Below are positions 1 to 64,000 of a stretch of 64,000 nucleotides of DNA, one piece after another; the stretch's first letter is position 1; every line of letters starts with the position of its first letter. The DNA is from Enterobacter ludwigii (GTDB lineage: Bacteria; Pseudomonadota; Gammaproteobacteria; Enterobacterales; Enterobacteriaceae), in the NCBI RefSeq assembly GCF_001750725.1, contig NZ_CP017279.1:62001-126000 (forward strand), in the 5' to 3' direction. The position numbers were made by a program, and so were the translations under genes. The notes under the pieces were generated by a model. It had not been told where the DNA came from and searched no databases. It was given only the letters and a program-made list of their open reading frames with translations.

Positions 1-1312
1 GTTTGCCGGTAAAACCGCGGTGCCAGAAATTGGCTGGGACGCTGTCACCGTGCCGGGTGCGGTTTCGGGCTGGGTGGCGCTGGCAGAACGTTTTGGCACG
101 CTGCCGCTCACTACGCTGGCGCAACCGGCCATCGAGTATGCGCGTAACGGTTTTCCGGTCTCCCCGTTGATTGGACATCTCTGGCAGCGGGGTTATAACA
201 AGCTGAAAGATCAGCCAGGCTTTAGCGCCTGCTTTGCACCGGAAGGGCGTGCTCCCCGGGTCGGCGAGATCTTCCGTAACCCGGCGCAGGCTCATTCGCT
301 GGAGCTGATTGCCAGAACCAACGGTGAAGCGTTTTACCGCGGCGAGCTGGCGCAGAAAATTGCCGCTTTCGCGAAAGAGCATGGCGCGCACCTGACGGCA
401 GAGGATTTGGCCAATCATCGTGTGGACTGGGTAGAACTGCTGTCGCGTGATTTTGCCGGTGGTTCGGTGCAGGAGCTGCCGCCAAACGGGCAGGGCATCG
501 CCACGCTGATTGCGCTCGGTATTCTGGAGCAGTGTGGAATTGAAAAACATCATCCGGATTCCGTGCAGTCGCTTCATCTGTCTATTGAAGCGATGAAACT
601 GGCGCTGGCGGATCTCGATCGCTACGTCGCTGATGAAGAACACATGGAGTTCGCGGCCCAGGCGTTGCTGAGCGATCGTTACCTGGCGTCGCGCGCGGCG
701 CTTATCGACCCCGATAACGCCTCCGATTTCGTCTACGGTTCGCCGACGCAGAGCGGCACGGTCTACCTGAGCGCTGCAGATTCCAGCGGTATGATGATCT
801 CCTTTATTCAGTCCAACTATATGGGCTTTGGATCCGGGATTGTGGTGCCGGAGACCGGGATCAGTCTGCAAAACCGCGGCTGTGGCTTTGTGCTGGATCC
901 AAACCATCCGAATGCGCTGGCGGGCAGTAAGCGTCCGTTCCACACCATCATTCCGGGCTTTGCGATGGACGGCAACGGTAAACCGCTGATGTCCTTTGGC
1001 GTCATGGGCGGGCCAATGCAGGCGCAGGGGCATATGCAGATGGCCCTGCGCATCATGCTGCACGGGCAAAACCCGCAGGCGGCAATTGATGCGCCTCGCT
1101 GGCGCGTGGTGCAGGGCAGGGAAGTGATCGTCGAATCGACGTTCGATCGCAATACTATCGCCGCACTGCGTGAGCGCGGGCACCAGATCGTGGTGGAAGA
1201 TCCGCTCCAGGATTACAACTTCGGCGGCGCGCAGGTGATTTATCGTATGCCGGAAGGGCATTATGTGGCGGCGACAGAGAGCCGCAAAGACGGGCAGGCG
1301 CTGGTGAGTTAA
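1..1312 (+). CDS. gamma-glutamyltransferase family protein, 5' end outside window
   Basis: This is the C-terminal 436 residues of an Ntn-hydrolase of the gamma-glutamyltranspeptidase family, which cleaves or transfers gamma-glutamyl groups from glutathione-like substrates after self-cleavage into two subunits. The frame is open from base 2, so the true start lies upstream; family members are about 525-580 residues, so roughly 100 are missing. The small-subunit start is the Thr of SGTVYLSAAD (codon 758-760), aligning with the catalytic Thr of E. coli Ggt. The following FGSGIVVPETGISLQNRG block matches the family substrate-binding region. It converges on yafV across a perfect hairpin. The sequence looks closer to the YwrD-like branch than to periplasmic Ggt, but without the N terminus secretion cannot be judged. 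Confidence 0.85.
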   Translation, partial: FAGKTAVPEIGWDAVTVPGAVSGWVALAERFGTLPLTTLAQPAIEYARNGFPVSPLIGHLWQRGYNKLKDQPGFSACFAPEGRAPRVGEIFRNPAQAHSLELIARTNGEAFYRGELAQKIAAFAKEHGAHLTAEDLANHRVDWVELLSRDFAGGSVQELPPNGQGIATLIALGILEQCGIEKHHPDSVQSLHLSIEAMKLALADLDRYVADEEHMEFAAQALLSDRYLASRAALIDPDNASDFVYGSPTQSGTVYLSAADSSGMMISFIQSNYMGFGSGIVVPETGISLQNRGCGFVLDPNHPNALAGSKRPFHTIIPGFAMDGNGKPLMSFGVMGGPMQAQGHMQMALRIMLHGQNPQAAIDAPRWRVVQGREVIVESTFDRNTIAALRERGHQIVVEDPLQDYNFGGAQVIYRMPEGHYVAATESRKDGQALVS

Positions 1313-1318
1313 TGATGT

Positions 1319-1347
1319 CCCCTCCCTCTACCTGTGAGAGGGAGGGG
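1319..1347. repeat. CCCTCTCCC-type hairpin between convergent genes
   Basis: An 11-bp perfect inverted repeat (CCCCTCCCTCT / AGAGGGAGGGG, 7-base loop) lies between the stops of the glutamyltransferase and yafV. Similar pyrimidine/purine hairpins occur near 13371, 40425 and 44016. It lacks a strong T-run and may act as a bidirectional terminator or be a REP-like element. Confidence 0.6.
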
Positions 1348-1353
1348 AAACCG

Positions 1354-2124
1354 TTATCCAATGCTAAAGGGATCCGCATCCTGCCAGGCCGGAAACTTCT
1401 CGCGATATTCCTTCAGGGCCGTCAGTGACAACTCAGCATCAATGCGCGTTGCCTGATGCGGCTCGGCGGTGGCAATAATTTCACCCTGCGGGTTCACCAC
1501 CCGGCTATCCCCCCGATAATGATGCCCGTTGCCATCGGTCCCCACGCGGTTACAGCCGACCACATACGCCTGGTTTTCAATGGCGCGTGCGACCAGCAGC
1601 GACTGCCAGTGCAGTGAGCGCGGGGCAGGCCAGTTGGCGACATACAGCGCCAGGTCGTAATCGTTGCGGTTGCGTGACCACACCGGGAAGCGCAGGTCGT
1701 AGCAAACCAGCGGCAGAATACGCCAGCCGCGCCATTCGAACACCACGCGCGCATCACCCGCTTCATAGTGATGATGTTCATCTGCCATGCGGAACAGGTG
1801 GCGTTTATCATAAAAATGCACTTTCCCTTCCGGCTCGACCAGCAGGAAGCGGTTGACCGGCCCGCGTTCGGTTTGCAGCGCAGCGCTGCCGGCAATCAGC
1901 GCATTGGTTTGCTGCGCTTTGGCGTGCATCCAGGCGACCACCTCTTGCTGTGGCATTGACTGTTGCGCCGCTTCCATGGCGAAGCCGGTAGTGAACATCT
2001 CCGGCAGGACAATCACATCACGCCCGGTAATACCTTCCAGTTGACGATCAAAGTGGCGCAGGTTGGCAGGGCCGTCCATCCACACTAAAGGTTGCTGCAA
2101 AATCGAAATCTTCAGACCAGGCAC
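1354..2124 (-). CDS. yafV: omega-amidase YafV, nitrilase superfamily
   Basis: A 256-residue carbon-nitrogen hydrolase, the same length as E. coli YafV, which deamidates alpha-ketoglutaramate and alpha-ketosuccinamate. The Glu-Lys-Cys catalytic triad is visible: Glu in VLPEMFTTGF (about residue 42), Lys in YDKRHLF (about 107) and Cys in LVCYDLRFP (about 141). No signal peptide is present, so it is cytoplasmic. In E. coli K-12 the lysozyme-inhibitor gene ivy follows before fadE; here only about 108 bp with a terminator separate yafV from fadE. Confidence 0.93.
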   Translation of the reverse strand: MPGLKISILQQPLVWMDGPANLRHFDRQLEGITGRDVIVLPEMFTTGFAMEAAQQSMPQQEVVAWMHAKAQQTNALIAGSAALQTERGPVNRFLLVEPEGKVHFYDKRHLFRMADEHHHYEAGDARVVFEWRGWRILPLVCYDLRFPVWSRNRNDYDLALYVANWPAPRSLHWQSLLVARAIENQAYVVGCNRVGTDGNGHHYRGDSRVVNPQGEIIATAEPHQATRIDAELSLTALKEYREKFPAWQDADPFSIG

Positions 2125-2190
2125 AATTCAGACTCCTCAAACGACCACTTTTTGACACTGTAGCACGACATAAAGAGAAAATGTGGCAAT

Positions 2191-2216
2191 AAAAAACCCC
2201 GCGCGTGGCGGGGTTT
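2191..2216 (-). terminator. Rho-independent terminator of fadE
   Basis: Stem AAACCCCGC / GCGGGGTTT with a GCGTG loop, followed on the minus strand by a run of T. It sits 17 bases past the fadE stop, so it terminates fadE transcription. Confidence 0.85.
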
Positions 2217-2232
2217 GTAGAAGCGAAACGCG

Positions 2233-4677
2233 TTATGCAGCTTCAGGTTTGCGGGCCTTCTCCGGGAGCTTTACCGGCTGTGTTGCCAGCTCATCCGGGT
2301 CGAAATCATCCACGTTAATGCTGCGCAGACGGCTCTCTTCGGCTTTCACCAGCAGAGCGGCTTCATCATTGTTGATGATCCCGCCCGTCAGGGCCTGTTT
2401 CGCCAGTTCATCCAGGCGGGTGAACGGAAGGTTTTTGCCCAGCTGTTTGCAGATCTTCTGATGGATGGGATCGGCAGCCATCACGTCCAGCAGCGCTTCT
2501 TCCAGCAGACCAACCGGGTTATGCGGTGTGGGAGCCAGATACTGACCGCGGCCGATACGGGAACGGGTTGCGCTCGGTACCTGCAGGATCTTCGCCACTT
2601 TGTGATCCAGTTTGTCAGACGGCGCCAGATGATGACGACCGGTCGGGAAGATCACCACGCGAAGGGCACCTGCAACAAAGCGGTTCGGGAAGTTCGCCAG
2701 CAGATCGTCAATGGCCTGTTCCGCCTGATACATCGCATCCTGAACGCCCCAGTGAACCAGCGGCAGATCGGCTTCCTGACGGCCTTCATCGTCGTAGCGT
2801 TTCAGGACCGCAGAGGCCAGGAAGATTTGGCTCAGCACATCACCCAGACGGGCAGAGATACGCTCGCGACGCTTCAGGCTACCGCCCAGCACCGCCATAG
2901 AAACATCTGACAGCAGAGCGAGGTTGGCACTCAGGCGGTTAAGATGCTGGTAATAACGCTTGGTCGCATCACCGGTTGGCGTGGCGCTGGTAAGACCGCG
3001 TGTCAGACCCAGCCAGAAGCTGCGCACTTTATTACTGCCCACATGACCGATATGTTTGAACAGCAGCTTGTCGAAAGCATCCACGTCGTTATTCTGCGCG
3101 GCGGCCATCTCTTCCAGCACATAAGGATGGCAACGGATTGCCCCCTGGCCGAAGATCATCATGCTGCGGGTCAGAATGTTTGCCCCTTCAACGGTGATGG
3201 CAATCGGTGCGCCCTGGTAGCCGCGCGCCAGGAAGTTGCCCTCGCCGAGCATAATGCCTTTACCGCCCGCGATATCCATTGCATCAATGATTGACTGCTG
3301 TGCGCGGTGGGTACAGTGATACTTCACGATAGCTGACAGCACGGCCGGTTTTTCGCCCAGCATAATGCCGTAGGTAATCAGGGAGGCGGCAGCATCCATC
3401 ACGTAAGCGTTGCCTGCGATACGTGCCAGCGGCTCTTCGATCCCTTCCATCTTGCCGATAGAGATTTTGAACTGACGGCGGATATGGGCGTATGCACCAA
3501 TCCCCATCGCGACAGATTTCAAACCACCGGTCGAGTTGGACGGCAGGGTAATACCACGGCCAACCGACAGACATTCCACCAGCATGCGCCAGCCCTGACC
3601 GGCCATTTTTGGACCACCGATGATGTAATCAATCGGTACAAAGATATCCTTGCCGCGGGTTGGGCCGTTCTGGAACGGTACGTTCAGCGGGAAGTGGCGA
3701 CGACCAATTTCAACGCCTGGGGTGGAGGTTGGGATCAGCGCACAGGTAATGCCCAGATCTTCTTCACCGCCCAGCAGTTTTTCCGGATCGGAGAGCTTAA
3801 AGGCCAGGCCCAGCACGGTCGCGATAGGGGCGAGCGTAATATAACGTTTGTTCCAGGTCAGGCGCATACCCAGCACCTGTTGGCCCTGCCATTCACCCAT
3901 GCAGACGACGCCGGTATCCGGGATCGCACCCGCATCGGAGCCCGCTTCCGGGCTGGTCAGCGCGAAGCACGGAATTTCCTGGCCACGTGCCAGACGCGGC
4001 AGGTAGTGATCTTTCTGCTCTTCGGTACCGTAGTGTTGCAGCAGTTCACCCGGGCCTAACGAGTTCGGCACGCCAACGGTGATCGCCAGGATCCCGGAAA
4101 CGCCTGCCAGTTTTTGCAGGACGCGGGCCTGAGCGTAAGCGGAAAACTCCAGACCGCCGTACTCTTTCTTAATGATCATCGCGAAGAAGCGGTGTTCTTT
4201 CAGATACGCCCACAGTTCTGGCGGCAGGTCCGCCATTTCATGGGTAATCGCGAAGTCATTTGCCATGCGGCACGCTTCTTCCACCGGACCATCAATAAAG
4301 GCCTGTTCTTCAGCGGTCAGACGCGGTTGCGGATAGTTGTGCAGCTTTTTCCAGTCCGGGTTGCCCTGGAACAGGTCGCCTTCCCACCAGGTGGTACCGG
4401 CATCAATCGCTTCTTTCTCCGTACGCGACATGGGCGGCATCACTTTGCGGAAGCCTTTGAACACCGGCGCGGAGATCATCGATTTACGCATCGGCGTAAA
4501 GTTAAACGGCAGAAGAATGATAGCCAGCGGGACTAAAAGCCAGATATTCCACAGGCCAGCGACGCCAAGCGCAGCCGTCCAGGCCAGCAGAATCAGACTG
4601 CTCAGGAATAAACTCACCCGGTGATAGAACAGCACACCGAGCAGAACAACGGTTGCGAGAATGCTCAAAATCATCAT
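2233..4677 (-). CDS. fadE: acyl-CoA dehydrogenase FadE
   Basis: The protein has 814 residues, exactly the length of E. coli FadE, which catalyses the first FAD-dependent step of fatty-acid beta-oxidation (acyl-CoA to enoyl-CoA). Two hydrophobic segments occupy the first 50 residues, giving membrane association. Acyl-CoA dehydrogenase N-terminal, middle and C-terminal domains follow (about 130-480; [18 protein letters not shown] is the recognisable middle-domain block), then a FadE-type C-terminal extension. The start ATG follows AAGGGAGC at a good distance. A FadR-like operator lies just upstream, which fits repression when long-chain acyl-CoA is absent. Confidence 0.96.
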
Positions 4678-4699
4678 AAAGAAAAGCTCCCTTGCTTGT

Positions 4700-4716
4700 A
4701 GGAGGTCTGACCACTT
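4700..4716 (-). promoter_or_regulatory. FadR-like operator of fadE
   Basis: Read on the minus strand, the 17-mer AAGTGGTCAGACCTCCT closely matches the FadR operator pattern (core TGGTCNGACC). It is 23 bases upstream of the fadE start, as expected for direct repression. Not tested by any matrix scan. Confidence 0.65.
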
Positions 4717-4916
4717 GTGATGATATGGTTGTAGTTGATGTTATTTCCTTTAGCAATGTGTTTACAAAATAATTACAACCTGGTTCACATTGTTCAGGTT
4801 TAAGCCGGCACGAAAACGCAAAACGCCAGACGATTCGCATGGCTTTAGCTTCTCGCTTTTCCCGCTATCCGGTACACTCCACTGTGTTATTTCATCAATA
4901 CTGAAGGATTATCCTC

Positions 4917-5495
4917 ATGTACCAGGATCTTATTCGTAACGAACTGAACGAAGCGGCGGAAACGCTGGCTAACTTTCTGAAAGATGATGCCAATATTCAC
5001 GCTATTCAGCGCGCAGCGGTCCTGCTGGCCGACAGTTTCAAGGCCGGCGGTAAAGTGCTCTCCTGTGGTAACGGTGGTTCCCACTGTGATGCGATGCACT
5101 TTGCAGAAGAGCTGACCGGGCGTTATCGTGAAAACCGTCCGGGCTACCCGGCGATTGCGATTTCCGATGTGAGCCACATTTCCTGCGTCAGTAACGATTT
5201 TGGTTATGACTATATTTTCTCTCGCTACGTTGAAGCCGTGGGCCGTGAAGGTGACGTGCTGCTGGGTATTTCGACGTCCGGAAACTCGGCTAACGTGATC
5301 AAAGCGATTGCCGCAGCGCGTGAAAAAGGGATGAAAGTCATCACCCTGACCGGTAAAGATGGCGGTAAGATGGACGGTACGGCGGATATCGAAATCCGTG
5401 TTCCACACTTCGGTTATGCTGACCGCATTCAGGAAATTCACATCAAAGTGATCCACATCCTGATCCAGCTGATCGAAAAAGAGATGGTTAAGTAA
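4917..5495 (+). CDS. gmhA: sedoheptulose-7-phosphate isomerase GmhA (LpcA)
   Basis: A 192-residue SIS-domain isomerase making D-glycero-D-manno-heptose 7-phosphate, the first step of LPS inner-core heptose synthesis. The phosphosugar-binding motifs [16 protein letters not shown] and STSGNSANV are intact, and a catalytic His lies in EIHIKVIHI near residue 180. Length and sequence match E. coli LpcA. It is divergent from fadE and is followed after 46 bp by yafJ. Confidence 0.96.
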
Positions 5496-5541
5496 GACTT
5501 CGCTGGGGGCATGATTGCCCCCGCTGTTGTGGAGGTGATGT

Positions 5542-6309
5542 ATGTGCGAATTGCTCGGGATGAGCGCCAATGTGCCAACCGATATCTGCTTTAGCTTCAC
5601 CGGGCTCGTTCAGCGCGGCGGGGGCACCGGGCCGCATAAAGACGGCTGGGGCATTACCTTCTACGAAGGCAAAGGATGTCGCACATTCAAAGATCCCCAG
5701 CCCAGCTTTAATTCCCCGATTGCCAGACTGGTGCAGGACTATCCCATTAAGTCCCGCTCGGTGATTGCCCACATCCGTCAGGCAAACCGTGGGGAAGTGG
5801 CGCTGGAAAATACCCACCCGTTCACCCGCGAGCTGTGGGGCCGTCACTGGACCTACGCGCACAATGGCCAGCTCTCCGGCTATAAGTCGCTGGAGACGGG
5901 CAATTTCCGTCCGGTCGGTGAGACCGACAGCGAAAAAGCGTTTTGCTGGCTGCTGCACAAGCTGACGCAGCGTTATCCGCGCACGCCCGGCAACATGACC
6001 GCCGTCTTCAAATACATTGCGTCGCTGGCATCAGAACTGCGTGAGAAGGGCGTGTTCAACATGCTGCTGTCTGACGGGCGTTATGTGATGGCGTTCTGTT
6101 CGACCAATCTGTTCTGGATCACGCGCCGCGCGCCGTTTGGCGTCGCCAAGCTGCTCGATCAGGATGTGGAAATTGATTTTCAACGAGAGACCACACCGAA
6201 TGATGTGGTCACAGTGATCGCGACCCAGCCGCTGACGGGCAACGAAACCTGGCAAAAGATTATGCCAGGCGAGTGGGTCTTATTTTGTCTCGGGGACCGA
6301 GTAGTTTGA
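5542..6309 (+). CDS. yafJ: class II glutamine amidotransferase YafJ
   Basis: A 255-residue protein with the class II glutamine amidotransferase fold. Cys2 (after Met removal, the N-terminal nucleophile) is in MCELLGMS, and HNGQLSGYK supplies the oxyanion-hole Asn. There is no synthase domain, so the ammonia acceptor or substrate is unknown. Its last 30 bp overlap the 3' end of yafK, which is transcribed toward it. A GGGGGC/GCCCCC dyad lies in the gap after gmhA (about 5510-5525). Confidence 0.9.
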
Positions 6310-7020
6310 TGCCAGCTGTGGCTGGACGACTTCGTGGCTCAGCGGCTTGCTGACCACATAGCGGCCATCGACAACCGAGACAACCGGCGGCTTGTGCGTC
6401 TGCTCAAAGTAGTCGTAACCCGGTTTCAGCTGTTTCCAGAAATCCGCGTAGTAGGAGTACTTGTGACGTGCCATGTTGGCATCGGTCATGCGGAACGGGT
6501 AGATGCTGACCTGAACGTTCGGCTGACCAAAGACCAGTGCGCCGGTGACAAACTGGAAAATCTCATCAATGCCGGTATCGGTCATCGCATAACAGCCGAT
6601 AGACACGCATGCACCGTGGATCATCAGGTATTTGCCTTCATAACCGTGGGCACGGTCATAGGCGTTCGGGAAGCCAATGTTAATGGCTTTATAGAAGCGG
6701 CTGTCAGGTTTTAGCTGGCTACGCTGAACGTTGTAAAACCCTTCCGGACTTTTGAAATCGCCCTGACGCTGTTTTGGCCCCAGACCACCGGAGTAGTTAC
6801 AAATCTTGTAACTATCAAGCAGCTGATATGTCTCGCCCATTTTTACAAACAGATCGAGTGTGCGTTCTTCCTTGAAGATTTGAATATAAACCGGTGATCC
6901 CATTAACTGCTGTTTATATTCTTTGCTGACCGGCGTGGTTGAGCTATTGCTGCTGAGCAGCCCGGCAAACGATACGCACGGAATCAGGAGCATCGCAATG
7001 AACAATGCGATTTTACGCAT
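6280..7020 (-). CDS. yafK: L,D-transpeptidase-fold murein enzyme YafK (DpaA/LdtF)
   Basis: A 246-residue protein, same length as E. coli YafK (DpaA/LdtF), which detaches Braun lipoprotein from peptidoglycan by cleaving the Lpp-diaminopimelate bond. A signal peptide covers about residues 1-19. The YkuD-type catalytic block is [12 protein letters not shown] with His135 and Cys143. It acts in the periplasm. The 3' end overlaps yafJ by 30 bp. This yafJ-yafK arrangement is the same as in E. coli, but the following locus differs: nqr genes occur here instead. Confidence 0.92.
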
Positions 7021-7318
7021 ACTACTAGTTCCTTGATAAAACTAAGACCAAATTGCCAGGACGGCAAAAGAGACCCGAAATCAGATTATTCTGTTAGGTG
7101 CGCTCACATTAGCACCGCCATAGATTTTCGCAAGAGCCGGACGGTGAGTTTACAAATTAGTTTTACTTTATAAACCATCAAAATCGCGTTGGCTCCAGGA
7201 ACTTTGCGTAATACCTCGCACTTTAGCGCCTGCAACCGAGGTTTTGGTGCCCGAAAAACAGCGAAAATGGTACACTTCGCCCCCTCTGGATTGAAGTTCA
7301 TGGAAGCTTGCTAACCAC

Positions 7319-8662
7319 ATGTTTAAAATCAGAAAAGGACTTGAACTGCCGATTGCAGGCGTGCCCGAGCCGCACGTTTCGCCTGGCGCAAGTGTCCGCC
7401 ATGTCGCCATTTTGGGCGATGACTACCTGGGAATGCGTCCCTCAATGCTGGTGCAGGAAGGCGATCGCGTCATTAAAGGACAGGCGCTCTTCGAGGACAA
7501 AAAAAATCCTGGCGTTATGTTTACGGCCCCCGCGAGCGGTACCGTGGTGGCAATCAATCGCGGTGAACGTCGCGTCCTGCAGTCGGTGGTTATCCGTATT
7601 GAAGGCGACGAACAACGTGAGTTTTCCCATTTCGACGCAGCAGACCTCGCCGCCCTGAGCCGGGAAGCCGTTCAGGCACAACTGCTGGCGTCCGGCTTGT
7701 GGACGGCGTTTCGCACGCGACCTTTCAGCAAATCGCCTGTTCCGGATACGCTTCCGGCCGCTATTTTCGTCACCGCCATTGATACCAACCCGCTCAGCGC
7801 GGACCCGGAGCCCATTATTCTGGCGCAGCGTAACGCGTTTGATGCCGGGCTAACCGTGTTAACCCGTCTGACCTCGGGGAAGGTCCACGTCTGTCAGGCG
7901 GGCGGCGGCAAACTCGGGGGGCATCCGCAGGGGCAAGTTACGTTTAATACGTTTGCAGGTCCGCACCCGGCGGGGTTAGTCGGAACGCATATCCACTTCC
8001 TGGAGCCGGTGAGCCTGACGAAACAGGTCTGGCATCTGAATTATCAGGACGTGATTGCCATAGGTAAGCTATTTACTACCGGTGAACTGTGCTCTGAACG
8101 GGTGATCGCCCTCGGCGGGCCACAGGCAGCAAATCCACGCCTGGTGAAAACGCTGCTGGGTGCGGACATTAATGAACTGCTTGCCGGTGAAACGAAAGAG
8201 GGTGAAAACCGCCTGATTTCTGGCTCGGTGCTCAGTGGCCGTCATGCGGCTGGCGCGCAGGCGTATCTTGGGCGCTTCCACCTGCAGGTCAGTGTGGTTC
8301 TGGAAGGTCGCGAGAAAGAGCTGTTCGGCTGGGTTCTGCCGGGCGCTGAGAAGTATTCCGTGACCCGCACCACCCTTGGGCACTTCCTGCGTCGCAAACT
8401 CTTTAATTTCTCGACCAGCACCCACGGCGGAGAGCGCGCCATGGTTCCGATTGGCAACTACGAGCGCGTTATGCCGCTGGATATTCTGCCAACTCTGCTG
8501 CTGCGCGATCTGCTGGCCGGCGACACCGACAGTGCCCAGGCGCTGGGGTGCCTCGAGCTTGACGAAGAAGATCTGGCGCTCTGTACCTATGTCTGTCCGG
8601 GAAAATACGAATATGGACCGGTATTGCGCGAGGTGTTAACCCGCATTGAGCAGGAAGGATAA
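7319..8662 (+). CDS. nqrA: Na+-translocating NADH:quinone reductase subunit A
   Basis: The 447-residue first subunit of the sodium-pumping respiratory complex Na+-NQR, peripheral on the cytoplasmic face and involved in quinone binding. The N terminus [17 protein letters not shown] and the barrel-sandwich [19 protein letters not shown] are diagnostic. It opens a tightly packed operon nqrABCDEF-nqrM with gaps of at most 10 bp and several overlaps. E. coli K-12 has no Na+-NQR; Klebsiella and Enterobacter do. A roughly 300-bp upstream gap holds the promoter region. Confidence 0.96.
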
Positions 8663-8665
8663 CTG

Positions 8666-9901
8666 ATGGGCTTAAAACACCTCTTTGAAAAAATAGAGCC
8701 GCACTTTACGCACGGGAAGCTCAGGAAGTACTACCCGCTGTATGAAGCAACGGCGACCATTTTCTACACGCCGGGGCTGGTCACAAAAGGGGCGGCACAC
8801 GTCCGCGATGCTATCGACCTCAAACGAATGATGATTCTGGTCTGGTTTGCGGTCTTCCCGGCCATGTTCTGGGGTATGTACAACGTTGGCCTGCAGACCA
8901 TTCCGGCGCTGCATCATTTATATGATGCCCCACAGCTGGCTCAGGTTATCCAGTCGGACTGGCACTACCGACTGGCTCAGACGTTGGGGGTCAGCTTTGC
9001 AGCCGATGCCGGCTGGATAAGCATGATGACGCTGGGAGCCGTATTCTTCCTGCCAATCTACATCACGGTGTTTATCGTGGGGGGCTTCTGGGAAGTGCTG
9101 TTCGCCATCATTCGCAAACATGAGATCAACGAAGGCTTCTTCGTGACGTCGATTCTGTTTGCCCTGATTGTTCCACCGACGTTGCCGCTCTGGCAGGCGG
9201 CACTGGGGATCAGTTTTGGCGTGGTGATTGCCAAGGAGATCTTCGGTGGCACCGGGCGCAACTTCCTCAACCCGGCGCTGGCCGGGCGAGCTTTCCTGTT
9301 CTTTGCGTATCCGGCGCAAATCTCGGGCGACCTGGTGTGGACGGCCGCGGATGGGTTCTCGGGTGCGACGCCGCTTTCGCAGTGGGCCGCGCACGGGGGC
9401 GAAACGCTGGTTAACAACGCCACGGGTCAACCCGTGACCTGGCTGGATGCCTTTATTGGCAACATTCCCGGCTCTGTTGGGGAAGTTTCCACGCTGATGA
9501 TTTTACTCGGTGGCGCCATCATTCTTTTCGGACGCGTCGCGTCGTGGCGCATTGTCGCAGGGGTAATGATTGGCATGGTGTTAACAGCCACGATGTTTAA
9601 TTTCATCGGTTCCGCCACCAACCCGATGTTCTCCATGCCCTGGTACTGGCATCTGGTGCTGGGTGGGTTCGCTTTCGGCATGATGTTCATGGCCACCGAT
9701 CCTGTCTCTGCGTCCTTTACCGACAAAGGTAAATGGAGCTATGGCGTGCTCATTGGTGCGATGTGTGTCCTGATTCGTGTGGTCAACCCGGCTTATCCGG
9801 AAGGGATGATGTTGGCCATTCTGTTTGCCAATCTGTTTGCGCCGCTCTTTGACTATCTGGTCGTGCGCGCCAACATTAAGCGGAGGAAAGCGCGTGGCTG
9901 A
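8666..9901 (+). CDS. nqrB: Na+-NQR subunit B
   Basis: A 411-residue polytopic inner-membrane subunit with about ten hydrophobic segments. It forms part of the sodium channel and carries covalent FMN. The flavinylation motif SGATPL has Thr235 as the predicted FMN attachment residue, matching the Vibrio site. It starts 3 bp after nqrA and overlaps nqrC by 8 bp. Confidence 0.97.
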
Positions 9902-10688
9902 AAGCAAGAATAACGACAGCATCGGCAAAACGCTGCTGGTGGTGCTGGTCCTTTGCCTGGTCTGTTCCATTGTCGTGGCTGGCTCTGCCGTGGGATTAAA
10001 ACCACGGCAACAGGAGCAGCGTGCGCTGGATAAACAACGCAACATCCTGGCTGTGGCCGGGTTGATGCAGGAAGGGATGAGTACAGACGACGTGGCTGAA
10101 CTCTTCGCGGAGCGCATTTCGGCGCGTCTGGTGGATTTAAAAACCGGCCAGTTGCTGGATAAAGACCCGACGAAATTTAACCAGGCGCTGGCACTGAAAG
10201 ACCCTGAGATGAGCCTGACGCTGGAGGCATCGCAAGATCCCGCTGGCATCAAGCGTCGCAGTAACCTCGCCGAAATTTACCTTGTGCGCGATGAGCAGAA
10301 GCGGGTGCAGGAGGTCGTGCTGCCGATATACGGCAACGGGCTATGGTCGATGATGTACGCCTTTGTGGCACTCGATACGGATGGTCGCACGGTGAAAGGG
10401 ATTACCTATTATGACCAGGGCGAAACGCCGGGGCTCGGCGGTGAGGTTGAAAACCCTAACTGGCGCGCGCAGTTTGTCGGCAAGAAAGTGCTCGACGATA
10501 ACGGCCTGCCTGCCCTGAAGGTGATGAAAGGGGCTGCGCGTCCGGGTGACGAATATGCCGTAGATGGGCTTTCCGGGGCAACGCTCACGTCAAAAGGGGT
10601 GCAGCACAGTTTTGATTTCTGGATGGGCGAGCTGGGCTTTGGTCCTTTCCTGAAAAACGTACGTGAAGGAGCGCTGAACAATGGCTGA
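9894..10688 (+). CDS. nqrC: Na+-NQR subunit C
   Basis: A 264-residue subunit with one N-terminal membrane helix and a periplasmic FMN-binding domain. Thr230 in [10 protein letters not shown] is the predicted covalent FMN site. The start is taken as GTG 9894 ([12 protein letters not shown]), because it follows a CGGAGG ribosome site and gives a normal length. The longer ATG reading from 9825 lies inside nqrB and adds non-family sequence. Confidence 0.94.
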
Positions 10689-11319
10689 TACGGGTGAACT
10701 GAAAGAAGTCAAAAAGGTGCTCATCGGTCCGCTGCTGGCGAATAACCCTATTACCTTACAGGTACTGGGCGTCTGTTCGGCGCTGGCGGTCACGACAAAA
10801 CTGGAAACCGCGCTGGTTATGACCGTCGCGGTCACGCTGGTGACGGCATTTTCCAGCATGTTTATCTCCATGATCCGCCACCACATCCCGAATAGCGTGA
10901 GGATCATTGTGCAGATGGCGATCATCGCGTCGCTGGTGATCGTGGTCGATCAGCTATTGCGCGCTTTCGCGTATGAAACGTCAAAACAGCTCTCGGTGTT
11001 TGTCGGCCTGATTATCACCAACTGCATCGTGATGGGGCGTGCCGAAGCTTATGCGATGAAAATGCCTCCGCTGGCGAGCTTTATGGACGGGATCGGTAAC
11101 GGTCTCGGTTACGGCGTTATCCTGCTGACCGTTGGGTTCCTGCGCGAGCTGATTGGCAGCGGTAAGCTGTTTGGCGTCACGGTGCTGGACACGGTACAAA
11201 ACGGCGGCTGGTATCTGCCAAACGGACTCTTCCTGCTGGCCCCAAGCGCATTTTTCATTATCGGTTTGCTGATCTGGCTGATTCGTACCCTGAAGCCAGA
11301 ACAGCAGGAAAAGGAGTAA
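10681..11319 (+). CDS. nqrD: Na+-NQR subunit D
   Basis: A 212-residue integral membrane subunit with six predicted helices, homologous to NqrE and RnfE. With NqrE it binds the membrane-embedded iron-sulfur centre and forms part of the sodium pathway. The motif [19 protein letters not shown] contains the conserved Cys. It overlaps the nqrC end by 8 bp. Confidence 0.96.
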
Positions 11320-11325
11320 CCGACG

Positions 11326-11922
11326 ATGGCTCATTACCTGAGTTTATTTGTGCGCGCGGTGTTTGTTGAAAACATGGCACTCGCGTTTTTCCTGGGCATG
11401 TGTACGTTTCTTGCCGTTTCCAAAAAGGTATCGACGGCGTTTGGTCTGGGTGTTGCGGTCACGGTGGTGCTCGGCTTATCTGTACCGATTAACAACCTGG
11501 TGTACAACTTTGTGCTGCGCGACGGTGCGCTGGTAGACGGTGTCGATCTCAGCTTCCTGAACTTCATCACCTTTATCGGTGTGATTGCGGCGCTGGTACA
11601 AATCCTGGAGATGATCCTCGACAGGTATTTCCCGTCGCTATACAACGCGCTGGGGATTTTTCTGCCGTTGATCGCGGTGAACTGCGCCATCTTTGGTGGC
11701 GTATCGTTTATGGTTCAGCGTGATTACAACTTCAGTGAATCCGTTGTGTATGGTTTCGGCTCCGGCATCGGCTGGATGCTGGCTATCGTCACCATGGCGG
11801 GGATCCGCGAAAAAATGAAATATGCCAATGTGCCTGCGGGTTTACGTGGCTTAGGGATCACCTTTATTACCACCGGGCTGATGGCGCTGGGCTTTATGTC
11901 CTTCTCCGGTGTGCAGCTATAA
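11326..11922 (+). CDS. nqrE: Na+-NQR subunit E
   Basis: A 198-residue integral membrane subunit with six helices, paired with NqrD. The conserved Cys is in [13 protein letters not shown], mirroring the NCIVMG motif of NqrD. Spacing is 6 bp after nqrD and 10 bp before nqrF, so the genes are clearly co-transcribed. Confidence 0.96.
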
Positions 11923-11932
11923 GGGCTAACAG

Positions 11933-13156
11933 ATGGAAATTATTCTTGGCGTGGTGATGTTCACGCTGATTGTACTGGTGTTGTCAGGGCTGATTCTGGC
12001 GGCACGCGCGAAGCTGGTGAATTCCGGCGACGTGGTGATTGATATCAACGGTGAGCCGCAAAACCAGATCCGCACGCCGGCGGGGGATAAACTGCTCAAT
12101 ACGCTCTCCGGTAACGGAATCTTTGTCTCCTCAGCCTGCGGTGGCGGTGGCTCCTGCGGTCAGTGCCGCGTCACGGTGAAAGAGGGGGGAGGGGATATTC
12201 TGCCCACTGAGCTGGCGCATATCACGAAGCGTGAGGCAAAAGAGGGTTGCCGTCTGGCCTGCCAGGTCGCGGTGCGCCAGGACATGAAAATTGAGCTGCC
12301 GGAAGAGATCTTCGGGGTCAAAAAATGGGAGTGTGAAGTTATCTCTAACGATAACAAAGCGACTTTCATTAAAGAGCTGAAGCTGCGCGTGCCGGAAGGG
12401 GAAGATGTTCCGTTCCGGGCCGGGGGATACATCCAGATTGAGTGCCCGGAGCACACCGTGGCGTATACGGACTTCGACGTTCCGGATGAGTACCGTGCCG
12501 ACTGGGACAAATTCAATCTTTTCCGTTTTGTGTCTGACGTTAAAGAACCGACGCTTCGCGCCTACTCAATGGCCAACTACCCGGACGAGAAGGGCATCAT
12601 TATGCTCAACGTGCGTATCGCCACGCCGCCGCCGAATGTGCCTGATGCACCCCCGGGCGTGATGTCGTCGTATATCTGGTCCCTGAAACCGGGAGATAAG
12701 GTGACCATCTCCGGTCCGTTTGGCGAGTTCTTTGCTAAAGAGACCGAGGCTGAAATGGTCTTTATCGGTGGTGGCGCGGGCATGGCACCGATGCGTTCGC
12801 ACATTTTTGACCAGCTCAAGCGCCTCGGGAGCAAGCGCAAAATCAGCTTCTGGTACGGGGCACGCTCGCTGCGAGAGATGTTCTATGATGATGAGTTTGA
12901 GCAACTGGCGCGTGAAAACCCAAACTTCACCTTCCATGTGGCCCTCTCCGATCCGCAACCGGAAGATAACTGGACCGGTCACACGGGGTTCATCCACAAC
13001 GTGCTTTATGAAAACTACCTCAAGCAGCATCCTGCGCCAGAGGATTGCGAATTTTACATGTGTGGGCCGCCAGTGATGAACGCTGCAGTCATTAAGATGC
13101 TAAAAGATCTGGGTGTGGAAGATGAGAACATCCTGCTGGATGACTTCGGGGGGTGA
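11933..13156 (+). CDS. nqrF: Na+-NQR subunit F, NADH-oxidising flavoprotein
   Basis: The 407-residue entry point for electrons. One N-terminal membrane helix (about 3-23) is followed by a 2Fe-2S ferredoxin domain with Cys69, Cys75, Cys78 and Cys110. An FAD domain (RAYSMAN motif) and an NADH domain ([18 protein letters not shown] near the C terminus) complete it. It passes electrons from NADH via FAD and 2Fe-2S to the D/E centre. Its TGA overlaps the nqrM ATG (TGATG). Confidence 0.97.
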
Positions 13157-13359
13157 TGATGCTGACGTTTCTGGCAACTTTCGCGGTTTTTTTGCTTGTT
13201 GTACTCGGCATGTCTCTGGGCTGGATCATAAAGCGTAAAAGCATTCAGGGCAGCTGTGGTGGTATCTCCGCGCTCGGGATGGAAAAAGTGTGCGACTGCC
13301 CCGAACCCTGCGACGCCCGTAAAAAACGCATGGCGCGCGAGGCCCGGCGGATCCTTTAG
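13156..13359 (+). CDS. nqrM: Na+-NQR maturation protein NqrM
   Basis: A 67-residue protein with one N-terminal membrane helix followed by a Cys cluster (GSCGG ... KVCDCPEPCD). It matches the DUF539/NqrM family needed to deliver iron to the NqrD/E centre. GTG 13153, ATG 13156 and ATG 13159 are all possible starts; 13156 is chosen because it forms the usual TGATG coupling with nqrF. The flavin transferase gene apbE, also required for Nqr maturation, is not between nqrF and nqrM nor elsewhere in this window. Confidence 0.9.
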   Translation: MMLTFLATFAVFLLVVLGMSLGWIIKRKSIQGSCGGISALGMEKVCDCPEPCDARKKRMAREARRIL

Positions 13360-13370
13360 TGAGTCCGATG

Positions 13371-13399
13371 TTTCCCCTCTTCCAGGAGGAGAGGGGAAA
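13371..13399. repeat. pyrimidine/purine hairpin after nqrM
   Basis: Inverted repeat TTTCCCCTC / GAGGGGAAA, extendable inward through TTCC/GGA. It is one of four similar dyads in the window and probably ends nqr operon transcription or is a REP-like element. Confidence 0.5.
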
Positions 13400-13423
13400 C
13401 ACACTTCTCAATCCTCATTTCTT

Positions 13424-13443
13424 TACTGTATACTTATCCAGTA
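13424..13443 (+). promoter_or_regulatory. LexA box of dinB
   Basis: The 20-mer TACTGTATACTTATCCAGTA has the SOS-box shape CTGT-N8-CAG with dyad flanks and closely resembles the E. coli dinB LexA site. It ends 17 bases before the dinB ATG, so LexA would block transcription until DNA damage. Confidence 0.85.
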
Positions 13444-13460
13444 ATGAGTGAGGGCTTACT

Positions 13461-14519
13461 ATGCGCAAAATTATCCATGTCGATATGGACTGCTTTTTTG
13501 CCGCAGTGGAAATGCGTGACAATCCGGCGCTGCGGGATATACCTATTGCGATTGGCGGTAGCCGTGTCCAGCGCGGTGTGATCAGCACCGCCAACTACCC
13601 TGCGCGCAAATTTGGCGTGCGCAGCGCTATGCCAACTGCCATGGCGCTAAAGCTGTGCCCTCATCTCACGTTATTGCCCGGCCGATTTGAAGCCTACAAA
13701 GAAGCCTCCCTGCATATCCGCGAGATCTTCTCTCGCTATACCTCGCTGATTGAACCTCTGTCGCTGGACGAAGCCTACCTGGATGTCACTGACAGCCTGC
13801 ACTGCCACGGCTCCGCAACGTTAATGGCGCAGGAGATCCGCCGGACTATCTTCAACGAGCTCAATCTGACCGCTTCCGCAGGCGTCGCACCGGTGAAATT
13901 CCTCGCCAAAATAGCGTCTGATTTGAATAAACCCGATGGTCAGTACGTCATCACTCCGGAAGAGGTTCCGGCGTTTTTAAAAACGCTGCCGCTCGGCAAA
14001 ATCCCCGGCGTGGGGAAAGTGTCTGCTGCAAAGCTGGAAAGTATGGGATTACGGACCTGTGAAGATGTACAGCGAAGCGATCTGGCCATGCTGCTTAAGC
14101 GTTTCGGTAAGTTTGGTCGCGTGCTGTGGGAGCGCAGTCAGGGAATTGATGAGCGCAGCGTGAGCAGTGAGCGGCTGCGTAAATCGGTCGGGGTTGAACG
14201 CACGCTGATGGAAGACATCCATGACTGGTCCGAGTGTGAAGTCATTATCACTGACCAACTTTATCCCGAACTGGAGCGGCGGTTAGCGAAAGTAAAACCC
14301 GATCTGCTGATTGCCCGTCAGGGCGTTAAGCTGAAGTTTAATGATTTCCAGCAGACGACGCAGGAGCATGTCTGGCCGCGACTGAATAAAGACGATCTTA
14401 TCGCCACCGCGAGAAAAGCCTGGGAAGAGCGGCGGGCAGGGCGGGGAGTGAGGCTGGTGGGGTTACATGTGACGCTGCTGGACCCGCAACTGGAGCGGCA
14501 GCTGGTATTGGGGTTATAG
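13461..14519 (+). CDS. dinB: DNA polymerase IV DinB
   Basis: A 352-residue Y-family translesion polymerase. The metal-binding residues are visible: Asp8 in HVDMDCFFA, and the Asp-Glu pair in [10 protein letters not shown] (about 103-104). Palm, fingers, thumb with helix-hairpin-helix ([14 protein letters not shown]) and little-finger domains are complete. The C terminus [10 protein letters not shown] is the beta-clamp binding end. It is preceded by a LexA box, giving SOS control, and converges on pepD. Confidence 0.97.
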
Positions 14520-14560
14520 CTGACGGATTCGTCAGCCCGGCAGGCAACGTGCTACCGGGC
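14519..14560. terminator. two dyads between convergent dinB and pepD
   Basis: GCTGACG/CGTCAGC (4-base loop) is followed directly by GCCCGG/CCGGGC. Neither has a long T-run, so termination is plausible but unproven. They fill most of the 54-bp gap between the two stops. Confidence 0.4.
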
Positions 14561-14573
14561 ATCATACGGCGAA

Positions 14574-16031
14574 TTACTTAGCAGGGATCGCTTTCAGCAG
14601 TTCAGTCAGCAGAGTCCAGTAATGACCCACGCTTTCAATATGAACCTGCTCATCCGGCGAGTGCGGGCCGGTAATGGTTGGCCCGATAGACACCATGTCC
14701 ATGTTCGGATACGGTTTCTTGAACAGACCACACTCCAGACCGGCGTGGATCACCTGAATGTTCGGGGTACTGTTGAACAGACGCTGGTAAGTTTCACGCA
14801 CCAGCGCCATCACCGGGGAACTTGCATCCGGCTGCCAGCCTGGGTAGCTACCTTTTGCGGATGTGCGTGCACCCGCCAGTTTACCCAGAGACTCCAGCAT
14901 GCTCACCACATACTCTTTACCGCTGTCGATAAGCGAGCGGATCAGGCAGATGATCTCCGCGCTGTCATCGCTCATGGTGACCACGCCCACGTTCAGGGAG
15001 GTTTCGACCACGCCTTTCGCGACGTCTGAGTTACGAATTACGCCGTTTGGCGTCGCGTTCAGCAGCTGAACGAAGGCGTCACGAGACGGGGAGGTCAGTG
15101 CCGCTTTGTCGGTAGTCACGGACTCCAGCACCACGGTCAGGTTCTTCTCTTTCGCTGACAGTTCGTTTTTCAGGATATCCAGGTATACGCTGGAAAGCTT
15201 TTTCAGCTCGTCAGCTTTAGCTGCGGGTACTGCCACGGTCGTGAAGGCTTCACGCGGAATGGCATTGCGCAGTGTGCCACCGTTGAAATCCACCAGACGC
15301 AGATCCAGCTCAGCCGCGTGGCCAGCCAGGAAGCGTGCCAGCAGTTTGTTGGCGTTGCCCAGACCCAGGTGAATATCACCACCGGAGTGGCCGCCTTTCA
15401 GCCCTTTCAGCGTCAGCTTGAAGGTCTGGAAACCAGCAGGGATCGCTTCGCGGGACAGTGGCAGGGTCGTGATGAAATCAATCCCGCCGGCGCAGCCCAT
15501 GTAGATCTCACCCTCTTCTTCAGAGTCGGTGTTGATCAGAATGTCCGCCTGCAGCCAGTTCGCCTGCAGACCGAACGCGCCGTCCATGCCTGCTTCTTCC
15601 GTCATGGTCAGCAGCACTTCCAGCGGGCCGTGTTCAACGCTGTCGTCCGCCAGGACCGCCAGAGCAGACGCCATGCCAATGCCGTTATCTGCACCAAGGG
15701 TCGTGCCGCGCGCTTTCACCCAGTCGCCATCGATGTAAGGCTGGATAGGGTCTTTGGTGAAGTCGTGAACGGTGTCGTTGTTTTTCTGTGGAACCATGTC
15801 CAGGTGCGCCTGCAGCACAACCGGTTTACGGTTTTCCATGCCTGCGGTCGCCGGTTTGCGGATCAGAATGTTGCCAACCTGGTCGCGTTCAGCATGCAGA
15901 CCTTTTTCCTTCGCCCAGCCCATAATATGTTCGGCAAGCTGTTCTTCATGGTAGGAAGGGTGGGGAATGGAACAGATTTTGGCAAAAATATCCCACAGTG
16001 GCTGTGGAGATAATTGAGACAGTTCAGACAC
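14574..16031 (-). CDS. pepD: aminoacyl-histidine dipeptidase PepD
   Basis: A 485-residue M20-family zinc dipeptidase cleaving Xaa-His and other dipeptides in the cytoplasm. Metal and catalytic residues are visible: His76 and Asp78 (LQAHLDMV), Asp115 (LGADNGIG), Glu145-Glu146 (MTEEAG) and a late His in VIHAGLECG. The start is GTG 16031 (reading SELSQLSPQPLWDIF), preceded by AAGGAG, giving the E. coli length. The 15 extra upstream codons from 16076 have no family support. Confidence 0.95.
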   Translation of the reverse strand: MSELSQLSPQPLWDIFAKICSIPHPSYHEEQLAEHIMGWAKEKGLHAERDQVGNILIRKPATAGMENRKPVVLQAHLDMVPQKNNDTVHDFTKDPIQPYIDGDWVKARGTTLGADNGIGMASALAVLADDSVEHGPLEVLLTMTEEAGMDGAFGLQANWLQADILINTDSEEEGEIYMGCAGGIDFITTLPLSREAIPAGFQTFKLTLKGLKGGHSGGDIHLGLGNANKLLARFLAGHAAELDLRLVDFNGGTLRNAIPREAFTTVAVPAAKADELKKLSSVYLDILKNELSAKEKNLTVVLESVTTDKAALTSPSRDAFVQLLNATPNGVIRNSDVAKGVVETSLNVGVVTMSDDSAEIICLIRSLIDSGKEYVVSMLESLGKLAGARTSAKGSYPGWQPDASSPVMALVRETYQRLFNSTPNIQVIHAGLECGLFKKPYPNMDMVSIGPTITGPHSPDEQVHIESVGHYWTLLTELLKAIPAK

Positions 16032-16291
16032 GATAAGTCTCCTTGTCGATGCCTTGCAAAGCGAGTTGCAGGTCACAGGGTTAGCAGGTTAATAGTTACC
16101 ACAAGACAGGCTTGCGAGATGCAACTGAGAATACCACTTTCTCCGGTGGCTGGTAGCATAAAGCATGTAAAAACTCAGGCTCCGGGCGCTAAACACTGGT
16201 TTTTAGTGCGCCAGATCTCTATAATCTCGCGCAACCTATTTCCCCCTCGAACACTTTTTAAGCCGTATACAAACAGGCTGGGACACTTCAC

Positions 16292-16750
16292 ATGAGCGAA
16301 AAATACGTCGTCACCTGGGACATGTTGCAGATTCACGCACGCAAACTGGCTGCGCGTCTGATGCCTTCCGAACAGTGGAAAGGCATTATTGCCGTCAGCC
16401 GTGGCGGTCTGGTACCGGGGGCGTTGCTGGCACGTGAGCTGGGTATTCGTCATGTCGATACCGTATGCATCTCCAGCTATGACCATGACAACCAGCGTGA
16501 GCTGACCGTGCTGAAACGTGCGGAAGGCGACGGTGAAGGCTTCATCGTTATCGACGACCTGGTTGATACCGGCGGTACCGCGGTGGCTATCCGCGAAATG
16601 TATCCAAAAGCCCACTTCGTCACCATTTTCGCGAAGCCAGCAGGCCGCCCTCTGGTTGACGATTACGTGATTGATATCCCTCAGGATACCTGGATTGAAC
16701 AGCCATGGGATATGGGCGTGGTATTTGTACCACCAATCTCTGGTCGTTAA
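16292..16750 (+). CDS. gpt: xanthine-guanine phosphoribosyltransferase Gpt
   Basis: A 152-residue purine salvage enzyme transferring phosphoribosyl from PRPP to guanine, xanthine and hypoxanthine. The PRPP motif [14 protein letters not shown] and the SRGGLVPG loop are intact. Length equals the E. coli enzyme. It is divergent from pepD across a 260-bp promoter gap, and a strong terminator follows. Confidence 0.96.
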
Positions 16751-16770
16751 TTCTCTTACGCACTTATTTA

Positions 16771-16801
16771 ACGCCCGGTGATACCGGGCGTTGTTTTTTT
16801 T
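16771..16801 (+). terminator. Rho-independent terminator of gpt
   Basis: Stem ACGCCCGGT / ACCGGGCGT with a 3-base loop, then TGTTTTTTTT. Confidence 0.9.
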
Positions 16802-16855
16802 AGTCTGACGCGCGTTACAATAGTCTCTATATGACGTATTCATGGAGGCAACGTA

Positions 16856-18100
16856 ATGACGCAGGCGAATCTCACCGAGACTCTCTTCAAACCCCGTTTC
16901 AAACATCCTGAAACGTCGACGCTGGTGCGCCGGTTTAATCCGGGGACCATGCCTGCCGTCCAGTCTGCATTAGACGGTAAAAACGTGCCCCACTGGTACC
17001 GCATGATTAACCGTCTGATGTGGATCTGGCGCGGTATTGATCCCCGTGAAATCCTTGATGTGCAGGCGCGTATCGTGATGAGCGAAGCCGAGCGCACCGA
17101 CAGTGAACTCTACGATACGGTCGTGGGTTATCGCGGGGGAAACTGGATCTACGAATGGTCTAAACAGGCGATGCTCTGGCAGCAAAAAGCCAGCCAGGAA
17201 GAGGATGCCACGCTCAGCGGCAAACACTGGCTGCATGCGGCCAACCTCTATGCTATTGCCGCATACCCGCATTTGAAAGGTGATGAGCTGGCCGAGCAGG
17301 CTCAGGCGCTGGCGAATCGCGCCTACGAAGAGGCCGCTCAACGCTTACCGGGCCGGATGCGTGAGCTGGAGTTTACCATCCCGGGTGGCGCGCCCGTCAC
17401 CGGGTTCCTGCATATGCCAGAAGGCGAAGGTCCGTTCCCGACCGTTCTGATGTGCGGTGGGCTGGATTCACTGCAAATCGACTATTACAGCCTGTATGAG
17501 CGTTACTTCGCACCAAAAGGGATCGCGATGCTGACGCTGGATATGCCCTCAATTGGCTTTTCATCCAAATGGAAACTGACTCAGGACTCGAGTCTTCTGC
17601 ACCAGCATGCATTAAAAGCGCTGGAAAACATTCCATGGGTTGACCACACGCGTGTTGCTGCATTTGGCTTCCGTTTTGGCGCCAACGTCGCCGTGCGTCT
17701 GGCTTACCTTGAAGCTTCACGCCTGAAGGCCGTCGCCTGTCTCGGCCCGGTGGTGCACGCTCTGCTCAGCGATCCGACCCGGCAGGGCCGCGTGCCGGAA
17801 ATGTACCTTGATGTGTTGGCCAGCCGCCTTGGCATGCATGATGCATCAGACGAAGCGCTGCGCGTTGAACTCAATCGTTACTCGCTAAAAACGCAGGGGT
17901 TGCTGGGACGGCGTTGCCCTACGCCGATGATGTCAGGTTACTGGAAAAACGATCCCTTCAGTCCCGAAGAGGAGTCACGCTTAATCACTTCGTCATCAGC
18001 GGATGGCAAATTGCTTGAGGTACCGTTCAGCCCGGTGTACCAGAATTTTGACAAAGCATTGAGAGAGATCACACGCTGGATCGCGCAGAGATTGTGTTAA
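16856..18100 (+). CDS. frsA: esterase FrsA (fermentation-respiration switch protein)
   Basis: A 414-residue alpha/beta-hydrolase-fold protein, same length as E. coli FrsA (YafA), reported to bind unphosphorylated EIIA-Glc and to have esterase activity. The hydrolase core starts near 165 ([19 protein letters not shown]); the FGFRFGAN segment occupies the nucleophile-elbow position without a canonical GxSxG, which is normal for this family. The gpt-frsA-crl order matches E. coli. Confidence 0.93.
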
Positions 18101-18157
18101 TAGATTGCTAAATTTTGCTGGTTTGGTAAAACAGTGGCTTCACAAAAGGAGATCGCA

Positions 18158-18559
18158 ATGACGTTACCGAGTGGACACCCGAAAAGTAGACTGATCAAGA
18201 AGTTTATGGCTCTCGGCCCGTATATTCGAGAAGAGCAGTGTGAAGAAAATCGCTTTTTTTTCGACTGCCTGGCTGTATGCGTCAACGTGAAGCCTGCACC
18301 CGAAAAACGTGAATTCTGGGGCTGGTGGATGGAAATGGAAGCGGAAGAAAAACGTTTTACGTATAGCTACCAGTTCGGCCTGTTTAATAAAGACGGCTAC
18401 TGGCAAACAGCCCCAATCAAAGACCAGGAAGTGATCGACCGCCTGGAGCATACTTTGAAAGAGTACCTCGAAAAGGCAAGAGCACTGCTGGCCACCCTGG
18501 ATCTGAAGCTTGAACCCGCGGATAACTTTTCCAGCGAAGCGGTTAAGCTGACGGCGTAA
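18158..18559 (+). CDS. crl: sigma-S assembly factor Crl
   Basis: A 133-residue protein that binds RpoS and helps it join core RNA polymerase, promoting curli and stationary-phase genes. The start [16 protein letters not shown] is chosen because it follows an AAAAGGA site and gives the E. coli length; the eight upstream codons are not conserved. The [13 protein letters not shown] core is intact. It pairs functionally with iraP and adrA later in the window, both in the sigma-S/curli network. Confidence 0.95.
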
Positions 18560-18623
18560 TCGCGATATTTCTCTCTCTCTTCGCGAGGGATGGGGTGAGG
18601 GCAGTAAACCCGACCCCCTCCAG

Positions 18624-18660
18624 GCAAAAAAAATCCCGGCATCTGCGCCGGGATTTTTTA
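18624..18660. terminator. bidirectional terminator between crl and phoE
   Basis: Stem AAATCCCGGC / GCCGGGATTT with a run of A before and T after, so it serves both convergent genes. Confidence 0.88.
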
Positions 18661-18671
18661 TTTCAACAATA

Positions 18672-19724
18672 TCAGAACTGGTAGGTCATACCCAGAGCAA
18701 CGATGTCATCGCTGCTCACGCCCAGTTTATTGTCGTCATCAATCTGGTTGATTTTATAATCAACAAACGCGGACATATTCTTGTTGAAATAATAGGTCGC
18801 GCCCACGTCGATGTATTTCACCAGATCTTCGTCACCCACACCTTCGATATCCTTGCCTTTAGACTGGACATAACCCAGGGACGGACGCAGACCGAAATCG
18901 AACTGGTATTGTGCAACAACTTCAAAGTTCTGAGCCTTATTCGCAAAACCACCCGAAATTGGGGTCATATTACGAGTTTCAGAGTACATCGCTGCCAGAT
19001 AAATATCGTTAGCGTCATATTTCAGACCGGTTGCCCATGCTTCCGCTTTTTTACCTTCACCGCGCGTCAGCAGGTTTTGTGCGTTAGTACGGTCAGAGTT
19101 GGTGTAGGCACCGCTGACGGCGAAGTCGCTGCCACCGAAGTCATAGGTCAGAGAGGTACCGAAACCGTCACCGTTCTGTTTTTTGACGTCGCGGTTTTCG
19201 TTTTTGCCCTGATACTGCAGGGTCATATCCAGGCCATCAACCGCACCGAAGAAGTCGGTGTTACGGTAGGTGGCAAGACCGCTCGCACGTTTGGTCATGA
19301 AGTTATCAGTCTGGGCTGAAGAGTCACCACCGAACTCAGGGAACATATCGGTCCAGGCTTCAACGTCGTACAGTGCGCCCAGGTTACGACCGTAATCCAG
19401 AGAGCCAATGTCTTTCAGTTTCAGACCAGCAAACGCCAGACGCGTTTTCTGTGTAGAGTCGCTTTCTGCTTTGTTACCGGCAAATTCAGCTTCCCAACGG
19501 CCATAGCCCGTCAGCTGATCGTTAATCTGTGTTTCGCCTTTAAAACCGAAACGGACGTAAGTCTGGTCACCATCTTTAGTGTCATCATCGCTGATGTAGT
19601 GCATTGCTTTAACTTTGCCGTATACGTCCAGTTTATTACCGTTTTTATTATAAACTTCGGCTGCGTGTACAGATGCGGAAGCCACAACGCCCATTACCAC
19701 TAATGCCAGTGTGCTCTTTTTCAT
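18672..19724 (-). CDS. phoE: outer-membrane porin PhoE
   Basis: A 350-residue general porin with a 21-residue signal peptide ending VHA and a C-terminal Phe after a 16-strand barrel pattern. The block [15 protein letters not shown] and its location beside proB identify PhoE rather than OmpC/OmpF. It forms a trimeric, anion-favouring pore made in phosphate starvation. A PHO-box-like repeat lies about 100-115 bases upstream of the start. Confidence 0.93.
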
Positions 19725-19822
19725 TTTCGATCCTGTCTTATAAACGCGCTAAAAAAATTCGCTGGACGATAAGCTCATGCTTAAGTCCCGTGAAAAAACA
19801 GAAAGGGTTTTAACGTTACGCA

Positions 19823-19840
19823 ATGAAACTTTTATGACAA
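19823..19840 (-). promoter_or_regulatory. PHO box (PhoB site) of phoE
   Basis: On the minus strand TTGTCAT-AAAA-GTTTCAT shows two 7-base half-sites spaced as in the PhoB consensus CTGTCAT-N4-CTGTCAT, with 6/7 and 5/7 matches. It fits the known Pho control of phoE. The 305-bp gap to proB otherwise shows only AT-rich promoter-like sequence. Confidence 0.6.
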
Positions 19841-20029
19841 ATTAAGAATAATTTTAAAAAACTGTGATTTATTATTTCGGTAATAAAACTGTCAAATTTT
19901 GCCGCTACGCTTCCTGATCCCGCGCAACAAAGTGTTTCGCGATGTGCTAAGGCAGTTGGCAACGGGGCTGACACCTGTTAAAACGTTCGTTTGACATCAT
20001 TTTCCCTTATCGTTGAACGGCAGAGAATC

Positions 20030-21133
20030 ATGAGTGACAGCCAGACGCTGGTGGTAAAACTCGGTACCAGTGTTTTAACAGGCGGATCGCGCCGCCTTAA
20101 TCGCGCCCACATTGTTGAGCTTGTACGTCAGTGCGCTCAGTTGCATGCCGCAGGGCATCGTATTGTGATTGTGACCTCCGGGGCGATTGCCGCCGGGCGT
20201 GAACACCTGGGTTACCCCGAACTCCCCGCGACGATCGCCTCGAAACAGCTGCTGGCCGCCGTGGGACAAAGCCGACTCATTCAACTCTGGGAACAGCTGT
20301 TTTCTATCTATGGCATCCACGTCGGGCAGATGCTGCTGACGCGTGCGGATATGGAAGACCGGGAGCGTTTCCTGAACGCGCGCGATACGCTGCGTGCGCT
20401 GCTGGATAACAACATCGTTCCCGTCATTAACGAAAACGATGCCGTTGCCACCGCTGAAATCAAAGTGGGTGATAACGATAACCTCTCGGCACTGGCCGCG
20501 ATTCTGGCAGGCGCTGATAAATTACTGCTCCTGACCGACCAGCAGGGGCTCTTCACCGCCGACCCGCGTTCAAATCCAGATGCTGAACTGATTACCGATG
20601 TACACGGTATCGACGATGCGCTACGCGCCATCGCAGGTGACAGCGTTTCAGGCCTCGGGACCGGCGGGATGGGGACCAAACTGCAGGCTGCCGACGTGGC
20701 ATGCCGTGCCGGTATCGACACCATCATTGCCGCGGGCAGCCGTCCTGGCGTGATTGGCGACGTGATGGAAGGCATCTCCGTGGGAACCCGCTTCCATGCG
20801 CAAGCCTCCCCGCTGGAGAACCGCAAACGCTGGATCTTTGGCGCACCGCCGGCAGGCGAACTCACCGTTGATGAAGGGGCGACCGCCGCAATTCTGGAAA
20901 GAGGGAGCTCATTACTTCCTAAAGGAATTAAAAGCGTGACAGGCAACTTCTCACGTGGTGAAGTGATCCGTATCCGTAATCTCGAAGGTCGTGACATCGC
21001 CCACGGCGTAAGCCGCTACAACAGCGATGCCCTGCGCCGTATTGCGGGTCACCATTCACAGCAGATCGACGCCATTCTGGGTTATGAATATGGCCCGGTT
21101 GCCGTGCATCGTGATGACATGATTATTCGTTAA
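20030..21133 (+). CDS. proB: glutamate 5-kinase ProB
   Basis: A 367-residue enzyme phosphorylating glutamate in the first, proline-inhibited step of proline synthesis. An amino-acid kinase domain (about 1-255, [10 protein letters not shown] start) is followed by a PUA domain (about 275-360). The start [12 protein letters not shown] matches the E. coli length; the 13 upstream codons are not conserved. proA follows 11 bp later. Confidence 0.96.
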
Positions 21134-21144
21134 GGAGCCAGAAA

Positions 21145-22398
21145 ATGCTGGAACAAATGGGCGTAGCCGCGAAGGCCGCCTCTTACAAACTGGCGCTCCT
21201 TTCCAGCCGCGAGAAAAACCGCGTGCTGGAAAAAATCGCTGATTATCTGGAATCGCAGTCGCAGGAGATTCTGCTCGCCAACGAGCAGGATCTGCTGGAA
21301 GCGCGTCGCAATGGCCTGAGCGAAGCAATGCTTGACCGCCTGGCGCTGACCCCGGCACGTCTGAAAGGCATCGCTGACGATGTCCGCCAGGTCTGCAATC
21401 TTGCCGATCCGGTAGGTCAGGTCATTGACGGTGGGCTGCTCGACAGCGGGCTGCGCCTTGAGCGTCGTCGCGTGCCGCTGGGCGTTATTGGCGTGATCTA
21501 TGAAGCCCGTCCCAACGTTACGGTTGATGTCGCTTCCCTGTGCCTGAAGACCGGCAACGCTGCCATTCTGCGTGGCGGGAAAGAGACCTGGCGTACCAAC
21601 GCCGCGACCGTAAACGTTATCCAGCTGGCGCTGGAAGAGTGCGGCCTGCCGGCAGGTGCCGTACAGGCAATCGAGAGCCCGGACCGTGCGCTGGTGAACG
21701 AGATGCTGCGCATGGATAAATACATCGACATGCTGATCCCACGCGGTGGCGCGGGCCTGCACAAGCTGTGCCGTGAGCAGTCGACCATTCCTGTGATCAC
21801 GGGCGGTATCGGCGTGTGCCATATCGTGGTTGATGACAGTGCCGAGATTGAACCGGCGCTCAAGATTATCGTCAATGCCAAAACCCAGCGTCCAAGCACC
21901 TGTAATACGGTTGAAACGCTGCTGGTGCATCAGGGCATCGCCAATACCTTCCTGCCTGCTCTGAGCAAACAGATGGCCGAAAGCGGCGTGACGCTGCACG
22001 CGGATGCCAACGCGCTGGCACTGCTGAAAGACGGCCCGGCGACGGTGGTACCGGTCAAAGCGGAACAGTACGACGACGAATTTCTGTCGCTGGATTTGAA
22101 CGTGAAGGTGGTTGCGAGCCTTGACGATGCCATTGCTCACATCCGTGAACATGGTACCCAGCACTCGGATGCGATTCTGACGCGCACCCTGCGCAATGCC
22201 GATCGCTTTGTGAATGAGGTGGACTCCTCCGCCGTGTACGTGAATGCCTCAACCCGCTTCACCGACGGTGGCCAGTTCGGCCTGGGCGCAGAAGTTGCTG
22301 TCAGCACGCAAAAACTGCATGCAAGAGGCCCGATGGGCCTGGAAGCACTGACCACCTACAAGTGGATCGGCTTCGGTGATGATACGATTCGTGCGTAA
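21145..22398 (+). CDS. proA: gamma-glutamyl phosphate reductase ProA
   Basis: A 417-residue NADPH-dependent reductase making glutamate-5-semialdehyde. The catalytic Cys is in [14 protein letters not shown], within an aldehyde-dehydrogenase-like fold. It forms the proBA operon; proC, the last proline-pathway gene, is at 62.8 kb. Confidence 0.97.
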
Positions 22399-22443
22399 AT
22401 AATCACGGGTGATGCAAAAATAGCCGTTTGATTCAAAAGGGCA

Positions 22444-22472
22444 TTGACGCATCACCCGGTTAGATCTAACCT
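22444..22472 (+). promoter_or_regulatory. predicted promoter of tRNA-Thr
   Basis: TTGACG and TAACCT are separated by 17 bases, ending 38 bases before the tRNA. Spacing and position fit a sigma-70 promoter. Confidence 0.55.
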
Positions 22473-22509
22473 TTTGCCCCGTGGTTACGCTCGTAACCGG
22501 CCTTTCAGG

Positions 22510-22585
22510 GCCGATATAGCTCAGTTGGTAGAGCAGCGCATTCGTAATGCGAAGGTCGTAGGTTCGACTCCTATTATCGGCACCA
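22510..22585 (+). tRNA. thrW: tRNA-Thr (CGU anticodon)
   Basis: A 76-base cloverleaf with acceptor stem GCCGATA pairing TATCGGC, anticodon CGT in the loop ATTCGTAAT, T-arm GGTTCGACTCC and encoded CCA. It lies right after proA as thrW does in E. coli, where its 3' end is a well-known integration site. An integrase remnant follows here. Confidence 0.97.
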
Positions 22586-22752
22586 TCCTAACGTCTCCCA
22601 AAGTCGACTAAATTTCACCAAAATCCCTTATATCCTGCGCTCTGAAACCTTTTAGTACCTCCACGTCTACAAAAATCTCCTGAAATCAATGGTCAGTAGG
22701 TGCAAGGGTATTTGTATTTCGGTCTTAAGTAGGTATCTCCAGGTGAAACTTA

Positions 22753-22876
22753 ATGCCACTAAGAGAAGGCTTACAAGTTGTCCGATGGTGATGGTCTGTA
22801 TTTCTTGATCAAACCTTATGGCGGCAAATACTGGCGCTTAAAATATCATGTAGCCGGTATAGAGAAGCTGGGTTAG
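22753..22876 (+). pseudogene. N-terminal stub of a P4-type tyrosine integrase
   Basis: Starting ATG CCA CTA (MPL), the frame then shifts by +1 and reads EKAYKLSDGDGLYFLIKP and onward to IEKLG before a TAG. This matches the arm-binding N-terminal domain (DUF4102-like) of P4-family integrases, which begin MPL...KEKAYKLSDG. About a dozen codons after MPL are deleted with a frameshift, and everything after residue about 60 is lost. It is oriented away from thrW, as expected for the integrase of an element inserted at the tRNA 3' end. Confidence 0.75.
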
Positions 22877-22994
22877 TCGGCAGAAGGTTTACGGCTGGAT
22901 AGCCCGCGGTGAAATTGTAATTTCAGGCGATAAAGTGGATGTCGAAGCATCGCAGGCTAAACAAAATTCTGCTGGTGCGCGAACACCAGACTGA
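22872..22994 (+). pseudogene. C-terminal fragment of a possible phage DNA-binding protein
   Basis: A frame with no plausible start reads SRQKVYGWIARGEIVISGD then VDVEASQ and ends at TGA 22992. The VYGWIARGEI segment resembles the recognition part of a helix-turn-helix as seen in phage regulators or terminase small subunits; this is a guess. It abuts the integrase stub, so a deletion probably joined the two. The next ATG begins one base after its stop. Confidence 0.4.
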
Positions 22995-22995
22995 A

Positions 22996-23322
22996 ATGAC
23001 ATGGGCGCAGGCCGCCGCATGGGTATGGAAGCATGACGGCGGGAAAGAGTTGCCGGCTGATATTGATGCTGGCCAGCGTATAGAGGCAGCAGCCGCTGAG
23101 CTGGGTTTTGATGTTCAGCACGAGCCCGATGAACAATTGCTGATTCTCTTCCGGCCGGATGAAGAAACCCACAGCTTCTATGGCAAAGACCGTGCAGCAG
23201 GCGCTTTACGGTTTCTTCGTTCTGAGCTGGCCTACGTTACCACAATGCACCCCGATACGCCGGATGACTGGAACAAAACAGGTTTAATGGCGCTCTGCCT
23301 GCTGGACGGCGAAAAACTGTAA
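22996..23322 (+). CDS. hypothetical protein in thrW island
   Basis: A 108-residue soluble acidic protein that I do not recognise. It begins MTWAQAAAWVWKHDGGKEL, one base after the stop of the preceding fragment, suggesting former translational coupling; an ATG at 22939 would give 127 residues but overlaps that fragment in another frame. No clear ribosome site precedes either start. Composition is near the chromosomal average, unlike the AT-rich gene that follows. It could be a leftover phage or element gene. Confidence 0.5.
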   Translation: MTWAQAAAWVWKHDGGKELPADIDAGQRIEAAAAELGFDVQHEPDEQLLILFRPDEETHSFYGKDRAAGALRFLRSELAYVTTMHPDTPDDWNKTGLMALCLLDGEKL

Positions 23323-23516
23323 ACCCCCAGCCTAACCCAGCCCCTCAAACAGCACCGCCAGCGGGGATTTTTGGCTACACGCGCTCTAAGTTACTGTTGC
23401 TTAAAACTGTACCAATATAACCTACAATATTTGATTTAAAGAGCGGGAGATCACAAGCAGAAATCAGTCCTGTAAGGCATAATGGATAAAAATCATCTGT
23501 TTAAAAGGACTATACG

Positions 23517-25232
23517 ATGTCGCATGTAAGTATCAATGATTTTAAGTTGCTTAATATTAAATGCCAAAAATACTTTGATTTATTCAGTAAAACTAATCAA
23601 TTTGTTCAAGAAGTGAATGAACTTAAGTTACAACAAAGGTTTGGTTTTTATCTCTTCATGCTTGAATCATTATGTAATGAAAAAGATATAGATCGAATTA
23701 GTGATTACATTACAGATACTGAATACAACTCGTATTTATATGGTAACCGAAATGATGATCATGGTATTGATGCAATATTTATAGATAGTGAAGATAAGGA
23801 AATCAAGTTATTTAATTTTAAGTTCAGAGAACGATTCAAAGTTGACCAGAAGCAAAGTTTCAATGAGGCTTTTGTATCAACAAAACTTGTGAATTGTATT
23901 ATGAATGAAAGTGTCGATGGATTAGAAGGCAAGTTGGCGTTGTATGTGACAAAAATCAATGAATTACTCAATGGGAATGAAGTATGGAAACTTTCTTTAT
24001 ATATGGTGAGCAATGAAGCTTTGCCTATAGAACATGATGAAAGTGCTATCCAACAATTGAAAAATGTATATGACATGGAAGTAATATCTATATGCCTTCC
24101 ACATATAACAAGTATTATGTCAATACGTCCCGCTCCAATTAATGCGGAATTGATTATCGACAATGATTCTCTCATGTCTTATTCAGAGAGTTCAATTTCG
24201 ACATCAAAATCGTATGTTATCAGACTAAATGCTGCCGATGTAATAAGAATTACTTGTCGCAATGCTGATTTGCGCGGAGATCACAATTGTGAGAACTTTG
24301 AATTACTGGCAAACGAAAAAATAGATTTTGGGGTTCTTTTCGATAACGTCAGGGGGTTTGTTCAACGCTCGCGCTATAATGCAGGTATAGCCAAAACCTT
24401 GCGTGAAGAACCAAATAAATTATTCATGTATAACAATGGGTTAACGATAGTATCTAATGATATTAAAGCTCACCCAGTAAATGGTCACAGGAAGGTTAGA
24501 ATTAGTTTATCAGGAATCCAAGTCTTAAATGGTGGGCAAACGCTTAGAACACTTCATGATTTTAACGCGGTGGATAAATCAAATATTACAGAATATATTT
24601 CAAAAGGCGAACTTCTTGTTCGGATATTCAATGCGTCCAATAATGAAACTGCAAATAAAATAGCGGAATACACAAACAGTCAAAACTCTATTTCTAATGT
24701 AGACTTGAAATCATTAAGCACATTGCAAATACAACTAGAACAACTACTGGATGAGCATGGTATTATTTATTCTAGAAAAAATGGCGATACCGGGATTCAT
24801 GATGAAAAAGAATACCGATACAAAATTAGTATGGAGCAATTCGGTCAGATACTTTTCGCTTATCAAGGTTTTCCTGAAAAATCTTCAAACCAAAAGCAAC
24901 ATATTTTTGGAAAATACTACGATAGTATTTTCAGCGAGGATAATTTTAATATTTCAAATGCACCACAGTTAGTGGAAAGTTATTACGAAATCAAAAAGGC
25001 TTATTCATCTTCAACCGATAGCATACAGAAAATAGAACAGAAGATTTTCTATATAATTTATATGCATAAAGTCAGAGAAGATTGGAGCTATGAAAAATGC
25101 ATCAATATGCTTGAAGAAGCTTTATATTCTTATTATCCGCTCAGCGATGTTAGCCTCACTGATGCACGAAAAATGATTCAGGTACGATTCAGGGAATCAG
25201 TGTACGAAATGTTGTCCGATAATGAGCTTTAG
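23517..25232 (+). CDS. AIPR-family abortive phage infection protein
   Basis: A 571-residue AT-rich gene. The C-terminal half carries the AIPR (abortive phage resistance) signature: NVRG at 277-280, YNNGLTIVS at 305-313, NGGQT at 338-342 and a TNSQNSIS element at 386-393. The N-terminal part has GIDAIFID (Asp85) followed by FNFKFR (Lys102), a spacing like the D...xK core of Mrr/PD-(D/E)XK nucleases; this is inference. No signal peptide or membrane segment is seen. AAGGA lies 7 bases before the start. It stands alone in the thrW island with its own terminator, fitting a single-gene defence module acquired by transfer. Confidence 0.8.
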   Translation: MSHVSINDFKLLNIKCQKYFDLFSKTNQFVQEVNELKLQQRFGFYLFMLESLCNEKDIDRISDYITDTEYNSYLYGNRNDDHGIDAIFIDSEDKEIKLFNFKFRERFKVDQKQSFNEAFVSTKLVNCIMNESVDGLEGKLALYVTKINELLNGNEVWKLSLYMVSNEALPIEHDESAIQQLKNVYDMEVISICLPHITSIMSIRPAPINAELIIDNDSLMSYSESSISTSKSYVIRLNAADVIRITCRNADLRGDHNCENFELLANEKIDFGVLFDNVRGFVQRSRYNAGIAKTLREEPNKLFMYNNGLTIVSNDIKAHPVNGHRKVRISLSGIQVLNGGQTLRTLHDFNAVDKSNITEYISKGELLVRIFNASNNETANKIAEYTNSQNSISNVDLKSLSTLQIQLEQLLDEHGIIYSRKNGDTGIHDEKEYRYKISMEQFGQILFAYQGFPEKSSNQKQHIFGKYYDSIFSEDNFNISNAPQLVESYYEIKKAYSSSTDSIQKIEQKIFYIIYMHKVREDWSYEKCINMLEEALYSYYPLSDVSLTDARKMIQVRFRESVYEMLSDNEL

Positions 25233-25250
25233 TTTGTGCTTTTAAATATT

Positions 25251-25277
25251 AGAGGGTTCTATTTTGAACCCTCTTTT
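25251..25277 (+). terminator. Rho-independent terminator of AIPR gene
   Basis: Stem AGAGGGTTC / GAACCCTCT with loop TATTTT and a following T-run, 19 bases past the stop. Confidence 0.92.
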
Positions 25278-25684
25278 TTAATTTATAACTTATCTTCATT
25301 TCGTGCGGTAAATTTTACACCTTGGTTATCATTTGCTCAGTACTTAAAGAATAAATAAAAGTGATGATTGTTTGTCCATGTTCATAGTCGGCAGTGCGGG
25401 GGGATTTTTGGGGGTATCTTAGAAATTGAAATGAATAAAATTACTCATGAATTAATTAAATAATAGGTGTTGTTTTATTCATATTATCGCGACAAAAATC
25501 AATTAAAAACAACAAATTAAATAGTTTGTCAGTCCCAGGTTACGATCTTTTTCATATTCTATAACCAACAGTTACCGCTATGGTTAACAGTTGCTATCAG
25601 AGATGTAAGTACGTAGCGACCCGTAGTTGTATAGCTCGAACAGATACTAAGCGTGACACTCCACACGAATCGCCACGTACTATG
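25278..25684. other. AT-rich non-coding right flank of thrW island
   Basis: About 400 bases with no credible ORF. Around 25396-25420 it contains GGGGGGATTTTTGGGGGTATC, which resembles G-run sequences seen next to integrase genes at tRNA ends. No clear copy of the thrW 3' end is visible, so an attR cannot be placed. Confidence 0.5.
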
Positions 25685-26326
25685 TTATTCATCACCATGC
25701 CTGAATATAAGTAAAATAAAAGGCATACAAGAATCCAAATGTGCCTCAATATCTGCTTTCTCAATGGGATCAGTTAAACCAATCGCTGCCTGCCGAAGAG
25801 GTTCGGCGACACACATGGCGAGTATGACTTTGGCACTGGTATCTGCAGGTAACATCGGCAACCAGCCCTGTTTTTGCTGTCGTGTAATCCACTCTGTGAG
25901 TAATTGTTGGCCGCGCGCTATGCCATTTTCAGTGTATTTCTTGAGGAGATCATCTTTACCAGGAAATTCAGTATTGAGAAGACGAAACATTTTCACGGCG
26001 GTTACTGATAGCGCCTGACCACAAATCGCAGCCAGTAATTTTCTTAACGCCGGTAAAACGTCATTCTTATCTGTCGGATCGCTCTGCAGGAGTGGGGCAT
26101 AGTTATCCGTCCAGTTTCGAACCGAAAGGCCAAGCAATTCCTCCCTGTTTTTCGCAAAGCGATAGACGGTCTTTTTGGCAACGCCTGCATGCGATGCAAC
26201 CGCCTCAATTGTTGTGGCGTCATAGCCTTTGTCAAAGAGCAAGGCCATCGCGCTACCAATGATTTGTTTCTTCACCTCTTCCTCAGGGACTGAGGGGCGT
26301 CCGCGTGGTTTGGTTGGTTGGGTCAC
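25685..26326 (-). CDS. TetR/AcrR-family transcriptional regulator
   Basis: A 213-residue repressor. The N-terminal helix-turn-helix is clear (TTIEAVASHAGVAKKTVYRF, about 38-57, after a basic KPRGRPSV lead), followed by an all-helical ligand domain. The GTG start at 26326 is the only fitting start near AAAGGA. It is divergent from the PhlG-like hydrolase, with a perfect 11-bp palindrome in the 108-bp gap, so it probably represses that gene and itself. Confidence 0.88.
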   Translation of the reverse strand: MTQPTKPRGRPSVPEEEVKKQIIGSAMALLFDKGYDATTIEAVASHAGVAKKTVYRFAKNREELLGLSVRNWTDNYAPLLQSDPTDKNDVLPALRKLLAAICGQALSVTAVKMFRLLNTEFPGKDDLLKKYTENGIARGQQLLTEWITRQQKQGWLPMLPADTSAKVILAMCVAEPLRQAAIGLTDPIEKADIEAHLDSCMPFILLIFRHGDE

Positions 26327-26373
26327 CCTTGAGATTCCTTTTCGCTTGTCATACGACCATTCTATCGGTAATG

Positions 26374-26400
26374 TTTAGGAAACGCACTTCGTTTCCTAAA
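26374..26400. promoter_or_regulatory. palindromic operator candidate for the TetR regulator
   Basis: TTTAGGAAACG / CGTTTCCTAAA are perfect 11-bp arms around the 5-base loop CACTT, lying between the divergent TetR and hydrolase starts. Length and position fit a TetR-family dimer site; no T-run follows, so it is not a terminator. Confidence 0.7.
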
Positions 26401-26434
26401 TGGTTCGAACTTCCCAATGCTAATGGAGAAAAAA

Positions 26435-27127
26435 ATGCGACAACACGATATTGCCAGGCCCTGGCTGGATTATTCGGCATTGCTTGATCCTTCTCCCATG
26501 CCGCTGGAGACAGGTATTAAACGTCTGGATGACGGGAGTCTGCTGGTCGCCGTACGCACCGATTTACATGGCTGCAAAGGACGTATGATTAACTGGTGGT
26601 TTACCTTCTTTGAAACGACGCAGCATATAAAATGGTGGCATCCCGTTGATCATGTTGAACATCGTGGATGGGACGCCAACTGGAAGCGTGGGGAAAGTTT
26701 TTACGGCGCAAGCATCCATGCCGTTGAATCATTAGCTGAAATCCCTCCCATTCCCGCGCGTCTTAAATTCCATCACCCTGCATCGGTATTTGGCGAAATG
26801 GCTGTCGACAAGGCAATGGGGGATGGGAGTGTCTCGGCAATCATTGCCGCAAGGATAGGCTTCGGTGAAAAAACTGAACTGGATAGCCAGGGCGACCCGC
26901 TGGACGGACAAATGCTACATGTTGTCCGGGATACGCCTTTTGGTTGTGTGCTGCGTAGCCGGTTTATTCTGGGTATGAGTAATGACGACCACGCTGAACC
27001 TGCCGATGACGTCGGATTAGCGCTTATGCGACACTGTTATACAGAGTTCACGTTCTTGTCTCGTTTCCTGCCTTCTCTGTATTACGGCGAGAAAGCGAAT
27101 GATGAGAAAATTGCGCTTCCCTGGTAA
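26435..27127 (+). CDS. PhlG-like (DAPG/phloretin hydrolase family) metalloenzyme
   Basis: A 230-residue protein resembling the family of 2,4-diacetylphloroglucinol hydrolase PhlG and phloretin hydrolase, which cleave C-C bonds to an aromatic ring using zinc. Candidate ligands are His in WWHPVDH, Glu/His around GESFYGASIHAVE, and the HxxxE pair in RHCYTEF near residue 200, matching PhlG's paired His/Glu. Start ATG 26435 follows GGAG at 6 bases; ATG 26417 lacks one. The divergent TetR gene suggests induction by a plant or Pseudomonas phenolic. Substrate is not determinable here. Confidence 0.7.
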   Translation: MRQHDIARPWLDYSALLDPSPMPLETGIKRLDDGSLLVAVRTDLHGCKGRMINWWFTFFETTQHIKWWHPVDHVEHRGWDANWKRGESFYGASIHAVESLAEIPPIPARLKFHHPASVFGEMAVDKAMGDGSVSAIIAARIGFGEKTELDSQGDPLDGQMLHVVRDTPFGCVLRSRFILGMSNDDHAEPADDVGLALMRHCYTEFTFLSRFLPSLYYGEKANDEKIALPW

Positions 27128-27131
27128 CACG

Positions 27132-27278
27132 CAGGTTTAACTGCTCAGGTAAACCTGTCGACGAGGGTAATCATGCCCACCGTGTATTACCGGGCCAGAC
27201 CAACGTTATCTCAAGCGTGACGCACACTGGCTAAGCAGTGATGCCTGGTTTAACCAACGCGTAGCCAAACCGGCATCA
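27132..27278. other. two inverted repeats downstream of the PhlG-like gene
   Basis: CAGGTTTA/TAAACCTG (27132-27157) and TGATGCC-T-GGTTT/AAACC-G-GCATCA (about 27240-27278). Neither has a T-run. They lie between the hydrolase and the convergent von Willebrand gene and may be terminator remnants. Confidence 0.4.
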
Positions 27279-27311
27279 CTTCATATCTGAAATGAAGTCA
27301 GCGTAACAAAA

Positions 27312-28694
27312 TCAATCGACGGATTTTACTGTGATTCCAGTAATGCTGAAATCGTTACCATCGCCGCTGGCTTTATGGCTGAAAATTTCCAGCACATTAT
27401 CGCCCTGTGCCGCCGTAAACTCTCCTGACAGCGTGACCCACTCGCCTTTCACGGCAAGTGCTGTAACCGAGGTAATATCCTGGCCTGCCACCCGCAGTGA
27501 CAGTTCGGGTATCACCTTGTAGTCATTGTCCCTGCGAGCCTGAAGGCTGAAGCGATAGCGTTTCCCCGGCTGGAGTTCCGAATAATGTTTATAAAGCAGC
27601 ACACCATTGTGTGTCCGACCTTTAACATTGGTGGTCGGAAAACGAATCATGGTCGCGCCACCTTCTGAGTAAAACTCATGCTCAGGCGTTGCCGGTCCAA
27701 ATTGCCAGTTATTCAGATGATTATTCGTAAACTTACTCTCATCCAGGAAAGGTGTTGGTTCGGGACTGACAGGGGCAGTGTCCGGCGCAGCGGGGGGTGA
27801 GGAGGGGGTCACCGGTTTGTTGTGATGTTCCTGACACGGGCAAGGGGGCGTATTCTCTTTGCAACGACAGTCGCTGGCGCAAGCGTCAATCAGGTTCTTA
27901 AGTACATCAGCAAGCGTATTCACCGCCCGGACAATCTCAGGGGCCTGTGCGCACAGATCGCTGCCATTACCGGGCGTCTTCGCTGGCGTTTTGCCTTCCA
28001 GCGCATCTGCTTCTTCTTTTTTGTTCGCCACGCTGTCGTGTTGCGTGGCCTTACTGGCGCAAATGGTGCTTTTTAAAACCGAGGCAAAATCGGCAATGCC
28101 GGAGGTGTAGATATAATGCTCACCACCCGTACGAAGCGCCAGGCGCTTGTATTCCCGAACCATGGCTTTCTCATCATCCGGGGTGGGATAAGGTAATGAG
28201 ACATGAGGCGTGCCCAGATAGGAGTGGATTTTGACACCGTACTCCAGGGCGGTGGCAATGGCATCATCGCAGGCTTTGATGCGGCCCGCATCCAGGGTCA
28301 TCTCCCCGCCTTTCAGACTTTCGTCTCCCAGCACAAAAACATTCTTTTCAGCGCCGTCACGCCAGTTGTAATGACGGATAACGTCCTCCGCAGCAGGCGC
28401 CACATCTTCCTGAGCGGGGTTCCCCTCTTTGACATACTCTCTGCCTTTCAGGGCGGACGGGTTAGCACCAGCCTCGCTCGTCAGGAACTGACGGACCGTT
28501 TTATTAAATTTGGTGCCGGCAAAAACGCCTTCGATACCCAGAAAATCAGTTCGTAAATCCGAAGGGCAGGCTTTTCTGGCCTCCTCAATGGCGCTCTCAA
28601 GTTTTGCACAGAGCGCTTCCGCTTCATCCTTCATTGAAAGACTGCTGTCGATGATGAAAACCAAATCAACTTTTTTATTGTCCATAATGCTCAT
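27312..28694 (-). CDS. von Willebrand A domain protein with C-terminal lectin-like module
   Basis: A 460-residue multidomain protein (484 bp of upstream context give an alternative start at 28718, 468 residues; 28694 is preferred because GGAG precedes it by 8 bases). A vWA domain with the MIDAS motif DSSLS (residue 16 onward) covers about 10-215. A Cys-rich stretch (CASDCRCKENTPPCPC) and a Pro-rich linker follow, then a beta-sandwich resembling carbohydrate-binding modules (about 320-460). No signal peptide is seen. It lies 87 bp downstream of the two-domain LecA gene, same strand, so probably co-expressed. The function is unknown; a metal-dependent adhesion partner of the lectin is inference. 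Confidence 0.7.
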   Translation of the reverse strand: MSIMDNKKVDLVFIIDSSLSMKDEAEALCAKLESAIEEARKACPSDLRTDFLGIEGVFAGTKFNKTVRQFLTSEAGANPSALKGREYVKEGNPAQEDVAPAAEDVIRHYNWRDGAEKNVFVLGDESLKGGEMTLDAGRIKACDDAIATALEYGVKIHSYLGTPHVSLPYPTPDDEKAMVREYKRLALRTGGEHYIYTSGIADFASVLKSTICASKATQHDSVANKKEEADALEGKTPAKTPGNGSDLCAQAPEIVRAVNTLADVLKNLIDACASDCRCKENTPPCPCQEHHNKPVTPSSPPAAPDTAPVSPEPTPFLDESKFTNNHLNNWQFGPATPEHEFYSEGGATMIRFPTTNVKGRTHNGVLLYKHYSELQPGKRYRFSLQARRDNDYKVIPELSLRVAGQDITSVTALAVKGEWVTLSGEFTAAQGDNVLEIFSHKASGDGNDFSITGITVKSVD

Positions 28695-28781
28695 ATCAGG
28701 GGCTCCATTAACGTTCATTTTTGTTTTCCAGTGAACCGGCAGGGAAGGCAGTGGATGGCATGTTGCCTCCCTGCGGGCATT

Positions 28782-29546
28782 TCAACCGAGCACAACAAAC
28801 CTGACGTCATAGCCTCCCGTATTATTGGCGTATTCAGACGCAACATTTGTATCGTTAAAAATGAATGAAATTTCGCCATCAGCAGGGACTTCCCAGTCGC
28901 TACCACCGCTTCCGATACCGTAAATATGCTCACCCGCTTTGATCAGTAATTTCCCCGCCAGTGCTTCTGGCAGGACAAAAGTGGGATCCGGTTTTTGCGC
29001 TGACGGATGCTGGCTGTCGCCGTCAGGTCCAAAGCTGCGACCGCGGCTGTCATACTGAGCGGTACCGGCAGCAATCAGCATCACCTTGTCCCCTTTGCTC
29101 ACGGATACGCCGGTGTGGGTCCAGTCACTGCGTGTTGCGGGAACATGACCTTTCCAGTCCGCCTTTTGAGCCGCCGCTTTCTTTTCGTCTTCAGCGATAT
29201 ACACAACCGCGCTGAAAGCGCCGCTGTTGTCGCGATGTGAAGAGTCACTGACCACGAGAATCAGCTCGCCGTCTTCCGGTACCGACCACTGGTAAACACC
29301 ACTGCCAACGTCATAGCTTTTTCCGGATGCACTGAATCGGGCTTTCAGCACCTTATCGTTCCGTAAGACAAAGCCCTCTTTTAGCCTGCCGTATGGCGAT
29401 GCCAGGGCGTAGTCTTCCTTACCGTATTTAATCCATCCTTCCGCAATAATACTGATTTTTTGCCCGGCTTTTAGTTTAAGTCCGGTATTAATGCCCGTGT
29501 CAGCAGTTGCGTCGATATTGCCCGACCATGCAGGTGAAACAGTCAT
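28782..29546 (-). CDS. two-domain LecA-type (PA-IL-like) lectin
   Basis: A 254-residue protein made of two tandem domains like Pseudomonas LecA (PA-IL, 121 residues). Domain 2 (about 127-254) keeps the calcium/galactose signature: Tyr165, GPDGDSQHPSAQ with His180 and Gln184, Asp232 in FNDTN, and Asn241-Asn242. Domain 1 (1-118) keeps Tyr41, Asp101 and Asp106-Asn107 but lacks the GPxGDxxHP loop, so its sugar choice should differ. No signal peptide, as in LecA itself. Domain 1 is closely similar to the separate gene at 30326, implying duplication. It leads the unit with the vWA gene. Confidence 0.82.
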   Translation of the reverse strand: MTVSPAWSGNIDATADTGINTGLKLKAGQKISIIAEGWIKYGKEDYALASPYGRLKEGFVLRNDKVLKARFSASGKSYDVGSGVYQWSVPEDGELILVVSDSSHRDNSGAFSAVVYIAEDEKKAAAQKADWKGHVPATRSDWTHTGVSVSKGDKVMLIAAGTAQYDSRGRSFGPDGDSQHPSAQKPDPTFVLPEALAGKLLIKAGEHIYGIGSGGSDWEVPADGEISFIFNDTNVASEYANNTGGYDVRFVVLG

Positions 29547-30227
29547 ATAATTCTCCGTAATCGTGACAGCGTCCAGCTTGTCAGTGGTATGAGGTAATAA
29601 ATAGTCTACAGATAATGATTTTTGTTACTCAGGGGTATGGCATTCACAATTAGAATATAAACAGATACGCCACTCAGCAAATAATATTCTGGAAATGATG
29701 CTGATGATTTCCGTTCGTCTCCCGTCTGCTGCAGTTCTGCGAATTAAACATTAGGATTAATCTCATGCTGTGTTTTGTTAATCCAGAGCGGTAATGTGTG
29801 TGAGTGAGAGGTATATGTTGAAACCAAAAGAGTAATACACAGGGTAACTAAGTGGATACTTGTTAACCCATTCCTTTTCCGTCGGGGAGGCGAGAAATTA
29901 AGTGGAGAGGTAGAGGTTTTTTATTGGACGGATATCACGACAGGCGGTGCTGTAATGCGCCCTCTCACTGCTTTGCGTACCTATTATTACCGCCATTCGG
30001 GTATGGTAATTAATTTACTAAAGGTATAATTACAGTCATGATTTAAAGTGCGATTACTCCTATAGTTAACATTAAGATCAATTATAAATCAGTGAGTTAG
30101 TGGTTGGTTGTGTTGGTGGATTTATATAAATCGCAGCGTAAAAAAAGAAATCGCATTATTCTTTCGACATAAGTCTGGAAAAGGTAAATATATTCATATG
30201 CATCCATGATGAAACGTTATGAATACT

Positions 30228-30249
30228 AAATGTGATGTCTGTCACATGC
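30228..30249 (+). promoter_or_regulatory. CRP-like site upstream of LecA-like gene
   Basis: AAATGTGA, six bases, then TCACATGC: both TGTGA/TCACA half-sites are perfect with the right spacing and AAA flank of the CRP consensus. The centre is about 88 bases before the ATG, so a transcription start about 40 bases downstream would make a class II arrangement. Confidence 0.7.
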
Positions 30250-30268
30250 CGGGGAGTTTTGTCTTTGA

Positions 30269-30289
30269 TTGATGCAAAGCACGCATCAA
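30269..30289. promoter_or_regulatory. dyad upstream of LecA-like gene
   Basis: Perfect 7-bp inverted repeat TTGATGC / GCATCAA around 7 bases, between the CRP-like site and the gene start. It could be an operator for an unidentified regulator or a 5' leader hairpin. Confidence 0.4.
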
Positions 30290-30325
30290 ATGTAATGTTA
30301 ATGAAATTTGATAAAGGAGAATAGC

Positions 30326-30685
30326 ATGACGGCTAAGCCAGATTGGTCCGGAGAAGTTCCTGCAAATATTCCTGCCGGTATTAATACAGGCCTGCAACTG
30401 AATGCCGGTGATGAGATAACGATAATGGCCTCTGGCTGGATTAAATACGGTAAAGAAGAATTTGCGCTGGCGGTGCCGGATGGCAGGGTGAAAGAAGGGC
30501 TCATTACCTGCAATGATAAGGTGCTGAAGGCGAGATTTGATACCTCTGGAAAAGGTTATGATATAGGCGGTGGAGTTTATAAATGGGCGGCTCCCCAAAG
30601 CGGTACCCTGCATCTGTATATTGCCGATACAGAGGCTGGATACTCTGATAATACCGGCAGTTTCAGCGTCAATGTATATCGGTAA
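30326..30685 (+). CDS. single-domain LecA-type lectin
   Basis: A 119-residue protein the size of one LecA domain. It is strongly similar to domain 1 of the two-domain lectin (shared GINTGL, GWIKYGKE, NDKVLKARF and GVYKW/GVYQW blocks). It keeps Tyr41, Asp101 and Asp108-Asn109 of the LecA calcium site but not the GPxGDxxHP loop. The start ATG 30326 follows AAAGGAGA; the earlier ATG at 30308 has no ribosome site. No signal peptide. A CRP-like site upstream suggests catabolite control. Confidence 0.8.
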   Translation: MTAKPDWSGEVPANIPAGINTGLQLNAGDEITIMASGWIKYGKEEFALAVPDGRVKEGLITCNDKVLKARFDTSGKGYDIGGGVYKWAAPQSGTLHLYIADTEAGYSDNTGSFSVNVYR

Positions 30686-30802
30686 GAACGGGTCGTTTCG
30701 GATACAGCGATTTCAGCCTCATTGATATGGCGGCAGGGATTATGTCCGGCGTTCTCAAACCGATATCTTATTCATTCCAATATTATTCGCAGAAGTCAGC
30801 AG

Positions 30803-31021
30803 ATGATAAGAAGACTAATCAACAATATTCTCTGGTACTCTACCGGGTGGGTGTTTTTTGGCCTGATAGTGCTCAGTGGAATCGCAGGGGGACTGGCGGC
30901 TTCAGTCCTGCATTTTACTACAACGGATGCATTCCTGGCCGCATTTTGCCTTTTTCTGTTGCTGTCATTGCCCGTTTGCTTCTGGCTGCACCGGTTATCT
31001 CGCATACACCGGCGTCAGTAA
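30803..31021 (+). CDS. possible small two-helix membrane protein
   Basis: A 72-residue frame beginning MIRRLINNILWYSTG with two hydrophobic segments (about 9-34 and 43-66) and basic ends. A longer reading from 30722 is possible. Ribosome site support is weak and I recognise no family, but the membrane pattern is better than chance. It follows the single lectin on the same strand by 117 bp. Confidence 0.4.
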   Translation: MIRRLINNILWYSTGWVFFGLIVLSGIAGGLAASVLHFTTTDAFLAAFCLFLLLSLPVCFWLHRLSRIHRRQ

Positions 31022-31087
31022 TGTACACGCCCACAAGGAGTGTCCCTGTGAGCGTGTAGTGTCCAGTGCTGAGCATGCGCAGTCGCG

Positions 31088-32302
31088 TTACTGGCGCTTA
31101 TCCTGCAACGCCTTCAGGGGTAAACGCCATACGTCATAGCGCTCCTGGCCAGGTTTGACCGCGCCAGCAAAATGGTCGTTCAGGCTGCTGGAGGTAAAGA
31201 TCAGATCCCCGTCCGGATTGATGGCCGGCGTGTCCGGCCAGTGTACGCCGTCGTTTGACGCCATCAGGGTCATTGAGCCGCGCTTCGGTTCATACCTGAC
31301 AATACCGTTGTGTGTCACATCGGTGATATAGAGGTTGCCTTTGGCATCGGTCACGATACCGTCGGTATTGCCTCCCACCGAACCAAGATCCCGGATCTGT
31401 GCCGCAATCTGCGTATCGTCAGCACCAGGCTTTCGCAGAATGTCAGTCGGTACCGCAAACGCATGGGTCCCTGTCGTCACCGTCCAGTAGAGCGTGCCGG
31501 TATCCGGAGACAGCGCAATACCGTTGATGCCAATCAGTAATGGATGACCTGGCCAGACTTCAGCCCCGTGCGAGACGACTTTCACACCCGGCTCAATCTG
31601 CAGGTCTGGATGACGGTCGAGCACGCGTCGGGCAGTGCCGGTTGCGAAATCGGCGATGATAAGACCGACGCGGTTCTCAGGCGCACTGCGCGAGCCGCTG
31701 TCGGAGATGTAAGCGACACGACGCGTCTCATCAACAACCACATCATTGAGGAAGCTCGCCTTGCGGTCTGCCACACTATCCAGTGGAATGCGTTTGATCG
31801 TGCGGCCGGTATTCAGATCCAGCACCATCAGTTTCTGCGAACCCACGGGGGATTCCGCTTCTCCCGCGACGAACCCCATATCCAGGGCCCACAGCCAGCC
31901 ATTCTTACGGTCAATATAGAAGCCAAGCACGTTACGCAGGTTCTGATCGGGAGCGGTTTCCACCGCATTCCCCTCGCGGGACGGAAATGCCGTGAGGCGC
32001 GCCGGTCCGGTCTGAACGGTCGTATCAAGAATACTTAACGTCGCGGGTGCACCGGCTGAAACCAGTCGGGGGGTACTGACAAAGGCTCTTCCCATTGCAT
32101 CAAAGTGGATGCCTGCGATGGGCGCGTTAACCGAGCCGGAAAACGGCGTCGGCGTTTCCCCCTTCTCAGGCGTATTCCAGGTTACGCCGGTATAGCTGCG
32201 CCAGCGCTCAAGAGGGGCCTGGTTCGCTGCGCTGGCTACGCTCGCAAAAGAGAACAACATTGCCATCGCGATGGCGGACATATTACGGGTACGTTTGAAC
32301 AT
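31088..32302 (-). CDS. major royal jelly/yellow-family periplasmic protein
   Basis: A 404-residue protein with a signal peptide (about 1-25, ending ASA) and a six-bladed propeller-type sequence matching the MRJP/yellow family. Typical blocks are SFLNDVVVDETRRVAYISDSG, GINGIALSPDTGTLYW and GNTDGIVTDAKGNLYITD, the latter like the metal-site loop of SMP-30 lactonases. It should act in the periplasm, perhaps as a lactonase or ligand binder; substrate unknown. An SDR gene sits just upstream on the same strand (68 bp), so they may be co-transcribed. Confidence 0.8.
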   Translation of the reverse strand: MFKRTRNMSAIAMAMLFSFASVASAANQAPLERWRSYTGVTWNTPEKGETPTPFSGSVNAPIAGIHFDAMGRAFVSTPRLVSAGAPATLSILDTTVQTGPARLTAFPSREGNAVETAPDQNLRNVLGFYIDRKNGWLWALDMGFVAGEAESPVGSQKLMVLDLNTGRTIKRIPLDSVADRKASFLNDVVVDETRRVAYISDSGSRSAPENRVGLIIADFATGTARRVLDRHPDLQIEPGVKVVSHGAEVWPGHPLLIGINGIALSPDTGTLYWTVTTGTHAFAVPTDILRKPGADDTQIAAQIRDLGSVGGNTDGIVTDAKGNLYITDVTHNGIVRYEPKRGSMTLMASNDGVHWPDTPAINPDGDLIFTSSSLNDHFAGAVKPGQERYDVWRLPLKALQDKRQ

Positions 32303-32370
32303 TTCTATGCTCCGGTAAATAGGGGAAAGCAGGGGACACTGATTCCCCTCAGGTCATTACGGCTGCTGCA

Positions 32371-33165
32371 TTAAAGAATGGAGCGGAAGGTGCCGCCTTC
32401 GACGCGCACCGCGGCGCCGTTAGAGGCAGCGCCCAACGGGCTTGCCAGCAGCGCGACCATCGCGGCTATCTCATCAGCATCGATCATTCGCGCGATAAGA
32501 GAGCTGGGACGGTAGGTCTGGAAGAAATTCGCTTCGATCTCCTGGTCGGTCATACCCGGTGCAGGTGCGGTCTGGCGCAGGTATTCGATAATGCCGTCGG
32601 AGCGGGTCGCTGAAGGCAGTACGCTGTTGACCGTAACGCCCGTCCCCTTCGTGAGTTCGGCCATTCCGCGCGAAACGGCGAGTTGCGCCGACTTGCTGAC
32701 GCCGTAATGCACCATGTCTGGCGGCGTGAACGCGCCGACTTCGCTCGACATAAAAATCACCCGGCCCCAGTTGCGTTCCAGCATGCGCGGGAAGTAATGC
32801 CGTGACAGGCGAACGCCGGACATGACATTGATGTTGAACATGTTCAGCCACTCATCATCGGTGATGTCGGCGAAGTCTCGGGCTTCATAAAAGCCCAGGT
32901 TGTTGATGAGAATATCGGTGTCAGGGCAGGCCGCGATCAGGGCTTTTGCCCCCTCAGCGTTTCCCAGGTCGGCAACGATGGCGGTGACCTGCGCCTGAGG
33001 CTGAGCGGCGGTAATGTCTGCCACGGCGTTTTGCAATTTCGCGTGGTCACGACCAGTAATGGTGACGGCCACGCCTTCGCGCGCCAGCGTGCGGGCGATG
33101 GCCAGACCAATCCCCGCGGTTGCGCCAGTAACGAGTGCTGTCTTACCGGTGAGTTGAAGATCCAT
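32371..33165 (-). CDS. short-chain dehydrogenase/reductase
   Basis: A 264-residue SDR oxidoreductase with the NAD(P) motif TGATAGIG (about 14-21), NNLG (about 88-91), a catalytic Ser in FMSSEVG and YGVSK supplying Tyr and Lys. Classical SDR, cytoplasmic. It is divergent from a LysR regulator with a dyad between them, so probably induced by an unidentified small molecule, and it may be co-transcribed with the yellow-family gene. Substrate unknown. Confidence 0.88.
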   Translation of the reverse strand: MDLQLTGKTALVTGATAGIGLAIARTLAREGVAVTITGRDHAKLQNAVADITAAQPQAQVTAIVADLGNAEGAKALIAACPDTDILINNLGFYEARDFADITDDEWLNMFNINVMSGVRLSRHYFPRMLERNWGRVIFMSSEVGAFTPPDMVHYGVSKSAQLAVSRGMAELTKGTGVTVNSVLPSATRSDGIIEYLRQTAPAPGMTDQEIEANFFQTYRPSSLIARMIDADEIAAMVALLASPLGAASNGAAVRVEGGTFRSIL

Positions 33166-33178
33166 GATTTTACCCTCT

Positions 33179-33209
33179 GGTGATGAATGCGCACACTTTA
33201 CTCATCACC
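33179..33209. promoter_or_regulatory. dyad in SDR/LysR intergenic region
   Basis: GGTGATGA / TCATCACC, perfect 8-bp arms separated by 15 bases, between the divergent SDR and LysR starts. This is the expected place and general form of a LysR-type operator. Confidence 0.55.
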
Positions 33210-33262
33210 CAACTGGAGATAAATTAGCGGAATTGAAAAACATTTGTTCCTGAAAGAGCATA

Positions 33263-34159
33263 ATGAGCAGAAAATTCGATTATCTTGGCGATGTTGAGGT
33301 CTTCATCGCTGTCGTTGAACACGGCTCATTTACTGCTGCTGCCGTCGCCCTGTCCACCACACCCTCGGTGTTGAGTCGTGCGGTTTCTCGCCTCGAGACG
33401 CGTCTGGGACGACAGCTTTTACAGAGAACCACCCGTCGGGTAGGCCTGACCGAGGCAGGGCGAGTCTATCTGGAGCAGGCGCGCTCTGCTTTTTCCCTGC
33501 TGGATGAAGCCGAACGTGATGGGCAGGGCCAGGAAGGCGACCTGACCGGACGCGTGCGCATGAGTGTACCGACGACCTACGGTCACTATCGCCTGCCGCC
33601 CTTGCTGGCGCGATTCTCCCAACACTACCCGCGCGTTCAGGTGGATCTGAACATCACCAACCGCAACGTCGACCTGATTGCTGAAGGGTTCGATCTGGCG
33701 ATTCGTTTGGGTCAGATGCCCGACAGTGGTTTAGTCGCGCGTAAACTGGAGGATGCCGCTTTGCTGCTGGTCGCATCACCCGCGTACCTTCACAGGATGG
33801 GGACTCCGCAAACGCTGGATGATTTGCACCGACACATGTGTCTGCCGTTTATTTTGCCGCGCACCGGTCGCATCGCTCCGTGGGTGTTTCGGGAAGACGA
33901 ACGCGATGTGGACTGGCTACCCGCTTCACCTATCGAAACATCGGATGATGTGCTGGGTGTCGTCTCCCTGGCTGAACACGGTATGGGGATTTGCCAGAGC
34001 TATGAATTTATCGTCCAGGACAGGATACAGCGCGGTCAACTGGTGGAGGTGCTTCCTCACCTTCGCGGACGCTCGCGGCCGTTCTCGGTGATCTTCGCGC
34101 CACACCGGCGCCAGTCCGCTGCCACCCGCGCGATGATTGATCTCCTGACCACGCAATAA
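33263..34159 (+). CDS. LysR-family transcriptional regulator
   Basis: A 298-residue regulator. The N-terminal winged helix (about 6-66, with SFTAAAVALSTTPSVLSRAV then LGRQLLQRTTR) is followed by a LysR substrate-binding domain of two lobes. It resembles the branch that controls a divergent SDR or quinone-related enzyme. Its target is probably the adjacent SDR, with which it shares a 97-bp intergenic dyad. Confidence 0.9.
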   Translation: MSRKFDYLGDVEVFIAVVEHGSFTAAAVALSTTPSVLSRAVSRLETRLGRQLLQRTTRRVGLTEAGRVYLEQARSAFSLLDEAERDGQGQEGDLTGRVRMSVPTTYGHYRLPPLLARFSQHYPRVQVDLNITNRNVDLIAEGFDLAIRLGQMPDSGLVARKLEDAALLLVASPAYLHRMGTPQTLDDLHRHMCLPFILPRTGRIAPWVFREDERDVDWLPASPIETSDDVLGVVSLAEHGMGICQSYEFIVQDRIQRGQLVEVLPHLRGRSRPFSVIFAPHRRQSAATRAMIDLLTTQ

Positions 34160-34179
34160 CGACAAGGGAAGGGTGCAAT

Positions 34180-34689
34180 ATGAAAAAAACGTCTTATTCG
34201 TTTTTGATTCCAGCGATTGTTGGGGTATTGACGCTGGTAATTTGTTTTATTACCTGGCGCGTAGAAATTTACCGTGTGACATTTATTAACGCTCTCGCAA
34301 TGCAATACATCGCGACCGGCTCATTGCTCTTGTCGCTGGTTTTGATGGTCATTTTTATCTGGAAGGGACGGTTGAAAGGTTGGCCGTTTTCTGAGCGTCT
34401 AAAAGTGTTCATTGGCACCTTTATTATCAGCATGCCTCTCGCCATTTTCGTCGTCTTTACGGCGGTTTATTTACTGGATGGGAAAGTGTCGTCCTGGAGT
34501 GCTCCTTACAAATATAAATCTGTAGGCAGATATAATTGTGAAGGGGCTGAAGTATATGAACCTGAACTGAAAGAGAAGATACGTATTTGTCACCCAATGG
34601 GCGACTATCAACTCGATAATACCTTATATGTTGAAAAACGCAGTAATGCGCTGGGTATCGTGGTGCTTTGGGCTATCACGCGCTCATGA
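34180..34689 (+). CDS. hypothetical membrane protein
   Basis: A 169-residue protein of no family known to me. Three hydrophobic segments (about 8-26, 44-62 and 80-101) precede a soluble tail containing two Cys (YNCEGAEVYEPE and RICHPMGDY) that could form a disulfide outside the membrane. A strong AAGGGAAGGG ribosome site precedes the ATG. It lies 20 bp after the LysR gene, so may share its transcript. Confidence 0.65.
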   Translation: MKKTSYSFLIPAIVGVLTLVICFITWRVEIYRVTFINALAMQYIATGSLLLSLVLMVIFIWKGRLKGWPFSERLKVFIGTFIISMPLAIFVVFTAVYLLDGKVSSWSAPYKYKSVGRYNCEGAEVYEPELKEKIRICHPMGDYQLDNTLYVEKRSNALGIVVLWAITRS

Positions 34690-34722
34690 ACAGGGGAAAG
34701 CCTCAGTGGCGCAACATGACGT

Positions 34723-36507
34723 CTAGCCCGCCTCCAGCATCCCAAAACTTACAATCCGCGATCGACCCAGTTCTTTAGCCCGGTACAACGCCACATCGGC
34801 TGCACGCAGCAGGTTGTCACTCTGGGCGTGCTGCGGATAGCTGGCGATACCAATCGAAACATCGACTGGCCCAATCTCCGTGAGTCCATAACGTAGCGAC
34901 AACCCTTGTACGCCGTTGTAAATCTGTTGAGCACAGTCATGCGCTTCTTCTTCATCAGCACCGGAAAGCAGTACTAAAAACTCCTCCCCGCCGTAGCGGA
35001 AAGCCATTCCGTTGTCATGGGTAGCCCGCTGAACAATCGTCGCTACGCTTTTAATAACCTGATCACCCGCTTCATGGCCAAACCGGTCATTAATGCTCTT
35101 GAAGTGATCGATATCGATCATCATGCAACTCAGTGGTTCGCCGTTACGAATGGCCTGTGTCATTTGGGTATGAAGCGTATCTTCCAGATGATGGCGATTA
35201 CGCAAGCCGGTCAGCGGGTCGAACAATGCTTTTTCCAGCAACGCATCGCGTAGCCGCTGGTTTGCCAGCGCCAGACCGAGCGCTTCGGCCATCAGTTCGA
35301 GATAAGCACGGGCAGGGGCATTTTCCGCGGTGATATTCTGGAATGAGAGTAGACCAATGGCCTCGCCCTGGGCAATAAGCGGCACGCACAGCGAACGATA
35401 CACCAGTGATTCCGGCAGATGATAGCAGGCGATATCCGGCTTACCGCTGAACGGGGGATGGCTCTGACCACGCCTTACTGCCCAGCATTCGTCAGGATGA
35501 AACATCATCTCCTCTCCCGTGGGGGAGAGCCACTGGGCAACGCAGCGCATCTGCCAGGGATCGCGGTCAAGGACATAGAGCCGGCCAGGGACCCCCGGGG
35601 CGATATTGGGGGCAAACAGCTCCGCCACGTTGATAACATCGGTAAAGTTCTCACACCCTTGCAGCCGCTGCGTCATGCGGGCCAGCAGTTCGCGGACAGC
35701 CCAGTCGGCGTCGCGCTCTTTTTCCAGCCGTTGCCGGGCAAGGCCGTTTTCACGAAAAATACGGATCGCCTGCGCCATATCGCCAATCTCATCAATCTGA
35801 TTAAAATTCGGCGTTTCGACGGCGTAATCCTGCGACGCCAGACGGTGTACCACGTCGCTCAGACGCACCACGGGGCGCAGCACGCGACGTTTCAGGATAA
35901 AGCCCAGGACAAACAGAAACAGCAGGGCGGTCAGGCCAACCATCAGTTCAGAGGCCGTACGCAGCGCTTTCGATTTTTTGGTGGCATCCTGCACGGACGC
36001 AATCACCCGCTTGTCGAGGATCTGGCGAAAGTGATCAATCTGGTTTTGTGCGCGTTCCAGCGCCTGCTCATAGGGGGCACCATAAAGCAGGGCAATGGCC
36101 TGGGCATCTTCTCCCCGTTCTGTACTGGTGAGGGCCGTCTGCTGTTCATCCTGTAGCTCATCGATAATCTTGAGACCTTCCCGCAGCAGGGCCAGCTCCT
36201 CATCGGACGCGCCGTTATCGCGCAGTTTATCCAGCCTCAGCTCGACATTTTTCAGGTTGTTCTCTGACTGGCTGTATTGTCTGAGGGTTTGCGGATCTTT
36301 TTTTATTACGTACAGGCGGGCTAAATCGGACTGCGCCCAGGCGTCGGTTTCAATATCCTCCGTCAGCTCATCAAAGCGCTGCCGCTGTTCCACGGCATGA
36401 CGTTCCACGGTGTCGGCATTGGATGCCATCAGCATGATGATGCCTGAGACAAGGGTCAGGCAGACCGTGGCACCATAGGCCCAGTTAGTTATCGTTGCGA
36501 TTCGCAC
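34723..36507 (-). CDS. membrane diguanylate cyclase (HAMP-GAF-GGDEF)
   Basis: A 594-residue sensor. A membrane helix (about 7-28), a helical periplasmic sensor (30-185) and a second helix (about 188-206) are followed by HAMP (207-260), GAF (about 275-420) and GGDEF (about 435-590) domains. The active site reads RYGGEEF, so cyclic-di-GMP synthesis is expected. It is not adrA, which is present at 61.7 kb. The ligand is unknown; the long four-helix-like sensor suggests a small-molecule or redox input. Confidence 0.88.
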   Translation of the reverse strand: MRIATITNWAYGATVCLTLVSGIIMLMASNADTVERHAVEQRQRFDELTEDIETDAWAQSDLARLYVIKKDPQTLRQYSQSENNLKNVELRLDKLRDNGASDEELALLREGLKIIDELQDEQQTALTSTERGEDAQAIALLYGAPYEQALERAQNQIDHFRQILDKRVIASVQDATKKSKALRTASELMVGLTALLFLFVLGFILKRRVLRPVVRLSDVVHRLASQDYAVETPNFNQIDEIGDMAQAIRIFRENGLARQRLEKERDADWAVRELLARMTQRLQGCENFTDVINVAELFAPNIAPGVPGRLYVLDRDPWQMRCVAQWLSPTGEEMMFHPDECWAVRRGQSHPPFSGKPDIACYHLPESLVYRSLCVPLIAQGEAIGLLSFQNITAENAPARAYLELMAEALGLALANQRLRDALLEKALFDPLTGLRNRHHLEDTLHTQMTQAIRNGEPLSCMMIDIDHFKSINDRFGHEAGDQVIKSVATIVQRATHDNGMAFRYGGEEFLVLLSGADEEEAHDCAQQIYNGVQGLSLRYGLTEIGPVDVSIGIASYPQHAQSDNLLRAADVALYRAKELGRSRIVSFGMLEAG

Positions 36508-36576
36508 CTGTGGATCCTTTTACGACATGAGAAGGATGGCGTTCTTTCAAATTATAGAAAACGTTTGATTTAAGGC

Positions 36577-36603
36577 GAAAAAAAAGGCGGCACAGTGCCG
36601 CCT
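36577..36603 (-). terminator. terminator of the AI-2E permease gene
   Basis: AGGCGGCAC / GTGCCGCCT with a single-base loop; on the minus strand it is followed by a T-run. It lies 25 bases past the stop. Confidence 0.88.
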
Positions 36604-36627
36604 GGTGTGGTCTTTATCGTCATATCA

Positions 36628-37737
36628 TCACAAATCTGGAGGGTTTTTTCCTTCCTCGATGAAATCCGCATCCAGCTCTTCGGCGTTACCCGCGTGATCG
36701 CGACCGGAGAACAGGTTCCAGCAGGCGATGAACAGCGCGGCGATCAGCGGCCCAATAACAAAGCCATTAATGCCGTACAGCTCCATCCCGCCAAGGGTTG
36801 AGATGAGGATCAGGTAGTCCGGCATTTTGGTGTCTTTCCCCACCAGCAATGGACGCAGGATGTTGTCCACCAGCCCGACAATGATGACGAAGAAGCCAAC
36901 GATAAAGAGACCCTGCCAGAGCTGATGCGTGGCGAACAGGAAGATGGCGGCCGGCACCCAGACAATGGCCGAGCCGACGGCCGGAACCAGCGAAAGGAAC
37001 GCCATCAGCGCGCCCCAGAGTACGCTACCGTCAATGCCAGCGATGGCAAATGCAATCCCGCCGAGCGTGCCCTGAACCACCGCCACTACCGCCGTACCTT
37101 TTACCGTTGCCCGCGAGACGCCGACGAATTTGGCGAACAGATGCTGTTTGGCAAAATCAGACAGAGGAAGCGAATCAAGGATCTGGCGTACCAGATACGG
37201 ACCATCTTTCAGCAGGAAGAACAGCAGATAAAGCATGATGCCGAAGCTGATCGCAAAGCCAAACGTCCCTTTACCAATCAGAAACGCGCTGCCGGCCAGA
37301 TACTGTCCGCCCTGTAGTGCTACATCGGAGAGTTTTTTCTGGATCTGTGCCGCGTTCGTCAGGTTGTGGTCCGCAAGGAAGCCGCTGGCCCAGCCTGGCA
37401 GGTGGTTAAAGATGCTCGCCACCACTTCCGGGAATTGGGTGTTGTTCGCTTGCAGCTTGGTGTACACCACGTTCAGTTCAATGGCGAGCGATGAAAAGAT
37501 CACCATCAACGGGATAAAGACGATGAGGCAGATAATGCCGATGGTTAACAGCGAAGCCAGTCCGTTGCGATCGCCCATCGCCGCGCGCAGCTTGTTTTTT
37601 ACCGGGTTAAAGATAACGGTAAGAATGGCGGCCCATAAAATCGCGGAGAAGTAGGGGGAGAGCACGTCGAAGAAAGCCCAGGTGACAAGGGCGAGTATGA
37701 AGATAAAGAAACCTTTGGTCAGTCCGTTAAAGCGCAT
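36628..37737 (-). CDS. AI-2E family transporter
   Basis: A 369-residue polytopic inner-membrane protein with about eight helices, of the family of TqsA, PerM and YdiK. The family signature LVPAVGSAIVWVPA and GLVDNILRPLLVG is present. Start ATG 37737 (MRFNGLTKGFFIF) follows AGGA; the longer frame from 37950 adds 71 residues without membrane or family character. Substrate unknown, since members export AI-2, cations or other solutes. Confidence 0.85.
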   Translation of the reverse strand: MRFNGLTKGFFIFILALVTWAFFDVLSPYFSAILWAAILTVIFNPVKNKLRAAMGDRNGLASLLTIGIICLIVFIPLMVIFSSLAIELNVVYTKLQANNTQFPEVVASIFNHLPGWASGFLADHNLTNAAQIQKKLSDVALQGGQYLAGSAFLIGKGTFGFAISFGIMLYLLFFLLKDGPYLVRQILDSLPLSDFAKQHLFAKFVGVSRATVKGTAVVAVVQGTLGGIAFAIAGIDGSVLWGALMAFLSLVPAVGSAIVWVPAAIFLFATHQLWQGLFIVGFFVIIVGLVDNILRPLLVGKDTKMPDYLILISTLGGMELYGINGFVIGPLIAALFIACWNLFSGRDHAGNAEELDADFIEEGKNPPDL

Positions 37738-37915
37738 CAGTTGATCCTGTAACGATGAAACTGTGTCGACTATAGAACTGATTGAGGGATTTACCAAGAA
37801 TTGCGCCGCTGTAAAATCCCGCGTATGAACCCGCTCCTTACGGATACCACTTTCGACTGACCGAAGAACGCCAGGGTCCGCGCCATGCTGTAAGTATCTG
37901 CTTGCGGAGGTGCTT

Positions 37916-38002
37916 ATGGCCTGGCGTCCGTTCCTGTATGTGATCCTCACAACCCACCCCAGACTCAGCGCGCGGCGCGCCCGATTACGTCTGGTCGTCT
38001 AG
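37916..38002 (+). CDS. 28-residue small ORF with perfect Shine-Dalgarno
   Basis: ATG 37916 is preceded at 5 bases by GGAGG inside GCGGAGGTGC. The frame runs 28 codons to TAG, beginning MAWRPFLYVILTTHP and continuing with a very basic tail rich in Arg (SARRARLRLVV). A hydrophobic middle plus basic end is typical of small membrane-active peptides or leader peptides. It precedes mmuP by 71 bp on the same strand. I know no homologue. The strong ribosome site is the main support. Confidence 0.45.
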   Translation: MAWRPFLYVILTTHPRLSARRARLRLVV

Positions 38003-38047
38003 CTTTTTCTTAACAATCGCGGTATAACACACCTTCTTTGGATGTTT

Positions 38048-38063
38048 AGATGTCCATACGTAT
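38048..38063 (+). promoter_or_regulatory. possible MetJ boxes of mmuP
   Basis: Two adjacent 8-mers, AGATGTCC and ATACGTAT, each match 6/8 of the met box AGACGTCT. MetJ control of mmuPM is known in E. coli. A second weaker pair at 37985-38000 overlaps the small ORF. Suggestive only. Confidence 0.35.
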
Positions 38064-38073
38064 AGAAGGTAAT

Positions 38074-39474
38074 ATGCAAACACAACAAGAAAATGGGCAG
38101 CTTAAGCGCACCATGAAAACACGCCACCTGATTATGCTCTCGCTGGGTGGGGTCATTGGGACAGGGCTATTCTTCAATACTGGTTATATCATTTCAACGA
38201 CCGGGGCGGCGGGAACGCTGCTGGCGTACCTGATTGGCGCGCTGGTGGTCTGGCTGGTGATGCAGTGTCTGGGCGAACTTTCCGTTGCGATGCCGGAAAC
38301 CGGCGCGTTTCACGTCTATGCCGCCCGCTATCTTGGCCCGGCAACAGGCTATACCGTGGCGTGGCTTTACTGGCTTACCTGGACGGTGGCGCTCGGGTCG
38401 AGCTTTACCGCCGCCGGGTTCTGTATGCAGTACTGGTTCCCGCAGGTGCCCGTCTGGACGTGGTGCGTGGTGTTCTGCGTGGTGATCTTCGGCCTTAACG
38501 TCATCTCCACGCGCTTCTTTGCCGAAGGCGAGTTCTGGTTCTCGCTGGTGAAAGTCATCACCATTATTGCCTTTATTATTCTTGGCGGTGCTGCGGTGTT
38601 TGGCTTTATCCCGATGCAGGACGGTTCTCCCGCGCCGGGCTTAACCAACCTTACCGCCGAAGGCTGGTTCCCGCACGGCGGCCTGCCCATTCTGATGACC
38701 ATGGTCGCGGTGAACTTCGCCTTCTCCGGGACAGAGCTTATCGGTATCGCGGCGGGTGAGACGGAAAACCCGCACAAGGTGATTCCGGTTGCCATTCGTA
38801 CCACCATTGCCCGGCTGATCATCTTCTTTATTGGTACCGTGTTTGTGCTGGCCGCGCTGATCCCGATGCATCAGGCGGGCGTGGAAAAAAGTCCGTTTGT
38901 ACTGGTGTTCGAAAAGGTCGGTATTCCGTACGCGGCTGATATTTTTAACTTCGTGATCCTGACGGCCATCCTGTCGGCGGCGAACTCGGGCCTGTACGCT
39001 TCTGGCCGCATGCTCTGGTCGCTCTCGAATGAAAAAACGCTGCCGCGTTGCTTTGCGCGCGTTAATAAAAACGGCGTACCCATGACGGCGATTTCTGTTT
39101 CAATGCTTGGCGGCGTACTGGCGCTGTTCTCAAGCGTGGTGGCACCGGACACGGTGTTTGTCGCACTGTCCGCCATCTCAGGCTTTGCTGTGGTGGCGGT
39201 CTGGATCAGCATCTGCGCGTCGCATTTTGTCTTCCGTCGTCGCCATCTTCAGTCTGGTCAGCCGCTTTCCGCTCTGCAGTATCGCGCGCCGTGGTATCCG
39301 CTGGTGCCGGTGCTTGGCTTTATCCTCTGCGTGGTGGCCTGTGTTGGTCTGGCATTTGACCCGAGTCAGCGTATTGCCCTTTATTGCGGGCTTCCGTTTG
39401 TTGCCCTGTGTTATGGTGCCTACTACCTGACCCGAAACATGACATCGCAGGAGCCTGAACATGTCGCAGAATAA
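38074..39474 (+). CDS. mmuP: S-methylmethionine permease MmuP
   Basis: A 466-residue amino-acid permease of the APC superfamily with twelve hydrophobic segments. It imports S-methylmethionine as a methyl donor for homocysteine. The start [19 protein letters not shown] is chosen because AGAAGG precedes it and the length matches E. coli MmuP. Its stop overlaps the mmuM start by 14 bp. Confidence 0.94.
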
Positions 39475-40393
39475 TCCGCTTACCGCCATCCTTGAAAAAC
39501 AGCCATTTGTGGTGCTGGATGGCGCGATGGCGACGGAACTGGAAGCGCGCGGTTGTAATCTTGCAGACAGCCTGTGGTCTGCCAAAGTGCTGGTTGAAAA
39601 CCCGGATCTTATCCGCGACGTTCATCTGGACTACTACCGGGCGGGAGCGCAGGTGGCGATCACCGCCAGCTATCAGGCCACGCCTGCAGGGTTTGCCGCA
39701 CGAGGCCTGGATGAGGCGCAATCCCGTGCGCTGATTGGCAAAAGCGTGGAGCTGGCGCGTAAGGCGCGCGAAGCGTATCTCGCGGAAAACCCTCGTGCAG
39801 GCACGCTGCTGGTCGCGGGATCGGTTGGGCCCTATGGTGCATACCTGGCGGATGGATCTGAGTATCGCGGTGACTACGTGCGAAGCGCAGAAGCGTTTAC
39901 CGATTTCCATCGCCCGCGCGTGGAAGCGCTGCTGGATGCCGGGGCAGATCTGCTGGCCTGCGAAACGCTGCCATCCTTTGCTGAAATCAAGGCGCTGGCG
40001 GCGCTTCTGGCCGAGTATCCCCGGGCCCGGGGATGGTTCTCGTTTACCCTGCGTGACAGCGAGCACCTCAGCGACGGCACGCCGCTGCGCGATGTGATTT
40101 CTGCGCTGGAACGCTATCCGCAAATTGTGGCGCTGGGGATCAACTGTATCGCGCTGGAAAATACCACCGCGGCACTGAAACATCTTCACAGCCTCACCGC
40201 ACTGCCGCTGGTGGTCTACCCGAATTCGGGGGAGCATTATGACGCCGTGACCAAAACCTGGCATCACCATGGCGAAGCCTGCGAAACGCTGGCGGGCTAT
40301 TTACCCCAGTGGCTGGCGGCCGGGGCGAAGTTGATTGGAGGATGTTGCCGGACCACGCCCAAAGACATTGCGGAGCTAAAGGCGCAGCGCTGA
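39461..40393 (+). CDS. mmuM: homocysteine S-methyltransferase MmuM
   Basis: A 310-residue zinc enzyme moving a methyl group from S-methylmethionine to homocysteine, giving two methionines. Zinc Cys residues are visible in ALGINCIA and in the late pair GGCCRTTP. The mmuPM operon uses a plant-derived sulfur metabolite. A CCCTCTCCC hairpin follows the stop. Confidence 0.95.
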
Positions 40394-40424
40394 TGCTGTG
40401 TGTCGTCTGATGCATTCACTTCAT

Positions 40425-40445
40425 CCCTCTCCCGTCGGGAGAGGG
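40425..40445. repeat. CCCTCTCCC hairpin after mmuM
   Basis: CCCTCTCCC / GGGAGAGGG with a 3-base loop GTC. It is nearly the same as the copy at 44016. Confidence 0.6.
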
Positions 40446-40589
40446 AGCCAGAATAAACCCCACAAAATTCACTATCCTTTGCCACTTTTTTTCTAAAAAC
40501 GAATCGGAATTAACGATTCTTTTTTATTCCTTTATCAAAATTCCTGCGCCGGAAATACTGCCCTCATAACAACAAGGGGAGCAGTCACA

Positions 40590-41552
40590 ATGGCAATTTC
40601 ATCGCGAATTACACTTCTCGGCGCGCTGGCGCTGTGGGCATTTCAGGCACAGGCGGTAGACGTTACCGTCGCGTATCAAACCTCTGCGGAACCGGCAAAA
40701 GTTGCGCAGGCGGATAACACCTTCGCCAAAGAAAGCGGCGCGAAGGTGGACTGGCGTAAATTCGACAGCGGGGCAGCCGTCGTGCGCGCATTAGCGTCCG
40801 GCGATGTGCAGATTGGCAATATTGGTTCCAGCCCGCTGGCAGTGGCTGCCAGCCAGCAGGTGCCTGTTGAGGTTTTCCTGCTGGCGTCACAGCTCGGGAA
40901 CTCTGAAGCCCTGGTCGTGAAGAAAAACATCACCCGGCCGGAAGATCTGATTGGCAAACGCATCGCCGTGCCGTTTATCTCCACCACCCATTACAGCCTG
41001 CTGGCGGCGCTCAAACACTGGGGCATCAAGCCGGGTCAGGTGCAGATCATCAACCTGCAGCCACCCGCAATTATTGCCGCCTGGCAGCGTGGGGATATCG
41101 ACGGCGCTTACGTCTGGGCACCTGCCGTGAATGAGCTGGAAAAAGACGGCACCGTGCTGACCGATTCCGAACAGGTGGGGCAGTGGGGCTCGCCGACGCT
41201 CGACGTATGGGTCGTGCGTAAAGACTTCGCGGAGAAACACCCTGACGTGGTGAAGGCGTTTGCTAAAAGCGCCATTGACGCCCAGCAGCCTTATCTCAGC
41301 AACCCCGATGCGTGGCTGAAAGAGACGGGCAATCTGGAAAAACTGTCGCGCCTGAGCGGCGTTCCGGAAGCGGACGTGCCGGGGCTGGTGAAAGGCAATA
41401 CCTATCTCACGCCTGCACAACAGGTCCAGCAGCTCAATGGACCGGTCAATAAAGCGATTGTCGATACCGCTACGTTTCTGAAAGAGCAGGGCAAAGTGCC
41501 TGCGGTGGCGACAGATTACAGCCAGTACGTGACCGATCGCTTTGTGAAATAA
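40590..41552 (+). CDS. tauA: taurine ABC transporter substrate-binding protein TauA
   Basis: A 320-residue periplasmic protein with a signal peptide (about 1-22, ending AQA). The fold is that of sulfonate/nitrate binding proteins ([26 protein letters not shown] loop). It opens tauABCD. The 196-bp upstream gap contains the dyad GAATCG/CGATTC (40501-40519), within AT-rich DNA where Cbl/CysB would be expected to act, though no site is certain. Confidence 0.95.
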
Positions 41553-41562
41553 GGGGGAAGCG

Positions 41563-42330
41563 ATGCTGAATATTACAAATCTGTCTGCTGATTACGGCGG
41601 TAAACCTGTGCTGGAGGAGATCAACCTGACGCTGGACAGCGGTGAATTGCTGGTCGTGCTGGGTCCGTCCGGGTGCGGCAAAACCACGCTGCTGAATCTG
41701 ATCGCCGGGTTTGTACCGTATCAGCATGGTTCCATCCAGCTGGAAGGGAAACGGGTCGAGGGCCCGGGTGCAGAGCGCGGCGTGGTCTTTCAGAGTGAAG
41801 GGCTGCTTCCGTGGCGCAACGTGCAGGAAAACGTCGCCTTCGGCCTGCAGCTTGCGGGGATTCACCGTGAACAACGGCTGGCGACCGCGCGTGAGATGCT
41901 AAAAAAGGTGGGGCTGGAGGGCGCTGAAAAACGTTTTATCTGGCAGCTTTCCGGTGGCCAGCGTCAACGGGTCGGGATTGCCCGCGCGCTGGCGGCAAAC
42001 CCACAGCTGTTGCTGCTGGATGAGCCGTTTGGTGCGCTGGACGCCTTCACCCGTGAGCAGATGCAAACGCTGCTTTTGCGCCTGTGGCACGAAACGGGCA
42101 AGCAGGTACTGCTGATTACCCACGATATCGAAGAGGCGGTGTTTATGGCGACCGAACTGGTGTTGCTTTCGCCGGGGCCGGGTCGTGTGCTGGAGCGGTT
42201 GCCGCTCAGCTTTGCCCGTCGCTATGTGGCCGGTGAACCGGTCCGCAGTATCAAATCCGATCCGCTGTTTATTGAACAGCGCGAATATGTTTTAAGCCGC
42301 GTATTTGAACAACGGGAGGCATTCTCATGA
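41563..42330 (+). CDS. tauB: taurine ABC transporter ATPase TauB
   Basis: A 255-residue ABC ATPase with Walker [10 protein letters not shown], signature [15 protein letters not shown], Walker [13 protein letters not shown] and the H-loop His in ITHDIEE. It powers taurine import. It overlaps tauC by 4 bp (ATGA). Confidence 0.96.
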
Positions 42331-43154
42331 GCATTGTCTTCAGTGAAAAAACGCGCCGTCCTCGTCTCGCGTTACGCTGGCCGTTCTCTCGCCAGATCAC
42401 GCTGAGTGCGGGCACGTTGCTGGTATTGCTCGCGGTCTGGTGGGCGGTGGCAGCGCAACAGTGGGTTAGCCCGTTGTTCCTTCCGCCACCGGGACAGGTG
42501 CTGGCGAAACTCATCACCATCGCCGGGCCGCAGGGTTTTATGGATGCCACGCTCTGGCAGCATTTAGGTGCCAGTCTGGCGCGTATTCTGGTGGCGCTGC
42601 TGGCGGCGGTAGTGATTGGCATCCCGGTGGGTATCGCGATGGGGCTGAGCCCGACGGTGCGCGGCATTCTCGATCCGCTGATTGAGCTATACCGTCCGGT
42701 CCCACCGCTGGCCTACCTGCCGCTGATGGTTATCTGGTTTGGCATCGGGGAAACCTCGAAAATCTTGCTGATATATCTGGCGATTTTTGCCCCGGTTGCT
42801 ATGTCGGCATTAGCTGGGGTGAAGAGTGCGCAGCAGGTGCGGATCCGCGCGGCGCAGTCGCTGGGTGCCAGCCGTCTTCAGGTGCTGCTGTTTGTGATTT
42901 TACCGGGCGCACTGCCGGAGATTTTAACCGGATTGCGCATTGGCCTCGGGGTGGGCTGGTCAACGCTGGTGGCGGCTGAGCTGATCGCCGCCACGCGCGG
43001 ATTAGGGTTTATGGTGCAGTCGGCGGGAGAGTTTCTGGCGACTGACGTCGTGCTGGCAGGGATCGCGGTGATCGCCGTGATCGCCTTTGGATTAGAACTG
43101 GGGCTGCGCGCGCTACAGCGACGTCTGACGCCCTGGCATGGAGAAATACAATGA
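42327..43154 (+). CDS. tauC: taurine ABC transporter permease TauC
   Basis: A 275-residue inner-membrane permease with six helices and the ABC-contact motif near [20 protein letters not shown]. It overlaps tauD by 4 bp. Confidence 0.95.
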
Positions 43155-44002
43155 GTGAACGTCTGACCATCACCCCGCTGGGGCCATATATTGGTGCGCA
43201 GGTCTCCGGCCTGGACGTGACCCGTCCACTGAGCGATAACCAGTTCGAGCAGTTGTACCACGCGGTGCTGCGCCATCAGGTGGTGTTCCTGCGCGAACAG
43301 GCGATCACCCCGCAGCAGCAGCGTGCGCTGGCCCTGCGCTTCGGCGATCTGCATATTCACCCGGTCTATCCCCATGCGGAAGGCGTGGAGGAGATCATCG
43401 TGCTGGATACCCATAACGATAATCCGCCGGACAACGACAACTGGCATACCGACGTGACGTTTATCGAAACGCCACCTGCCGGGGCGATACTGGCGGCGAA
43501 ACTGTTGCCGGACACCGGTGGAGATACGCTGTGGGCCAGCGGTATCGCCGCCTTCGAGGCGCTGTCCGTACCGTTCCAGACACTGCTGAGCGGGTTGCGG
43601 GCCGAACATGACTTCAAAAAATCCTTCCAGGAGTACAAGTACCGGAAAAGCGAAGAGGAACATCTGCGCTGGCAGGACGCGGTCGCGAAACATCCGCCGC
43701 TGCTGCATCCGGTGGTGCGTACGCACCCGGTGACCGGTAAGCAGGCGTTATTTGTGAACGAAGGCTTTACGACGCGGATCGTAGACGTGACGGAAAAAGA
43801 GAGCGATGCGCTGTTAAGCTTCCTGTTTGCCCATATCACCAGGCCGGAATTTCAGGTGCGCTGGCGCTGGCAGGAGAACGATCTGGCGATCTGGGACAAT
43901 CGCGTGACGCAACACTATGCGAACGCGGATTATCTGCCGCAGCGTCGGATTATGCAGCGGGCGACGATTTTAGGGGATAAACCGTTTTACCGTGCGGGCT
44001 GA
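43151..44002 (+). CDS. tauD: taurine dioxygenase TauD
   Basis: A 283-residue Fe(II)/2-oxoglutarate dioxygenase releasing sulfite from taurine. The iron ligands are His and Asp of WHTDVTF (about 99-101) and the distal His in NRVTQHYA; the 2-oxoglutarate Arg follows in RRIMQRAT. With TauABC it supplies sulfur when sulfate is scarce. Confidence 0.96.
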
Positions 44003-44015
44003 TGCCTTCACCTGA

Positions 44016-44036
44016 CCCTCTCCCGACGGGAGAGGG
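44016..44036. repeat. CCCTCTCCC hairpin between tauD and the acyltransferase gene
   Basis: CCCTCTCCC / GGGAGAGGG with loop GAC, between convergent stops. Same family as the element at 40425. Confidence 0.6.
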
Positions 44037-44046
44037 GAAAGCAGGG

Positions 44047-45753
44047 TTACAAATGCGCCTCAATATAGCGCTGATAGCGGTTCGCCTTCAGATAACACAA
44101 ATCCACCAGCACCAGGCCGTCAACGCAGTTGTTGAATGCCGGGTCGCTTCCGAAATCAATAAACTGTACGCCACCCGGTTCGCACAGCTCGGAATACTGC
44201 TTGTAGAGCGGCGGAATGCCGCAGCCCAGATTGCCGAGCAGGGATTTCAGCTTCGTCAGATCGTCGACATAATCCACGCCGCCAAACTGCGCCAGCACGT
44301 CCGGAAGCGATGCCGGGTAGGGCTGGCGTGACGCCGCGAGCGGATGGCTTGCCGGGAACCAGAGGCGGTAGAACGCCACCAGCAGATCCCGCGCGGCAGG
44401 CGGTAAGCCGCCGGATATCGAGACCGGACCAAACAGATAGCGGTAGTGGGGATAACGCGCCAGATAGGCACCAATGCCTGACCACAGATAGTCCAGACCG
44501 CGGCGTCCCCAGTAGCGCGGCTGAATAAAGCTGCGCCCGAGCTCAATGCCGTGCTCCAGCACATCCTGCATTTTGTCGTCGTAGTGGAACAGGCTGTAGC
44601 TGTACAGTCCTTCCGGCCCCCGACGCTCCACTTGTCTGGCGGTGGGCATAAAGCGATACGCACCGACAATCTCCAGATCCTCATCGTCCCATAAGATCAG
44701 ATGCAGATAATCATCATCGTAGCTGTCAGTGTCCCGGCGCTTACCGCTCCCTTCTTCCACCGCGCGAAACGCAATCTCACGCAGGCGGCCCAGTTCGCGT
44801 AGCAGTGGCGCCTCTTCCTGGCCGTTACGCTGCCAGAGATAGATGGATTTTCCATCGCCGGTTTTGCCCAGACATTCAGCCTGCGCCAGCTCGCGTTTTA
44901 GCGTAGCCCGGTCTTCCGGACGGGCAATGGCGCACTGGGTTTTAAAGACGCCAGGCACTCCCTTGCCAAGACGTATCACGTGCTGACGGCACTTTTCGGC
45001 CATTTCACGCGACGAAAGGGTGGCGCTATACCAGTCACTCCAGGCAATCTGCTGACCGATTGTAATCGGCAGCTGGCTATGGCGACGGCGGAACATCTGC
45101 TGCATCAGCAGCAGCATGGATAACGTCGGCGATACCAGCGTGCTGGCATAAAAGAGGAGGCTGTTGTGCGCCTGAATATGTACCGGCAGCAGCGGGGCGC
45201 GCAGTTTGGTGGCGAGTTTGATAAATCCCGAGTGCCATTTTTTATCGCGAATGCCTTTTCGCGTCGGCCGGGAAACTTCACCCGCCGGGAAGAAGATCAG
45301 CACGCCCGCGTTTTGCAGATGTTGTTCCATCTGTACCAGCGACGTTTTTGCCGTCCTGCCGCCCATATTATCGACCGGGATAAACAGCGAGCTTAGCGGC
45401 TCCAGGTGGGTCAGCATCCGGTTGGTCACGACTTTGACATCGCGTCGCACGCGCGAGACGGCGTACATCAGCGCCAGCCCGTCCAGAGTACCTGTCGGGT
45501 GGTTGGCAATGATAACCAGAGGGCCATGTTCGGGGATTTGTTCGAGATCGCGGGCGGAAACGGTGCAGAGAATATCAAGGTGCTCCAGAACTTGCTCCAC
45601 CATATCCAGTCCTTTCAGGTGGCGGTGTGCTGCGGCAAATTGCTGGAATTCTTCTTCGTAAAACAGCCTTTTTAACAGACTTTTTTGCCAGGGTGCCGGC
45701 CTCGCCTGAGGCCAAAGGTCATCGAGAACGCTATCGAGACTAAACATGATCAC
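44047..45753 (-). CDS. bifunctional acyltransferase, candidate ornithine-lipid synthase OlsF
   Basis: A 568-residue two-domain protein. The N-terminal half is a PlsC/OlsA-like O-acyltransferase with NHPTGTLDG (84-92) and FFPAGEVSR. The C-terminal half is an OlsB/hemolysin-type N-acyltransferase of the GNAT fold (REIAFRAVEEGSGKRRDTD, HLILWDDEDLEIVGAYRFMP, ELGRSFIQPRYWGRRGLDYLW). This order is that of OlsF from Serratia and Flavobacterium, which makes ornithine lipids in one polypeptide. These phosphorus-free lipids usually replace phospholipids in phosphate shortage. A half PHO site lies upstream. I know of no experimental work on this copy. Confidence 0.68.
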   Translation of the reverse strand: MIMFSLDSVLDDLWPQARPAPWQKSLLKRLFYEEEFQQFAAAHRHLKGLDMVEQVLEHLDILCTVSARDLEQIPEHGPLVIIANHPTGTLDGLALMYAVSRVRRDVKVVTNRMLTHLEPLSSLFIPVDNMGGRTAKTSLVQMEQHLQNAGVLIFFPAGEVSRPTRKGIRDKKWHSGFIKLATKLRAPLLPVHIQAHNSLLFYASTLVSPTLSMLLLMQQMFRRRHSQLPITIGQQIAWSDWYSATLSSREMAEKCRQHVIRLGKGVPGVFKTQCAIARPEDRATLKRELAQAECLGKTGDGKSIYLWQRNGQEEAPLLRELGRLREIAFRAVEEGSGKRRDTDSYDDDYLHLILWDDEDLEIVGAYRFMPTARQVERRGPEGLYSYSLFHYDDKMQDVLEHGIELGRSFIQPRYWGRRGLDYLWSGIGAYLARYPHYRYLFGPVSISGGLPPAARDLLVAFYRLWFPASHPLAASRQPYPASLPDVLAQFGGVDYVDDLTKLKSLLGNLGCGIPPLYKQYSELCEPGGVQFIDFGSDPAFNNCVDGLVLVDLCYLKANRYQRYIEAHL

Positions 45754-45879
45754 TCCTCCTGCCGTCTTGCGATGACAGTAGAAGGGGGAGATGTCGGTTG
45801 TATTGCAGTTTGGTGAAGTTTCGTGAGGCAGGGAGAGCAGGCCGGGTCAGGCGAAACCGCCCCCCGGCACCGTTGCGCC

Positions 45880-46854
45880 TTAGCGCAGAATTTTCTTCTC
45901 AGCCAGATCCAGCGCAAAGTAGCTGAAGATCAGATCCGCACCCGCGCGTTTGATCGCACCCAGGCTTTCCAGGATCACTTTCTCTTCATCGATCGCACCC
46001 GCCATGGCGGCGAATTTGATCATCGCGTACTCGCCGCTGACCTGGTACGCGCCCAGCGGCAGCGAGGTGCGTTCGCGAATATCACGCAGGATATCGAGAT
46101 AGGCTCCCGCCGGTTTCACCATCAGGGCGTCTGCGCCCTGGGCTTCATCGAGCAGGGATTCACGGATAGCTTCCCGACGGTTGAGCGGGTTCATCTGATA
46201 CGTTTTACGATCGCCTTTCAGCGCCGTACCGGCTGCTTCACGGAACGGGCCGTAGAAAGAGGAGGCAAATTTGGTGGAGTAGGACATGATGGCCGTGTCG
46301 GTAAAACCGGCAGCATCCAGCGCCTGGCGGATAGCCTGCACCTGCCCGTCCATCGCAGCTGATGGCGCGATGAAATCAGCACCCGCTGCGGCAGCAACCA
46401 CCGCCTGCTTACCTAAATTCAGCAGGGTAGCATCGTTATCCACACCGTGATCGCACAGCACGCCGCAGTGGCCGTGAGAGGTGTATTCGCAGAAACAGGT
46501 GTCGGACATCACGACCATTTCCGGCACGGTCTCTTTGCAAATGCGCGACATACGGGCGACCAGACCGTCCTCTTTCCAGGCATCGCTGCCGGTGGCGTCA
46601 GTATGATGGGAGATGCCGAAGGTCATCACCGAGCGGATCCCTGCATTGGCGATACGTTCGATTTCACGCGCCAGATGCTTTTCAGGAATGCGCATCACGC
46701 CAGGCATGGCTTCGATGGCCTTGTAGTCGTCAATCTCTTCTTCAACAAAAATCGGCAACACCAGATCGTTTAAGGTCAGTGTTGTCTCTTCAAACATAGC
46801 GCGTAGTGCGGGTGACTTGCGCAGGCGACGGGGACGAGCAATTAAATCGGTCAT
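45880..46854 (-). CDS. hemB: delta-aminolevulinate dehydratase HemB
   Basis: A 324-residue zinc enzyme joining two 5-aminolevulinate molecules to porphobilinogen for heme. Zinc Cys residues are in [15 protein letters not shown]; Schiff-base Lys residues are in [13 protein letters not shown] and [10 protein letters not shown]. The start [15 protein letters not shown] at 46854 matches E. coli, and the 15 upstream codons are not conserved. Between it and the autotransporter (46855-47303) is an AT-rich 450-bp spacer with no supportable gene. Confidence 0.96.
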
Positions 46855-47303
46855 GGTATGCCTGAGGTTTGTGGAACAAAGAGGGTTAGTGTACCTCAAA
46901 GTGAAAGAAGGTGTTTTACCAAAGTGGGCATTTTGTCGAGGGGGAATCCCGATGCCAACGCGTCACGCGATCAATAATATACGCCTTTCCACTGGCGTTA
47001 ATTGTTCTCGAAATATTGGTTTTATTTCTATGATGAAGTAAATATATCATTGAAAATGATCTATTTATTTTTATTATATTTTTTATCTTTATAAGAGGGT
47101 GTTTTAACTGCCTGTTTTATAATGATTATTGATGGCATTGCATCGCTTCTTCATTATTTTCATGTTGTTTGTCTGAATGCGGACTTAATGGAATGATTCA
47201 TTGAACCTTTTCAGATTGAAAATGCATAATTCCCTCCGCAATTAAGTATTGCAAAATCGTTAGATGGACAAACTTGCTTACGTCCCTGAGGAGGGATGAC
47301 CCA

Positions 47304-50084
47304 ATGCAAACATGGAAAAAGAAACTGGTTGTATCACAACTTGCATTAGCCTGCACCCTGGCTATCGCTTCTCAGGCCAATGCGAAGGATATTTCTGGTA
47401 CGACATATAATACCTTCGGATATGATAATACGGCAGCTGCACCCTGGTATTATGGTTACGCTGACTGGGATTACTCTGATGCGACGCACGATGGTGATAT
47501 TTATCCGGTGATTAATAAATCCACCGTGAATGGTGTTATATCAACCTATTATTTGGATGATGGTATCAATGGGCGGGCGAATGCGCTGAGCATTTCCAAC
47601 AGCACCATTAATGGCATGATCACCTCAGAATGCATGACCGCGTCATGTGCTGATGGCGTGGATACAGACGGCACAACCCATTCTCAATACGACCGTTTTA
47701 GCCTGACCGTCGATAACTCCACGATCAATGATACTTACGAGCATTATGCGTATGACGTTGTGAACGGGGAAAATACGGAAACGCACTATCTGGACACCTA
47801 TGCGCTGGGCAATGCAATTACCCTGGATGTGGAATCGGATATTGTTATTCAGAATAACTCTCACATCGCCGGCATTACCCTGACTCAGGGGTATCAGGAA
47901 CGGGATAATACCCCGTATGACGGTGTGGAAGGTGTGGCGAACAGCAGCAATGTCTTTACCGACACGCTGCTGGTGAAAGACTCGGTGCTGACCTCTGGCG
48001 CATACAGTGACCTGGGCACCAGCGGGTTCTATGGTCAAACCGCGAAGCCGAGTGATTACGGTGAAACCAATGCCAATGCCACTGCGGCTGACGACGCGGC
48101 GCTGATTGTTGCTGCCAGTGCGTCTGACAACGCGATGCAGACCACCGCCACGTTTGATCACTCCACGATCACCGGCGATATCCTGTTCTCCAGTACCTTC
48201 GATAACAACTTCTACCCGAACGGCGATCCGGCAACCGATACGACGGCTGACGGTATATACAACCCAACCACCAACGGCTGGGATGACACCGATAAGCTGG
48301 ACGTCACGCTGACCAATGGCAGCAAATGGGTCGGCGCAGCGCAGTCCAGCGTTGAGGCTATCGGCACCGCGCAGATGTATGGCCAGGGCTACAGTGACGT
48401 TGACTGGCGCACCCTCTCTCCAGATAGCATCTGGCCGGATTCCACGTTCGACAATAATGGACATGTCGCGGGTGAAGCGGTCTATCAGAGCGGTCTGTTC
48501 AACGTCACGCTGGATAACGGCTCTGAGTGGGATACCCGTAAGCTCTCTAACATCGACACGCTGACGGTGAATAATCATTCGCAGGTCAATGTTGAAAACT
48601 CGGGCCTGCTGGCTGATTCCATCACCCTGTCCAATGCTTCATCTCTGAACATCGGTGACAAGGGTGCCGTGGCAACCGACAGCCTCTATCTGGACAGCGA
48701 CAGCCGTGCGGCCCTGACAGAGGAAACCGCGGAGCTGTATGCCAATACCATTACCGTGGACAACGGTGCGGAGCTGTCTCTCGGCCTCGGCCAGGTGGAT
48801 ACGCACAATATGGTGTTAACGGATGGCGGCGTGCTGAACGTGGCCAGCCGTGATTACGTGTTGAACAGCGATCTGAACAACGCCCGCTATATCACCAATG
48901 ATATGAGCAACGCCGATTACGATTACGGCGTTGTGGCACTTAACGCTGACGGCCATTTGGCCGTGAATGGTGACGTGGCAGGGAATTACGCCGTGCGTAT
49001 CGACAACGCCACCGGCGCCGGCTCTGTTGCTGACTATAAAGGCCAGGAGATTATCCGTGTTTATGACAACAACACGGAGACCCGCGCTAGCTTCACTGCG
49101 GCAAATAAAGCCGATTTAGGGGCATATACTTATCAGGCGCAGCAGAAAGGCGACACTGTTGTTCTGCAACAGCAAGCGCTGACCGATTATGCCAACATGG
49201 CGCTGAGCATCCCGTCTGCTAACACCAACATCTGGAATCTGCAGCAGGATGCAGTTAGCGCGCGTCTGACCAACAGCCGTCATGGCCTGGCGGATAACGG
49301 CGGGGCATGGGTAAGCTACGTTGGCGGCAACTTCGACGGCGATAATGGCGTTATCAGCTACGATCAGGACGTGAGCGGTATCATGGTTGGTCTGGATACC
49401 CTGATTGACGGTAATAATGCGAAGTGGATCGTCGGTGGTGCGGCAGGTTTCGCCAAAGGCGATATCAGCGATCGCACCGGTCAGGTGGATCAGGACAGCC
49501 AGACGGCAATGATGTACGCGTCCGCGAAATTTGCGAACGATCTGTTCATCGACAGTTCCCTGAGCTACACCCGATTCAACAACGATCTCTCCGCGACCAT
49601 GAGCAATGGTCAGTATGTTGACGGTAACACCACCACCGACGCCGTTGGTTTTGGGTTGAAACTGGGCTATGACTGGAAACCAAACCTCTCTGGTTATGTG
49701 ACGCCATACGCAGCCGTGTCGGGTCTGTTCCAGTCCGGTGATGACTATCGCCTCAGCAACGACATGCGCATGGATAGTCAATCCTATGACAGCCTGCGTT
49801 ACGAAGCGGGTGTGGATGCCGGTTACACCTTTAACTACGGCGGTGACCAGGCGCTTACGCCTTACTTCAAACTCGCTTATGTCTATGACGACGCTGGTAA
49901 CGATGCCGATGTTAACGGTGACAGCATTGATAATGGTGTGAAAGGCTCCGCAGTGCGGGTTGGTCTGGGTACCCAGTTTAGCTTTACGAAGAACTTCAGT
50001 GCTTACACTGATGCCACTTATCTGGGCGGCGGTGACGTTGACCAGAACTGGGGCGCAAATCTGGGTGTGAAATATACCTGGTAA
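47304..50084 (+). CDS. autotransporter adhesin-like protein at the yaiT position
   Basis: A 926-residue type Va autotransporter. An extended signal peptide (MQTWKKKLVVSQLALACTL to SQANA, about 1-27) is followed by a passenger of short repeats rich in Asn, Asp and Thr (beta-helix type, about 28-640) and a C-terminal 12-strand barrel (about 660-926) ending in an aromatic residue (KYTW). The ATG at 47304 follows GAGGAGG; a TTG at 47274 is rejected. E. coli has the autotransporter gene yaiT here. The passenger has no protease or lipase motif that I see, so adhesion or biofilm is the likely role. Confidence 0.88.
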   Translation: MQTWKKKLVVSQLALACTLAIASQANAKDISGTTYNTFGYDNTAAAPWYYGYADWDYSDATHDGDIYPVINKSTVNGVISTYYLDDGINGRANALSISNSTINGMITSECMTASCADGVDTDGTTHSQYDRFSLTVDNSTINDTYEHYAYDVVNGENTETHYLDTYALGNAITLDVESDIVIQNNSHIAGITLTQGYQERDNTPYDGVEGVANSSNVFTDTLLVKDSVLTSGAYSDLGTSGFYGQTAKPSDYGETNANATAADDAALIVAASASDNAMQTTATFDHSTITGDILFSSTFDNNFYPNGDPATDTTADGIYNPTTNGWDDTDKLDVTLTNGSKWVGAAQSSVEAIGTAQMYGQGYSDVDWRTLSPDSIWPDSTFDNNGHVAGEAVYQSGLFNVTLDNGSEWDTRKLSNIDTLTVNNHSQVNVENSGLLADSITLSNASSLNIGDKGAVATDSLYLDSDSRAALTEETAELYANTITVDNGAELSLGLGQVDTHNMVLTDGGVLNVASRDYVLNSDLNNARYITNDMSNADYDYGVVALNADGHLAVNGDVAGNYAVRIDNATGAGSVADYKGQEIIRVYDNNTETRASFTAANKADLGAYTYQAQQKGDTVVLQQQALTDYANMALSIPSANTNIWNLQQDAVSARLTNSRHGLADNGGAWVSYVGGNFDGDNGVISYDQDVSGIMVGLDTLIDGNNAKWIVGGAAGFAKGDISDRTGQVDQDSQTAMMYASAKFANDLFIDSSLSYTRFNNDLSATMSNGQYVDGNTTTDAVGFGLKLGYDWKPNLSGYVTPYAAVSGLFQSGDDYRLSNDMRMDSQSYDSLRYEAGVDAGYTFNYGGDQALTPYFKLAYVYDDAGNDADVNGDSIDNGVKGSAVRVGLGTQFSFTKNFSAYTDATYLGGGDVDQNWGANLGVKYTW

Positions 50085-50090
50085 TGAATA

Positions 50091-50118
50091 AAAGCGGGGG
50101 ATAAGCCCCCGCTTTTTT
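50091..50118 (+). terminator. terminator of the autotransporter gene
   Basis: AAAGCGGGGG / CCCCCGCTTT with loop ATAAG and a following T-run. Confidence 0.92.
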
Positions 50119-50175
50119 ATAGATGACAATAAAAAATAATAGTGAACCGACAAATACGGATGTCTTGAGGTCTGC

Positions 50176-50799
50176 ATGAACGTTAATGCGAAACCACTTT
50201 CTGAATTAAGCCGGCTCGAAGCATGTTTGATAGCAGCCAGTACCCCGTTTAAATCTGCTCCACAGCAATTAATTACCTCGGGCAAGGGGAGTGAGCCTTG
50301 TACCTACGTATTCCAGACCGGCGTTATTGAAGTTTATCGTCATTCAGACGATCTGCTGGTTGGCATTGCGTCAGCCCCTTTTATTTTTGGCCTGTCTGCC
50401 GTAGTGATCAATCACAGCCAGGAATACAGAGTCACTGCCAAAACGGCCTGTACCGGTTTTTATTTGCCCGCGGCGACCACCCGTCAACTCATTCAACAGC
50501 ATTCGCTCTGGAAAGACGCGTTTTGCTGGTTATCCTGGATAAATTACATTCTGGGCAAACGCGACAGGCAGCTGGTGGGAAATAACTCCTATCACCAGAT
50601 CCGCGCAATGCTGCTGAATATGGCCGAGTGGGATGAAACGCTGCGTTCAAAAATTGGTGTGATGAATCATATACAACAAAGCACGCGTATTTCACGCTCT
50701 GTCGTTGCCGAAGTGCTCGCTGCTTTGCGACAAGGCAACTACATCAATATGAGCCGGGGCAAACTGGTCAGCATCAACCGTTTGCCCACGGAATATTAA
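50176..50799 (+). CDS. yaiV: Crp-like winged-helix regulator YaiV (IprA)
   Basis: A 207-residue protein with a cyclic-nucleotide-type beta-barrel lead and a C-terminal winged helix (about 165-200, STRISRSVVAEVLAALRQG). Length equals E. coli YaiV; the Salmonella counterpart IprA represses stress resistance and virulence traits. The cNMP phosphate-binding Arg is not evident, so a different signal is likely. It may control the neighbouring autotransporter. Its TAA and the ampH TAA share one TTAA. Confidence 0.9.
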   Translation: MNVNAKPLSELSRLEACLIAASTPFKSAPQQLITSGKGSEPCTYVFQTGVIEVYRHSDDLLVGIASAPFIFGLSAVVINHSQEYRVTAKTACTGFYLPAATTRQLIQQHSLWKDAFCWLSWINYILGKRDRQLVGNNSYHQIRAMLLNMAEWDETLRSKIGVMNHIQQSTRISRSVVAEVLAALRQGNYINMSRGKLVSINRLPTEY

Positions 50800-51962
50800 G
50801 GCTGGATGGAGGCGGTGAGCACCTGGGCTTTATTGGCGCTCAGCTCAGCCACTAAGTTATTGATGCCATCGCTCATATTGACGAAACGCGTATTTGGAGA
50901 GCGGGTGACGACCACAAACGCGCCCACGTTGGACTGCGGGATCATCGCCATATAGGTGATGAATCCACCGCCGCCACCGGTTTTCTGAATAATGCCCGGT
51001 CGGCCATTTTTGGGTGCCATATAGACCCAGCCCATGCCCAGCGCGTCGGCTTTACCCGGTACGTCCATGCCGATCACGCGGTGCAACTGGCTACGCTGGT
51101 AAATCAGGGTCTGCATGCGATCGGCCTGGTGACTGCGCGCATAGAAATCTGATGAGAGGAACTGCTGCATCCAGCGCATCATGTCGCCTGGCGTTGAATA
51201 GACCCCGCCACTGCCGATGGCTGCCAGGGTGTTATTACACGGACTAGCGCCTTTCTCTGCCACCATCAGGCGTCGGCACTGATCCGGAGAAGGGGTAAAG
51301 GTGGTGTCCTTCATGCCGAGCGGGCGCGTTATCTGCTCTTCAAAGAGCTGCGGGTAAGGTTTGCCTGCTGCCGTCGAGAGCGCATCTGCCAGCAGGTCAA
51401 ACGCCAGGTTTGAGTAAGATGCCTGTGAACCCGGGGCCGATTTCAGCGTGGCGGTGCTCAGGTAGTTCCAGCGCTGTTCGCGCGTTGGCCAGACAAAAAC
51501 GTCACGGTGCGCCGCGCCGCCGGGTTGTTCGCGAGGCAGCGCGCTGGTATGGGTGGCAAGGTTTACCAGCGTGATGGGCGTGCCCTGATAGGTTGGAACG
51601 CGTGCGCCTGGCGGCGCATATTTGCTGAGCGGATCGTCGAGCTTGACCACGCCCTGATCGAGTAATTTCACCAGCATTTCGCTGGTCATCAGCTTGGTTA
51701 AGGACGCAATGCGGATCACGGAATCCAGCTGCGGGTGAACGTTATTTCCCGGTCGCGTTTCGCCAAAGCTGCGAAACACGCGCTGGTTGCCGTCGATGAC
51801 CACCATCGCCATCCCGGTCGCGCCACTGCCGTAATAGATAAGGTTCGCGTAGCGATCGGCAATATCTGAAGCCAAAACGGGGGCCGTCAGCGGCTGAGCT
51901 GCCTGGGCGGTGGAGAAGCTCACCGCACACAGCGCGGCAAAAGAGAGCAGACAACGTTTCAA
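50796..51962 (-). CDS. ampH: penicillin-binding protein AmpH
   Basis: A 388-residue class C beta-lactamase-fold DD-carboxypeptidase/endopeptidase acting on peptidoglycan. The SLTK, YSN (QASYSNLAFD) and KTG (IQKTGGGG) motifs are intact. The start is taken as TTG 51962 (KRCLLSFAALCAVSFSTAQA), because this gives a perfect signal peptide and the E. coli length; no ATG or GTG exists nearby in frame, and the long ATG frame from 52109 would bury the signal. A TTG start implies low translation. Confidence 0.9.
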   Translation of the reverse strand: MKRCLLSFAALCAVSFSTAQAAQPLTAPVLASDIADRYANLIYYGSGATGMAMVVIDGNQRVFRSFGETRPGNNVHPQLDSVIRIASLTKLMTSEMLVKLLDQGVVKLDDPLSKYAPPGARVPTYQGTPITLVNLATHTSALPREQPGGAAHRDVFVWPTREQRWNYLSTATLKSAPGSQASYSNLAFDLLADALSTAAGKPYPQLFEEQITRPLGMKDTTFTPSPDQCRRLMVAEKGASPCNNTLAAIGSGGVYSTPGDMMRWMQQFLSSDFYARSHQADRMQTLIYQRSQLHRVIGMDVPGKADALGMGWVYMAPKNGRPGIIQKTGGGGGFITYMAMIPQSNVGAFVVVTRSPNTRFVNMSDGINNLVAELSANKAQVLTASIQP

Positions 51963-52166
51963 CGAAAAGCATCCATGAATTGAATGAGAAAAGTAATGGG
52001 TATTTATACTACTAAACCGCACGGTGCAATGCCCCGAATTGCATAACGATAGCGAGAAAAACGTAACCATGGGTAAATAAGCATAATTTCCTGGCGACCA
52101 GTCTCCCATTTTGTGACATCGGCCGTATGATAGAGGCCAGTGTCACTCAATCTTGCGGAGAACGAT

Positions 52167-52700
52167 ATGTCAGTGAAGCGTGTAGTTATGGTTGTCGATA
52201 TGCAGCAAGGGGTGTTTGCAACGCCGCGTTACCAACGCGAAAAATGTGTTTCGCTTATCAATCAGCTCACGCAGGCCGCCGAACGGGTGATTTTTATTCA
52301 GCATACCGGTGAAGGCGGTCTGGAAGAGGGGAGCGAAGGGTTTGCGCTGCTGCCTGAACTCCATCAGCCCGCTGACGCGCTTTACGTCACCAAGACTGCC
52401 TGCGATGCATTTTATAACACCGCACTTGAAGCGGTGTTGCGCGAGCAAGGTATTCGCGAGTTTGTCATCTGCGGCTGTGCCACCGATTACTGTGTCGACG
52501 CGACCATCAAGAATGGGGTCAGCCGTGGCTATCACATTACCGTGGCGGAAGATGCCCATACCACGGCTAATCGTCCGGCAGCCGACGCGCCCATTCTGAT
52601 TAACCATTACAACGACGTCTGGCGTGACTTTATTGCGCCGGCCAATCCTCTCGCGGTGAAACGCACCGAAACAATTCTCGAAAACTGGAAAGCGAACTAA
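52167..52700 (+). CDS. isochorismatase-family cysteine hydrolase
   Basis: A 177-residue hydrolase with the isochorismatase-like triad: Asp in VVDMQQGV, Lys in VTKTACDAF and Cys in CGCATDYCVDAT. Such enzymes hydrolyse small amides or vinyl ethers; the catalytic Cys makes amide hydrolysis more likely than isochorismate. The start MSVKRVVMVVDMQQ is chosen because GGAGA precedes it. It is divergent from ampH; no such gene sits between ampH and sbmA in E. coli K-12. Confidence 0.85.
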   Translation: MSVKRVVMVVDMQQGVFATPRYQREKCVSLINQLTQAAERVIFIQHTGEGGLEEGSEGFALLPELHQPADALYVTKTACDAFYNTALEAVLREQGIREFVICGCATDYCVDATIKNGVSRGYHITVAEDAHTTANRPAADAPILINHYNDVWRDFIAPANPLAVKRTETILENWKAN

Positions 52701-52811
52701 TAATTAACCCTCGGGTCTGACCTTTTTGCCTGCGCCGTCTGGCTCAGGCGAGATTTTCGTGTGGTGATGTGTTGAGCACAGCAACAGCCATAACAACAAG
52801 AAGGATGCATT

Positions 52812-54032
52812 ATGTTTAAGTCTTTTTTCCCAAAGCCGGGGCCTTTTTTCCTGTCGGCATTTATTTGGGCACTGATCGCTGTCATTTTCTGGCAGGCTGG
52901 CGGCGGGGCGTGGCTGGCCCGCATTACGGGCGCAACGGGTGACGTCCCGATCAGCGCCGCTCGCTTCTGGTCGCTTAGCTATTTGCTGTTTTACGCCTAC
53001 TACATGGTATGCGTTGGCCTGTTTGCCCTGTTCTGGTTTGTCTATGCGCCGCACCGCTGGCAATACTGGTCGATTCTGGGAACCTCGCTGATTATCTTTG
53101 TGACCTGGTTCCTGGTGGAAGTGGGGGTGGCAGTAAACGCCTGGTATGCCCCGTTCTACGACCTTATCCAGACCGCGCTGAGTTCGCCGCATAAGGTAAC
53201 CATTAACCAGTTTTACCATGAGGTGGGCATTTTCCTCGGTATCGCGTTGATTGCGGTGGTGATCGGGGTGATGAACAACTTCTTCGTAAGCCACTACGTT
53301 TTCCGCTGGCGTACCGCGATGAACGAACACTATATGGCGCACTGGCAACACCTGCGTCATATCGAAGGTGCAGCACAGCGTGTGCAGGAAGACACCATGC
53401 GTTTTGCCTCCACCCTTGAAGACATGGGCGTCAGCTTTATCAACGCCATCATGACGCTGATTGCCTTCCTGCCGGTGCTGGTGACGCTCTCGGCTCACGT
53501 GCCGGATCTGCCTCTTGTCGGTCATCTGCCGTATGGGCTGGTGATTGCGGCGATTGTCTGGTCTCTGATGGGGACGGGGCTGCTGGCGGTGGTCGGGATT
53601 AAGCTGCCGGGTCTGGAGTTTAAAAATCAACGCGTGGAAGCGGCTTATCGTAAAGAGCTGGTCTACGGTGAAGATGATGCTAACCGCGCCTCGCCACCAA
53701 CCGTACGTGAGCTGTTTGGTGCCGTGCGTCGCAACTATTTCCGTCTCTACTTCCACTATATGTATTTCAATATTGCGCGCATTTTGTATCTGCAGGTCGA
53801 TAACGTTTTCGGTTTGTTCCTGCTGTTCCCGTCCATCGTTGCGGGTACGATTACGCTCGGTCTGATGACTCAGATAACAAACGTTTTTGGTCAGGTGCGT
53901 GGCTCATTCCAGTATCTGATCAGCTCCTGGACCACGCTGGTGGAACTGATGTCCATCTATAAACGTTTACGCAGCTTTGAGCGTGAGCTGGACGGCCAGG
54001 AACTGCAGGAAGTCACCAATACATTTAGCTAA
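52812..54032 (+). CDS. sbmA: peptide antibiotic transporter SbmA
   Basis: A 406-residue inner-membrane dimeric transporter, same length as E. coli SbmA, which imports microcins B17 and J25, bleomycin and proline-rich peptides by proton coupling. About seven helices are visible (e.g. [34 protein letters not shown]). It lacks an ATPase domain, as expected. yaiW follows after 14 bp. Confidence 0.95.
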
Positions 54033-54046
54033 TACAGGGAGTTGCT

Positions 54047-55144
54047 ATGACCTTTGCCGTACCGCGTGCGTTACCGTTGTCCTTACTGGCCGCTCTGGTG
54101 CTGGTGGGGTGTGCCGAAAAAGGGGCTGCTCCGCTTAAAGAAGGGGAGAAGCCTGTTGATGTGGCAAGCGTTGTGCGGCAAAAAATGCCCGCCAGCGTGA
54201 AAGATCGCAATGCATGGGCGGATGCGCTGGCAAAAACCTTTGAAAGCCAGAAGATTGCCCCTACCGAGGAGAACATCTGCTCGGTACTGGCGGTGGCGCA
54301 GCAGGAATCAATGTACCAGTCAGACCCGGTCGTGCCGGGTCTGAACAAAATAGCCTGGAAAGAGATCGACCGCCGTGCGGAATCGATGCATATCCCGATA
54401 TTTCTCGTGCATACCGCGTTTAAAATCACCTCGCCAAATGGAAAAAGCTACAGCGAACGGCTGGACACGGTAAAAACCGAGAAACAGCTCAGCGCCATCT
54501 TTGATGATTTCATCAGCATGGTGCCGATGGGGCAGACACTGTTTGGCTCACTTAACCCGGTACACACCGGCGGGCCGATGCAGGTCAGCATTGCCTTTGC
54601 GGAAAAGCATACCGACGGCTACCCGTGGAAAATCGACGGTACGGTGCGTCAGGAGGTCTTCTCCCTGCGTGGCGGCCTGTGGTTCGGCACTTATCATCTG
54701 CTGAACTATCCGGCGAATTACAGTGAGCCGCTGTACCGCTTTGCGGACTTTAACGCGGGCTGGTATGCCAGTCGTAACGCGGCATTTCAGAATGCGGTCA
54801 GCCGCGCGAGCGGCGTGAAGCTGGCACTGGATGGCGATCTTATTGCCTATGGCAGCAGCGAGGCTGGCACCACGGAGCGGGCGGTGCGGAAATTATCGAA
54901 CAGGCTTGGCATGAGTGACAGCGACATTCGCCATCAGCTTGAGAAAGGCGATAGTCTGGCGTTTGAGAAAACCGATCTGTACAAGAAAGTCTTTACGCTT
55001 GCAGAACAGAAAAGTGGGAAAACATTACCGAGGGCAATCCTGCCGGGTATTCAGCTGGAAAGCCCGAAGATCACGCGTAACCTGACAACCGCCTGGTTCG
55101 CAAAACGCGTGGATGACCGCCGGGCTCGCTGTATGGGGCTTTAA
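54047..55144 (+). CDS. yaiW: outer-membrane lipoprotein YaiW
   Basis: A 365-residue lipoprotein with lipobox LVGC at Cys22 after a hydrophobic lead. In E. coli YaiW works with SbmA in uptake of proline-rich peptides. The operon arrangement sbmA-yaiW is conserved. It converges on yaiY with stops sharing TTAA. Confidence 0.92.
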
Positions 55145-55443
55145 AAGCGACGGCGAAAACGCAGTACTAATGCCACAACGCCTAAAATCATACACCCTGC
55201 GAGGAAAGGAATGAGGCCAAACAGGGTGCTTACGCCAAAACCAATTTCCACTCGCGGGCGTCCGTTATCCTGCACCTGCATCAGGTGTTCATAGACTCCT
55301 GGTGCATGAACCAGCATATTGAGTAGCTGCGAACCCGCCCAGAAACAGAACAAGACAAACAGGGCATAAGCGATATTACCCGCCGTGGAGGTTTTTGGTT
55401 GTTTACCGCCAAAAATCGGTTTCGACAATGTAAAGTCAGCCAT
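55141..55443 (-). CDS. yaiY: inner-membrane protein YaiY
   Basis: A 100-residue protein with two membrane helices (about 25-43 and 73-95), homologous to E. coli YaiY of unknown function. Start [13 protein letters not shown] follows GGGAGG; the longer frame begins 7 codons upstream without support. 248 bases to yaiZ contain AT-rich promoter-like sequence only. Confidence 0.88.
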
Positions 55444-55691
55444 CACGACCTCCCGATAAATCACTCTGTTTTATATGCGTCTTACAAGGTGAGTTTGACA
55501 GGTCATAGCATTTGTCAATATCAGAATCGTGTTAATTTACCCTAAGGAATTCTCCTGGATTGTCGAATTCTGCAGCGCATCACAATTTCTTAACTTAATT
55601 GAAACAACAGCGTGTTTCAGAATTTCCGCATCTGCCACAGACCTCGTCATAAATCTGTGAGAGGATATCTTTTTTTCCTGCCGGAGTTGTC

Positions 55692-55928
55692 ATGAAGCTC
55701 ACTTCCAAACTACGCCGTGACTGGCATTACTACGCCTTTGCTATCGGGCTGATCTTTATTCTTAACGGTGTCGTGGGGCTGTTGGGATTTGAAGCAAAAG
55801 GGTGGCAAACGTATGCCGTGGGTCTGGTGACCTGGGTTATCAGCTTCTGGCTGGCGGGGATGATTATCCGCCGTCGTCCTGAAGAGACGACAGCGGATGA
55901 GACGGAAACGGCGAAGAGTCCCGATTAA
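55692..55928 (+). CDS. yaiZ: inner-membrane protein YaiZ
   Basis: A 78-residue protein with two membrane helices, nearly the same as E. coli YaiZ in its core ([27 protein letters not shown]). Function unknown. The acidic C-terminal tail is longer than in E. coli. Its stop shares TTAA with ddlA. Confidence 0.88.
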
Positions 55929-57025
55929 CCGTTTACGGAGCTTTTCAGGGCGCTGTCCGCAGCATGACGCTCCAGCGCCAGTTCAATCAGGCGGGTGATG
56001 AGTGCTGAGTAGCTTAGCCCGCTGGCCTGCCACAGCTTGGGATACATGCTGATGTTGGTGAAGCCCGGCAGGGTGTTGATTTCATTAATCACCACCTCGT
56101 TTTCAGGCGTCAGGAACACATCCACGCGCGCCATGCCGCTGCAGCCGAGCGTCTGATAAGCGTTAATCGCGATCGCGCGGATCTTATCGTTGATTGCCGG
56201 ATCGATATTTGCAGGCACGACAACCTGGGCGCCTTTATCATCAATGTATTTGGTGTCGTAAGAGTAGAAATCACTGTTTAACACCACTTCACCGCAGGTG
56301 CTTGCCTGTGGGAAATCGTTGCCCAGCACGGCGCACTCAATTTCGCGGCCTTTGATGCCCTGCTCAACCACCACTTTATGGTCAAACTCAAACGCCAGGC
56401 TGACCGCTTGCGTGAACTGCGCTTCGCTTGTCACCTTGCTGACCCCGACGGAAGAACCCTGGTTTGCGGGTTTCACAAACAGCGGCAGGCCCAGCTGACC
56501 GGAAATCTGAGCGAAGCTGTGTTGGTCACGGTTGGCGCGGGTGAGGGTGACAAACGGCGTAATATTCAGCCCCGCATCACGCAGCAGGCGCTTGGTGACG
56601 TCTTTATCCATGCAGGCAGCGGAACCCAGCACATCAGAACCGACAAACGGCAGGTTGGCCATGCGCAGCATCCCCTGCAGCGAACCATCTTCGCCAAGGG
56701 TGCCATGAACGATAGGGAAGACCACGTCAATCTGGGCAAGAGACTGCGCATTACCGGCGTCGATGAGTTGCCCTTGCACCACGCCGGGTACGGTCGCGAC
56801 GCTGATTGCAGAAGGATTGAGGGCGATATGCGCCGGATCGTCAGCATTTAACAGATACTGGCTGGCATCGTTGACATGCCATTGCCCCTGTTTATCTATG
56901 CCCAGCAGCACCACGTCGAAACGGCTTTTATCGATTGCATCGACGATATTTTTGGCCGATTGCAATGAAACCTCGTGCTCCGCTGATTTTCCCCCAAAGA
57001 CAATACCTACGCGCTGCTTTGCCAT
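55925..57025 (-). CDS. ddlA: D-alanine:D-alanine ligase DdlA
   Basis: A 366-residue ATP-grasp enzyme making D-Ala-D-Ala for peptidoglycan. Visible motifs are [37 protein letters not shown] and [12 protein letters not shown]. The start [12 protein letters not shown] at 57025 fits the family; the 14 earlier codons do not. Confidence 0.96.
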
Positions 57026-57128
57026 CTCACTCTCTTCCAGTCTGACGAAAAACCAATAACATACCACGATGCCCAGCGGGTTTCGCGGCCTTCTGCCATA
57101 ATGTTTTGGGGAATGTTAAGGGTGGAGC

Positions 57129-57812
57129 GTGAAAGGAAAAACTCTGCTGACCGTTTTCATTATTGCGGCTGTCGCAACGGTGGGGTATCGCTGGTTGCCG
57201 TCTTACTACAACCCTTTCACGCCGCTACATCTCGACGACCCGCCAGGCCGCATTACCCAGTATAAGCTTCGGAACTTAACGCCCCAGGCGTGCACGAGCC
57301 TGTTATCGCAGGCCAATCAACGCGCGCTTATCCGCACACAACCGGTCGCAGACAGCGGTGGGGAGTGTCCACTCCGTAACGTCGTCCGGGTACGTAACTT
57401 CGGTCCGGTCAGCCTGAACAGCAGTTTCCTTGCGAGCTGCCCGCTGGCGCTCAGTTCTGCCTTGTTTATCAGCCAGCAGGCCCGGCCACTCACCAGAAGC
57501 TATACGGGAAGTGAGCTGACGCGTATTGAGCATCTCGGCAGCTTTGCCTGCCGCAACATTTACCATCGCCCCGACGCGCGACGCAGTGAACATGCTACGG
57601 CAGAGGCGCTGGATATCACGGCGTTTGGGCTGGCAAACGGTGAGAAGGTCACGGTACAAAACGGCTGGAAGGCGACAAAAACGCAGCCATGGCTGAAAGG
57701 CATGCTGGCGGCGAGCTGCAGCTATTACGGTAACAGCCTGGGGCCAGAGTATAACGCCGCCCATGCCAGCCACTTTCACCTGGGGATGCGCGGTTTCGGT
57801 CTCTGCCGCTGA
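57129..57812 (+). CDS. extensin-like peptidase-fold protein
   Basis: A 227-residue protein with an N-terminal membrane anchor/signal (about 4-20) and an extensin-like C-terminal domain (family PF06904 by recall). SEHATAEALDI and the HASHFHLGM block give the His/Asp/His zinc pattern of LAS-type murein peptidases, and Cys pairs suggest a disulfide-rich periplasmic fold. GTG start after GGTGGAG. A peptidoglycan-cleaving role is inference. In E. coli K-12 ddlA is followed directly by iraP, so this is an insertion. Confidence 0.78.
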   Translation: MKGKTLLTVFIIAAVATVGYRWLPSYYNPFTPLHLDDPPGRITQYKLRNLTPQACTSLLSQANQRALIRTQPVADSGGECPLRNVVRVRNFGPVSLNSSFLASCPLALSSALFISQQARPLTRSYTGSELTRIEHLGSFACRNIYHRPDARRSEHATAEALDITAFGLANGEKVTVQNGWKATKTQPWLKGMLAASCSYYGNSLGPEYNAAHASHFHLGMRGFGLCR

Positions 57813-57963
57813 AGCATAATATTCCGTCATAAAATGGATGATTTGTGACTTATTTCACAAATATGATGACTGGGAAGATAAAACACCAAAGTCGGCAAGT
57901 GCGCATCTCTGGTGCGACGTCATAACGCGTAACTTGCTAATCTGTCGGCGAATTCGCCTAAAA

Positions 57964-59196
57964 ATGAAGACTATTTCTTTTATGGAATCCTGGAAAGTTA
58001 ATCTCATCTCGGTCTGGTTCGGGTGCTTCTTTACCGGGCTGGCCATCAGCCAGATATTGCCCTTCCTGCCGCTGTACGTGTCGCAGCTGGGAGTCACCTC
58101 CCATGAAGCGCTCTCCATGTGGTCAGGTCTGACGTTCAGCGTCACGTTTCTGGTCTCTGCCATTGTCTCGCCGATGTGGGGCAGTCTGGCCGACCGCAAA
58201 GGGCGCAAGCTGATGCTGCTGCGCGCATCGCTGGGGATGGCGATAGCCATTCTGCTGCAGGCCTTTGCCACTAACGTATGGCAGCTCTTTTTCCTGCGAG
58301 CGGTGATGGGGCTGACGTCCGGGTATATTCCGAATGCCATGGCGCTGGTGGCCTCGCAGGTGCCCCGTGAACGCAGCGGCTGGGCGCTGAGTACGCTCTC
58401 TACTGCTCAGATAAGCGGGGTCATTGGCGGCCCGCTGCTAGGGGGCTTCCTCGCCGATCATGTGGGGCTGCGCGCGGTGTTTATCATTACGGCCATCCTG
58501 CTGGTGGTCAGTTTTCTGGTCACGCTCTTCCTCATTAAAGAGGGAGGACGCCCCGTCATCAGCAAAGCTGAACGCCTGAGCGGCAAGGCCGTTTTCGCCT
58601 CGCTGCCCTATCCGGGCCTGATGATCAGCCTGTTTGTGACCACCATGGTGATCCAGCTTTGCAACGGTTCGGTCGGCCCGATTCTGGCGCTGTTTATTAA
58701 GTCGATGGAGCCAGACAGCAATAATATTGCTTTCCTCAGCGGGATGATTGCCGCCGTCCCGGGCGTATCAGCCCTCATTTCGGCGCCACGCCTTGGAAAA
58801 CTGGGCGACAGGATCGGCACGGCGCGTATCCTGATGGCCACGCTGATTTTTGCGGTGGTGCTCTTTTTCGCAATGTCGTTTGTCACTTCTCCGTTTCAGC
58901 TTGGCGTGCTGCGGTTTCTGCTGGGCTTTGCCGATGGTGCGATGTTACCCGCGGTGCAAACATTGCTGGTGAAATATTCCAGTGACCAGGTAACGGGCCG
59001 TATTTTTGGCTATAACCAGTCGTTTATGTATTTAGGTAACGTTGCCGGTCCGCTTATGGGAGCCGCTGTTTCGGCAATGGCCGGTTTCCGTTGGGTATTT
59101 GCTGCTACCGCTATTGTAGTGCTGATAAATATTATTCAACTGGCTATTGCACTGCGTCGTCGCAGACAAATGGCGGAGGCGAAGTCGGCGCGATAA
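57964..59196 (+). CDS. MFS multidrug exporter, MdtG-like
   Basis: A 410-residue major-facilitator protein with 12 helices, closely similar in blocks to E. coli MdtG ([59 protein letters not shown]). Start ATG 57964 is preferred to the 57838 start, whose extra 42 residues are not membrane-like; ATG 57982 is also possible. It is probably a paralogue of MdtG, which lies elsewhere in E. coli. Drug specificity unknown. Confidence 0.85.
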
Positions 59197-59229
59197 CCGT
59201 TTCGTAGATGTATTATATATTCTTATGGT

Positions 59230-59265
59230 CGCCGCATTTTTATATAACTAAATGCGGCGTTTTTT
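59230..59265 (+). terminator. terminator of the MdtG-like gene
   Basis: CGCCGCATTT / AAATGCGGCG with a 10-base loop, followed by T-run. Confidence 0.9.
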
Positions 59266-59405
59266 ATAGAAAAACGTTTCGCTGAAAGCCGCGAGGAATC
59301 TATTTTTCCTGCCGCATCACTTTTGCATAACATAATAAATTTCTTCTCTTTGCATAATGGATTCAGAATGCTAAGTTCAGACAAAACGGATAAGGAAATA
59401 GCACC

Positions 59406-59666
59406 ATGAAAAATCTCATTGCTGAGTTGTTGGTCAAGCTTGCACAAAAGGAAGAAGAGTCAAAAGAGTTGGTCGCCCAGGTTGAAGCGCTGGAAATTGT
59501 GGTCACCGCGCTGCTGCGACAAATGGCGAAAAACGAACAACAGACGTTGATTGAGAACGTTGAAGGCGCGCTGGAAAGCGTCAGACCCGATTCCCAGGTG
59601 CCGGTTGAGGATGCTGAAATGCTCCGCCAGTACGTAAAAAAGCTGTTAAGGCATCCTCGCAACTAA
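59406..59666 (+). CDS. iraP: anti-adaptor IraP
   Basis: An 86-residue coiled-coil protein, same length as E. coli IraP. It binds the adaptor RssB and stabilises sigma-S during phosphate starvation. The heptad-rich N-terminal helix ([24 protein letters not shown]) is intact. It precedes phoA by 99 bp. Confidence 0.93.
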
Positions 59667-59687
59667 ACCATCACGGAACCTGACGGC

Positions 59688-59705
59688 GTGTCATAGAATT
59701 GTCAT
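59688..59705 (+). promoter_or_regulatory. PHO box of phoA
   Basis: GTGTCAT-AGAA-TTGTCAT, two half-sites with 6/7 matches each and the correct 11-base phasing, 60 bases before the phoA start. It closely resembles the E. coli phoA PHO box. Confidence 0.88.
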
Positions 59706-59765
59706 GCAGGATGCCTATAGTCGCTCTGTTTTATTTTTTATGTATTTGTACATGGAGAAAATAAA

Positions 59766-61181
59766 TTGAAACAGAGCGCACTTTTCATCGCATTACTTCC
59801 CCTGTTAATGTCACCCGCTATTTATGCCGACACTCACAATACCAGCGTGCTGGATAATCGTGCGGCCAAAGGGGATATCACCCAGCCTGGCGGCGCGCGC
59901 CGGTTGACTGAAGATCAAACCGCCGCCATTCGCGCTTCGCTGAATGAGAAACCCGCTAAAAACATTATTCTGCTGATTGGCGACGGGATGGGCGATTCCG
60001 AAATAACGGCAGCACGAAATTATGCCGAAGGCGCGGGCGGATTTTTTAAAGGTATCGACGCACTGCCTCTCACCGGACAATATACCCATTACGCGCTGGA
60101 TAAAAAAACCGGTAAACCCGATTACGTGACGGATTCTGCTGCCTCTGCCACGGCGTGGTCCACGGGTGTGAAAACCTATAATGGTGCGCTGGGTGTGGAT
60201 ATTCACGAAAAAGATCACCAGACCATTCTGGAGATGGCTAAAGCGGCGGGACTGGCTACCGGCAACGTCTCTACGGCTGAACTTCAGGATGCAACGCCAG
60301 CGGCGCTGGTGGCTCATGTCACCTCGCGTAAATGCTACGGCCCGTCGGTGACCAGCGAAAAATGCCCGACTAACGCGCTGGAAAAGGGCGGCAAAGGCTC
60401 GATTACGGAACAACTGTTGAACGCACGTCCTGACGTGACGCTGGGCGGCGGGGCGAAAACCTTCGCGGAAACCGCAACGGCGGGCGAATGGCAGGGCAAA
60501 ACGCTGCGTGAGCAGGCGCAGGCTCGCGGCTATCAGCTGGTGAGCGATGCATCTTCTCTGGCGGCGATTACTGAAGCAAGCCAGGATAAACCGCTGCTGG
60601 GTCTTTTCTCTGATGGCAATATGCCGGTGCGCTGGGAAGGGCCAAAAGCGTCCTACCACGGCAACATTGATAAGCCTGCCGTAACCTGTACGCCAAACCC
60701 AAAACGTACCGACAGCATCCCGACGCTGGCGGCGATGACCGATAAAGCGATCTCACTGCTGAGCAAGAGTGAAAAGGGCTTCTTCCTGCAGGTGGAAGGC
60801 GCGTCTATCGATAAACAGGATCATGCGGCTAACCCGTGCGGTCAGATTGGCGAGACGGTCGATCTGGACGAAGCAGTGCAGAAGGCGCTTGAGTTCGCGA
60901 AGAAAGACGGCAATACCCTGGTGGTCGTTACCGCAGACCATGCGCACGCCAGCCAGATCATCCCAGCGGATACCAAAGCACCGGGCCTGACGCAGGCGCT
61001 GAACACCAAAGATGGCGCGGTGATGGTGTTGAGCTATGGCAACTCTGAAGAAGAGTCCATGGAGCATACCGGAACCCAGCTGCGCATCGCAGCATACGGT
61101 CCGCATGCGGCAAACGTGGTAGGGCTGACCGATCAAACAGATCTGTTCTACACCATGAAAGCGGCTTTGGGGCTGAAATAA
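59766..61181 (+). CDS. phoA: alkaline phosphatase PhoA
   Basis: A 471-residue periplasmic zinc/magnesium enzyme releasing phosphate from esters. Signal peptide about 1-21 (ending IYA). The catalytic Ser124 (precursor numbering) lies in [13 protein letters not shown]; metal ligands are in GDGMGDSE and TADHAHASQ. The start is TTG at 59766, after GGAG at 8 bases; E. coli uses GTG. A PHO box controls it. Confidence 0.97.
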
Positions 61182-61187
61182 TAAAAG

Positions 61188-61222
61188 CCCGGCGGAAATT
61201 ACATCTGCCGGGTGGTTTTTTT
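61188..61222 (+). terminator. terminator/attenuator between phoA and psiF
   Basis: CCCGGC...GCCGGG stem with adjacent pairs GA/TC and a T-run at 61216-61222. psiF is co-expressed with phoA in E. coli, so this may be partial. Confidence 0.75.
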
Positions 61223-61270
61223 CCTGTCACGAACCAGACTTACAGTGAATGTTCACAAAAGGATGGTGCA

Positions 61271-61591
61271 ATGAAAACAACATTACTGGTTACTCTGCTC
61301 TCGGGTCTGTTCCTGATCTCATCGGCGAACGCGGAAGAGAAAACATTAACGCCGCAGCAGCAACGCATGACCACCTGTAATCAACAGGCGACTGCGCAGA
61401 GCCTGAAGGGCGATGCCCGTAAGACCTACATGAGCGGTTGCCTCAAAAACGGTGCCGCAAAACCGGGTGAGAAAAGCCTGACGCCGCAGCAGCAAAAAAT
61501 GCGCGAGTGTAATGCGAAAGCAACCGAACAGTCCCTCAAAGGCGACGATCGCAGCAAGTTCATGAGTGCCTGTCTGAAGAAAAACGTGTAG
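61271..61591 (+). CDS. psiF: phosphate-starvation-inducible protein PsiF
   Basis: A 106-residue secreted protein: signal peptide about 1-21, then two copies of the roughly 35-residue PsiF repeat, each with LTPQQQ, a CN and a C-terminal Cys (TCNQQAT and ECNAKAT; GCLKN and ACLKK). Function unknown; it is Pho-regulated with phoA. Confidence 0.93.
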   Translation: MKTTLLVTLLSGLFLISSANAEEKTLTPQQQRMTTCNQQATAQSLKGDARKTYMSGCLKNGAAKPGEKSLTPQQQKMRECNAKATEQSLKGDDRSKFMSACLKKNV

Positions 61592-61597
61592 TCCTAT

Positions 61598-61625
61598 CGG
61601 GTGAGTGGCCCCGGCGGCTCACCCG
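61598..61625. promoter_or_regulatory. inverted pair of CsgD-like boxes upstream of adrA
   Basis: CGGGTGAGTGG on the plus strand and its mirror CGGGTGAGCCG on the minus strand each nearly fit the CsgD consensus CGGGKGAGNKA as I recall it. The two make an 8-bp dyad that could also be psiF's terminator. The -10-like TATAAT at 61658-61663 lies about 33 bases beyond. Confidence 0.5.
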
Positions 61626-61692
61626 AAATTTCATACTTTCCCCGTAAGCCCCCTCTCTATAATTTGGGAAATATTTCAGAATATTCCCAAAA

Positions 61693-62796
61693 ATGATGAA
61701 TGATGAATCTTATTACAACATAAAGCGCATTCGGGAAGAGTGGAATATGACCCTTTCTCAGGATGACCCCCACCGTTCCGGGATCCCGTTTGCCCGGCGA
61801 GCCCGGCTGGCGCGGGTTGTCGGACTGGCAGCGATGTTCTTCCCCCTCTCTGGTGTGCTGGTCACCTTTTCTGTATCCGGCGTCTGGTGGTTGTTCCTGG
61901 TGGGGTGGGCATTTATCTGGCCCCATTTCGCCTGGCAGTGGTCCTGCCGCGCTGCTTCTCCTCATCTGCAGGAACATTTTAATCTGAAGATTGATGCCAT
62001 TATTGCCGGGCTTTGGATCGGCATGATGGGGATCAATGCGCTACCTACGGCAGCGCTGCTGATGATGGTGGGAATGAACATGATGGGGTCCGGCGGTTGT
62101 CGGCTGTTTTTTACCGGCATGATGTTAACCCTTCTGTCTTCCCTGGTGACGCTCCCCGTCGTGGGCCGGGTGGCTGTCTTTAACCCGGAGCCTCTGGCAT
62201 GGGGCCTAACGCTTCCCGTGCTGGTGTTGTATCCGATGCTTTTTGCCTGGCTCAGCCATCGTACTGCCATCAGGCTTGCAGAGCATAAACGGCGGCTGGA
62301 GCTGATGAGTACCCGCGACGGCATGACCGGCGTCTTTAATCGCCGGCACTGGGAAGTGCTGCTGAGAAATGAATTTGAACACTGTCGCCGCAACCACTGC
62401 ACCGCCACGATTTTGCTTATCGATATCGATCATTTTAAGAATATCAATGACACCTGGGGCCACGATGTGGGTGATGAGGCGATCATCGCCCTGACGCGGC
62501 AACTGCAGCTAACGGTGCGTTCCGGGGATGCGATAGGCCGTTTTGGCGGGGATGAGTTTGCGGTGATCATGTCCCGGACGGCGGCTGACAGTGCCATCGC
62601 CGTGATGTCACGCGTACATGAGCGGCTGGAAACGCTGTCGTTACCGTGTGCGCCCAAGGAATCTCTGCGTATTAGCGTCGGTGTCGCGCCCTGGGGACCG
62701 CAGTTCGGGCACTATCGGGAGTGGTTAAAAGCGGCCGATGTGGCGCTGTATAAGGCGAAAAATGCCGGACGCGGCCGCACCGAGGTGGCTGCCTGA
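61693..62796 (+). CDS. adrA: diguanylate cyclase AdrA (DgcC)
   Basis: A 367-residue protein with a MASE2 membrane sensor (about 25-180, several helices) and a GGDEF domain carrying FGGDEF. It makes cyclic-di-GMP that activates cellulose synthesis, and is turned on by CsgD. Length is close to E. coli DgcC (371). CsgD-like boxes precede it. Confidence 0.95.
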   Translation: MMNDESYYNIKRIREEWNMTLSQDDPHRSGIPFARRARLARVVGLAAMFFPLSGVLVTFSVSGVWWLFLVGWAFIWPHFAWQWSCRAASPHLQEHFNLKIDAIIAGLWIGMMGINALPTAALLMMVGMNMMGSGGCRLFFTGMMLTLLSSLVTLPVVGRVAVFNPEPLAWGLTLPVLVLYPMLFAWLSHRTAIRLAEHKRRLELMSTRDGMTGVFNRRHWEVLLRNEFEHCRRNHCTATILLIDIDHFKNINDTWGHDVGDEAIIALTRQLQLTVRSGDAIGRFGGDEFAVIMSRTAADSAIAVMSRVHERLETLSLPCAPKESLRISVGVAPWGPQFGHYREWLKAADVALYKAKNAGRGRTEVAA

Positions 62797-62812
62797 CGTC
62801 CGGCTCAGATAA

Positions 62813-63622
62813 TCAGGATTTACTCAGTTTCTCTGATTTTTCCATGCATTTTGTCATCGCTTCAATAACGGCCGAACGGAAGCCGCGCTCTTCCAGCACC
62901 CGCACCGCCTCGATAGTGGTTCCGCCAGGCGAGCAGACCATATCTTTCAGTTCACCCGGATGCTTACCGGTCTCCAGCACCATTTTGGCAGAGCCCATCA
63001 CGGCCTGTGCAGCGAATTTATACGCCTGCGCTCGTGGCATACCGCCAAGCACCGCGGCGTCGGCCATCGCTTCTAAAAACATAAAGACATACGCAGGCGC
63101 TGAACCGCTCACTCCCACTACCGGATGGATCATAGATTCGGCAATGACTTCCGCTTCACCGAAGCAGCGGAAGATGTTCAGGACATCCGCCACGTCTTCC
63201 GACGTCACCAGCGCGTTAGGCGTGACGGAGGTCATGCCGGCGTTGACCAGTGACGGGGTATTCGGCATAGCGCGTACGATTTTACGGTCATGACCCAGCG
63301 CGCGCGCCAGCTGATCGAGCGTGACGCCCGCGGCAATCGATACGACCAGTGTCTCTTTGTTCAGGCTGGTGGTGATGTCGCTCAGCACTTTGATCATGAT
63401 GTTCGGCTTGACGGCGCCAAAGACAATATCGGCTACCTGAGCCACTTCCTGGGCGCTTTCGGCTGCGTTGATCCCGTACCGATCGCGTAACGCGGCGACG
63501 TTGTCCGGTGATGGGGTGTAGACCCAAATCTGACCCGGCAGCACCTGTCCGCTGGCGATCAGGCCACCCAGGATGGCTTTGCCCATGTTACCGCAGCCGA
63601 TAAACCCGATTTTCTTATCCAT
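62813..63622 (-). CDS. proC: pyrroline-5-carboxylate reductase ProC
   Basis: A 269-residue enzyme that completes proline synthesis, reducing pyrroline-5-carboxylate with NADPH. Rossmann motif GFIGCGNMGKAI begins at residue 6; the catalytic region VGVSGSAPAYVFMF and SPGGTTIEAV are intact. ATG 63622 follows GGAG; the in-frame GTG one codon earlier is less likely. Confidence 0.96.
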   Translation of the reverse strand: MDKKIGFIGCGNMGKAILGGLIASGQVLPGQIWVYTPSPDNVAALRDRYGINAAESAQEVAQVADIVFGAVKPNIMIKVLSDITTSLNKETLVVSIAAGVTLDQLARALGHDRKIVRAMPNTPSLVNAGMTSVTPNALVTSEDVADVLNIFRCFGEAEVIAESMIHPVVGVSGSAPAYVFMFLEAMADAAVLGGMPRAQAYKFAAQAVMGSAKMVLETGKHPGELKDMVCSPGGTTIEAVRVLEERGFRSAVIEAMTKCMEKSEKLSKS

Positions 63623-63719
63623 CACGATTCTCCGTCATTATGCGTTGTTTTCTCGGATTGATAGCTTAACAACGAAATGCAGGCGACAATAGTCGGCAGA
63701 ATCATTATGGGGAGACAAT

Positions 63720-64000
63720 ATGGCGATTTGGGTTGATGCGGACGCGTGTCCGAATGTGATTAAAGAGATTTTATTCCGCGCGGCCGAGCGCGTGCAGATG
63801 CCGCTTACGCTGGTGGCGAACCAGAATATTCGCGTACCGCCTTCCCGATTTATTCGCGCGTTGCGGGTTCCGGCTGGCTTTGACGTGGCGGATAACGAGA
63901 TTGTGCGTCTGTGTAGTCCCGAGGATCTGGTGATCACGGCGGATATCCCGCTGGCCGCGGAAGTGATTGAAAAGGGAGCGGCGGCGCTGAACCCGAGAGG
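63720..64000 (+). CDS. yaiI: YaiI, UPF0178 family, 3' end outside window
   Basis: The first 93 residues of a YaiI homologue (about 150 in E. coli), reading [18 protein letters not shown] and continuing to GAAALNPR at the window edge. The DADACP motif suggests a PIN-like or metal-binding nuclease fold, but function is unknown. The start follows GGGGAG. Position after proC matches E. coli. Confidence 0.92.

What the first reader, a model, noticed from the sequence alone, without database searches (positions are those of the whole stretch)
27312..30685. LecA-type lectins paired with a von Willebrand A protein
A two-domain LecA-like lectin and a vWA/MIDAS protein with a C-terminal carbohydrate-binding-like module lie head to tail, and a third LecA-like domain is divergent from them. 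Only domain 2 of the tandem lectin keeps the full Pseudomonas LecA signature (Tyr165, His180, Gln184, Asp232, Asn241-242); the other two keep the calcium ligands but not the GPxGDxxHP loop. None has a signal peptide. The arrangement suggests a multi-specific, calcium-dependent glycan adhesion or self-recognition system. I know LecA homologues exist outside Pseudomonas, but not a described system of this composition.
Basis: partly seen in the sequence, partly recalled or inferred. Interest (0 to 1): 0.72.

Follow-up and report, generated by a model that had tools for sequence, protein, structure and literature searches.

The report
Mix-and-match bacterial lectin gene cluster
A gut-type bacterium carries three neighbouring genes for sugar-binding proteins, one of them joined to an adhesion-type domain; the trio itself was already noted in print, but its parts turn out to be building blocks that bacteria recombine in many ways.

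Summary
On an Enterobacter ludwigii-type chromosome lie a two-domain LecA lectin and, 63 bp downstream on the same strand, a von Willebrand A (vWA) protein with a C-terminal carbohydrate-binding module; a single LecA domain is transcribed divergently. The claim that this composition is undescribed is wrong: Beshr et al. 2024 (PMC11875179) name these three E. ludwigii proteins, the vWA domain and their proximity. Added here: (1) the vWA protein belongs to a distinct leaderless family whose vWA "chassis" carries different C-terminal modules (EclA-C-like, LecA, propeller-like, others) or none; (2) LecA domains also stand N-terminally before the same modules, and one unnamed relative has eight such genes; (3) N-terminal LecA domains are of the PllA/EclA-N type in 26 of 26 cases, C-terminal ones of the P. 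aeruginosa LecA type in 23 of 25 (many near-copies); (4) the window's EclA-C-like module keeps three of five calcium-coordinating residues of EclA-C and few fucose contacts. Best reading: a modular set of leaderless glycan-binding cross-linkers. Function, release route and the vWA ligand are untested; the vWA-LecA link is real but facultative. Interest moderate.

The parts
27312..28718 (-). vWA + EclA-C-like carbohydrate-binding protein (468 aa; possible real start 28694)
28053..28679 (-). vWA domain, about residues 14-222; DxSxS (D24,S26,S28) and D132 of a MIDAS-type site; E104/D105 where a canonical Thr would be expected (judged by order of elements only)
27873..28043 (-). helical stalk (conserved AVNTLADVL-type helix), followed by a Cys-containing and Pro-rich linker
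27324..27755 (-). C-terminal module homologous to EclA-C (PF02018; PDB 6yf6)
28782..29546 (-). two-domain LecA/PA-IL lectin, first gene of a probable two-gene operon with the vWA gene (63 bp gap)
29196..29531 (-). LecA domain 1, PllA/EclA-N type (D..DN, no His loop)
28800..29156 (-). LecA domain 2, P. aeruginosa LecA type (GPDGDSQHP loop, NN)
29547..30325 (.). 779-bp divergent intergenic region, mostly A+T-rich; no Rfam family at gathering threshold, promoter-like matches no more than expected by chance
30326..30685 (+). single-domain LecA/PA-IL lectin (119 aa), PllA/EclA-N type

Best explanation
The three genes encode leaderless glycan-binding proteins built from a shared pool of modules. Shown: LecA domains of two types, an EclA-C-like module, a vWA fold with DxSxS...D, adjacency, and repeated module swapping across bacteria. 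Inferred: the proteins are made in the cytoplasm, reach the outside by lysis or an unknown route (as recalled for LecA), and act as cross-linkers, calcium-dependent at least for the LecA domains. The C-terminal module reads the glycan (a galactose-type site in LecA domain 2; an unknown, probably non-fucose, glycan for the vWA protein's module). The N-terminal position, filled by a PllA/EclA-N-type LecA domain or by vWA, gives the second attachment: another glycan for LecA, most likely a protein for vWA, with the helical stalk spacing or oligomerising it. The likely role is tying cells to each other, to matrix or to host or plant surfaces.
For: Same C-terminal modules behind either N-terminal domain: LecA-EclA-C (L052, L091) and vWA-EclA-C (window, L044-L046); LecA-propeller (L041, L088) and vWA-propeller (L042, P0020); LecA-LecA (window) and vWA-LecA (P0046, P0048-P0051). 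N-position LecA domains are D..DN/no-His in 26 of 26; C-position ones NN/His-loop in 23 of 25 (near-copies included). On an 81-row vWA tree the attached module changes repeatedly; starred branches alone force at least 3 changes for EclA-C and 4 for propeller. LecA-vWA adjacency in three different chromosomal settings. The window's EclA-C-like module has Thr, Gly and Asp at T181, G271 and D273 but other residues at I180, S269, M270, K217, Y218 and I215 (roles of these residues from PMC11875179, section read). vWA fold. vWA and lectin modules both occur as adhesive or predicted binding modules on modular pilins (PMC8179133, passages).
Against: Nothing shows export, and a leaderless vWA-lectin could act inside the cell. 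The canonical MIDAS Thr appears replaced, and in the G809 relative L043 the third DxSxS residue is Gly and the later Asp is Asn, so the MIDAS is not kept throughout. In the window's EclA-C-like module two of five calcium-coordinating positions differ (I180P, S269G), so calcium binding there is unsure. The propeller and other modules have no PDB sequence match; their sugar binding is assumed. vWA and LecA are often found alone. PllA, which binds galactosides (paper), has the DN/no-His pattern too, and P. aeruginosa LecA, a single-domain protein, has the NN/His pattern, so the pattern fixes neither position nor specificity by itself.
Confidence: 0.48

Rival explanations
1. Host-directed adhesins: like EclA, these are lectins for host (animal or plant) glycans and the vWA binds host matrix proteins.
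For: EclA-C binds Lewis A and H type II antigens (PMC11875179); LecA genes lie near chaperone-usher fimbrial genes in L041 (PapD, Usher, Fimbrial) and on plasmid L021 (annotation).
Against: The window's module lacks most EclA-C fucose contacts; the vWA family also occurs in records named Olivibacter, Inquilinus, Nostoc and Nannocystis, which as far as I recall are mostly free-living.
Confidence: 0.2
2. Intracellular sensors: leaderless vWA-lectins detect sugars from lysis, phage or cell wall and signal inside the cell.
For: No signal peptides; the chassis occurs in records of cyanobacteria and myxobacteria (names, groups recalled); an AIPR/AbiU-like candidate abortive-infection gene lies upstream in the window; the L043 vWA gene is followed upstream by a gene with a histidine-kinase-type ATPase domain.
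Against: No PADLOC match at E<=0.1 for the three window proteins, P0020, P0104 or the Proteus protein; in 22 vWA relatives scanned with Pfam no kinase, MoxR ATPase or known effector domain passed its cut-off, though many modules there have no Pfam name.
Confidence: 0.17
3. No shared system: separately acquired lectin cargo genes in a variable tRNA-Thr region that happen to sit together.
For: The region is variable: homology with relative G034 stops at the tRNA-Thr end (22583) and resumes at 31116, apart from one short match; vWA in 1 of 61 genus genomes; 12 of 15 vWA genomes lack LecA.
Against: Adjacency repeated in L046 and, divergently, in L041; five of 14 two-domain lectin entries share the longest-contig length of a vWA entry; direct vWA-LecA fusions.
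Confidence: 0.15

Closest known systems
EclA of Enterobacter cloacae (PMC11875179; PDB 6ygq, 6yf6) and the three E. ludwigii homologues named there
   Same: The paper's E. ludwigii trio (PA-1L family protein, two-domain lectin, vWA-carbohydrate-binding protein in direct proximity) is this locus by composition; homologous LecA and EclA-C modules
   Different: In the sections I read, EclA and its domains were tested, the E. ludwigii proteins only compared; the window's EclA-C-like module lacks most fucose contacts; vWA stands where EclA has its LecA domain
LecA (PA-IL) of Pseudomonas aeruginosa
   Same: PF07828 domain; domain 2 keeps Tyr36, His50, Asp100, Asn107 and Asn108 equivalents
   Different: Tandem in one chain; Gln53 and Thr104 not matched; longer calcium loop; domains 1 and 3 lack the His loop
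PllA of Photorhabdus luminescens (PDB 5odu)
   Same: Domains 1 and 3 share its D..DN pattern without the His loop
   Different: PllA is a single-domain tetramer and binds galactosides (paper); ligands here unknown
vWA/MIDAS adhesive modules (PilB of Streptococcus sanguinis, PMC8179133; integrin I domains)
   Same: vWA fold, DxSxS and Asp of a MIDAS; a companion pilin (PilC) carries a lectin module
   Different: No pilin part and no signal peptide here; Glu/Asp seem to stand in place of the MIDAS Thr

Membership tests
PA-IL/LecA lectins (PF07828) | profile match above the curated cut-off | tested here: met
   99.2 and 77 bits vs cut-off 22.5
PA-IL/LecA lectins (PF07828) | calcium-site Asp and Asn residues | tested here: met
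   D100 and N108 equivalents in all three domains; N107 is Asp in domains 1 and 3, as in EclA-N, which binds calcium
PA-IL/LecA lectins (PF07828) | galactose-contact His50/Gln53 of P. aeruginosa LecA (roles recalled) | tested here: inconclusive
   His in domain 2 only; Gln53 aligned in none; PllA lacks the His loop yet binds galactosides
PA-IL/LecA lectins (PF07828) | calcium-dependent galactoside binding | not testable with these tools
   needs protein
vWA domain proteins | vWA fold | tested here: met
vWA domain proteins | canonical MIDAS DxSxS...T...D | tested here: inconclusive
EclA-C fucose-binding modules | sequence homology to EclA-C | tested here: met
   E=1.1e-18 to 6yf6
EclA-C fucose-binding modules | calcium-coordinating residues I180, T181, S269, G271, D273 | tested here: inconclusive
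   P, T, G, G, D in the window: three of five identical
EclA-C fucose-binding modules | fucose-contact residues I215, K217, Y218, S269, M270 | tested here: not met
   N, Y, K, G, D in the window; so not filed as a fucose-binding EclA-C
Described E. ludwigii lectin trio (Beshr 2024) | same three architectures, adjacent | tested here: met
   relative P0001, 98% identical, is named E. ludwigii

The most novel reading that the evidence does not exclude
Bacteria keep a combinatorial toolkit of leaderless lectins in which two interchangeable N-terminal anchors (a PllA/EclA-N-type LecA domain or a distinctive vWA chassis) are recombined with a changing set of C-terminal glycan readers (EclA-C-like, LecA, propeller-like, others), giving single genomes repertoires of up to eight such genes; adjacent LecA and vWA genes supply both anchors for one locus.
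Probability: 0.45. Interest if true: 0.65.

Novelty: new variant of a known kind. Interest (0 to 1): 0.42.

Why it matters
The LecA-type N-terminal domain of EclA has no known ligand despite two glycan arrays (PMC11875179). Finding that a vWA domain takes its place before the same C-terminal modules suggests that this position is an anchor, perhaps for a protein or the bacterium's own surface, which would redirect the ligand hunt. It also gives a defined set of natural module swaps for studying how bacterial lectins differ in target.

Tried and rejected
Pfam and NCBIfam gave no vWA name for the window protein; the Pfam Monooxygenase_B and NCBIfam AmoB hits on its C-terminus lie below their cut-offs and were taken as fold noise. 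TNFRSF17 hits in the Cys-rich linker (best E=0.039) were taken as composition matches. No match in phage records and none confirmed in one viral-contig scan that finds close relatives only: a phage origin found no support. No near match of the locus in E. coli genomes. Plasmid hits for the vWA protein were two Proteus mirabilis records of about 4 Mb labelled plasmid, which look like chromosomes. A single-protein search of 394 order genomes found only the window's own vWA, a profile search of 398 phylum genomes one further, doubtful hit (model positions 6-43, E=6.5e-4): the family is rare in those samples. A scan of named genomes found one locus, Serratia rubidaea. Limits: 7995 and 7998 candidates were scored, and 120 of 163 hits listed. 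One search examined 131 proteins with a profile made from 13 related rows, so all match by construction. The tree used 81 of 138 labelled rows, is a quick tree, warns of long branches (L043, P0043 and others), and its 'none' label means under 115 residues after the vWA domain. In one search, 38 rows were printed; L007 and L078 gave no LecA domain, L076 gave no frame, and the two-domain lectins of G009 (interrupted) and G014 were not put in; P0051 was counted as not NN/His. No exact repeat of 10 or more bases of the tRNA-Thr 3' part was found downstream, so no attachment site was shown. Promoter-like sites were at chance level (5 found, mean 5.1 in shuffles). The propeller label rests on Pfam hits below cut-off and no PDB match. 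Papers: of PMC11875179 I saw the outline and abstract, passages, the first of eight parts of the text, and the sections on crystallography, bioinformatics, discussion and bioinformatics methods, not the rest; of PMC8179133 passages only; all others as search listings. The statement that the wider module-swapping family was not found in print rests, in an open-access library alone.
Full report
WHERE IT IS. The window lies on a 4.95-Mb genome that looks like Enterobacter ludwigii: the closest database relative of the vWA protein is 98% identical, is named E. ludwigii and stands for 535 member sequences. The locus sits between a tRNA-Thr (22510-22585), downstream of proB/proA (names from my reading of the ORFs), and a 404-aa gene at 31088 found in 14 of 61 genus genomes, 11 of them with long, close matches. 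In relative G034 the DNA is homologous up to the end of that tRNA (window 22583) and again from 31116, with different genes in between and one short extra match at 25495-25673. So the lectins are cargo of a variable region. GC falls to 0.29-0.37 in its first part.

ALREADY IN PRINT. Beshr et al. 2024 (PMC11875179; parts seen) report for three complete E. ludwigii genomes a PA-1L family protein, a two-domain lectin and a protein with an N-terminal vWA and a C-terminal EclA-C-like domain, in direct proximity. That is this locus by composition. In the parts I read, EclA of E. cloacae was tested and these proteins only compared. The paper also mentions EclA-C relatives in Pseudomonas and Serratia.

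RESIDUES. In a joint alignment, domain 2 matches P. aeruginosa LecA at Tyr36, His50, Asp100, Asn107 and Asn108, not at Gln53 or Thr104. Domains 1 and 3 match EclA-N at Asp114, Asp121 and Asn122; the His loop is absent. The EclA-C-like module has P, T, G, G, D at the five calcium-coordinating positions of EclA-C (I180, T181, S269, G271, D273): three of five identical. At I215, K217, Y218 and M270, which pack against the fucoside, it has N, Y, K and D; at E178, I214 and R275, which contact it across crystal mates, R, D and S. The roles are from the paper. A fucose ligand is therefore unlikely to carry over unchanged, and calcium binding is likely but not sure; both are inferences from an alignment at about one third identity. 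Among relatives, P0052 (Pseudomonas costantinii) keeps more of these residues.

THE vWA FAMILY. A protein search found 64 relatives; a profile search found 163, of which 120 were listed. In a 65-row alignment the D, S and S of DxSxS, CP, a later Glu and Asp-Glu are invariant; the more distant G809 protein L043 departs at the third S and at the Asp. Attached parts differ: EclA-C-like (records or loci of Enterobacter, Dryocola, Serratia, Pantoea, Pseudomonas costantinii), a propeller-like module of about 270 aa (Pseudomonas, Pseudocitrobacter, Olivibacter), LecA (Inquilinus), nothing (Proteus), and further modules. Of the latter, 35 N-terminal segments form one cluster that includes cyanobacterial and myxobacterial records, and several small clusters are C-terminal. 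P0053 of Inquilinus and L043 of G809 are 41% identical over 342 residues, through the vWA domain and the module behind it; that module has no Pfam name. The propeller label is tentative.

MODULE SWAPPING. On a tree of 81 vWA rows the attached part is clustered but changes repeatedly: at the fewest 8 changes for propeller, 6 for none, 5 for EclA-C; starred branches alone force 4, 4 and 3. The 14-row starred clade that holds the window has 11 EclA-C and 3 propeller rows; a 9-row starred clade has 6 propeller, 2 headless and 1 EclA-C. It is a quick tree with 27 of 76 inner branches open.

PAIRING WITH LecA. In 392 genomes of the tool's family group, vWA occurs in 15, LecA in 7, both in 3: P=0.0015, or 0.016 leaving out the window's own genome; the genomes are related, so these are rough. 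Ten of the 15 look like the Proteus-type headless protein by frame length; two of the ten were examined (L053, L054). In all three genomes with both, a LecA gene neighbours a vWA gene: the window; L046 (same order; on a contig whose length matches the Dryocola clanedunensis records; hydrogenase-type genes nearby); and L041 (a LecA-propeller gene divergent to a headless vWA gene). Against obligate pairing: 7 of 61 Enterobacter genomes have LecA and no vWA match, and the Serratia-type vWA-EclA-C genes have no LecA neighbour in 16 kb (L044, L045).

TWO POSITIONS. Of 38 LecA-type proteins or frames examined, 36 gave LecA domains. In multi-domain proteins, N-terminal LecA domains are D..DN without the His loop in 26 of 26, and C-terminal ones NN with the loop in 23 of 25 (exceptions P0078, P0051); single-domain ones are D..DN in 5 of 5, although P. 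aeruginosa LecA itself, not in that count, is NN with the loop. Many rows are near-copies, so the independent number is much smaller. The pattern suggests an anchor position and a reader position. In the fusions with LecA, EclA-C-like or propeller-like modules that I examined, vWA is N-terminal.

HOW IT MAY WORK. Shown: modules, adjacency, swapping, residue patterns. Inferred: release without a signal peptide as recalled for LecA, cross-linking, and protein binding by the vWA. Host adhesion, intracellular sensing and mere co-residence are the rivals. Nothing here tests them at the bench. After checking I lowered the main reading from 0.50 to 0.48 and raised the sensor rival from 0.15 to 0.17, because two calcium positions differ in the EclA-C-like module, the MIDAS is not kept in L043, and a kinase-type gene lies beside L043's vWA gene.

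NOVELTY. The locus is known in print and its domains are members of known families. The vWA-chassis family with swapped glycan modules, the two-position pattern and the changed fucose contacts were not found in the papers searched, which cover open-access papers alone.

Noticed in passing
window 23517-25232 (+): AIPR protein (PF10592) with PADLOC matches to AbiU and MzaE, in very A+T-rich DNA soon after the tRNA-Thr: a candidate phage-defence gene.
   Followed up: partly
window 25685-27127: Divergent TetR regulator and a PF18089 (DAPG hydrolase PhlG domain) protein; the pair recurs at 85% and 93% identity in one other of 61 Enterobacter genomes, G009, with no lectin gene in the 16 kb around it. 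Far below the NCBIfam PhlG equivalog cut-off.
   Followed up: partly
L041 1-6400 and L021: LecA genes lie close to chaperone-usher fimbrial genes, with LuxR-type regulators (L041) or an EAL gene (plasmid pSB89A_IMI-2, L021). Single LecA genes occur on four conjugative plasmids in PLSDB.
   Followed up: partly
L091 1959-6198: A hybrid sensor kinase with SBP_bac_3 domains and a LuxR-type response regulator (BvgSA-like in make-up, recalled) lie just upstream of a LecA-EclA-C gene.
   Followed up: no
L020 7878-8837; L054 6746-7777: Proteus-type genomes carry a headless member of the vWA family, with the stalk and Cys motif but no lectin module, between an add-like gene and a 559-569-aa gene, with a fumC-like gene next (gene names from my reading of the ORFs).
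   Followed up: partly
P0104, P0119, P0122 and 32 other proteins: An N-terminal module cluster of 35 rows includes cyanobacterial and myxobacterial vWA relatives; the three members scanned (P0062, P0104, P0119) have no Pfam match at E<=0.01.
   Followed up: no
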